From Verrucomicrobiia bacterium (GTDB lineage Bacteria > Verrucomicrobiota > Verrucomicrobiia > Verrucomicrobiales > Akkermansiaceae): DNA of 37,415 nt. The DNA lies in NCBI GenBank assembly GCA_030432565.1, contig JAUIGV010000044.1, positions 1 through 37,415 of the forward strand. Direction: 5' to 3'. Below the pieces are notes generated by a model that saw nothing but the letters and a program-made list of their open reading frames with translations, was not told the origin of the DNA and ran no database searches. The translations under genes and the position numbers were made by a program. This document shows positions 1 through 37,415 of this stretch, piece after piece (the first letter of the stretch is position 1; each line of letters opens with the position of its first letter).

Positions 1-356
1 GAATACCTCCTTTGTTGATTTGAATCAGTGCCCTGATGATCTTGCAACTCTTTGATCAGGGTCGAGAGCTCTGCAGCGGTTGTGTCAGCTAGGATTTTCA
101 GTAATTCACTGACCGTATGATTTCGTTCACCATCCTCCAAAGCTGTGAGGTAGTCTTCCAGCTGTTGTCGTAATTTGATAGTTTTCGTCGATGAAATTAA
201 GCGATTCGCTGCAGTCTGAATTTGCGGGGATAAAGACTGGTTTTCCGGGGAACGGGCTTCGTTGATTTGGTGTTGAAGGTATCGGTTATTGCTCCATTGC
301 ATCATCAACGAGGCAAGCCCGATGAAGGTGATGATGAGTAGGGGTGCGATTTTCAT
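1..356 (-). CDS. Partial membrane-anchored protein, likely repeat-family member
   Basis: Reading the minus strand from an ATG at 356 gives an open frame of 118 codons that runs off the window start, so the C-terminus is missing. It opens with one hydrophobic segment (MKIAPLLIITFIGLASLMM), then a polar linker and a helical stretch with the pattern SELLKILADTTAAELSTLI. This is the same plan (N-terminal anchor, linker, paired helices) as the proteins at 365, 8598 and 10540, and its helical stretch resembles their first repeat. It begins 8 nt after the stop of the upstream gene, so it is probably the third gene of the phosphatase operon. I do not recognise a function; membership of the repeat family is inference from layout and weak similarity. 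Confidence 0.6.
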   Translation of the reverse strand, partial: MKIAPLLIITFIGLASLMMQWSNNRYLQHQINEARSPENQSLSPQIQTAANRLISSTKTIKLRQQLEDYLTALEDGERNHTVSELLKILADTTAAELSTLIKELQDHQGTDSNQQRRY

Positions 357-364
357 CTGGGCTA

Positions 365-1645
365 CTATTTAAATGGATCGTTTGAGAATGGATTCGTTCC
401 AAGGAACTCGTCGGCGCGCGCGCGGATTTGTGGGTCCGAGATCTCGTTGGCCACTCGTTCGGCTTCCTTTGGGTGAGTGGTTGATTCGAGAACCCGAGCT
501 GCAGCGAGGAGTTCCAGATCGCGCTTCTGCCCCGGCGCTTGCGCGATCCTCTTATTCAAGTCATCGGTAAATGAATCTTGAGCCATTTGGCCACGAAAAG
601 AACTTTCGAGGGCGTTGATTCGTTCTTCGGTTTCTGGAATTTGTTCATTGAGCCAATCCATCCGTTCCGTGAATGGCATGTCAGTTTTTGCGGCGATGAT
701 GGTCGCCATTTTTTTGCCGAAGTCGGCTTGGTTTTGAAGCGACTTCAAGAGCTCAACACTTTTCATGGGGTCTCCAGTGGCTTTGGTGTAGTCCTGCCAG
801 GGATTTGGAACGGCTGAGTTGAAAGGGTTTATTTGGTCGACAGCGGTTTCGAGAAATTTACCCAGTAATCGAGTGTCATCGTTAGCCACCGCATCATAGA
901 CTGTGAGCGGAATGAGCACCTTCCCGGCTTCTGCACGCTCGGCTTGGCGGGTTTCTTTTGAAAATAGGTTCACCGCGAGATCGAGGTTTTGGGGAGCCAC
1001 TCCTTCGAGGAGGGCGGCAAAGGCAAGCGCTTGATTTTTACGATCCGAAATTGATCCGTTTTTAAAATCGTTTGGATCTGTTTTTCCTTCAAACCAGGCG
1101 ACCGCAGCCTTGGGATCTGAAGAAGCCCATTCCCTTAGCTTTGCGGAAAGGCTGCGGTCGAAGCGTGCCGACTTGATTGCCTCATCAAAGTAAGTTCCGG
1201 GATCTTGGTCGGAGACTGCAATCTCAGCTTGAGAAATTAGATTCTCGAGAGACTCAAAAGTGTATCGATCCAGTTTGGGGAGTTTGCGTAGGTCTGCGCG
1301 GAGGGTTCGGAGTTCTTCAAGAGATAATTGATTGAGCTGATAACTTAATGCGTAAATGTCGAACAAGTGCCCGGTTTCTTGAGCTGAAAAAAATGATCTT
1401 AAAAGTGAGCCTGCATTTCTGACATCGGGGCCTTGTTGAAGGAGCCGGCCAACGGTCATTTCGCGTTGATTAAAACGCCCTCGATCACTGGTTTGGCGCT
1501 CGCTGAGATTTCCTGAAGCACGGGAGCGACCTTGTTCCAATTCTCCGGCGAGTTCCGCATTTTCTCTTGCGAGATAAATCGAAGGGATCGCAAAAATGGC
1601 AGCGAGGAGGGCTGAAGCGACGATTGTGTGGCGGCGGGATTTCAT
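365..1645 (-). CDS. Membrane-anchored helical-repeat protein, function unknown
   Basis: 426 residues from the chosen ATG at 1645, which reads MKSRRHTIVASALLAAIFAI: a short basic N-terminus and one membrane segment, as in a membrane-anchored periplasmic protein. A longer reading from a GTG at 1741 would overlap the upstream phosphatase gene and adds only a Pro/Ser-rich stretch, so I prefer 1645. The remainder is almost all predicted helix. One clear repeat unit, EWASSDPKAAVAWFEGK, matches the Trp-Ala/Asp-Pro/Ala-Trp signature of the proteins at 8598 and 10540; the other units are more diverged. It starts 10 nt after the stop of the PhoD-type gene and 8 nt before the next gene, so an operon is likely. 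No catalytic motif is seen; a scaffold or protein-binding solenoid is only a guess. Confidence 0.75.
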   Translation of the reverse strand: MKSRRHTIVASALLAAIFAIPSIYLARENAELAGELEQGRSRASGNLSERQTSDRGRFNQREMTVGRLLQQGPDVRNAGSLLRSFFSAQETGHLFDIYALSYQLNQLSLEELRTLRADLRKLPKLDRYTFESLENLISQAEIAVSDQDPGTYFDEAIKSARFDRSLSAKLREWASSDPKAAVAWFEGKTDPNDFKNGSISDRKNQALAFAALLEGVAPQNLDLAVNLFSKETRQAERAEAGKVLIPLTVYDAVANDDTRLLGKFLETAVDQINPFNSAVPNPWQDYTKATGDPMKSVELLKSLQNQADFGKKMATIIAAKTDMPFTERMDWLNEQIPETEERINALESSFRGQMAQDSFTDDLNKRIAQAPGQKRDLELLAAARVLESTTHPKEAERVANEISDPQIRARADEFLGTNPFSNDPFK

Positions 1646-1655
1646 GTCCGCTTTG

Positions 1656-3230
1656 TTAGGCGGAGTGGATGATGGGCTTGCCGGCTTCGACGACGAATTT
1701 GGCGCGGGAGCTGGTGACGCCGTCGGGCTTTTTAACGTCACTGATCACCTTGTAGTCTGCGGTGTAGGTCTTCGCGGTAACATCGCATATGATGTAGCCA
1801 CGCTCGCGGTTGTGAAATTTATTGCAGGGATTGCGGTCGCTGAGATCGTAGGCTTGGGATGTGCCGTTTCCACCGCTGGAAAGGGAGGTGGTGACGAATT
1901 CGGTGGCGATGGTCGGGAGGTCGGGCTTGAGATCATCGACGCGTAATTCATTCGCCCAGTTTGAGTGAATATCACCAGTGAGGACGACGGTGTTGGAGAT
2001 CTTGTGATCGCGAATGTGTTCGAGGAGTTTTTGGCGCTCCGCGGCGTAGCCGGGCCATTGGTCCATGGAGTAGGCTGCTGTGGCGCCTGCAGTGTTGCGA
2101 TCGACCAGGGCCATCATGACTTGCTGGGCGAGGATGTTCCAGGTGGCGGTCGAGGATTCGAGTGAATCGAAGAGCCACTTGCGCTGCTCCCGGCCGAGGA
2201 GGGTGTTGCGCGGATTGAGAGCCTCTTCGTTGAGCGGGCCACGACCATCGTTGTTCGGTTGGTTGGTGCGGTATTGCCGCGTATCGAGAACAGAAAATTC
2301 GGCGAGCCTTCCAAAGTTGCCCTTACGATAGAGCTGCATGTGCGGCCCCTTCGGAAGGGAGGTCGTCCGGAGCGGCATCATTTCGTAGTAGGCCTGGTAG
2401 GCGTTGGCCCGGCGCAGGAGCAGTTGGGCCGGGGTGACGCCGCGTTGTTCAGAGATGTCGTTGGCGTAATTGTTATCAACTTCGTGATCGTCCCAGGTGA
2501 GGAACCAAGGGCAGGCCGCGTGCATGGCCTGGAGATCGGGGTCTGTTCTGTATTGGCTGTATCGAAGGCGGTATTGTTCGAGCGTTTCGATTTCGGGCCC
2601 GAGATGGCGGCGGACGTTGCCTCCTTTTCCTGCCGCGTATTCGTAAATGTAATCGCCGAGGTGGAAGACGAGGTCGGGCTGGTCGCGCTTCATTTGCTGG
2701 TAAGCGGTGAAGAGTCCTTGTTCCCAATGTTGGCAGGAGGTGACCGCGAAGCGGAGCTTTTCCGGATTGGCATCCGGCGTGGGCAGGGTGCGGGTGCGGC
2801 CGGTCGCGCTGGTGGCATCACCCGACTGAAAGCGATAGTAATACCAGTGATCGGGTTTGAGACCTTTTGCTTCGATATGGATCGAGAAACCAAGCGCGGA
2901 AGTTGCGGTGGTTTTACCGGACGTGATGACCTTTTTGAAGGAATCGTCGTTCGCGATTTCCCAGCGCACTTCGACTGGTTGGTCGGGCATGCCGCCACCA
3001 GTTTCGAGTGGTTTGGGGCCGAGGCGTGTCCAGAGAATGACGCTCTCATGATCCGGGTCGCCGGAGGCCACTCCCATCGAGAATGGATCGGCCGAAAAAT
3101 TAACTTTTTTTGGGGTTCCTGCGGTTTGGCCGAGCAGAGGAATTGCGGAGAGGGAGGCGGCGTAGGACAGGAAGAGTCGTCGTGAAAGGCGACCTTCGTG
3201 TTGGAGGGCGGCGGGAAGTTGGTCGAACAT
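1656..3230 (-). CDS. phoD: PhoD-family alkaline phosphatase (Tat-exported)
   Basis: 524 residues. The N-terminus carries a twin-arginine motif SRRLFL (residues 16-21) followed by a hydrophobic stretch, so export in folded form is expected. A PhoD N-terminal beta domain spans roughly 45-150 and the metallophosphatase domain 158-490. Visible metal-site motifs are SCQ (165-167), FHLGDYIYEY (189-198), WDDHEVDNNY (246-255) and GDIHSNWANEL (419-429). These are the conserved elements of the Fe/Ca-dependent PhoD phosphodiesterase/phosphomonoesterase family, which releases phosphate from organic esters outside the cytoplasm. It is the first gene of a minus-strand group with two membrane-anchored repeat proteins, and is divergent from prc. 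Some family members are phospholipase D-like phosphodiesterases, so the exact substrate is open. Confidence 0.93.
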   Translation of the reverse strand: MFDQLPAALQHEGRLSRRLFLSYAASLSAIPLLGQTAGTPKKVNFSADPFSMGVASGDPDHESVILWTRLGPKPLETGGGMPDQPVEVRWEIANDDSFKKVITSGKTTATSALGFSIHIEAKGLKPDHWYYYRFQSGDATSATGRTRTLPTPDANPEKLRFAVTSCQHWEQGLFTAYQQMKRDQPDLVFHLGDYIYEYAAGKGGNVRRHLGPEIETLEQYRLRYSQYRTDPDLQAMHAACPWFLTWDDHEVDNNYANDISEQRGVTPAQLLLRRANAYQAYYEMMPLRTTSLPKGPHMQLYRKGNFGRLAEFSVLDTRQYRTNQPNNDGRGPLNEEALNPRNTLLGREQRKWLFDSLESSTATWNILAQQVMMALVDRNTAGATAAYSMDQWPGYAAERQKLLEHIRDHKISNTVVLTGDIHSNWANELRVDDLKPDLPTIATEFVTTSLSSGGNGTSQAYDLSDRNPCNKFHNRERGYIICDVTAKTYTADYKVISDVKKPDGVTSSRAKFVVEAGKPIIHSA

Positions 3231-3271
3231 AAGTTAAAGATTCCCGCGATACTGAGCGTAGTCTCACTCGT

Positions 3272-3291
3272 TGTCACTCCAAGAAGTGACA
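3272..3291. promoter_or_regulatory. Inverted repeat between divergent phoD and prc
   Basis: TGTCACT, six bases, AGTGACA: a perfect 7-bp inverted repeat in the 130-nt gap between the two divergent genes. A related TCTCACT lies 10 nt to the left (3262-3268), giving a pair of direct repeats. It may be a binding site for a regulator of phoD, prc or both. A PhoB box would have an 11-bp period, so I do not call it one. Confidence 0.25.
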
Positions 3292-3360
3292 CACATTGAT
3301 TGCCCGGCATCGCTTCCCGGTGGAGCAGTCGGGTTGTCTCCCCCCAAATATCCCCCCCTT

Positions 3361-5586
3361 ATGTTGAATTTTCGCAAACTGACGACTGTTGTGGCCTTGG
3401 CTGCCGGGATTTTCTCGGCAGCGCCAGCCCGTGGAGCGGACTTTGAGCTCGTTGGCCGGGAGTTGGTGCGGATGCTCCAGAACGGCCATTATGCGCGCCT
3501 GGCATTCAACGAAGATTTAAGTCGTCGATTTCTGGAGCGATATCTGGACTCGCTCGACGGAGATAAAATCTACTTTTTGGATCGGGAAGTGGTGGAGTAC
3601 AAGCGCCGCTACGAGCGGGTTCTACATGATCGGATCAGCACCAAGTCCATCATGCCGGTGGCGAAAAGTATCCACGATGTCTACCGGGGGCGCGTCACCG
3701 CCCGCGTGACTTACGTGAAGTATCTTCTCCTGACCAAGGAGTTTTCCTTCGAGGAAAAGAGGAGTATCATTGAGGACCGCAGTCAGGCTTCCCGGCCCAC
3801 CGATGGTCTGGAACTCCAAAAACTTTGGAGTGATAATCTGGAGAATCTCCTGCTTTCCGAAATGGTGCGCCGCGAGCGCCTCAAGGCCCGGGCCCTTGAA
3901 GCGGGAAAGCCGGATCCATTTCGGAAGAAGCCCTCCGCGAAGAAGACCGTTGAGCTCAAATTTGATCGATTGCTTAAGGCGATCGAGGAGATGAAGGACG
4001 AGGATATTGCCAATTACTTTTTCTCGGCGGTGACCAAGGCTTATGATCCGCACAGCGAATATTTTAGTGCGAATGAAATGGCGCAGTTTAAGATTGATGT
4101 CAGCAACGAGTTGGTGGGGATCGGGGCGAGGCTGGATAGCAACGACAACGGTGAAATTGAAATCAAGGGAATCGTGAATGATGGCCCGGCCGATCGTCAG
4201 GGCGATTTAAAGCTGGGGGATCGGATCATCGCAGTGTCGGCCAGGAATGATGGCAAGTGGAAGGATGTTATTTTCAAATCGATCGACAGGGTCATCGAAG
4301 ATGTTTTGGGAGAGGAAGGTCTTCCGGTTGGCTTGCGTGTCAGGCGTGAAGTGGATGGAGAAGATCAGGTGATCGACATCGCCATTCCGCGGGGAGTGGT
4401 GACGATGAAGGATGAACTCACCACCGCCCGGATCTACGACTATCAACAAGGCGAACGATCCCTGCGCCTGGCGGTGATGACGATTCCGTCGTTTTACTTT
4501 GATTTTGATGACTCGGGGAGTCGCGTCTCGGTGGATGTCGAGCGCTTGTTGGAACGGCTCAAGCAGGAAAAAGTGGACGGACTTGTCCTTGATTTGCGGG
4601 ACAATACGGGAGGATCACTTCCGGAGGTCCAGCGCCTCACCGGCTTCTTCACGGGACGTGGTCCGGTGGTGCAGGTGCGTTCAAAAAGCGGTCAGATTCG
4701 CGCGCTCAATTCTCTTCATCGCAAGCCTCTGTACGATGGTCCCCTAATCGTTTTGACCAACAAGAATAGTGCTTCGGCAACCGAGATTCTCGCAGGTGCA
4801 CTGCAGGATTATAACCGCGCGGTCGTGGTTGGCGCGCCCTCAACCTACGGGAAAGGGACCGTCCAGAAAACGATGGATATTTCCGATTACATGCCCATTC
4901 TTGCCGATCGTGAAGGGGCGGGTTGGTTGAAGTTGACCTTCCAGAAGTATTACCGGGTTTCCGGAAGCTCGGTCCAAATCAAGGGCGTGATTCCGGATCT
5001 GATATTGCCTGATCTCAGTGACGCTTACGAGAAGGGGGAGGGGTTCAAGAAGTATGCTCTTCCGCACGATATCATTCGCCGGAGCCCGAACTTCAAACCA
5101 TTTGATCGGGGCGGACTTTTTATCGAAAAACTTGCGCAGAAGAGCAGCCAGCGGGTGGAGACCGGGCAGTATTTTAAGTATCTGCGCACTGACATCGATA
5201 GGGCCAGGAAGGAGCGAGAGAAAAATTTAATCTCGCTCAATTTTGAAGAGAGGTTGGCCGAGCTGAAAGAGGAGGAAGAACGGCGCGCCCTGCGAATGCA
5301 GGAGCGGGCCGAACGCTTTGCGGAAATCGAAAAAAAAGACCAAAAGGAATTTAAGATTTACCGACTCACGCTGGATGATGTGAACTCCGGGCAACTTCCT
5401 TTGGTCGACCCCAAGGACGAATCAGACGATTATATTCGCCGTGCCGTCGATGAGATCGCGGATCTTGAGGAGGCTCTAAAATGGCCCAGTGGAATCGACG
5501 CGATAAAACGCGAAGGTTTGCACGTGTTGCGTGACCTGATTGAAGCCATTGAGTCGGAGGCAATCGCCAAGGTCGACGGCGAGTAG
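3361..5586 (+). CDS. prc: Tail-specific (C-terminal processing) protease Prc, S41 family
   Basis: 741 residues from the ATG at 3361, which gives a clean signal peptide ending near APARGA (about residue 24). An upstream ATG at 3271 is in frame, but would put a proline-rich stretch before the signal, so it is rejected. The order is that of E. coli Tsp/Prc: an N-terminal helical domain to about 200, a PDZ domain (about 250-345), the S41 core with a serine in NSASATE (Ser470/Ser472) and the lysine in TYGKGTVQ (Lys498), and a C-terminal DUF3340-like charged helical region. Such enzymes degrade or trim periplasmic proteins by recognising non-polar C-termini. It converges on the DUF1549 lipoprotein gene with only 2 nt between stops. 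No Shine-Dalgarno sequence is seen before the start. Confidence 0.94.
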   Translation: MLNFRKLTTVVALAAGIFSAAPARGADFELVGRELVRMLQNGHYARLAFNEDLSRRFLERYLDSLDGDKIYFLDREVVEYKRRYERVLHDRISTKSIMPVAKSIHDVYRGRVTARVTYVKYLLLTKEFSFEEKRSIIEDRSQASRPTDGLELQKLWSDNLENLLLSEMVRRERLKARALEAGKPDPFRKKPSAKKTVELKFDRLLKAIEEMKDEDIANYFFSAVTKAYDPHSEYFSANEMAQFKIDVSNELVGIGARLDSNDNGEIEIKGIVNDGPADRQGDLKLGDRIIAVSARNDGKWKDVIFKSIDRVIEDVLGEEGLPVGLRVRREVDGEDQVIDIAIPRGVVTMKDELTTARIYDYQQGERSLRLAVMTIPSFYFDFDDSGSRVSVDVERLLERLKQEKVDGLVLDLRDNTGGSLPEVQRLTGFFTGRGPVVQVRSKSGQIRALNSLHRKPLYDGPLIVLTNKNSASATEILAGALQDYNRAVVVGAPSTYGKGTVQKTMDISDYMPILADREGAGWLKLTFQKYYRVSGSSVQIKGVIPDLILPDLSDAYEKGEGFKKYALPHDIIRRSPNFKPFDRGGLFIEKLAQKSSQRVETGQYFKYLRTDIDRARKEREKNLISLNFEERLAELKEEEERRALRMQERAERFAEIEKKDQKEFKIYRLTLDDVNSGQLPLVDPKDESDDYIRRAVDEIADLEEALKWPSGIDAIKREGLHVLRDLIEAIESEAIAKVDGE

Positions 5587-5588
5587 GA

Positions 5589-7466
5589 TTACTTTTCGGG
5601 GCGGGGGCAGGCCACCGGTTGGTGCTCAAGTTGGGGCCACTCTCCAAGCCATGTTTTTGACGCGGTGATCACTTCGCCAAGTTTGACGAGGTCGAAGTTT
5701 GAGCTTTTGAGTTGTGAGGCGAGCCACTCGAGGACTTCCGGGTTCAGCGGCGGCAGATCGCTGAACCCGAGACCGTGGGCAAGAGGCGATCCGAAGTGCT
5801 GTCTCCAGACTTCGTTTGCGAGGGAGCGAGCAAGGAGGTCTCGGTTGAGTCCGCGGGCGAACTCGAGGCGGTCTTTTGGGAGTGAGGAATCCCGGAGGGA
5901 TTCCGATTTGGGAGTGCCGCTCATGACGAGATAGACCGGCAGCCTGTTTTCTATTTCGAGAAGCGCTTCGTTCAGTTTTCGAAGTTGGGCATTCCTGGCA
6001 GTGATCTCGTTGGCGAAGTGCCTTTGGAAAAAAATCCGAAGCTCCTCCGGGGTCGCGTTTCCGAGGCTGGTGCCGTCGAAGAGTTGTCGAATTCCGATTT
6101 GGGTCAGGGGGGTGCCATAAATCTGGAGTTCGTCGAGGGTGATTCCCGCACCTGCAAAATTCCATACGGCATCACCGGTGAGGACCTGCTGGAAGAGTGA
6201 AGACCCGGGTTGGGTGGTGTCGATGGCGTGGCCGTTTAGGTACAGTTTGAGGCCCCGGGCTTGGCGACTGCCATCATACGTGACCGCCAAATGCGCCCAA
6301 CGACCGGGGGTGAGAACAGGAGCTTTCGATGTGACGGCGATTGCGAATTGCGGCCAGACCTTGACCCAGCGCGCCTGGAGTCTGCCTTCGAGGAGGCGGA
6401 GTTCAAATCCACGGTCTCGCTTGCCGATGGTGAGGATGGGAGTGTCGGCGAGGGCCTGTTCTTTGGCCTGTATCCAGGCTGAAATTGTGAAGGGATCCAA
6501 CTCCGAGGCGATTGGCACGTCGTTGAGAGTGAGCTTGTTTTTCCCATCGAAATAAATCCCAAGCCCATGGGCTCCGGCTTCTGAAATGAGCTGGTTTCCG
6601 TTTGCGGAAATGCGGTCGATGGGAGCAAGATTCGTAAGTTGGCGGTCGTCGAATGAGTAGGCCGCGAGGAGACCGGGAAGTTGCGGGGTGTTGCCGGCAG
6701 ACTCCTTCCAGAGATCGAACTCTTTGGCCGGGACCGGTATGGGATTGCGGGCTTCTGCGATCGCTGATTGCAGTTCGGCGATGCGTTGCGCGTCCTTCTC
6801 GCTTCGCTCAATGTAGAGGGGTGGCAGGGCCTTTGGAAGATGGTCGTAGGGTGTGGTGAAAAGCTCCTTGAAAGCCTGATACCGGGCGGTTGACCATTGT
6901 TCTGCCGGATGGTCATGGCACCTGGCGCAGTCAACACGCACGCCCATAAATTCGCGGGCGACCTTTTCAATTCGCCACTCCGGGGTGTCATCGCCCTTTC
7001 TTAAGTAGCCGGTGGAAATCGTGCGGCGACGGTCTTCCATGAGATCGCCTGCGAGAAGATCTGCGACCGGGGCGGTGAACATGGGAGGGACTTTTTTTCG
7101 CTTGGCCGGCAGGAGGCGGCCGGGAGATTTGATCAGGTCATCGAGCGAACGGGCTTTGATGGTCCGCAAGGGAAGTCCGGCCCAATGGGGATCGATGATT
7201 GAACCTTGTTTGACCCAGAGTTTGACGAATTCCGGAGTCTCGAATCTGGTGTCGTCCCGGTGGTCGTGAAGCGGGTCCCAATCTCCGGGAGCGTGGAGCG
7301 GGAGATTTCCGTGGCAAGCGAGACAGTTCTTGATGAACCAGGGTCGGACTTCGAGTGAGTAGGAGATCCTGGCCGGTGGTGGTGCAGGCGGCTTCGATTC
7401 GGGTTCATCCTGACATCCCGTCAGCAGAATAATGAGGATGAAGGCGGAAATGATGCGCACGGGCAC
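5589..7466 (-). CDS. DUF1549/LamG/DUF1553 cytochrome-type lipoprotein
   Basis: 625 residues starting with a lipoprotein signal (LILLTGC-type lipobox, Cys18). A cytochrome-c-like motif CLACH (Cys48-Cys51-His52) corresponds to the PSCyt1 domain. CARCH (Cys180-Cys183-His184) marks the end of a DUF1549/PSCyt2 domain. A LamG/concanavalin-like jelly roll follows (about 266-460, with WAHLAVTYDG), then a short DUF1553/PSD1 domain (about 520-610, with LANEVWRQHFG and PEVLEWLASQL). These proteins are hallmarks of Planctomycetes and Verrucomicrobia and are thought to act at the cell surface in polysaccharide or sulfated-glycan degradation, but the reaction is not established. At 625 residues it is well below the usual 900-1,100, mainly through shortened DUF1549 and DUF1553 parts, and the usual partner DUF1501 gene is absent. 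Confidence 0.88.
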   Translation of the reverse strand: MPVRIISAFILIILLTGCQDEPESKPPAPPPARISYSLEVRPWFIKNCLACHGNLPLHAPGDWDPLHDHRDDTRFETPEFVKLWVKQGSIIDPHWAGLPLRTIKARSLDDLIKSPGRLLPAKRKKVPPMFTAPVADLLAGDLMEDRRRTISTGYLRKGDDTPEWRIEKVAREFMGVRVDCARCHDHPAEQWSTARYQAFKELFTTPYDHLPKALPPLYIERSEKDAQRIAELQSAIAEARNPIPVPAKEFDLWKESAGNTPQLPGLLAAYSFDDRQLTNLAPIDRISANGNQLISEAGAHGLGIYFDGKNKLTLNDVPIASELDPFTISAWIQAKEQALADTPILTIGKRDRGFELRLLEGRLQARWVKVWPQFAIAVTSKAPVLTPGRWAHLAVTYDGSRQARGLKLYLNGHAIDTTQPGSSLFQQVLTGDAVWNFAGAGITLDELQIYGTPLTQIGIRQLFDGTSLGNATPEELRIFFQRHFANEITARNAQLRKLNEALLEIENRLPVYLVMSGTPKSESLRDSSLPKDRLEFARGLNRDLLARSLANEVWRQHFGSPLAHGLGFSDLPPLNPEVLEWLASQLKSSNFDLVKLGEVITASKTWLGEWPQLEHQPVACPRPEK

Positions 7467-7552
7467 AGATAAGTGGATTCCCCGGGTGAGGTCAATCCTG
7501 CCGCTCTTTCACCTTGAGCACCATCCCGGCAGGCATAGTCTTTCTCCAAACA

Positions 7553-7993
7553 ATGATTGTCATCGAAAACGAGAAGCCGTTTCGCCCCATCCTGGGGTAT
7601 CTTCTCGCGGCTGCGTTGATCTCTCTCACAATCGATTATTATTTTTTCGATAAACAGGACTGGTTTTTGGGTGTTGGCTATTTGGGTGTCGCGGTTTGGC
7701 TCATTCGGTCACAGAAAGAGAAGGCCGGTGAGCGGATCGCCAGAATTGAGATCGATCCGCTTTTGCTTCGGGTGTACCGCGACAACGGGATGATGAGGAA
7801 GATCGCAAATTCCGAAATCGAGGAGATCCCCATGAACGATCTCTGTGCCCGGATCGACTACCGGCGTGGAGGGTATCGACTCCAACTTCTTTTGGAGAAA
7901 AAATTTTTCACCGGTTCCACTTGGGAAGAGCTTTGCAACGAACTCCGGAAGGTCCCGGTGCCTCCTGCTAGTGATCGAGCCCCAGCTTTTTGA
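7553..7993 (+). CDS. Small membrane protein with cytoplasmic PH-like region
   Basis: 146 residues from the ATG at 7553; a TTG at 7514 is in frame upstream but adds nothing recognisable. Two hydrophobic segments lie near residues 14-35 and 40-57. A charged region follows from about 65 with alternating beta pattern (RIEIDPLLLRVYR, then RRGGYRLQLLLEKKF), which looks like a bacterial PH-type domain after a membrane hairpin. Its 3' end overlaps the end of msrA on the other strand by 26 nt. It diverges from the lipoprotein gene at 7466. I do not recognise a named family. Confidence 0.7.
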   Translation: MIVIENEKPFRPILGYLLAAALISLTIDYYFFDKQDWFLGVGYLGVAVWLIRSQKEKAGERIARIEIDPLLLRVYRDNGMMRKIANSEIEEIPMNDLCARIDYRRGGYRLQLLLEKKFFTGSTWEELCNELRKVPVPPASDRAPAF

Positions 7994-8588
7994 GCTTTGG
8001 AGTGATTTGCTGCGGGCAGTAGGGATTCTCACCCTTCATGCGGAAGTAGTAGTCCTGGTGCTCTTCTTTCGCCGGGTAGAAGGTCTCGGCGTCCCGGATG
8101 GTGGTGACGATGGGCTTGTCAAAACCGGCTTGAGCCTCTTTTTTTGAAGCCTCCGCAAGTTGCCGCTGCTCGTCCGAGTGAACGAAGATGTGGCTCATGT
8201 AGATCGGGCCTTTGTCGACGCCCTGGCCGAGTGGGTCGGTGGGATCGTGGGCTTTCCAAAACCATTTCAGGATTTCCCCGGTGGAAATTTTTTGTGGATC
8301 GAAGACGACCTGAACCACTTCGATGTGCCCCGAAGTCATTGAGTAGACATCTTCGGAAGTCGGTTTGGGAATGTGACCACCCATGAATCCCGAGGTGGCT
8401 GAAATCACTCCATCCAGCTGCTGAAAGACGGCTTCGACACACCAGTAGCAACCTCCTCCAAGGGTGATGGTTTCATGTTTCTCGGGATCGGTCGGTTCGT
8501 CGGGTTTCACGTCGACTGTCTCAGTCTTGCACGAATTGAGGAGCAATGCTGTGCTCAGGATGGCGACGATCTTAAATAGGGTTTGCAT
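7968..8588 (-). CDS. msrA: Lipoprotein peptide-methionine (S)-S-oxide reductase
   Basis: 206 residues. An N-terminal hydrophobic segment ends in LLLNSC (Cys20), a somewhat unusual lipobox, so the enzyme is probably anchored outside the cytoplasm. The MsrA core begins near residue 40. The catalytic cysteine is in GGGCYWC (Cys47), the conserved glutamate in GHIEVV (Glu90), and a C-terminal cysteine in NPYCPQQITPKL (Cys191). MsrA reduces methionine-S-sulfoxide in proteins. The usual GTQYRS element reads GPIYMS (128-133 region): the tyrosine is kept but the glutamine and arginine are replaced. It follows the repeat protein at 8598 by 9 nt, so both are probably co-transcribed. Confidence 0.93.
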   Translation of the reverse strand: MQTLFKIVAILSTALLLNSCKTETVDVKPDEPTDPEKHETITLGGGCYWCVEAVFQQLDGVISATSGFMGGHIPKPTSEDVYSMTSGHIEVVQVVFDPQKISTGEILKWFWKAHDPTDPLGQGVDKGPIYMSHIFVHSDEQRQLAEASKKEAQAGFDKPIVTTIRDAETFYPAKEEHQDYYFRMKGENPYCPQQITPKLKKLGLDH

Positions 8589-8597
8589 GGTGAAATT

Positions 8598-9896
8598 CTA
8601 CTTTTGATTTTTGCGCCTCAAAGTCATTTCGACGCGTTGCTTGATTCCCTCGGGAACAGGATTGTTGTTCACGTAGTCAACGACTCCGGCTTCGTCCTTG
8701 CTCATCCATCTTCCGATCATGCGGTGGAAGGTGTTTCGCTGATCGTCTTCGGTGGAGAGTCTCATAATCCAATCGGCGGCGAGGGCTGGTTCGTCGCCCA
8801 TGGAGTGCCACACGAGTGATTTGACGCTATCATCAAAAGCGGGATTTCCCTCGTAGTTGGCAAGCCAATCGGAGGCGGCTACAACGTTTTCATTTTGAAT
8901 CATTTCGCGAACGAGGCTGGGGCCGGCGGAGGCAACGATCTCCTCGGGCTGGCTTTCGACCCAGCTGAGAGCGGCGGGAAGGTCGTCATCGGCCCACTGC
9001 TGGACAATCTCTCCGGCGGATGATTTTAGGATTTCCGGTCCCATGGACGAGGCCCATTCGGCGGCCGCGCGTGGATCTTCTTTTGCAAGTTGACCGGCAA
9101 GACGGCCGGCCGCTCCGGATTTGAGTTTCTCGTCGGAGAGGCTTGCGATCCAGCGCTTCGCGTTTTCAGGGCCGGAAGCGGTTACTTCGGCAAAAACAGC
9201 ATCGAGGGCCTGTCCTCGTCCCCGTGAAAAAGGGAGTTCTTCAAGAAGCTGGGTGGCGCGACCGAGGTCGAGCGATGAAATCCCCTCGATGACGCCAACG
9301 AGCCATGGATTGGCGTCAGCGCCCTTGGCTTCACTATCGAAGTTGTCTCGAGCCCACGCCACGGCGCCTTCGGTGTCGTTTTTGGCCCAAGCTGAGAGGA
9401 TTGTTTGGCGGGCGAAGTTGGTCCCGGTATTTTCCTTGGCATAGTCGAGAGCCTGGAGCGGATCCACTTGGGCCCAGGCAGACAAGAGCATGCGGTATTC
9501 GCCGAACTGTTCGTTTTCGATTCCGCCTTCACGATAGGCATCGACTGCGGCAAGATATTGATCAGGGGAAAGATTTTTGACGAATTCGAGAAATTTTTCG
9601 GCCCGGGCGATTGGGTCGGACATGTTTTTGAGGGCCTTGGCTTCTTCGCGAATCGCCTCAATTTGCCCGCTGCTTGAGGTGCCGGTGGAGCTGGAGGCAA
9701 CCCGCCCGGAGGGCTTCGAGGGATCCACGGATTGTTGTCCACGAGGAACGGATCTGGAGCTGGGGGCGACGGGGTTCTTCTGAGAATCAAGGTTCCCGGT
9801 CGTCTCCGGAGAGTCTGAAGAGCCCCGGCCAATGAGAAAGGCAGCGCCGCAGCTGACCGCCCAGGCTGCGGCAAAAAGTCCGGTTTTTGAAATCAT
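8598..9896 (-). CDS. Membrane-anchored Trp-Ala/Asp-Pro repeat protein
   Basis: 432 residues: an N-terminal anchor (residues 5-24, ending FLIGRGSS), a Ser/Pro/Thr-rich linker to about 75, then tandem helical units of about 35-40 residues. The units carry a recurring W-A-x-x-D-x-x-x-A-x-x-W pattern, for example LSAWAQVDPLQALDY, LSAWAKNDTEGAVAW, KEDPRAAAEWA and QQWADDDLPAALSW. The layout suggests an alpha-solenoid of TPR/SEL1-like type, exposed in the periplasm. It aligns end to end with the protein at 10540, so the two are paralogues. Upstream of the ATG a GAGGG sits 13 nt away. It precedes msrA by 9 nt. Function is unknown; a protein-binding scaffold is inference only. Confidence 0.82.
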   Translation of the reverse strand: MISKTGLFAAAWAVSCGAAFLIGRGSSDSPETTGNLDSQKNPVAPSSRSVPRGQQSVDPSKPSGRVASSSTGTSSSGQIEAIREEAKALKNMSDPIARAEKFLEFVKNLSPDQYLAAVDAYREGGIENEQFGEYRMLLSAWAQVDPLQALDYAKENTGTNFARQTILSAWAKNDTEGAVAWARDNFDSEAKGADANPWLVGVIEGISSLDLGRATQLLEELPFSRGRGQALDAVFAEVTASGPENAKRWIASLSDEKLKSGAAGRLAGQLAKEDPRAAAEWASSMGPEILKSSAGEIVQQWADDDLPAALSWVESQPEEIVASAGPSLVREMIQNENVVAASDWLANYEGNPAFDDSVKSLVWHSMGDEPALAADWIMRLSTEDDQRNTFHRMIGRWMSKDEAGVVDYVNNNPVPEGIKQRVEMTLRRKNQK

Positions 9897-10024
9897 GATG
9901 TGGAAATACTACCCTCTAAACGGCACCGGGCCTGACTTTTTTTCGGATCCGTTGATTCGGTCTTGTTTCAATAAAGCGTAAATCTGCGGTTGCGGCAGGG
10001 GGCGGTGAAGCGTATGTCGAGGCC

Positions 10025-10453
10025 ATGAACCTTTTAGAGGACGACTCAACCGTCATGGCGAAGACCCGGGATCTTTGCGAAACTATTGCCAGCGACTCGG
10101 ATTACCTTGAACTTCTCGAAAAAGTTGAGAGGTTTCTCGGCGATGACGTAGCTCGTTTGAGCTACCAGTCCGTGCACGAGAGCGGCCAGGCCCTGAATCA
10201 GAAACAGCAAGCCGGCCTGCAACTGTCTGAGAGTGAAATCGCGGAATTCGAGAGTGCCCGCACGCAGCTTTTGAATAACCCGGTTGCGTCCGACTTCATG
10301 CAAGCCCAGCAAACTCTTGAGACTCTTCAGTCGAGCGTAAGCCGGATGGTGGGGATGACTTTGGAGCTTGGACGCGTTCCGACTCCCGAGGATATTGCCC
10401 AGGCGACCGGCGGTGGATGCTGCGGAGGTGGAAGCGGCGAAGGTGGCGGATGA
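10025..10453 (+). CDS. YlbF/YmcA-family protein with Gly/Cys-rich tail
   Basis: 142 residues, mostly helical. The central region (about 12-115), with ARLSYQSVHESG and the long helix around FMQAQQTLETLQSSVSRMVG, fits the Com_YlbF (DUF964) family. In Bacillus, YlbF, YmcA and YaaT form a complex that affects RNase Y and competence/biofilm regulation. The C-terminus is unusual: PEDIAQATGGGCCGGGSGEG ends the protein with two adjacent cysteines in a glycine run, suggesting a metal or Fe-S binding tail (inference). It stands alone on the plus strand between two minus-strand repeat-protein genes and is followed by a strong terminator. Confidence 0.78.
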   Translation: MNLLEDDSTVMAKTRDLCETIASDSDYLELLEKVERFLGDDVARLSYQSVHESGQALNQKQQAGLQLSESEIAEFESARTQLLNNPVASDFMQAQQTLETLQSSVSRMVGMTLELGRVPTPEDIAQATGGGCCGGGSGEGGG

Positions 10454-10503
10454 GGCTGCTAAAGCCTTCCGGCAGTTCGCCGGATCGATCTTATTTGAAC
10501 CGG

Positions 10504-10536
10504 GAAGGGTGGTCGTGATGATCACCCTTCTTTTTT
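10504..10536 (+). terminator. Intrinsic terminator after the ylbF-like gene
   Basis: Stem arms GAAGGGTGGTC (10504-10514) and GATCACCCTTC (10520-10530) pair over 11 bp with one G-T wobble and a 5-nt loop. Six T follow at once (10531-10536). It sits 50 nt after the stop. Confidence 0.9.
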
Positions 10537-10539
10537 GAG

Positions 10540-11841
10540 CTATTTCTTTTTGGGCTTTTTAGGCTTTGGAAGAATTCCCCTCAGAACCTTGTCCGGGAGT
10601 GACTCCGAGTTCTCGGTGGCCCAGGCGACGGCGGCGTTTTGGTCGGTTTTGCGCCAGCGGCCGAGAATGTCGCGATAGTAGCGTTCCTGGTCGTTGGGCC
10701 GGGAAAGGGTGGCGACGTTTTCGAGGGCGGTTTGGGGGTCTTGGCGGCCTGCTTCCTGAAGGAAGCGCATACGTGCGCCATCGAGGTCGGGATCGTCACC
10801 CAAACCGCGCAACCAGAGGGCGGCTTCGACCGGATCTTTGCGGGCGAGGTGCTTGGCGACTCCTTCGGCGGCCTCGGTCATGGTGTCCTGGGGGAGGCTT
10901 TCGGCCCACGATTTGGCGCCATCAAGATCTTGTTGGGCGTAGATTTCCGACACCACTTCGGAAGCGTCGCGGCGGGTGGCGACGGTTGTCATGTTACTGA
11001 TCCAATCGGAGGCTGACTCCGGATCTCTGCGTGCCAGGGAACTGGCGAGGCGTTTTGCGGTCTCCCGTTGAAGTTTGGGTTCCTGGATTTGCTCGATCCA
11101 TTCGCCGGCAAATTCGGCTCCTCGAATGACCACTTCGGGCAGGATTTCGCGAATGGCTTGATTTTTGGTGTTTCCGTCTTCGATGTCCTTCAGCGCGAGA
11201 AGCGCGCCCTGGGGATCGTTTCGAGCCATCCCTTCGATGAGGCCGACCACCCAGTCATTGACCTCGCCGCTGTCTTCGAGCCCCTGAATGGCCTTGGCGG
11301 CATCCTCGGGGCTATCGGCAGCCCAGGCGGAGATTGCTGTCTTGCGGGTCCAGCCGTCACTCTCATTTTCATCGAGAAAGGCGATTGCGGTGAAAGGATC
11401 GCGGTCCATCCACGCGGAGATCAGCATTGAAAACTCACCCCGATTGTAGTCGACCCAGCCGGCTTCGCGGAAATTTTGGACGATATCGGCGATTTCGCTG
11501 TCATCGAGGCGGTCGATAAACTCAATCATTTGGCGGGTGCGCTCGATGCGATTTCCGACATTTAGGACGTCGGAGAGCTCGATCATACTCTGATGAATGG
11601 CTTCCTCGTCGGTTGAGGTAGCTCCGGCGGTGACTTTGCGGCGTCCTGATTTACGGGCCCCGGTGACGTAGGAAGGGGAGTCGGGTGAGCGGGACGCAAG
11701 CGAGGCCCCGGGTGAGTCTGAAAATTCAGGATCATTTGCGGAGCCGACTTTCGGAGCGCTTTGCCGTCCAATGAGGAGGCCGATTGCCAGGGCAGCCAGC
11801 CACGAAATGGCGATTAGTGCGCTGCGGGAAGTCATTTTCAT
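10540..11841 (-). CDS. Membrane-anchored Trp-Ala/Asp-Pro repeat protein
   Basis: 433 residues: a membrane anchor (about 8-25, ending LLIGRQSA), a Ser/Pro linker to about 75, then helical repeats such as ISAWMDRDPFTAIAF, ISAWAADSPEDAAKA, ARRDPESASDWI, ARKDPVEAALWL and KTDQNAAVAWA. It aligns along its whole length with the protein at 8598 (for example EFSMLISAW against EYRMLLSAW, GLIEGMARND against GVIEGISSLD), so they are diverged duplicates. The C-terminus is a short basic tail (PKPKKPKKK) not shared with its paralogue. It ends 3 nt after the terminator of the convergent ylbF-like gene. No enzyme motif is seen and no function can be assigned. Confidence 0.82.
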   Translation of the reverse strand: MKMTSRSALIAISWLAALAIGLLIGRQSAPKVGSANDPEFSDSPGASLASRSPDSPSYVTGARKSGRRKVTAGATSTDEEAIHQSMIELSDVLNVGNRIERTRQMIEFIDRLDDSEIADIVQNFREAGWVDYNRGEFSMLISAWMDRDPFTAIAFLDENESDGWTRKTAISAWAADSPEDAAKAIQGLEDSGEVNDWVVGLIEGMARNDPQGALLALKDIEDGNTKNQAIREILPEVVIRGAEFAGEWIEQIQEPKLQRETAKRLASSLARRDPESASDWISNMTTVATRRDASEVVSEIYAQQDLDGAKSWAESLPQDTMTEAAEGVAKHLARKDPVEAALWLRGLGDDPDLDGARMRFLQEAGRQDPQTALENVATLSRPNDQERYYRDILGRWRKTDQNAAVAWATENSESLPDKVLRGILPKPKKPKKK

Positions 11842-12043
11842 AGAGCAGTTCGAGAAATCGTCGGGGTTCTAACAGTGATGGAATCAGGGTTCTTTCAGGT
11901 AGTGGTTGTTTCTCCGATGAATTCAATGACGCTTTCTGTTGCGTATTTTTACAACTTGCCCTTAATATAAATCCCTCGCCGTCGCTAACGGCCTCTTCGG
12001 GGTGTTTGGCTGCGGTTTTCTTTCACGCATCAACGAGACGATA

Positions 12044-15000
12044 ATGGCTAGTAACATGACGGCACTGAACCCGGACCGGGCGACATTGAATTTTCTCAAT
12101 AGTTTCCCGGAAGTTGCCCGTAAGCGCGGGGAGCACCTTCAGGAAGAGGGGGCGGTGACACAGATCTTTGGAAACCACCTTTTTATTCAGGGGAGGGTTG
12201 AGGAAAAGGGGGGTGTGCACCGCACGACCTTGAGGCTTCAGGGCAACCGTTGGTTTGGCAGTTGCTCGACCGAGGACGAGGAGACCGCTGGGGCGGTTAT
12301 GTTTGCAGCGATGCTTGAGCGCCTTCACCGCGGTGAGGACCTCCCGGAGTCACCCAACGAATTTGACGACACCCCGATTGTTGATCTCATCGAAGAGAAG
12401 CTCGACCGCGAGCTTGATGACAAGGAGGCAGATTTTGTTTTTCGGGTTGAGAAGCGCTACCGGAGATATGTCATCGAGGGGGAGATTCACGATCATGATA
12501 TGGTCCGCCTGAATCCCCGGTGGGAGATTGCGAGCTACGAGCCTCTCGAGCTGTGGCCTGTTCCTCCGGGCGATATTCTGGAGTTCTGGAACTATTTGGC
12601 CTACGCCTTTGATAAGAAGAATCTCCGCTACCCCGACTTCATGGATGCGGTTACGGACCTTGAAGATGTCCAACGTCGCATGCGCGATTGGGAGCAGGAA
12701 AGGGAGGTTGCGGCCTGGTATGACCGGATTGAGAGTGTCAACGAGCGTCCGCCCCAGGAAATCCCGCACAAGATTGAATTTCGCCTTATTTCCACCATCA
12801 ACGAAGCCCGGGTGGAAGCGCGCGAGGAGTTTCAGGAAGAGTGGGTTTCACTCAGGGAAAAGGGGGAGATCGAGCGTATCGTGAAATTGTTTGATGCCTC
12901 GGCTCTGCGTATGGATGCCGCAAGCCAAATTCTATGGGAGCACTTTTTACGCTACAGCGAAAAGACCGGTGAACTCTATCTCGATCTGGAGAATGAAGAC
13001 GCCTGCTGCTTCATGAATCTTCTTTTTCACCAGAAAGAGCTGAAGGGTTATATGGTGAACCTCGACGAGCGCCCCTTCCGCGTGGTCGACGAGCCGCTCC
13101 GCTGGCTTTGTGATGACGATCCCATGGATCCGAATTCGTTTGCCCTGCAGCTGGTGACCCAAAGCGGTGAAAATGTCTCCCACTCGGTGCGTTTGCTTCC
13201 GGGCCGGACCGAGCTTTATCAGTCCGACGAGACCGTCTTTCCAGGACCTCCGCGTTGGTTGGAGGATACCGAGATCATGCCTCGTTACTCGATCCCAAAG
13301 GTGGTGATCGATTCCCTCGAAGGAGTGGAGTTTCTCCGCAAAGTCGGGGCAACTTTGCCGCCTTCCATGAAGCGCCGGGTGACCGACCTGGATCTTTTTC
13401 CTCATCTCAAGATGTGGGTCGAGCAAGGTTTGACCGCAGCTGAGACCGAGCACTTGGTCATTGATGTCAAAGCTCTTGAGTCCAAAGGGCGTCGGGAGGA
13501 AAAACTGATCAAAGCCGGTTGGGATCTCATCAAGCAGGAGCCGGTGAAAGGAAAGGCTCTTCTTCGCTTTGCGCGGGAGAAACTTTATCCGATTCCGGAG
13601 ATTCTCCTCCAGATGGGGCTGACCTACGACGAGAAATTGGAGGCCTTCAAAGGGCGGATTACGAAGCAGTTTCCGGAGAAGTTTGCCGAGTGGATCGAAG
13701 CAATGCCGGAGTCGGTGGAACTCGATATCGAGGCCAAGCTGAAGACAATTCTGAGCGACCCCGTCACGGCGGCAATCCGCTTCGAGGTCGTGAACCAGGA
13801 GATCGATTGGTTCGATCTTCGCGTGGTGATCGATGTGGATGGTGTCAATCTTTCCAAGTCCCAGATCCGTCAATTGGTGGCCGCCCGTGGTGGTTATGTC
13901 CGGATGGACGATGGCTCGTGGATGCGTCTTGAGATCAAGCTTGATCCTGATCAGCGCGATGCCGTGACCCGTTTGGGGCTCGATCCCTTCGATCTTTCCG
14001 GCGAGACCCACCGCATGCATGCCATGCAGCTGGCCGATCCGAAGGCTGCCGAGGTCTTTGATCCCAAAGCCTGGAAGCGAATCAAGGATCGTGCCCGTGA
14101 TATTCAGATCGACATCAAGCCGGATGTTCCCAAGGAACTTAATGCAACCCTGCGACCTTACCAGGTGGAGGGTTACCAATTCCTGGCGTATCTCGCGACA
14201 AATGGTTTCGGCGGCATTCTTGCCGATGACATGGGTCTGGGTAAGACGATCCAGAGCATTACTTACATCTTGTGGCTGCGGAAATACATTGCCGAAACCA
14301 AGGATGCCAAAACCAAGATCGGGCCGGCCCTCGTGGTGTGTCCAAAGTCGGTTCTTGATGTTTGGGCGACCGAGGCCGGGAAATTTGCTCCCGAGCTCAA
14401 GGTGAAGGTGCTTCGCACCCGCGATGATCTCGATATCGAAGAGGTAAACAACGTTCTTGATATTCTCGTTCTCAACTACGCCCAACTTCGTGTTTGCGGC
14501 GATCAGTTGAATAAGATTCGTTGGCTGACCGTGATTCTTGACGAAGGACAGCAGATCAAAAACCCGGACTCCAAGGCTGCGAAATGCGCCCGTGAACTGG
14601 ATGCCGAGAACCGTCTGGTCCTCACCGGTACTCCGATTGAGAACCGGCTTATGGACATGTGGTCGCTGATGGCGTTTGCAATGCCCGGAGTGCTTGGCAC
14701 CCGTGCCTACTTCAAGCGTCGCTTCGACAAGCGCAAAGATCCTAGCAGCCAAAACCGCCTCGCTGCGCGTTTGCGTCCTTTCCTGCTTCGCCGGACGAAG
14801 GGGCAGGTTGCAAAAGATCTTCCGCCAAGAACCGAGGAGGAAGTGTTCGCAGGAATGGAGGGAATCCAGGAGGAACTCTACAAGGTGGAGCTCAAGCGGA
14901 TTCAGCAGGCTTTGCTGGGACTCGATTCCGACGAGGCGGTGAAGAAGAACAGCTTTGCGATTCTTCAGGGCCTGATGCGTTTGCGTCAGATCTGTTGTCA

Positions 15001-15712
15001 CCCGGGTCTCATCGATCCGAAGTGGCTCAAGGAGGAGAGCGCTAAGATGAACGCTCTTTTCTACCTGCTCGATCAGCTCCGCGAAGAGGGGCACAAGGTG
15101 CTCGTCTTCTCGCAGTTCGTTTCGATGCTCGATATCATCAAGACGCGTCTTGAGGTGGAGAGCCGTCCGTTCAACTACCTCACCGGTCAGACCAAGGATC
15201 GAAAAGGAGAGATCGAGAAGTTCCAGACGACCAAGGATGCTTCGGTGTTCCTTCTCTCGCTGAAAGCGGGTGGTGCCGGTCTCAACCTGACCTCGGCTTC
15301 CTACGTGATCCTTTATGATCCATGGTGGAACCCTGCCGTCGAGAATCAGGCGATCGACCGGACCCACCGAATCGGCCAGAAGAACAAGGTGATCGCTTAC
15401 CGTCTTCTCACCCGCGATTCCGTGGAGGAGAAGATCCGGATTTTGCAGCACCAGAAGACCGCGCTCGTGACCAATATTTTGGGTGACGAAGGATTCGCCA
15501 GTAATTTGGGAGTCGACGATCTTCAGTTCATCCTCAGCCACGGAGGAGGGGATGATGATGAGATCCCCCCACCGCCGCCGATCAAGGATGCCGACGTGAA
15601 AAAGGTCGCAACCAAGAAGAAGTCCGCCGTCCAGAAGGTCGCGAAAAAGGCGACCAAGAAAGTGGCTAAAAAAGCTGCCAAGAAGGCCGCGAAGAAAGAT
15701 ACGGATAAGTAA
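12044..15712 (+). CDS. SNF2-family DEAD/DEAH-type helicase with H1-like basic tail
   Basis: 1,222 residues from the ATG at 12044; a GTG at 12002 is in frame but less likely. The N-terminal part (to about 650) has a start reminiscent of SWIM-containing SNF2 proteins but lacks the zinc-binding cysteines. The helicase core begins near 690: LADDMGLGKTIQS is the Walker A region (Lys734), LDEGQQIKN is motif II (Asp833-Glu834-Gly-Gln), and the C-terminal lobe ends with AIDRTHRIGQ (motif VI). Such ATPases translocate on duplex DNA and remodel bound proteins. After about residue 1180 the tail becomes Lys/Ala-rich with repeated VAKKATKK-type units, like histone H1 or bacterial H1 mimics, and could bind DNA. 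The gene is monocistronic, with a terminator behind it. Confidence 0.9.
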   Translation: MASNMTALNPDRATLNFLNSFPEVARKRGEHLQEEGAVTQIFGNHLFIQGRVEEKGGVHRTTLRLQGNRWFGSCSTEDEETAGAVMFAAMLERLHRGEDLPESPNEFDDTPIVDLIEEKLDRELDDKEADFVFRVEKRYRRYVIEGEIHDHDMVRLNPRWEIASYEPLELWPVPPGDILEFWNYLAYAFDKKNLRYPDFMDAVTDLEDVQRRMRDWEQEREVAAWYDRIESVNERPPQEIPHKIEFRLISTINEARVEAREEFQEEWVSLREKGEIERIVKLFDASALRMDAASQILWEHFLRYSEKTGELYLDLENEDACCFMNLLFHQKELKGYMVNLDERPFRVVDEPLRWLCDDDPMDPNSFALQLVTQSGENVSHSVRLLPGRTELYQSDETVFPGPPRWLEDTEIMPRYSIPKVVIDSLEGVEFLRKVGATLPPSMKRRVTDLDLFPHLKMWVEQGLTAAETEHLVIDVKALESKGRREEKLIKAGWDLIKQEPVKGKALLRFAREKLYPIPEILLQMGLTYDEKLEAFKGRITKQFPEKFAEWIEAMPESVELDIEAKLKTILSDPVTAAIRFEVVNQEIDWFDLRVVIDVDGVNLSKSQIRQLVAARGGYVRMDDGSWMRLEIKLDPDQRDAVTRLGLDPFDLSGETHRMHAMQLADPKAAEVFDPKAWKRIKDRARDIQIDIKPDVPKELNATLRPYQVEGYQFLAYLATNGFGGILADDMGLGKTIQSITYILWLRKYIAETKDAKTKIGPALVVCPKSVLDVWATEAGKFAPELKVKVLRTRDDLDIEEVNNVLDILVLNYAQLRVCGDQLNKIRWLTVILDEGQQIKNPDSKAAKCARELDAENRLVLTGTPIENRLMDMWSLMAFAMPGVLGTRAYFKRRFDKRKDPSSQNRLAARLRPFLLRRTKGQVAKDLPPRTEEEVFAGMEGIQEELYKVELKRIQQALLGLDSDEAVKKNSFAILQGLMRLRQICCHPGLIDPKWLKEESAKMNALFYLLDQLREEGHKVLVFSQFVSMLDIIKTRLEVESRPFNYLTGQTKDRKGEIEKFQTTKDASVFLLSLKAGGAGLNLTSASYVILYDPWWNPAVENQAIDRTHRIGQKNKVIAYRLLTRDSVEEKIRILQHQKTALVTNILGDEGFASNLGVDDLQFILSHGGGDDDEIPPPPPIKDADVKKVATKKKSAVQKVAKKATKKVAKKAAKKAAKKDTDK

Positions 15713-15728
15713 TTCAACCAATTCATCC

Positions 15729-15765
15729 AGCCCCCGGAGCGTCTTGCTTCCGGGGGCTTTTTTTT
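15729..15765 (+). terminator. Intrinsic terminator after the SNF2 helicase gene
   Basis: Arms AGCCCCCGGA (15729-15738) and TCCGGGGGCT (15749-15758) form a perfect 10-bp GC-rich stem with a 10-nt loop, followed by a run of eight T (15758-15765). Confidence 0.95.
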
Positions 15766-15818
15766 GCCTTGGTGACTACCCGGTTTGCTTCTTTCCGAAA
15801 TTCATGAGAGATTGAAAT

Positions 15819-16469
15819 GTGACTCGTGTTCGGATTTTTTTGATTTGGCTTGGGTTGTCATTCCTGGGGCTAGTTGCGAGCGTGTTTTTCTTTCCCGATA
15901 ATCACCGGTTCTACCCCGATTCTTTTGGGGATTCACACGGAGTGATTTATGGTGATTTCACTTCACATGGGGACTTCTACTGGCAATGCAAATTTCACGG
16001 TAAAAGCCCGTCTCCTTGGAGGAATTGGCAACCGTCGAATTTTACTTACGAGGAGCTTAGTCTCGAATTTTACACTTACCATTCGGAGGATGAGGAAGAA
16101 TTCAAAGCTGTTCTTGAGCCTGAAACGATGACTTTGATCCGCTCCGGAAATCGTCTTCCTCTTACGGTCGAAACTCTCCAAGAGCTTCTTACCGGAACAA
16201 GCAACCCAGGACCCGAAGGTGTCATTCCAGAAGCCACGACTGAATTGTATTCAATGTTGCAGGCAGCTGGCACAGGCACACTTCCGAGGCCGGGGCATCA
16301 TAGGCGATGCTACGAGGGGGAATATGGGCAATGGTCTGGCAGCGTGTTACATTATCGAGGCGGACGGGCTGTGCCTCATCACTTGGCTCTGGTTATGGCA
16401 ATATGGTGTGTTTTAGGGCTCATCGTAATGATTGTTCACAAGCCAAAAAGAGCTCAGGACAAATCTTAG
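15819..16469 (+). CDS. Membrane protein of unknown function
   Basis: 216 residues from a GTG at 15819; GAGAG about 10 nt upstream is a plausible ribosome-binding site. One hydrophobic segment lies at about 5-25 and another at about 189-207, near the C-terminus, with a polar domain of about 160 residues between them that would face the periplasm. The middle region is rich in aromatic and acidic residues. No family is recognised. It is the first of several membrane-protein genes on this strand and is followed after 45 nt by the zinc-ribbon membrane protein. Confidence 0.65.
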   Translation: MTRVRIFLIWLGLSFLGLVASVFFFPDNHRFYPDSFGDSHGVIYGDFTSHGDFYWQCKFHGKSPSPWRNWQPSNFTYEELSLEFYTYHSEDEEEFKAVLEPETMTLIRSGNRLPLTVETLQELLTGTSNPGPEGVIPEATTELYSMLQAAGTGTLPRPGHHRRCYEGEYGQWSGSVLHYRGGRAVPHHLALVMAIWCVLGLIVMIVHKPKRAQDKS

Positions 16470-16514
16470 AGTTGCGAGGGCCTGCGAATCGGGGAGTCTT
16501 GAGGTCAATCGAGG

Positions 16515-17831
16515 ATGTTTGAAGGATTGCAGAAATTTGCCTCGCAGAAGGCGTATCAGTTGATTCGCAAGAAGGGTGTGTCTTGTCCGGATTGCGGGCA
16601 AGTCTTGACCCTGCCTCCGGTGATGCCGGAGGGCGGGCTTCAGGCGCGGATGGCTTGCGGGCGATGTGATTGGCGGGGGAACTTGATCGATGTGATGAAG
16701 AGTGGGGGCCAACAGGTCAGTCCGCGTGAGGTGAAGCCAACGGGAAGTCGGATTCGATCCAGTGACTACCGCTGGGTCGTTCCGGGGACGGGGAGGGTAA
16801 ATGGCGAGTTGGTTTTTGGGACGCTGTGGTTGCTGTTTTGCGCTGCCTTTGTGGGGATGGTCTTGTTCGCAGGAAAGGGGACCAGCTTCAATGGAGGGCT
16901 GATTTTTGCCGCGTTCATGATTCCTTTTTCGTCGGTGGGGTTGTGGCTGTTTTATCTTGGGGCCTGGAAATGTTGGGGTGAGGTCTCCGTGCGAATTAAT
17001 CGCGATGATTTCAAGCTGACCCGGCGTTTGTTCGGGAGAATCAAGGAGAAGAGAATTCCGTTCGCAGATCTGGATGAAATCCGTCTGGAGTTGGATTCTG
17101 ATGGTGAATCGGGGACAACGATGGATTTGGTGGTCGCGCGGAAGGACGGCAAGGATCTGAAGTTGGATCCTGAAATTTCGCGCGACGAAAAGCGGTGGTT
17201 ATTGGGGCAGTGGCAGCAGGCGATCGGGATGGAGCCGGGGCTCAAGGAGGAGCCTGAGGATGAAGCGTTTTCGGGTTCGGCAATTCACGACGGAGTGGTG
17301 GAACTGGAGCCGGGGACGGGCGGTCGCTTTCGTTTGACGGTGCGTGGCCGGGCCGGACTGTGGATGTTTTTTGCGGGATTGCTCCACGTGACGGTCGGTT
17401 TGGTGTTTTGTTTGGGTTCAGGATTTTCCGATGGTGGAGAGGGCGCGCCGGGGTTTTTCCGCGTGCTGGATCTGGTCTTCAGTGGATTCGGGATTTTGAT
17501 GGGCTCGGTGGCGACTTTGGGGGGACTGGCGCTATTGGTGGCCGGATACCTCAAGCTCGGTGAGGTCAAAAAGTATTCCTTTGAGACCGACCGGGTCGAT
17601 TTTGCGACGGTGAAACGAGGAGGGCGGATTTCGAAGAAGGATTCGTGGACTCGTGCGGAGATTCGTGAGGTGGTGAAGAGTCGGATCGGGCATTCCAACG
17701 GGGATCCCCGGTTTCAGGTTCAGCTGCGCGGGCCGGAAAATGTCAATTTGGTTTCGTTTTCCTCCGAGGAGGTGGCGGGTGAGCTCGAGGGGTGGGTGCG
17801 GAATTGGATCAAGACGGGAGAGAGTTCTTGA
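16515..17831 (+). CDS. Zinc-ribbon membrane protein with two PH-like halves
   Basis: 438 residues. An N-terminal zinc ribbon is visible: CPDC (Cys24, Cys27) and CGRC (Cys48, Cys51). Two membrane segments follow at about 98-120 and 127-150, then a beta-rich region (VSVRINRDDFKLTRRLFG and KRIPFADLDEIRLEL) resembling bacterial PH-like domains. A second pair of membrane segments lies at about 279-302 and 318-343, again followed by a similar beta-rich region with RAEIREVVKSRIG. The protein thus looks like an internal duplication of a membrane hairpin plus PH-like domain, led by a metal-binding domain. It lies 30 nt before parE, but a functional link is not evident. Function unknown. Confidence 0.7.
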   Translation: MFEGLQKFASQKAYQLIRKKGVSCPDCGQVLTLPPVMPEGGLQARMACGRCDWRGNLIDVMKSGGQQVSPREVKPTGSRIRSSDYRWVVPGTGRVNGELVFGTLWLLFCAAFVGMVLFAGKGTSFNGGLIFAAFMIPFSSVGLWLFYLGAWKCWGEVSVRINRDDFKLTRRLFGRIKEKRIPFADLDEIRLELDSDGESGTTMDLVVARKDGKDLKLDPEISRDEKRWLLGQWQQAIGMEPGLKEEPEDEAFSGSAIHDGVVELEPGTGGRFRLTVRGRAGLWMFFAGLLHVTVGLVFCLGSGFSDGGEGAPGFFRVLDLVFSGFGILMGSVATLGGLALLVAGYLKLGEVKKYSFETDRVDFATVKRGGRISKKDSWTRAEIREVVKSRIGHSNGDPRFQVQLRGPENVNLVSFSSEEVAGELEGWVRNWIKTGESS

Positions 17832-17861
17832 TGCTTTGGGAAAGTTAAATATTCTCAGTCC

Positions 17862-19715
17862 ATGGCCGCTACCGCGAGTTACACTGAAGACGACATTAAG
17901 AGCCTCGATTGGCGAGAGCATATTCGTTTGCGTCCGGGGATGTACATCGGCAAGCTGGGAGACGGTTCCTCGGCGGACGATGGTATTTACATCCTGCTGA
18001 AGGAGGCGCTCGATAACTCGGTGGATGAGTTTGTGATGGGCCATGGCAAGGAAATTACGATTGAGATCGATGACGAAAGCCGGGTCGAGGTGAGGGACTT
18101 CGGGCGGGGGATTCCGCTTGGCAAGCTCATGGACTGTGCTGCCAAAATCAACACGGGTGCGAAGTATGACAGTGAGGCTTTTAAGAAGTCGGTGGGTTTG
18201 AATGGAGTGGGAATCAAGGCGGTGAATGCCTTGAGCGAATTCTTCGAGATTCAGGCGTGGCGCGAGGGTAAGACGAAGGCGATCGAGTTTTCGAAAGGGA
18301 TGGTGGTCGAGGAAATGAAGCGACCGAAGGCTGATAAATCGGCGGGTGGAACGCGCCTGGCTTTTGATGTGGACCGGACGGTTTTTCCGAAACGCACCAA
18401 GTTTCGAGCTCCTTTTGTGGAGAAAATGTGTCGTTATTATTCCTATTTGAATCCGGGGCTCGCTCTGATTTTCAACGGGAAGAAATTTAAGTCGAAGAAT
18501 GGTCTGTTGGATTTGCTCAAGGAGGAAATGGATGAGGCTCCGCTTTATGAGCCGATTCATTTGACCGGCAAGGATATCGATGTGGCCTTCACCCACGGTC
18601 CGGGTGGCAGCGAGGATTATTATTCCTTTGTTAACGGACAGAATACGACGCAAGGCGGCACCCACCTTGCGGCCTTCCGCGAGGCCATGGTGAAGGTGAT
18701 TCGGGAGTTTTATAAAAAGAGCTACGATCCTTCGGATATCCGTGCAGGAATCACGGGTGCGATTTCGGTGCGGATCGAAGAGCCTGTTTTCGAGAGCCAA
18801 ACCAAGACGAAATTGGGTTCCACCACCGTGGCGCCGGAAGGAGAGACCGTGCGGACATTTATCGGGAATTTTCTGAAGGAAGAGTTGGACAACTACCTCC
18901 ACAAAACGCCTGCGGCCGCCGAGGCGATTCAAAAACGTATTCTTTCTGCCGAGAAGGAGCGAAAAGAGCTCAGCGGAGTGAAGAAGTTGGCCCGTGAGCG
19001 TGCGCGCCAGACGAAGGTCCACAACAAGAAGCTTCGCGATTGCCGCGCGCATTTTAACACCAAACACAAGCGTCGCGAGGACACCACGGTGTTTTTAACC
19101 GAGGGCGATTCGGCCAGTGGATCGATTACGAAGTGTCGCGATGTGGAATCCCAGGCAGTGTTTTCCTTGCGAGGGAAGCCGCTCAATACCTTCGGCCTGA
19201 CCAAAAAGGTGGTTTACGAAAACGAGGAATTCGCCCTCCTGCAAGCAGCTTTGGGGATTGAGGAAGGGATCGAATCGTTGAGGTTCAATCGGGTCGTGAT
19301 CGCGACCGATGCCGACGTCGATGGAATGCATATTCGTCTGCTTCTCCTGACTTTCTTCCTCCAGTTTTTCCCCGAACTGATTCGCGAGGGACATCTGTTT
19401 ATCCTGCAGACTCCGCTTTTCCGCGTGAGGAACAAAAAGAAGACCATTTATTGCTACGATGAAGACGAGCGGGAGGCTGCGATGAAGGAGCTGGGTCGCA
19501 ATCCAGAAATCACCCGATTCAAGGGCTTGGGTGAGATTTCACCTGACGAGTTTAAATTCATGATCGGCAAGGACATGCGCCTGGATCCTGTTCAGATGGA
19601 GGAAGGCAAAGGTCTTAAAGAGATGTTAACCTTTTATATGGGGAAAAATACTCCGGATCGACAGGGGTTTATTATTGAGAATCTCCGTGATGACGTTGAT
19701 TCGGCCGAGGTTTAG
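17862..19715 (+). CDS. parE: DNA topoisomerase IV subunit B (ParE-type)
   Basis: 617 residues. The ATPase (GHKL) domain shows EALDNSVDE (Asn52, Mg-ATP binding), DFGRGIP and [14 protein letters not shown]. The TOPRIM domain shows TEGDSASG (Glu414) and DADVDG (Asp483, Asp485, Asp487), and TRFKGLGE comes near the C-terminus. The [11 protein letters not shown] element and the lack of the long GyrB insertion fit the Bacteroidetes/Chlamydiae-type ParE rather than a main GyrB. With ParC it decatenates and relaxes DNA using ATP. Its partner parC lies 2.3 kb downstream on the same strand, separated by a gene for a secreted protein. No Shine-Dalgarno is seen before the ATG. Confidence 0.93.
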
Positions 19716-19819
19716 GCGGGTTACAGACTCGTCACCGATTACGGGATTTGCGCTTTAGGTGAATCGGGCTAAGAAGTGGCACGGAACGTGTTGACGTTCT
19801 TGCAACTTGCAGTCTGCCT

Positions 19820-21934
19820 ATGAAAAAACTGATTTTTCCCTTTGCCGCCGTATCTCTGTCATTGAGCGCTTCAGCCCAGTTGGTGATCAACGAAATCCTC
19901 GCTGATCCTCCAGGTGACATCACCGGAGATGCCAATGGTGATGGAACCCGGGAAGGTTCGCAGGATGAGTTCATTGAATTGGTAAACAATAGTGGTGGCG
20001 CGGTTGACCTTAACGGCTGGTCTATTACGGATGGCACCGGTGAGAGGCATTTTTTTAGTGCGTCGACGGTCGTTGCAGACGGGCAGGCAATCGTGATCTT
20101 TGGGGGTGGAGTTCCCACCGGAGATTTTGGAGGGGCAATTGTGGACGTGGCATCGGGCGGTCTGCTTGGAATGAATAATTCTGGCGACACCATGACTTTG
20201 CTGGATGCGAGTTTTGCAGTTGTTGATACCTTCACTTATTCGTCGGAGGGCGGCCAAGACCAGTCACTGACCAGAGATCCTGATGTCACCGGACAATCCT
20301 TTGTGGGCCATGGCTCGTTGGGTGATGGGTCCATTTTGTTCTCTCCCGGCAGTAGAAATACCGGTGCTCCCTTTGCGGGAGATTCGCTTTCAGTGACGAT
20401 TGAGCCTGCTTCATTTTCCGAAGGAGCGGGTGCTTCGGCAGCTTCCGGAACAGTGTCACGGACGGGAGATACCACTGCAGCAGTTGAAGTGATACTCTCA
20501 AGCAGTGACGTCGGCGAAGCTACTGTCCCGGGGAGCGTGACGATTCCAGCGGGTGCTTCTTCAGCGCCATTCACTGTCGCCGCAGTCGATGATTCCGAGC
20601 AGGACGAAGAGCAAACGGTTGTGATTTCGGCATCCGCAGCCGGTCTTTTCTCGGGGTCTTTTCAGGTGACAGTGGAGGACGATGAACCCCCGATCCCGAC
20701 CATCAGTCTCATCTCTGATCCTACCTCGATCTCTGAAAACGGGGGATCAGCAACAGTGACGATCGAGATTAGCACGGCCGCCGACTCCCCGATCACATTC
20801 AATTTGGAATCAGATGATACCAGTGAGCTTACGGTTCCAGGTTCGGTCACGATTGACGCTGATTCGACGACAGCGACTTTTGCGGTAACTGCCGTTGATG
20901 ATGCGATCGTTGATGGGACCCAGATCGTGAGTGTGACGGCGACTGATCCTTCCCTGGTGATCTTGCCGACCAGTGTGAATATTTCCGTAAATGACGACGA
21001 GGCATTTGCAGTGCCCGACGTGGTGATCAATGAGGTGCGAATCGATGATCCAGGTGCGGATGATGACGAGTATGTCGAGCTCTTTACCCCGACCGCTGGT
21101 TCGGTGAGTCTTGGTCGTCTCTTTCTGGTTGTGATCGGTGATGGCTCCGGTGGATCCGGAGTCGTTGAGAGGGCTATTGACCTTTCCGGGCAGTCAATCG
21201 ACGATGGCTATTTTTTGGTTGGGTCAGAGATTATGCTTCTGGCGACGCCCGATCTTACGGCTCCGGCTAACTTCCTGGAGAACAGCGATAATATCTCAAT
21301 TCTGCTCGTTTCAGATTTCACGGGTTCGGTAGGCGACGACCTGGATGCCAATGACGATGGGACTCTCGAAACCAAGCCGTGGGGGACACTGTTGAGTGGC
21401 GTTTCTCTCGTTGAGGAGCCGAATCTTGACGACGGGGCAGGCGGTTTTATCAAACCAGGCGGCACGGAGTGGGACTACTCAGCGGATCTCGGGATTGAGG
21501 CGGTGGGACCCGATGGAAACTTTGTCCCAGGGCATGTCTTTCGTTCTCCAAATGGCTCTGGAGATTGGCAAATCGGGCCTTTTGCTCCATCAGCTGGTGA
21601 CCCCGATGCAGAGCCTCCGGTTCCCCCCGTTGATGTTCAGGACTCACCGGGTGCGGAAAATGGCACGGTGACTCCTCCCGAGGGTGAGGAGCTCCAGGTT
21701 CTTGGATTCGAAATCGATATGGAACTTGGTCGCGGTGACCTCGTTGTAGCCGGACTTGGGACTAAAGTTTGGATTCTTCAAGCGTCGGACGATCTCGGTT
21801 TGAACGATGCATGGGCGGATGTGCCAGGTGGGTTTTCCGAGATCGATAATCCGGATGGCTCAACGACCATTCGATTTTTCGACAGCTTTTCTACCACTTC
21901 AACCCGTTACTATCGCATGATCGAGCAGCCTTAG
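19820..21934 (+). CDS. Secreted lamin-tail/Calx-beta domain protein
   Basis: 704 residues with a signal peptide (MKKLIFPFAAVSLSLSASAQ, cleavage after SASA). A lamin-tail domain covers about 20-150 (LVINEILADPPGD, then DEFIELVNNSGGAVDLNGW), two Calx-beta repeats about 192-290 and 295-395 (both with VPGSVTI and an acidic VEDDE/VNDDE end), a second lamin-tail-like domain about 400-560 (VVINEVRIDDPGADDDEY), and a C-terminal domain ending in RYYRMIEQP, a tail style common in verrucomicrobial exported proteins. Strongly acidic, probably calcium-binding, at the cell surface or released. It sits between parE and parC with no obvious link to them and has its own terminator. Confidence 0.88.
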   Translation: MKKLIFPFAAVSLSLSASAQLVINEILADPPGDITGDANGDGTREGSQDEFIELVNNSGGAVDLNGWSITDGTGERHFFSASTVVADGQAIVIFGGGVPTGDFGGAIVDVASGGLLGMNNSGDTMTLLDASFAVVDTFTYSSEGGQDQSLTRDPDVTGQSFVGHGSLGDGSILFSPGSRNTGAPFAGDSLSVTIEPASFSEGAGASAASGTVSRTGDTTAAVEVILSSSDVGEATVPGSVTIPAGASSAPFTVAAVDDSEQDEEQTVVISASAAGLFSGSFQVTVEDDEPPIPTISLISDPTSISENGGSATVTIEISTAADSPITFNLESDDTSELTVPGSVTIDADSTTATFAVTAVDDAIVDGTQIVSVTATDPSLVILPTSVNISVNDDEAFAVPDVVINEVRIDDPGADDDEYVELFTPTAGSVSLGRLFLVVIGDGSGGSGVVERAIDLSGQSIDDGYFLVGSEIMLLATPDLTAPANFLENSDNISILLVSDFTGSVGDDLDANDDGTLETKPWGTLLSGVSLVEEPNLDDGAGGFIKPGGTEWDYSADLGIEAVGPDGNFVPGHVFRSPNGSGDWQIGPFAPSAGDPDAEPPVPPVDVQDSPGAENGTVTPPEGEELQVLGFEIDMELGRGDLVVAGLGTKVWILQASDDLGLNDAWADVPGGFSEIDNPDGSTTIRFFDSFSTTSTRYYRMIEQP

Positions 21935-21961
21935 AACGAAATGGCTGATAAAAACTTCAAG

Positions 21962-21987
21962 AGGGCGGGATTTCCCGCCCTTTTTTT
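21962..21987 (+). terminator. Intrinsic terminator after the lamin-tail gene
   Basis: AGGGCGGG (21962-21969), loop ATTT, CCCGCCCT (21974-21981), then a run of T to 21987. It separates the lamin-tail gene from parC, which therefore needs its own promoter. Confidence 0.93.
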
Positions 21988-22047
21988 GTTGGGGCCGTGG
22001 GCTTCGATTGTTAGCTTTTCTTAACAAACGACTGTTTGAGCTAAAAC

Positions 22048-24036
22048 ATGGACGAAACCAACGACTCCCAGGAACCGCGCGAGAATCTTTCGCTGGGTGG
22101 AATGTATTCCGATTACTTCCTCGATTACGCCAGCTACGTGATCATGGAGCGCGCTGTTCCACATCTGGGCGATGGCTTGAAGCCGGTGCAGCGCCGGATT
22201 TTGCACTCGATGCGTGAGCTTGAAGACGGCCGCTACAACAAGGTCGCCAACGTCGTTGGAAACACCATGAAGTATCACCCGCACGGCGACACTTCGATTG
22301 GTGATGCCATGGTGCAGTTGGGTCAAAAAGACCTCCTCATCGACACCCAGGGAAACTGGGGAAACGTGCTAACCGGAGATCGGGCGGCGGCGCCCCGATA
22401 CATCGAGGCCAGACTGACTCCTTTTGCGCTCGAGGTCGCCTTCAATCCCAAGACCACGAATTGGACCCGCAGTTACGATGGCCGGAACAAGGAACCGGTC
22501 ACGCTGCCGATGAAGTTTCCTCTTCTCCTGGCACAGGGCGTTGAAGGCATTGCGGTGGGGTTGGCCTGCAAGATTCTTCCCCACAATTTTATTGAACTCA
22601 TCGAGGCCTGCATCTGCGCCCTGCGAAAGCAGCCCTTCGAGCTGTTTCCGGATTTCCCGACCGGTGGGTTGGTTGACGTGAGCGATTATCGGGACGGACT
22701 TCGCGGTGGTAAGATCCGGGTGCGGGCCAATGTTGAGGTCGTCAAGTCGAAGCTTATTCGCATCAGTTCCATCCCGTTTGGGACCACGACCGGCGGAGTG
22801 ATGGATTCCATTGTCAGCGCAAATGACAAAGGGAAGATCAAGATCTCAAAGATTGAGGATAACACGGCGGAAAACGTCGAAATTCTGGTTCACCTTCCAG
22901 CCGGCGCTGATGCCGAGATGACCCGGGAAGCTCTCTATGGTTTCACTGATTGTGAGGTTAGTATTTCGCCAAACTCATGTGTCATTCACGATGGTCGACC
23001 GCACTTTATGCCGGTGACCGAGATCCTCAAAAATTGCGCCTTCATGACCAAGGCGCTCCTGCTGAAGGAGCTTGAGATCCTGCTCGGGGAACTCAACGAA
23101 AAGTGGCACTTCAGCTCGCTTGAGAAGATCTTTATCGAAAACCGCATCTACCGCGACATCGAGGAGTGCGAGACCTGGGAAGCGGTCATCGAAGCCATCG
23201 ACAAGGGGCTGGAGCCTTTCAAAAAACTCCTCAAGCGCGAGGTCACCCGGGATGATATTATCCGTCTCACCGAGATCAAAATTAAGCGAATTTCGAAGTA
23301 CGATAGCTTCCGGGCTGACGAGGAAATCCGTGGCCTGGAAGACCGAATCGCGGAGACCGAAAAGAATATCAAGAACATCACGCGATACTCCATCGCCTAC
23401 TTCAAGGCGCTCATCAAAAAGTATGGCAAGGGCCGCGAGCGCAGGACCGAGCTCGCTGAGTTTGGAGTGGTGAAGCGTTCAGCGGTGGTCGTTGCCAGCG
23501 AGACCCTTTACCTGGATCGCAAGAATGGTTTTGCCGGGATCAGTCTGAAGAAGGAAGAGGCGCTTGAGAAATGTTCAACGCTTGATGACATCATCATCTT
23601 TTCGCTCGATGCCGAGATGCGCGTCACCAAGGTGGCCGACAAGATTTTCGTCGGGAAGCGTCCGGTTCACGTCTCGGTTTTCCGGAAAGACGAGCCCAAG
23701 ATTTACTCCATGATTTATCGTGAAGGTCGCGAAGGTCCATACTACGCCAAGCGTTTCAAAGCGGGCGGCGTGACCCGTGACAAGATTTACAACATGGGGA
23801 AGGGAACCAAAGGGTCGCGCGTGATGTATTTTGCAGTCCACGACACTGAGGAGGAAAGCTCGGCCAATACCGTGGTGGTTCATCTCAAGCCCGCCCTTCG
23901 GTTGCGGAATGTTTCACGGCTCTTCTCCTTTGGCGAAATTGCGATCAAGAGCCGGGGCTCAAGAGGAAATATTGTCACCAAGCTGAACGTGGATCGGGTG
24001 GTCCGTGCGTCCGCAAGTGATCTTGGTGAAAGTTAA
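22048..24036 (+). CDS. parC: DNA topoisomerase IV subunit A (ParC-type)
   Basis: 662 residues. The breakage-reunion domain shows the CAP-like winged helix with KPVQRRILHSM and HPHGDTSIGD (77-86), the active-site tyrosine in APRYIEARL (Tyr118), a coiled-coil tower and a shortened C-terminal beta-pinwheel starting near residue 480. It is shorter than E. coli ParC (752) and fits the Bacteroidetes/Chlamydiae-type subunit. In the quinolone-resistance region the residue matching GyrA Ser83 is Thr82 and the acidic residue (Asp86) is kept. It forms the A2B2 enzyme with the ParE at 17862. No Shine-Dalgarno precedes the ATG. Confidence 0.93.
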   Translation: MDETNDSQEPRENLSLGGMYSDYFLDYASYVIMERAVPHLGDGLKPVQRRILHSMRELEDGRYNKVANVVGNTMKYHPHGDTSIGDAMVQLGQKDLLIDTQGNWGNVLTGDRAAAPRYIEARLTPFALEVAFNPKTTNWTRSYDGRNKEPVTLPMKFPLLLAQGVEGIAVGLACKILPHNFIELIEACICALRKQPFELFPDFPTGGLVDVSDYRDGLRGGKIRVRANVEVVKSKLIRISSIPFGTTTGGVMDSIVSANDKGKIKISKIEDNTAENVEILVHLPAGADAEMTREALYGFTDCEVSISPNSCVIHDGRPHFMPVTEILKNCAFMTKALLLKELEILLGELNEKWHFSSLEKIFIENRIYRDIEECETWEAVIEAIDKGLEPFKKLLKREVTRDDIIRLTEIKIKRISKYDSFRADEEIRGLEDRIAETEKNIKNITRYSIAYFKALIKKYGKGRERRTELAEFGVVKRSAVVVASETLYLDRKNGFAGISLKKEEALEKCSTLDDIIIFSLDAEMRVTKVADKIFVGKRPVHVSVFRKDEPKIYSMIYREGREGPYYAKRFKAGGVTRDKIYNMGKGTKGSRVMYFAVHDTEEESSANTVVVHLKPALRLRNVSRLFSFGEIAIKSRGSRGNIVTKLNVDRVVRASASDLGES

Positions 24037-24063
24037 GCTTGCCGGAGTGCTATCGATCATTAG

Positions 24064-24081
24064 AGTGTTCTCGTGAACACT
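24064..24081. repeat. Perfect inverted repeat overlapping a small ORF start
   Basis: AGTGTTC (24064-24070), TCGT, GAACACT (24075-24081). No T-run follows on either strand, so it is not a clear terminator. It overlaps the GTG start of the small ORF at 24073 and could be an operator or an mRNA hairpin hiding that start. Confidence 0.45.
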
Positions 24082-24222
24082 AAAATTTATTGGCGAATCC
24101 GACTGAGCTGGGCTCGTTGGCGAGTAAAGATCATCCGTAGCCGGGTCTGGGGCCTAAAGCGTCGCCTGAGACTCTGTCGGCCCAAACGCCACGCGAGACA
24201 ACTCGAGCTGCCCTTTCGTTAA
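24073..24222 (+). CDS. Possible small Arg/Trp-rich peptide (49 residues)
   Basis: A GTG-started frame of 49 codons fills most of the gap between parC and the next gene. The product would be very basic and aromatic: 13 Arg, 4 Lys, 1 His and 4 Trp against a single Glu, with stretches such as WARWRVKIIRSRVWGLKRR. AGAG lies about 8 nt before the start. Composition is like nucleic-acid- or membrane-active peptides, but a chance frame in GC-rich DNA is quite possible. No homologue is known to me. Confidence 0.3.
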   Translation: MNTKIYWRIRLSWARWRVKIIRSRVWGLKRRLRLCRPKRHARQLELPFR

Positions 24223-24278
24223 TCTTCAGGGTTCGGATCATTCTTGACGGCAATAGCTTTAACGATTGTCGTGTTGGT

Positions 24279-24596
24279 GTGTGGAAGGCTTTGGTTTTTA
24301 TGATCTTGTCCCTCTGGGCAAGGGCAGAAGAGCAGGCCTTGGTGCGGAGTTATCGCTTGTCTCTTTCCGAAGTCGTCACGGTGGCTGATCGTGGTCGTAA
24401 CGATGGTGACTCGATTCGTGATGGCATCCGGGAACTGAACCGGGCTCCTTTTGAGAGTCGTTTTCTAAACGATGAAGATCAATTGCTTCACCTGGAGCCC
24501 GGAGAGTTGGGTTTGCGAGGGAAAGAAAGTGTTTTGGTTTACAACAAGACAGGTGGCCGGGTGGTCGCTAGGGCGAAGGTTGACCCGGAAAAATGA
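24279..24596 (+). CDS. Small exported protein, first of a coupled trio
   Basis: 105 residues from a GTG at 24279. The start MWKALVFMILSLWARA looks like a short signal peptide with cleavage after ARA, followed by a soluble, charged domain (LNDEDQLLHLEPGELGL). No family recognised. Its stop overlaps the next start in ATGA, so translation of the two is probably coupled. The GTG is the only reasonable start that keeps the whole signal peptide. Confidence 0.6.
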   Translation: MWKALVFMILSLWARAEEQALVRSYRLSLSEVVTVADRGRNDGDSIRDGIRELNRAPFESRFLNDEDQLLHLEPGELGLRGKESVLVYNKTGGRVVARAKVDPEK

Positions 24597-24841
24597 TTTC
24601 ATTCAGTGGAGATCAGGATTTTGTCGGGGAGTTTGGGTTTGCTTCGGACGGTGAAATTGTTGAGGTTGCGCTGGCTGTGGCGGAAAACAAGGGGGAGGTA
24701 GAGGGCGGAGTTTCTAGATTAAATGTCGTGGCTCAAAATGGTGTCCCGGTCATCTTTCGTCAGGAAAAAGTCGATGGGCGGTGGAAGGCCTTGGTTTTGC
24801 AAGCTCACCAGCTAAACTGGTTGGGAGAGCAACTGAAGTGA
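24593..24841 (+). CDS. Small soluble protein, second of a coupled trio
   Basis: 82 residues without a signal peptide or membrane segment; pattern of short beta strands (GEIVEVALAVAENKGEVEGG, VPVIFRQEKVDGRWKALVL). It begins inside the stop of the previous gene (ATGA) and its own stop overlaps the GTG of the next gene (GTGA). Because the preceding gene ends in an exported-type domain and this one lacks a start signal, a frameshift splitting one longer protein is an alternative; the two frames differ, so a single base change could join them. Function unknown. Confidence 0.55.
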   Translation: MISFSGDQDFVGEFGFASDGEIVEVALAVAENKGEVEGGVSRLNVVAQNGVPVIFRQEKVDGRWKALVLQAHQLNWLGEQLK

Positions 24842-26034
24842 GTGACGAAAGGAAAAGCCTCGGATTTTTGGCGAGAGTGGTGCGGGCGCTGGGCGACTCG
24901 AGGCCGCGATGGTGGAACCGTGTCATTGCGGCATTGCTCGCGCCAGTGCTTTTAGCTGGCGGCGGAATGATCGCCGGGAAATGGATTTCAGCGGTGAGCG
25001 AGTTGGTTCGCAGCATTTGGTGGGAAGAGGCGGCGGCGACGTTGGTGGAGGATCACGGGCAAACTGCGATACGCTATTCATATCAGGTCGAGGGTGAGTC
25101 GTATTCAGGCACGCGGTTTTCTTTTGGCGATGCGAGTGGCAAGTTGGCCGGGCAGGAGGTCGCGCAATTTATCGAGAACCAACCCTCGGACGAGGAGTTT
25201 ACGGTTTTCGTGAATCCGGAGGGAGCAGGGGAGTCGGTGATTCAGCGTGCCCTGACTCCGAAGGCGTGGATGGCGATCCCGCTTTCGCTGGTGTTGCTGG
25301 TACTGGGAATCGCGATGTCGGCATATGCTTTACTTCCTACGATTGCCTATTGGTGGCGACTTAAGTTGCGTCATCAGTTTATGGAGGGTGTCCCTGAGCT
25401 GATCGCGAATTCGCTGAAAGGTGGTCATGGCGATCCCAAGTTGCTTTTCTCTTCGATGACTACGATTCACCGGGGTTTCCGGCTTTTGGTGTGGGCGACC
25501 TTTTGGATTCTTTTGGTTCTGCTGGTCCTCGCAGGAGGGCTTCTGATGCTGAAGTTGGGAGATCTGCGATGGAGGTATGTCGGTGGTGCGTTGGTGCCGT
25601 TTGCGCTGGTTGGCTTGGTGTTAGGCTGGATGACGTTCCGGCGCTTCCGTGGCCCGCAGCCACCGGGGCTGGTCTTCTTTTTTGATGGTTGGCGCCCGGG
25701 AAATTCAGTTGGCGAACATGACAAGGTGAGTGTTCACTGGATGTCGGATCCGGATGAGGACGATAACTTTCGATCCTGTCGTGTCGGCCTGGGCAGATGG
25801 CCAAGCGGGCAGTCGTTTTACAAGTGGAAGAAGAATCATCCCGACTGGCGTGATACTCTGGTGGATATTTCGCGAGGCACGGTCGGGGCGCATGGCTTCG
25901 ATCTTGAAAGTGTGGGCCGCTTTGATGGTCCGGCGATGCTGGGTGAAGAGGTTCATCTGGTCATGATCTGGCAGGAGTGGGACGGCAAGGTCCGCCAGAC
26001 CTCGATGTATCTCGGCGAGCTTCGCGCGAGTTAG
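24838..26034 (+). CDS. DUF3592-like multi-pass membrane protein
   Basis: 398 residues from the GTG at 24838, preferred because GGGAGA lies about 10 nt upstream and the start overlaps the preceding stop (GTGA). Four membrane segments are seen, near 24-48, 142-166, 220-245 and 253-272. Between the first two is an extracytoplasmic domain (about 55-140) with TAIRYSYQVEGESYSGTRF and EFTVFVNPEGAGESV, the pattern of DUF3592. The C-terminal 120 residues are soluble and Trp-rich. DUF3592 proteins have no settled role. It ends immediately before the convergent GH-like gene, with no intergenic bases. Confidence 0.75.
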   Translation: MSDERKSLGFLARVVRALGDSRPRWWNRVIAALLAPVLLAGGGMIAGKWISAVSELVRSIWWEEAAATLVEDHGQTAIRYSYQVEGESYSGTRFSFGDASGKLAGQEVAQFIENQPSDEEFTVFVNPEGAGESVIQRALTPKAWMAIPLSLVLLVLGIAMSAYALLPTIAYWWRLKLRHQFMEGVPELIANSLKGGHGDPKLLFSSMTTIHRGFRLLVWATFWILLVLLVLAGGLLMLKLGDLRWRYVGGALVPFALVGLVLGWMTFRRFRGPQPPGLVFFFDGWRPGNSVGEHDKVSVHWMSDPDEDDNFRSCRVGLGRWPSGQSFYKWKKNHPDWRDTLVDISRGTVGAHGFDLESVGRFDGPAMLGEEVHLVMIWQEWDGKVRQTSMYLGELRAS

Positions 26035-27747
26035 TTACTCCTGCGGTTGGTAGCGGTAGTTGGACCGTCGGTTGGGGGCATGGTCTCCGCGGATGAAGAA
26101 GTCGGACGAGAAAGGGGCGTTGTCGACGGCGTGAAAGTCGAAGGCCAGTTTCTCAGACCATTCGGGAAGGCGTGGGATTTGAACTTCTAGCATGTTGTTG
26201 TCAGCGGCGAAGGGAACGAAGCTGGTTTTGGTTCGTTTTCCGGATTCGTCGAGATGTTCCAGTGAGGTCGTCTGACCTTTGCGGCTTCGATTGACGAGGT
26301 AGTCATAGCCATGCCAGCCGGTGGCGGGATTTTGGTCGGCATCGATGAGAAGAATCATCCACAGGTTACCCTCGGGCTTGGTGAGTGGGGCTCGGGTGTG
26401 GAAGAGGAAGGAAACAGTGTCCTTCTGGGTGGCGATGCGGACGTTTGCGATATCGTTGCGCCCTGAAGTCTCGGTATAGACCTTGCCGGCCCAGCCTTCG
26501 TGATCCCGGTGGGGAATGTCTTGAAGCGGGTCGTTGAAGCGGAGGGCATTTTTCCAGTCGTCGAAGTTGCCATCGATATCGATGGGTTGATCTGGAAGTG
26601 GTTTGGGAAGTGGGGGGGTGCCTTTGAAGCGCCGGATGTTGGCGACCATTTGGTAGTAGTAGGCGTCCTGATAGCCACCTTTCATGGGCTCGACATCGCG
26701 CGAGAATTCTTCGCTGAAGCAGTCGACAAAATACGATTCCCCTTGTTTGAGTTTTCTGCCAGTCATGTGGTGAGCTCCTTTGCCTGGGGTAAAGAGAAAT
26801 CGCTGGGCGACCCACTCGTTCCAACCGGTGACGAAGACGATCTCGGGATCAATCTTGAGGGCGTGATCCCATTGTTCCTGGAAGTAGAGTCCGTGTGAGG
26901 TTCTCGTTTTTTCCGGAGGTGGTTGTCTTTTGTTTTGGTGGGAGCGGCCGATGTTTGAGATGGGATGCTGGGCGGCCGCGACGGACATGAACTCAGGTTT
27001 GCCGGGAGTGTGCCAGCCGGGAGTTTGCGGGGTGTGGTCGAGCCAAGGCCACCGGTCCCTGCCGTCGCCAAACCACTTTTGTCCCTTCGACCAGGCCCAC
27101 GACCGGCGGAGGGTGAAGAAGTCTTTTTGTTCCTGCGGGAGGCCCTCGGGATTCGACATCATGAGGGGCTTGCCTTGCCAATGAAACCAGAGGGGGCGAT
27201 AGCGTCCGGCCTTGTAAATTCGATCGTAGATCTGGGTGGTGGTGCGGACGTGGTTGCTGTTGGTCAGAAAGGTGATTTGTGGAGTCTTGAATCCTTCCCG
27301 GCGCATTTGAAGCCAAGTCTCGCAGAGGGTATCGACCTCGCGGTTGTAAATGTAGGAGTTGGTGACATCGAGCGCGACGAAGTCGACTCCGGCGTCGCTC
27401 AGAAGCGCGGCGTGGCGACGAAGAACGTAGGGGTCTCGCGAGTAGTAGTAGCCGTGCTCCGACTCGCCCCAGTGGTGGAAGGTTCCTTTTGGGCCGAGCT
27501 TTTTTTCGGGAGTGGCCATGATCTTGGTGAGATCAAAGGGACCGGTTTTCGAATGAGCCCCGAGCCAGAGGAAGTAGAAGATGCCAACTTTTCGGTCCTT
27601 TTTGACTGGGCCGGTTTCCTCGTGGAGAGGGAGGCTGCGTCCGAGGTGATCGGTTGCGGGCCACGGAGTTTGGGCGGACAGAGCGGTGATCAGGAAAGCG
27701 ACAATGAGGCCAAACCGGACCGCCTTTTTCGTCTTGGATAATGACAT
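26035..27747 (-). CDS. Secreted GH71/99-like protein with CBM9-like domain
   Basis: 570 residues with a signal peptide (cleavage near ALSA, about residue 25). The main domain (about 50-400) begins VGIFYFLWLGAHSK and continues with YYSRDPYVLRRHAALLSDAG, FVALDVTN and FVTGWNEW. This is the pattern of GH71/GH99-like (beta/alpha)8 proteins widespread in polysaccharide utilisation loci. A C-terminal domain (about 405-565) with IDIDGNFDDWKNA and MILLIDADQNPATGWHGYD fits the CBM9-like fold. It is the last gene of the permease operon, in a rhamnose locus, so release of rhamnose from a glycan is plausible but unproven: the family is not biochemically fixed and no catalytic residues can be named with confidence. 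Confidence 0.75.
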   Translation of the reverse strand: MSLSKTKKAVRFGLIVAFLITALSAQTPWPATDHLGRSLPLHEETGPVKKDRKVGIFYFLWLGAHSKTGPFDLTKIMATPEKKLGPKGTFHHWGESEHGYYYSRDPYVLRRHAALLSDAGVDFVALDVTNSYIYNREVDTLCETWLQMRREGFKTPQITFLTNSNHVRTTTQIYDRIYKAGRYRPLWFHWQGKPLMMSNPEGLPQEQKDFFTLRRSWAWSKGQKWFGDGRDRWPWLDHTPQTPGWHTPGKPEFMSVAAAQHPISNIGRSHQNKRQPPPEKTRTSHGLYFQEQWDHALKIDPEIVFVTGWNEWVAQRFLFTPGKGAHHMTGRKLKQGESYFVDCFSEEFSRDVEPMKGGYQDAYYYQMVANIRRFKGTPPLPKPLPDQPIDIDGNFDDWKNALRFNDPLQDIPHRDHEGWAGKVYTETSGRNDIANVRIATQKDTVSFLFHTRAPLTKPEGNLWMILLIDADQNPATGWHGYDYLVNRSRKGQTTSLEHLDESGKRTKTSFVPFAADNNMLEVQIPRLPEWSEKLAFDFHAVDNAPFSSDFFIRGDHAPNRRSNYRYQPQE

Positions 27748-27759
27748 GTGGTGAGCGGC

Positions 27760-27960
27760 TCAAATTTGATCCTGGGTCGAGGTGTCGAGTTCCTCTTTTT
27801 TGAAGGCAAGCCAAGGAGTTGCAGCGAGATACCACACGATCATTCCAGCAGCCATGAGAGTGAAGGTTGTGTCGCGTGCGAGGTCCGTGAGAAGATGCAA
27901 GAGCGGCGGGATGATGGTGAGCGCCAGTCCGGCGAGAGCAATGAGGGGAAGGAATTTCAT
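27760..27960 (-). CDS. Small two-segment membrane protein, putative permease partner
   Basis: 66 residues: MKFLPLIALAGLALTIIPPL begins the first membrane segment, and TLMAAGMIVWYLAATPWLAF the second; the tail KKEELDTSTQDQI is soluble. It lies 18 nt after the permease gene and 12 nt before the GH-like gene. Small accessory membrane subunits are known for some secondary transporters, so a partner of the NCS1-type permease is a reasonable inference from position and shape alone. Confidence 0.75.
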   Translation of the reverse strand: MKFLPLIALAGLALTIIPPLLHLLTDLARDTTFTLMAAGMIVWYLAATPWLAFKKEELDTSTQDQI

Positions 27961-27978
27961 TTTTAAAGTGGTCGGGAT

Positions 27979-29334
27979 TTAGGCGGATTTTGGAGACAGT
28001 GATTTACTGAAAATCACATGTAAAACGGCGGTGGCAAGCCAGCATGGGAGAATGCAGAACCAAGAGCTGATGCCCATGAACTTGATGAGATAAGTGGCGA
28101 TGGCGACGGGGATGAGCCACGCGAGGAGGACGGATGGGTTGAGGCTTTGGCGTTTTTTCTCGGCTGCGAATTGCGGGAAGTTAAAGCGCTTCGAAAAATA
28201 CCAATCGGCAAAGATGACCGCTCCCATGGGTGCGAGGACGGTGCCGTAAAACCCCACAAAATCGAGGAGCTTGAAGGCGAAGGCCGGGAAGACTCCGGCG
28301 ATGGTGGCGACGATGCCTGCGACCAGAGTCATCGTTGTCCGGGAGGAGCCGGGGATCATGGCCTGAAAGGCGAGGCCGGCCCGGTAAATGGTCGGATTGG
28401 CCGTGGTCCAACCGGCAACAATGACGCAGATGATTCCGGCAATTCCAGCCACATTGTTTGCCATCACGCCGGGGTTGGGGGCGGTCTCCCCGGTGGTTTT
28501 GATTTGTGCGGCGAGCATGAAGGCGGCGGCAATCCAAGCCATATAGTGACCGACATACATTCCCCCGCACGCGGCCCATCCCGCACTTGGTTTTTTGGCA
28601 TAACGAAAGACCGAGAGGTCGGCCATGCCGATATGCATGGCGGAGTTGCAGAACCATGAAAAGAGAACAACGGACCAGAATCCCATGGTCGTTTGGCTTC
28701 CGTCCTTTTGGGCAATCAAAATTGACTCGGTCCAGACCTGGTTGAGTCCTTCCCAATTGGCCGCTCCGATTTGTTTTAGGGCCACCAATCCGCAGGCCAG
28801 AAAGACCAAGACCATCCAGGGTGCGGCAACGTTGGCAAACCTCGCCACGACGTCGTAACCTCGCGCGGCCACCAGAGCGATGACGGCGCCAACCGCGAGA
28901 ACAATGATCACAAACGAGATGCTGTTGGGATAGACGGAATCGAAGCCTGGCATCTCGATATGGAAAGGAATGCCAACCGCGGTTGCTGACACCGTGATCA
29001 TGGCCCCGGCGAGGAAGCAGAAGAGAATACCGTTGGCGAGATTGTAGAATTTGACGAGGTGGTTTCCCGCGATTTTTTCGAGGTGAAAATAAAGCGTCAT
29101 GCGGGCCTTGGTTGCGATGGGAGCACAAACGAAGCGCCAGCTCAGGACCGCGAGGAAATTGCCGAGCAGAAGGCCAATGAAGATGTTCTGCAGACTGACT
29201 CCATTGAGGAGGAAGAGCGGTCCAATCATGAACTCGGTTCCTGCAGCGTGCTCACCGGCATACATGCCCCAGAATTTACCGGGACCCTTGAGCGCCTTTT
29301 CGGGAACAGGGATGCGTTCGTATTCGTTTGCCAT
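27979..29334 (-). CDS. NCS1-family permease
   Basis: 451 residues from the ATG at 29334; an upstream start at 29370 would extend into the regulatory region without adding conserved residues. About 12 membrane segments are visible. GMYAGEHAAGTEFMIG near the N-terminus, WTTANPTIYRAGLAFQ and PMGAVIFADW toward the C-terminus match the cytosine/purine/hydantoin (NCS1, CodB-like) family, which uses Na+ or H+ coupling. Known members carry nucleobases, hydantoins or vitamins. Here it heads an operon with a GH-like protein and faces a LacI-type regulator and rhamnose genes across a shared promoter region, so the natural substrate may be rhamnose or a rhamnoside. No other sugar transporter is in the window. 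Confidence 0.85.
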   Translation of the reverse strand: MANEYERIPVPEKALKGPGKFWGMYAGEHAAGTEFMIGPLFLLNGVSLQNIFIGLLLGNFLAVLSWRFVCAPIATKARMTLYFHLEKIAGNHLVKFYNLANGILFCFLAGAMITVSATAVGIPFHIEMPGFDSVYPNSISFVIIVLAVGAVIALVAARGYDVVARFANVAAPWMVLVFLACGLVALKQIGAANWEGLNQVWTESILIAQKDGSQTTMGFWSVVLFSWFCNSAMHIGMADLSVFRYAKKPSAGWAACGGMYVGHYMAWIAAAFMLAAQIKTTGETAPNPGVMANNVAGIAGIICVIVAGWTTANPTIYRAGLAFQAMIPGSSRTTMTLVAGIVATIAGVFPAFAFKLLDFVGFYGTVLAPMGAVIFADWYFSKRFNFPQFAAEKKRQSLNPSVLLAWLIPVAIATYLIKFMGISSWFCILPCWLATAVLHVIFSKSLSPKSA

Positions 29335-29425
29335 AAAAGTAATTTTGGGGATCGGGTGCGGGGAGATCACTACTCTCCCAGCGGAGGCGAAGTTTCGAGA
29401 TCGCGGAGGCCTTGGTCAATCCCAA

Positions 29426-29445
29426 TACATGAATCGTTTCTTGTG
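29426..29445. promoter_or_regulatory. Putative LacI-type operator, permease/regulator side
   Basis: TACATGAATCGTTTCTTGTG is centred on CG, as LacI-family operators are, and 7 of 10 half-site positions are symmetric. It matches the site at 30561 in 16 of 20 positions. It lies in the gap between the permease start (29334) and the regulator start (29495), so it could control both. It contains the ATG at 29429, which supports the later start for the regulator. Confidence 0.6.
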
Positions 29446-29494
29446 TGTTCCTATGAAGTTGCACAAATCTGTCTCTTTCATAGACTTGCGCCAG

Positions 29495-30520
29495 ATGGGC
29501 GGGGGTAAAGTTAGATTAAAGGATGTCGCCGAGCGTGCCGGGGTTGCGGTGAACACTGCTTCGACGATTCTCAACAAGCGTCCAAATTCCTGGGCTTCGA
29601 AGGAGACCGAAGAGCGTGTTTTTGCGGCGGCGAGGGATTTGGGCTATCGTCCGAATCGAGCCGCAGTTGCGCTGCGGTCCGGAAGCTTCAAGGCCATTGG
29701 TTTGTTGTTGGCTGATCTTGAGAATCCCTATTTCACTCATTTTTCGCGAGTGTTTGGAAACGAAATAACTGAGAGGGGATATGACCTTGTGATTGAAAAC
29801 TGGCAGACCGATCTGGACCGCGAAAAGAAGCTTCTCGAAGAGGTCGTGCATCGGAATGTCGACGGCGTGGTCGCTTTCGTGAGTGATTTGGATGAGCACC
29901 GTGAATTTTTGGAGCGTCAGCGCAAGCTGGGATTTCCAATCGTGGCGCTCGCGATGCCCGGGATCGAGGAGGTCTCGGTTGATGTCGTGATCCCAAATTT
30001 TGCGATGGGCCTGAGAGAGGCTGCAGATTGTCTTTATGAACTAGGTCACCGGCGCTTTGCTTTTTTGGATGCCCGTTCGCAAGGTCAGCGGGTGGGGGGA
30101 CGCCCCGGGTTTTTCCGGAAGATGATTGCGGAATTTGGCGACGCCGAAACCGAATTGGTTGGTTGCGGACCGTCGGTGGTGGAAGCCTGCGAGGCTGCTC
30201 ACAGGATTTTGGCCCGCGAAAGCCGGCCCAGCGCGGTGGTGGCTTTGAATGATCTTACCGCGATCGGCGTGATGCGGGCGGCCAAGGATCTGGGCTTGAG
30301 GGTACCGGAGGATGTCTCGGTGGTTGGTATTGATGGGATTCCGCTCGGAGAGCAGCTCCAGATTTCACTTTCGACGGTGGTCCAGCCTCATTTTGAAATG
30401 GCATCCAAAGCGGTGGAGTTTTTGATTGAGCGAATCGAAGGCGATACCAATCAGGACCCGCGACAGGCCGAATTCTCCACGCATTTTGTCCAGCGGGAAT
30501 CTGTGGGTCCCAAGTCCTGA
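29495..30520 (+). CDS. LacI-family transcriptional regulator, probable rhamnose regulator
   Basis: 341 residues from the ATG at 29495, which places the helix-turn-helix (VRLKDVAERAGVAVNTAS, then ILNKR) at the extreme N-terminus as usual for the family. Earlier in-frame ATGs at 29429 and 29453 would add a tail inside the operator region. A hinge region (YRPNRAAVALRSG) and a periplasmic-binding-protein-like effector domain (about 60-335, with NPYFTHFSRVFGNEI and SVVGIDGIPLGEQ) follow. It is flanked by a permease operon on the left and the rhamnose catabolic operon on the right, with matching palindromes in front of both. It probably represses both and is released by a rhamnose-pathway metabolite (inference). 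Confidence 0.9.
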   Translation: MGGGKVRLKDVAERAGVAVNTASTILNKRPNSWASKETEERVFAAARDLGYRPNRAAVALRSGSFKAIGLLLADLENPYFTHFSRVFGNEITERGYDLVIENWQTDLDREKKLLEEVVHRNVDGVVAFVSDLDEHREFLERQRKLGFPIVALAMPGIEEVSVDVVIPNFAMGLREAADCLYELGHRRFAFLDARSQGQRVGGRPGFFRKMIAEFGDAETELVGCGPSVVEACEAAHRILARESRPSAVVALNDLTAIGVMRAAKDLGLRVPEDVSVVGIDGIPLGEQLQISLSTVVQPHFEMASKAVEFLIERIEGDTNQDPRQAEFSTHFVQRESVGPKS

Positions 30521-30560
30521 TCTTTGCCTTGTATTTGAGCCGCGTGAGCACAAGTCTATC

Positions 30561-30580
30561 AACATGAAACGTTTCGTGTT
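30561..30580. promoter_or_regulatory. Putative LacI-type operator upstream of rhaI
   Basis: AACATGAAACGTTTCGTGTT is a CG-centred palindrome with 9 of 10 half-site positions symmetric, at 30561-30580, 120 nt before rhaI and 41 nt after the regulator stop. TTGAGC (30535-30540) and TATCAA (30557-30562) sit 16 nt apart just before it and could be the -35/-10 elements it covers, but these are poor matches. A near copy is at 29426. Confidence 0.75.
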
Positions 30581-30699
30581 ATCGAGAGTGCTGCAAGTTT
30601 CCTGCTGTTCGTTTTTTGATCATCGGGTTGCTTTGAAATTTCTCATTTCGAGACGCGACCTGTCGTGAACGACTTGGCATCTTTTTTTACAGCATTTCA

Positions 30700-31902
30700 A
30701 TGACTCCGGAAATTCGACTCCGTATTCACGAAGCACTCGATCGTTTTGAGATTGAGCTTCCCTCGTGGGGGTTTGCCGATACCGGCACCCGGTTTGGCAA
30801 GTTTTTGCAGGACGGCGCAGCCATCGATCTGGCCGACAAGCTCGCTGATGCCGGAGAGGTTCATAAATTGACGGGCTGCTGCCCTAAGGTGGCAGTGCAC
30901 GTCCTATGGGATTTCGAGGAAGGGGATGACCCGGCAGAGGTTGCAAGGCTGGCCGCGCGGCACGGGGTAAAGATTGGATCGATCAATCCCAATCTGTTTC
31001 AAGATCAGGACTATCGTTTGGGAAGTTTGTGTAATCCGGCTGCCGAGATTCGGGCGCGGGCCTGTCGCCATATCGAGGACTCGATCAAGTTGGGGCAAAG
31101 TTTGGAATCAGAGATCGTGACCCTTTGGTTGGCTGACGGCACGAATTATCCCGGGCAAGGTTCGATCCGCGCACGCAAGCAGGTCCTCGAAAAAGCACTT
31201 GAGGAATTTCATGGGAAGCTCTCGGAAGAACAGACTTTCCTGATCGAATACAAGCCTTTCGAACCCGCCTTTTATCATACTGACATCGCTGACTGGGGGA
31301 TGTCCTATATTTACGCGAAGAAGATGGGGCCGCAGGCCAAGGTTCTTGTCGATACCGGGCATCACTACCAGGGGCAAAATATCGAGCAGATTGTGGCGTG
31401 GTTGCTCGATGAGGACATGCTCGGAGGATTTCATTTCAATGATCGCCGTTATGCCGACGACGATCTCACGCTCGGATCAATTGATCCTTACCAGATCTTC
31501 CGCATCTTTGGTGAGATTCATGGATACGCGGCTTCCAAGGATGGCCGGTATCCCGGGATCGAATATATGGTCGACCAGTCACACAATCTAAAGCCCAAGA
31601 TCGAGGCGATGATTGAAACGGTCATGACGGCCCAGGAATTGTATGCCAAGGCAGCCTTGATAGACTTCGGTCAGCTTGAGAAACATCAGGCGAGTGGTGA
31701 AATTGTCGACGCCGAACGTCTCATGAAACAGGCGTTCAACAAGGACGTCAGTGGTGAAATTGCCGAGTGGCGCAAGGGGCGCGGACTTTCCCCGGATCCA
31801 TTAATCGCCTTCCGGGAAAGCGGGTACCTTGAGAGGATTGCTGCGGATCGCTTGGCCCGGCGAGCAGCCCTTGGGATCTCCGAAAGCGGAAGCTACGCTT
31901 AA
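30700..31902 (+). CDS. rhaI: L-rhamnose isomerase (RhaI type)
   Basis: 400 residues, the usual size of the Pseudomonas-type L-rhamnose isomerase, which differs in sequence from E. coli RhaA. It converts L-rhamnose to L-rhamnulose in the cytoplasm using a divalent metal. TIM-barrel motifs: LWLADGTNYPGQ, IEYKPFEPAFYHTDI (Glu183), VDTGHH (Asp218, His221), GGFHFND (His245, Asp248) and RYADDDLT. It is the first gene of the plus-strand catabolic operon; the gap to the next gene is 36 nt. The palindrome at 30561 lies in its upstream region. Confidence 0.94.
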   Translation: MTPEIRLRIHEALDRFEIELPSWGFADTGTRFGKFLQDGAAIDLADKLADAGEVHKLTGCCPKVAVHVLWDFEEGDDPAEVARLAARHGVKIGSINPNLFQDQDYRLGSLCNPAAEIRARACRHIEDSIKLGQSLESEIVTLWLADGTNYPGQGSIRARKQVLEKALEEFHGKLSEEQTFLIEYKPFEPAFYHTDIADWGMSYIYAKKMGPQAKVLVDTGHHYQGQNIEQIVAWLLDEDMLGGFHFNDRRYADDDLTLGSIDPYQIFRIFGEIHGYAASKDGRYPGIEYMVDQSHNLKPKIEAMIETVMTAQELYAKAALIDFGQLEKHQASGEIVDAERLMKQAFNKDVSGEIAEWRKGRGLSPDPLIAFRESGYLERIAADRLARRAALGISESGSYA

Positions 31903-31938
31903 AGCCTCAATTTTTTTTAGAAGTAATTTTTATAAATC

Positions 31939-34131
31939 ATGTCATTTAAGCCATCCGAATACCGCCATGTGAATTACGGTTGGGACGACGCGAAAGTCGG
32001 CTCAATGAATGCTGTCGAGCGTCTTGCCTATCGATCAAATATCCTTGGTGACGATCAACGTATCACCAATACCGGAGGGGGAAACACCTCTTCGAAAGCG
32101 ATGGAGATCGATCCATTGACCGGTGAGGAAGTTGAGATTCTGTGGGTCAAGGGATCGGGTGGTGACTTGCGGACTGCGACGGTTGGAAACTTCTCGTCTC
32201 TATATCAAGACAAGCTGATCGCATTGCAGAAGATCTACAACGAGACGTCCCCGAATGGGGTGAAGACCGGGATCGAAGACGATATGGTGGGGATGTATCG
32301 CCACACCACTTTTAATCTGAATCCGAGGCCGTCGTCGATTGATACTCCCTTGCATTCCTTCATCCCGCACAAGCATGTCGATCACATGCATCCAAATGCC
32401 TTCATCTCGATCTGTGCGACCAAAAACTCGGAAGCGATTACAAGGGAGATTTTCGGGGATGAAGTGATTTACACTTCCTGGCAACGTCCGGGATTTGACT
32501 TGGGACTTTTGTTTCAAAGCGTCTGTGAAAAATACCCTCAAGCGAGAGGAATTAACATGGGGCAACATGGTCTCATCAATTGGGCGGACGACGACAAGGA
32601 GTGTTACGAACTCACTCTGGAGTTGATTGAACGGGCCGGTCGATACATCGAAGACAGGGACAAGGGAGACCAGACATTTCAAGGGCAGAAATATGAAAAG
32701 CTATCTGTTGCCCGGCAAAAGGAATTGGTAGGCGAAATCGTGCCGTGGTTGCGTGGACAGGTGAGCCAGCAGCATCGATTTATTGCGACGATTGAATCAA
32801 CGGACGCGGCTTTGGAGTTTGTGAATTCTCACGCCGCGAAGCGCCTTGCCGAGTTGGGGACTTCTTGTCCGGATCACTTCCTGCGGACCAAGATCAAGCC
32901 GCTTTACGTCGATTGGGATCCGCAGAATGAAGATCTTCAGATCCTCCGGGCCAAGCTGGTTGAGGGATTGGAAAAGTATCGTGCCGACTACGCGGAATAC
33001 TACGAGGCGAACAAGGAGCCCTCTTCGCCTGCGATGCGTGACCCGAATCCGACCGTAGTCCTTATTCCGGGAATCGGGATGGTGGCCTTTGGAAAGAATA
33101 AGTCGGAGTCGCGCGTGACGGCTGAATTTTACAACTGTGCGATCTCGGTGATGCGCGGTGCGGAGGCGATTGATGAATACATTGGTCTTCCTCAAAAAGA
33201 GGCTTTTGATATTGAATACTGGGCTCTTGAAGAAGCGAAGCTTCAGCGCATGCCACCCGAGCGTGAGTATGCCCGCAAAGTGGTCATTGTCGTCGGGGCA
33301 GGTAGTGGAATTGGCAGGGAAATGGCCCACTTGATGATCGACCAGGGAGCGCATGTTGTTTGCGCTGATTTGAATCTGGAAGCTGCCGAGGAGACCGCGG
33401 CTGAATTGATCGCGAAAGTCGGGCAGGGGATCGGGGTGGCTGGAACGGGAATTTCAGGATGTGGGAATGCCATTGGGCTGGCCTGCAACGTGACTGATCG
33501 AGATTCGATCAAAGCCATGCTTGATGAGGTGGTTTATGCCTACGGTGGTTTCGATCATATTGCGGTTACCGCCGGGATTTTTGTGCCGCCGGACCGCACC
33601 GGGCATATTCCCGACGACAAGTGGGCGCTTACCTTCGGGATCAATGTCGCCGGGCCCTATTTTGTCGCGGATGAGGCTGCCAAGATTTGGCGGGCCCAGG
33701 GGCTTAAAGGTTCGATGGTGGTCACGACGAGTGCCAATGCCGTCGTTTCCAAAAAAGGGAGCCTGGCCTACGATACCTCGAAGGCGGCCGCGAATCATTT
33801 GCTTCGTGAGCTTGCCATCGAGCTCTCGCCGCTCGTGCGGGTGAACGGGGTGGCCCCGGCCACGGTGGTGGCTGGAAGCGGGATGTTTCCACGGGACCGG
33901 GTCATTGCCTCTCTCACTAAGTACGAAATTCCCTTTAGTGACGATGAGAGCACGGAGGATCTTCGTGGCAAGCTGGCGCAGTTTTATGCCGATCGCACGC
34001 TGACCAAGGCTCCCATCACGCCGCAGGATCAGGCGCAGGGGATGCTCTTTATGTTGAGCGATGCCTCTTCGAAAACGACCGGGCAGGTCTTGGCGGTTGA
34101 CGGAGGGCTTCACGAAGCGTTTCTTCGCTGA
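31939..34131 (+). CDS. rhaEW: Bifunctional rhamnulose-1-phosphate aldolase/lactaldehyde dehydrogenase
   Basis: 730 residues in two fused enzymes. The N-terminal class II aldolase/adducin domain (to about 430) has ITNTGGGNTSSK and the metal-binding cluster HSFIPHKHVDHMHP (139-152); it splits L-rhamnulose-1-phosphate to dihydroxyacetone phosphate and L-lactaldehyde. The C-terminal short-chain dehydrogenase (about 445-725) has the NAD site GAGSGIG (453-459) and the YDTSK catalytic pair (Tyr611, Lys615); it oxidises lactaldehyde to L-lactate. This fusion is known from Bacillus and Chloroflexus-type rhamnose pathways. It lies between rhaI and the MQO-like gene (12 nt gap). No free-standing lactaldehyde dehydrogenase is present, so the fusion does this step. 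Confidence 0.94.
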   Translation: MSFKPSEYRHVNYGWDDAKVGSMNAVERLAYRSNILGDDQRITNTGGGNTSSKAMEIDPLTGEEVEILWVKGSGGDLRTATVGNFSSLYQDKLIALQKIYNETSPNGVKTGIEDDMVGMYRHTTFNLNPRPSSIDTPLHSFIPHKHVDHMHPNAFISICATKNSEAITREIFGDEVIYTSWQRPGFDLGLLFQSVCEKYPQARGINMGQHGLINWADDDKECYELTLELIERAGRYIEDRDKGDQTFQGQKYEKLSVARQKELVGEIVPWLRGQVSQQHRFIATIESTDAALEFVNSHAAKRLAELGTSCPDHFLRTKIKPLYVDWDPQNEDLQILRAKLVEGLEKYRADYAEYYEANKEPSSPAMRDPNPTVVLIPGIGMVAFGKNKSESRVTAEFYNCAISVMRGAEAIDEYIGLPQKEAFDIEYWALEEAKLQRMPPEREYARKVVIVVGAGSGIGREMAHLMIDQGAHVVCADLNLEAAEETAAELIAKVGQGIGVAGTGISGCGNAIGLACNVTDRDSIKAMLDEVVYAYGGFDHIAVTAGIFVPPDRTGHIPDDKWALTFGINVAGPYFVADEAAKIWRAQGLKGSMVVTTSANAVVSKKGSLAYDTSKAAANHLLRELAIELSPLVRVNGVAPATVVAGSGMFPRDRVIASLTKYEIPFSDDESTEDLRGKLAQFYADRTLTKAPITPQDQAQGMLFMLSDASSKTTGQVLAVDGGLHEAFLR

Positions 34132-34143
34132 TAGATCTTTTTT

Positions 34144-35634
34144 ATGAAAACCGACGTTCTTCTTATCGGCTCCGGGATCATGTCCTCGACGCTCGGGGTA
34201 ATGCTCAAGGAATTGCAACCCGGTCTCTCGGTGCATCTTTTCGAGGTGACCGGGAAACCCGCCCAAGAGGCTTCGAATGGATGGAATAATGCGGGGACCG
34301 GCCACGCCGGAATCTGTGAATTGTCCTACACTCCCCATCAGGAGGAGGACGGAACTGTCGATATCACCAAGGCGATCTCGGTTTTCGAGGACTTCGAACA
34401 TTCCCTCCAATTTTGGGCGCATGCCGCACGGAGAGGGATCATCAAAGATACCGGTGAATGTTTGAATGCCTTACCGCATATTTCGCTCGTTCACACCGAA
34501 GAGCAGGTTCCATATTTGAAGGCCCGGTTTGAGGGGTTGAAGAAGCATCACTTTTTCGAGCCGATGAAGCACTCGACCGACCGGAAGGAAATAGAGGAGT
34601 GGGCTCCGCTTTTGATGCAGGGACGGGACCCGGGGCAGCCGGTGGCGGCAACCTACATGGAGGGTGGCACCGATGTGAACTTCGGCGAAATTTCCCGTCA
34701 TTTTTGCGAGTGGCTTGACGAGCAGGATCATTGTGGAGCGCACTTTGGTCATCGGGTTGTTGATCTCTATAAAAAGACTTTGGAGAAGGGCTGGATTGTC
34801 ACTGTTCGTAATGAGGAAACGGGCGAAAAACAAAAGGTGCATGCTGACTTTGTCTTTGTGGGAGCAGGCGGAGGATCGCTTCCGTTGCTTCAGAAATCGG
34901 GGATCCCGGAGGTGAAGGGTTATGGCGGTTTTCCGATTGGCGGGCAGTGGATGATTACCGGGAATCCCGAGGTGGTTGCAAAGCACACTGCCAAGGTTTA
35001 CGGGCAGGCGCTGGGGGCGGCACCTACAATGGCGGTGCCGCATCTTGATACACGGGTGATTGATGGTGAACGTTATCTTCTTTTCGGGCCATTTGCGGCT
35101 TGGACCGGAAAGTTCCTCCATAATGGTGGGAGTCATCTTGATTTGCCACGCTCGGTCCGCGCCGGAAATATCCTCTCCTTAATGAGGGTGGGAATACACA
35201 ATCTGGACCTCGTTAAATACCTGGTCGAGCAGGGGTTGCAATCCAAGGAATCGAGAATGCGGGAACTGCGTAATTTCTATCCGGATGCTCGTGAGGAGGA
35301 TTGGGAGGTGATTGATGCGGGAATCCGGGTTCAGGCCATCAAGCAGGAACCCGGAGAAGAGCCGGGGATCGTGCATTATGGCACGGAAGTTTTGACCAGT
35401 TCCGACAAGACCATTTCGGCCCTTCTTGGCGCCTCGCCGGGTGCCTCGGTTTCGACCCAGGTGATGCTTGAATGTATCCAGCGTTGCCTGCCGCAGTTGC
35501 TTGAATCCGACGAGGCAAAGGCCCGGATGAGTGAGATGATTCCAAACTGGAATGAGGATCTGAAAGTAGACCTTGCACGTGATCGCTATCTTGAGATTCA
35601 TGGGAGGGCCATGGCCGATCTTAATCTTGTCTGA
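34144..35634 (+). CDS. MQO-family flavoprotein, possible L-lactate:quinone oxidoreductase
   Basis: 496 residues, the usual length of the malate:quinone oxidoreductase family. The FAD-binding start is VLLIGSGIMSSTLG, followed by NGWNNAGTGHAGICELSYTP, PVAATYMEGGTDVNFGEIS and LLGASPGASVST. By similarity it would be called Mqo (malate to oxaloacetate, electrons to quinone, membrane-associated). Its position, between rhaEW (12 nt) and rhaB (3 nt), is telling: the pathway makes L-lactate, and an MQO-like protein of Staphylococcus aureus (Mqo2/Lqo) is known to act on L-lactate. I infer that it feeds rhamnose-derived lactate to pyruvate and quinone; sequence alone cannot separate the two, so no gene symbol is given. 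Confidence 0.9.
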   Translation: MKTDVLLIGSGIMSSTLGVMLKELQPGLSVHLFEVTGKPAQEASNGWNNAGTGHAGICELSYTPHQEEDGTVDITKAISVFEDFEHSLQFWAHAARRGIIKDTGECLNALPHISLVHTEEQVPYLKARFEGLKKHHFFEPMKHSTDRKEIEEWAPLLMQGRDPGQPVAATYMEGGTDVNFGEISRHFCEWLDEQDHCGAHFGHRVVDLYKKTLEKGWIVTVRNEETGEKQKVHADFVFVGAGGGSLPLLQKSGIPEVKGYGGFPIGGQWMITGNPEVVAKHTAKVYGQALGAAPTMAVPHLDTRVIDGERYLLFGPFAAWTGKFLHNGGSHLDLPRSVRAGNILSLMRVGIHNLDLVKYLVEQGLQSKESRMRELRNFYPDAREEDWEVIDAGIRVQAIKQEPGEEPGIVHYGTEVLTSSDKTISALLGASPGASVSTQVMLECIQRCLPQLLESDEAKARMSEMIPNWNEDLKVDLARDRYLEIHGRAMADLNLV

Positions 35635-35637
35635 TCG

Positions 35638-37128
35638 ATGTCCGACGGTTCGGTATTTCTGGCAGTTGATCTGGGCGCGGGGAGCGGCCGGGTGATTGCC
35701 GGGCTCATGTCCGGGGGGAGGCTTTCCCTGGAAGAAGTTCATCGTTTCGAGAACGAGCCGGTGGAAAAGAGAGAAGGTCTTTATTGGGATTTTGAGGGGC
35801 TGTGGGCAGGGGTGGTGGAGGGGCTTAGGCTGTCGGTTGAACGCTACGGAGCTTCAAATATTCGTTCAATCGGAGTTGATACGTGGGGGGTGGATTATGG
35901 ATTTATCGATAAGGAGGGGGGATTTCTGGGGAGTTTGCGACACTACCGCGACCCACGGACCAAGGGAATGTACGATGATCTTGCGACACGTGTTTCGAGA
36001 GAGATCATTTTTGAGAAGACGGGAATCCAATTCATGGATATTAACACCTTGCCACAGATGCGGGCGGAGGTGAGGGATCCTAATTCGGTGCTGCCCCGGG
36101 CAGATCAATTTTTGATGGTACCTGATTTGCTGAATCACCGGCTGACCGGGAAAGCTTTTTGTGAGCGTACGAATGCGAGCACGACCCAGTTTTACAACCC
36201 AATCAAAAAGGACTGGTCGCGGGCTTTGTTCGAGGCGCTTGAACTTTCAATGGATGTCGCTCCGGATTTTGTGGATCCGGGAACAGATCTCGGACCCGTC
36301 ACGGCTTCGCTCAGAGATGAAACAGGACTGTCAACGGATACCAAAGTGGTCACGGTGGGGAGTCACGACACGGCCTCGGCGGTGGCGGCGGTGCCTGCGG
36401 AGAGTGGATCGAAATTCGCTTATCTTAGCTCGGGAACCTGGTCCTTGTTAGGGGTGGAGCTTGAGAGGCCCGTCATCACTCCTTTGGCGCGCTCTTATAA
36501 TTTCACGAACGAAGTCGGGGTTTTCGATACCATCCGATTATTGAAAAACATCAACGGGCTTTGGTTGGTGCAGGAATGTCGGCGGGTTTGGAGAGAGCAG
36601 GGGAGTGACTGGAGCTACCGCGAGTTAGCCGAGATGGCATCGGGTGCCAAAAGGTTGCAGTCATTTATCGATCCTGATGATGGGCGCTTTGCGGGACGTT
36701 GTGACATGCCGCGGGTCATTCAGGATTACTGTCGGGAGACCGGACAAGTGGTTCCGGATGAGCCTGCCCAGATTCTCCGGTTGGTGACTGATAGTCTTGC
36801 AATGAAAGTTCGCTTCGTGCTGGAAAGGTTGGAGGAAGTGATTGGAGATGAAATTGAAGTTCTCCACATCATCGGTGGTGGCGGTCAGAATGATCAGTTG
36901 AACAAGAGTATTGCGAGCAGTATCAATCGTCCGGTTGTGGTGGGGCCTTATGAGGCCACCGCGGCAGGAAACGTCATGATGCAGAAAGCGGCGCTTGGTG
37001 GTTTTGGTAGCTTGGTTGAAGGGCGGACGATGATTCGAGAGTCTTTCCAAACCAGGCGCTTTGAGCCGGCGCATCCTGATGAATGGGCGGCTGCCTACGG
37101 GCGATTTCGGGATCTTCTAAAAGGCTGA
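35638..37128 (+). CDS. rhaB: Rhamnulokinase
   Basis: 496 residues, FGGY-family carbohydrate kinase. Motifs: FLAVDLGAGSGRVIAG (N-terminal phosphate loop), IGVDTWGVDYGFID, VGSHDTASAVAA, LSSGTWSLLG and IIGGGGQND with PYEATAAGN near the C-terminus. The GAGSGR loop and GVDTWGVDYG are typical of RhaB among FGGY kinases. It phosphorylates L-rhamnulose with ATP to L-rhamnulose-1-phosphate. It starts 3 nt after the MQO-like stop and is the last clear gene of the operon; no intrinsic terminator follows directly. Confidence 0.95.
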   Translation: MSDGSVFLAVDLGAGSGRVIAGLMSGGRLSLEEVHRFENEPVEKREGLYWDFEGLWAGVVEGLRLSVERYGASNIRSIGVDTWGVDYGFIDKEGGFLGSLRHYRDPRTKGMYDDLATRVSREIIFEKTGIQFMDINTLPQMRAEVRDPNSVLPRADQFLMVPDLLNHRLTGKAFCERTNASTTQFYNPIKKDWSRALFEALELSMDVAPDFVDPGTDLGPVTASLRDETGLSTDTKVVTVGSHDTASAVAAVPAESGSKFAYLSSGTWSLLGVELERPVITPLARSYNFTNEVGVFDTIRLLKNINGLWLVQECRRVWREQGSDWSYRELAEMASGAKRLQSFIDPDDGRFAGRCDMPRVIQDYCRETGQVVPDEPAQILRLVTDSLAMKVRFVLERLEEVIGDEIEVLHIIGGGGQNDQLNKSIASSINRPVVVGPYEATAAGNVMMQKAALGGFGSLVEGRTMIRESFQTRRFEPAHPDEWAAAYGRFRDLLKG

Positions 37129-37171
37129 GTTTACGGATCCTTCGATTCAGAGTTCTGATGGGAATTTCATC

Positions 37172-37321
37172 ATGGTGATGAAACTCAAAAAATACAAAGC
37201 AAGTGTGCTGGTTGCGCTCGGGCGTGATTGTCCGGGCGTTGGCCCATTTCTTCTTGGGCGAAATACCGGAGATGGGAGCAGGGTGAAAGTAAGCGTCACG
37301 CGTAGCACCTATCGACGATGA
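37172..37321 (+). CDS. Possible small ORF (49 residues)
   Basis: An ATG-started frame of 49 codons, MVMKLKKYKASVLVALG at its start, basic at both ends and ending TRSTYRR. The start lies inside a short hairpin (37165-37183). No ribosome-binding site and no known homologue, so a chance frame or a remnant of a degraded gene is equally likely. Confidence 0.25.
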   Translation: MVMKLKKYKASVLVALGRDCPGVGPFLLGRNTGDGSRVKVSVTRSTYRR

Positions 37322-37334
37322 TTGAGCTGTAGGG

Positions 37335-37371
37335 ACGATCAGTCATAGGATCACCGGATATGACTGATCGT
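37335..37371. repeat. 13-bp perfect inverted repeat
   Basis: ACGATCAGTCATA (37335-37347) and TATGACTGATCGT (37359-37371) are perfect complements around an 11-nt loop. No T-run follows on the plus strand, so it is not a standard intrinsic terminator. It could be an operator, a hairpin RNA or the end of a small mobile element that continues beyond the window. Confidence 0.75.
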
Positions 37372-37415
37372 ATTAACGAGAATTGTTCGCTTCTGAAGTC
37401 TGACCGTCTTGGCCG

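Follow-up and report, generated by a model that had tools for sequence, protein, structure and literature searches.

The gene at positions 34144..35634 (+) of the window, the term used here for the whole stretch of 37,415 nucleotides that was analysed, presumably encodes an L-lactate:quinone oxidoreductase which terminates methylpentose catabolism, an assignment to which we give a probability of roughly 80%. The predicted protein (496 amino acids, ATG start) belongs to the malate:quinone oxidoreductase (MQO) family and falls into a separate group of this family, hereafter class B. L-lactate is the predicted substrate because class-B genes co-occur with the gene encoding RhaEW and alternate with LldF- and LldD-like genes, because the source genome encodes a malate dehydrogenase elsewhere, and because class-B proteins carry exchanges where the presumed active site would hold the distal carboxylate. 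These findings lend support to the function that had been proposed in an earlier note on this DNA.

The genes on the plus strand are arranged in the order LacI-type regulator, rhaI, rhaEW, MQO-family gene and rhaB. The LacI-family protein (29516..30520, +; PF00356 and PF13377, HTH from about 29516) is the likely regulator of the rha operon. It is followed by genes predicted to encode an L-rhamnose isomerase-like protein (rhaI, 30700..31902, +; TIGR02635 488.5 bits, below the cut-off of 531), a rhamnulose-1-phosphate aldolase / L-lactaldehyde dehydrogenase fusion (rhaEW, 31939..34131, +) and, downstream of the MQO-family gene, a rhamnulokinase-like FGGY kinase (rhaB, 35638..37128, +; TIGR02627 439 bits, below the cut-off of 528). 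The identification of the upstream neighbour as RhaEW was borne out by a TIGR02632 match of 974.5 bits, which passes the cut-off of 567.75, and according to the ORF coordinates the MQO-family gene is indeed as tightly packed as had been claimed, with gaps of 12 nt to rhaEW and 3 nt to rhaB. Divergent to the regulator lies a gene for a cytosine-permease-like transporter (27979..29370, -), possibly an unusual permease for rhamnose or another deoxysugar, the family match being weak (NF008241, 54.9 bits, cut-off 326). Elsewhere in the window a gene encoding a lamin tail domain protein (19820-21934, +) was detected between gyrB-like (17862-19715) and gyrA/parC-like (22048-24036) genes.

As assigned by homology, RhaI, RhaB and RhaEW would turn L-rhamnose into dihydroxyacetone phosphate and L-lactate, so that RhaEW is the predicted source of L-lactate in this operon. 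The chemistry of RhaEW has been shown by others in C. aurantiacus and B. subtilis, and its product is given as L-lactate (PMC3870299). The breakdown of either rhamnose or fucose is described to give L-lactaldehyde, and oxidation of this aldehyde can lead to L-lactate (PMC3870299; PMC8857213).

Based on profile searches the window protein matches the Pfam family Mqo (PF06039) over residues 2-478 with 647.3 bits at a gathering cut-off of 27. It also passes the equivalog model TIGR01320 "malate dehydrogenase (quinone)" with 608.6 bits (cut-off 549.95); therefore, automatic annotation would name it Mqo, just as the earlier note had expected. The same cut-off is exceeded by the annotated lactate:quinone oxidoreductase (Lqo) of staphylococci (618.2 bits), an MQO-family enzyme reported to use lactate (PMC5312079). 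The window protein is predicted to run the same reaction; however, it fails the staphylococcal Lqo model NF040844 (503 bits, cut-off 915), class B and Lqo share only about 44-45% identity, and Lqo carries Lys at position 394 and Thr at position 297, by which orthology to Lqo is ruled out. Thus, the comparison with S. aureus Lqo made in the earlier note stands as a precedent within the family, whereas the staphylococcal enzyme is neither close to the window protein nor its orthologue (about 44% identity). Lqo was represented by four sequences annotated as such in S. capitis, S. carnosus and S. simulans, that of S. aureus not being among them; in two of the loci (L105 and L107) the lqo gene adjoins a lactate permease gene.

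The predicted structure of the window protein (mean pLDDT 78.6, pTM 0.83, with poorly predicted active-site loops) has as its top structural match the mycobacterial malate:quinone oxidoreductase 9dm1 (TM 0.91), followed by structures of the Drosophila L-2-hydroxyglutarate dehydrogenase (L2HGDH), although the L2HGDH model NF008726 is failed at sequence level (25.5 bits, cut-off 299). With the malate enzymes (Mqo, EC 1.1.5.4; E. coli b2210, mycobacterial 9dm1) the window protein has in common the PF06039 domain, the fold and the catalytic residues. Its identity to Mqo is about 45-48%, and that of class B to the reference MQOs about 45%; the two differ in that class B lies outside the MQO group in the tree, carries the substitutions Q394I, S297A/G, P295T and N61S, and is often encoded next to methylpentose genes.

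A quick tree was calculated from 140 rows, in which the window protein was realigned with MAFFT (496 residues, ungapped). Class B forms one group of 84 rows with an SH-aLRT support of 100, consisting of 19 proteins from genomes of the window's family and 65 from named loci among the best 80. Among the matches listed, these 65 originate from Verrucomicrobiota or Planctomycetota, with the exception of L159, the record of which gives no phylum. The opposite side of the tree comprises the second type found in the family (A type), the reference MQOs, the Pseudomonas sequences and the annotated staphylococcal Lqo; the split from the E. coli, Pantoea, Acinetobacter, Thioclava, Arthrobacter, mycobacterial and Pseudomonas sequences has an SH-aLRT of 100 and was repeated in a more careful tree of 46 rows (100/100). 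The window protein is thus not found among the reference malate enzymes in an MQO-family tree, the check suggested in the earlier note. In the 140-row tree Lqo sits with the MQO side, whereas a single clade of class B and Lqo was not rejected with the 46 rows and a simpler model (p-AU 0.136). Hence, it is likely, as favoured by the tree and short of a demonstration, that lactate use in class B arose separately from that in staphylococcal Lqo. Class counts leave out the gene L072 of genome G021, which is truncated where its contig stops (78% identical, adjacent to rhaB), and likewise a fragment of 22.8 bits in G080; L112 from Paenibacillus was excluded from the analysis.

The distribution of class B was compared with that of RhaEW in 117 genomes of the window's family, using a PF06039 search. 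The A type was detected in 32 genomes (754-788 bits) and the B type in 19 (636-667 bits), with both types together in 8 genomes and fragments in two further ones. RhaEW is encoded in 33 of the 117 genomes, and none of the 19 that carry a full class-B gene lacks it (Fisher p 2.4e-13). Where the A type occurs alone, RhaEW is present at the background rate (6/24), and the weak enrichment seen over all A-type genomes (14/32, p 0.04) is due to the 8 genomes carrying both types. Within the window's genus (14 genomes) 8 possess RhaEW together with a full class-B gene and 5 neither of them; in the remaining genome, G021, the truncated class-B gene lies beside rhaB and no RhaEW match was obtained. Of the 8 genomes of the genus with RhaEW, 6 show the gene order rhaEW-mqo-rhaB, the source genome among them. 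In the other two, G079 and G102 (loci L067, L068, L070 and L071), rhaEW adjoins rhaB, and the class-B gene, which is more distant in sequence (56-59% identity), is located on another contig.

A similar picture emerged from 285 genomes of the class, which were searched with a class-B profile. Class B was defined by E <= 1e-203, a threshold chosen above the best MQO-side score (663 bits) at which the weakest class-B members would be missed. By this definition, class B is present in 41 genomes, RhaEW in 103 and both in 37 (p 9e-15), while class B without RhaEW was observed in four (G121, G247, G253, G270); 7 of the 41 belong to the family already counted. Since the genomes are related, the p values given here are too small. 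The class-B gene lies at most 10 kb from RhaEW in 15 of the 37 genomes, spread over 8 family codes, at an estimated chance of about 0.7% per genome.

Furthermore, class B appears to take the place of other lactate-oxidising systems. LldEFG/LutABC (iron-sulfur and LUD proteins) and LldD (an FMN enzyme) are unrelated to the window protein by family, yet they are encoded near RhaEW in other genomes and would catalyse the same L-lactate step. Both cuts used to recognise them were chosen in this analysis: LldF was counted in 25 of the 36 LUD-positive family genomes (134-156 bits), and full-length FMN_dh proteins were split by score into type 1 (LldD-like) and type 2. As many family genomes without RhaEW likewise have LldF or LldD-like genes (50 of 84), the contrast of interest is that between class-B genomes and other RhaEW genomes. 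Where RhaEW occurs without class B in the family (14 genomes), an LldF-type LUD or an LldD-like FMN gene is present in every case, compared with 1 of the 19 class-B genomes (G024). In G020, G024 and G037 an LldD-like gene is separated from RhaEW by about 3 kb or less, the class-B gene of G024 being located elsewhere, and in G027 an LldF gene lies within 4 kb of RhaEW; the LldD-like protein of G024 and the LldF of G027 score below the curated cut-offs.

In the class sample LldF was found in 46 of the 66 RhaEW genomes without class B versus 4 of the 37 with class B (p 4e-9). It lies at most 10 kb from RhaEW in 24 genomes, and in no genome of this sample, as far as the contigs allow, are LldF and class B both within 10 kb of RhaEW. 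Neither class B nor LldF, the two systems covered by the search of this sample, was returned in 20 of the 66. Rodionova et al. (PMC3870299) reported that the RhaR regulons of some Actinomycetales and Rhodobacterales contain lldD and lldEFG, and considered that the rhamnose pathway probably extends to pyruvate; their text contains neither the term "Mqo" nor "quinone".

Some class-B genomes of the family encode further candidate enzymes. NAD-dependent L-lactate dehydrogenase-like genes were detected in 7 of the 19 (G006, G019, G026, G074, G078, G082, G108), scoring 244-296 bits with TIGR01771 and hence below its cut-off of 303.55, and the second Ldh_1 gene of G090 is predicted to encode another malate dehydrogenase. 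A type-2 full-length FMN enzyme is likewise present in 7 of the 19 (G006, G019, G026, G036, G078, G082, G108). The type-2 FMN hydroxyacid dehydrogenase of L097 matches the LldD, lactate oxidase and MftD models, in each case below the cut-off. By these searches class B is the only visible candidate for an L-lactate oxidase in 10 of the 19 genomes, namely the 8 of the genus, G056 and G090, a count which covers Ldh_2 in the source genome only (where it is present) and takes the single Ldh_1 gene of G056 and of the other congeners at family level.

The source genome (5.93 Mb, 97% complete) possesses a single MQO-family gene. Its sole Ldh_1-family gene is predicted to encode a malate dehydrogenase (NF003916, 515.5 bits, cut-off 271), and searches of this genome detected no LUD-domain protein (LldF/LldG) and no full-length FMN_dh, the latter search giving three weak matches with 40 bits at best. 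One Ldh_2 protein is encoded on contig 79, and one GlcD-like and one YdiJ-like 2-hydroxyacid dehydrogenase were identified elsewhere, so that an alternative route for lactate is possible in this organism. The earlier claim that no lactate dehydrogenase gene is present applies to the window, whereas the genome also has the unassigned Ldh_2 gene.

Excretion of the rhamnose-derived L-lactate or its oxidation by another enzyme such as this Ldh_2 protein, with the window gene being dispensable on rhamnose, is consequently the first alternative to be considered. The Ldh_2 family includes malate/L-lactate dehydrogenases, and the NAD-dependent lactate dehydrogenase-like genes mentioned above point in the same direction, though their seven carriers belong to other genera. 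However, the best match of the Ldh_2 protein is the L-sulfolactate dehydrogenase model NF040650, with 137.6 bits far below the cut-off of 500, and its gene lies outside the rha operon. Moreover, all 8 RhaEW-positive genomes of the genus retain the class-B gene in full, even where it is located outside the operon. We thus consider this alternative unlikely and prefer the assignment of the lactate step to the class-B protein.

The gene neighbourhoods of class B were surveyed in the best 80 named loci, of which 67 are class B and 13 non-B. The 67 comprise the 65 of the tree plus L116 and L162, which represent the same genes as L076 and L067 and were omitted from the tree and from the 1.5-kb count given below. 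Genes of rhamnose or fucose utilisation (rha/fuc) scoring at least 150 bits were detected within about 6 kb at 28 of the 67 class-B loci, at 20 of the 35 whose flanks are complete on either side, and at none of the 13 non-B loci. The mapping of relatives linked to rhamnose, likewise suggested beforehand, hence revealed that class-B genes do have rhamnose- and fucose-linked neighbours. Since the 13 non-B loci, all from Gammaproteobacteria and 11 from Pseudomonas, are a weak control, the A-type genes were added as a further one. Within 1.5 kb and at 100 bits, a rha/fuc gene lies beside 27 of the 65 named class-B genes from the best 80 loci and beside 6 of the 18 that stem from genomes of the family, leaving out the window, compared with 0 of the 32 A-type genes of the family and 0 of the 13 other MQOs.

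At locus L082 the class-B gene is preceded by genes for a class II aldolase, a rhamnulokinase-like kinase and an L-fucose isomerase. Microcompartment shell genes were found at five class-B loci (L122, L123, L139, L164, L170), two of which fall outside the 28 rha/fuc-linked loci. An aldehyde dehydrogenase gene is also present at L139 and L164, the latter additionally containing an aldolase-like gene and, directly upstream of the class-B gene, an Mdh-like gene. No rha/fuc gene reached 150 bits in the flanks of 39 of the 67 class-B loci among the best 80, including the two shell-gene loci; cut flanks account for a part of these 39 but not for all of them, as 15 of the 35 loci with full flanks are also without such a gene.

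Candidate active-site residues were derived from a profile of the 140 sequences aligned with L2HGDH (residues 3-447, local E 4e-11); GlpD as template gave no usable alignment. According to the L2HGDH alignment, His54 of the window protein (codon at 34303..34305, +) corresponds to L2HGDH His92, the base proposed for the Drosophila enzyme, Tyr286 to Tyr289 and His300 to His302, both described as contacts of the C1-carboxyl, and Met296 to Leu299 and Arg395 to Arg393, the contacts of the distal carboxylate (PMC10726252). His54, Tyr286, His300 and Arg395 are invariant in 140 of 140 rows, His54 thus being present in 84/84 class-B and 52/52 MQO-side proteins. The window protein and L2HGDH/LhgD accordingly have the His/Tyr/His/Arg frame in common, whereas the C1-carboxyl contact Ser88 of L2HGDH is not conserved and aligns with Ala50 in all 140 MQO-family rows.

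The two sides of the tree differ around the distal-carboxylate contacts. Position 394 is Ile or Val in 84/84 class-B proteins and Gln in 52/52 of the MQO side, and position 297 is Ala or Gly in 84/84 and Ser in 52/52, respectively. The window protein has Ile394, encoded together with Arg395 at 35323..35328 (+), and Ala297, encoded with Thr295 and Met296 at 35026..35034 (+), in place of the Gln394 and Ser297 that are invariant on the MQO side and would mark malate use. Altogether 15 of 487 usable positions separate class B from the MQO side. Among these are three of the four direct neighbours of the distal-carboxylate contacts (295, 297 and 394) and none of the eight neighbours of the C1/C2 contacts; the hypergeometric p of 9e-5 serves as a guide only, since the positions had been seen before the mapping was made. 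The exchanges Q394I, S297A/G and P295T flanking the distal-carboxylate positions are what would be expected for a methyl-ended substrate, in that Gln to Ile/Val at 394 and Ser to Ala/Gly at 297 would leave a second carboxylate without these polar partners. This argument is suggestive only, because Lqo has Lys394 and Thr297 in 4/4 copies, and thus not the class-B signature, and because Arg395 is kept in all proteins including Lqo. A divergent class-B subgroup from Planctomycetota, Chthoniobacteraceae and other hosts (L173, L175, L176, L178, L182, L184, L185) has Gly297 and mostly other residues at position 295; no rha/fuc gene at 150 bits was detected in the flanks examined, and its members may have another substrate.

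Based on these correspondences, the FAD would take up the hydride from C2 of L-lactate with His54 as the base, while Tyr286 and His300 would hold the lactate carboxylate. Without the Gln/Ser pair (Q394I, S297A), the site would be better suited to the methyl end of lactate than to the second carboxylate group of malate. Pyruvate would then be released and the electrons would be transferred to a quinone, as judged from the MQO family.

The residue comparison also bears on a substrate other than lactate. As it indicates just a changed distal end, the window protein might oxidise another 2-hydroxy acid (glycolate, 2-hydroxybutyrate or a broad range of them) and be only loosely tied to methylpentose use, in line with the 39 class-B loci without a rha/fuc gene. 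This scenario, however, would hardly be expected from the co-occurrence with RhaEW and the alternation with LldF/LldD-type genes, and it seems still less probable than a diversion of the lactate to another enzyme. Least probable of all is an ordinary malate:quinone oxidoreductase carried in the rhamnose operon and serving the TCA cycle during growth on rhamnose: the protein does reach the TIGR01320 cut-off, has the catalytic residues and R395 in common with MQO and is the sole member of its family in the source genome, but this genome has a malate dehydrogenase, an Ldh_1-family gene is present in 112 of the 117 family genomes (malate and lactate types not told apart), class B and the A type coexist in 8 genomes, A-type-only genomes do not track RhaEW, and 84/84 class-B proteins have other residues in place of the Gln and Ser that never vary on the MQO side.

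Taking the L-lactate:quinone oxidoreductase assignment as the basis, we consider a wider proposal to be reasonably probable, if less so than the assignment itself. A subfamily of MQO, seen so far only in Verrucomicrobiota and Planctomycetota, may have gained its specificity for L-lactate by substitutions of its own, separately from Lqo. Its role would be to complete the breakdown of rhamnose and fucose by a respiratory step, also in the pathways with microcompartments, and it would alternate with LldEFG and LldD. Among the titles listed in searches of open-access papers, apart from two genome papers, none connected an MQO-family protein with rhamnose, which is weak evidence of absence.

Verrucomicrobiota have been portrayed as specialists in consuming the methylpentoses of algae, and in a published figure of their methylpentose pathway the last compound is L-lactate (PMC8857213). 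If the proposed function is correct, the step from lactate to pyruvate and into respiration would be filled in for this pathway, and a whole group of proteins labelled "malate dehydrogenase (quinone)" would have to be renamed. The residue signature at positions 61, 295, 297 and 394 would then allow annotation pipelines to separate malate from lactate functions, and class B would offer an explanation, open to testing, for the change of a single flavoenzyme fold between malate and lactate as substrates.
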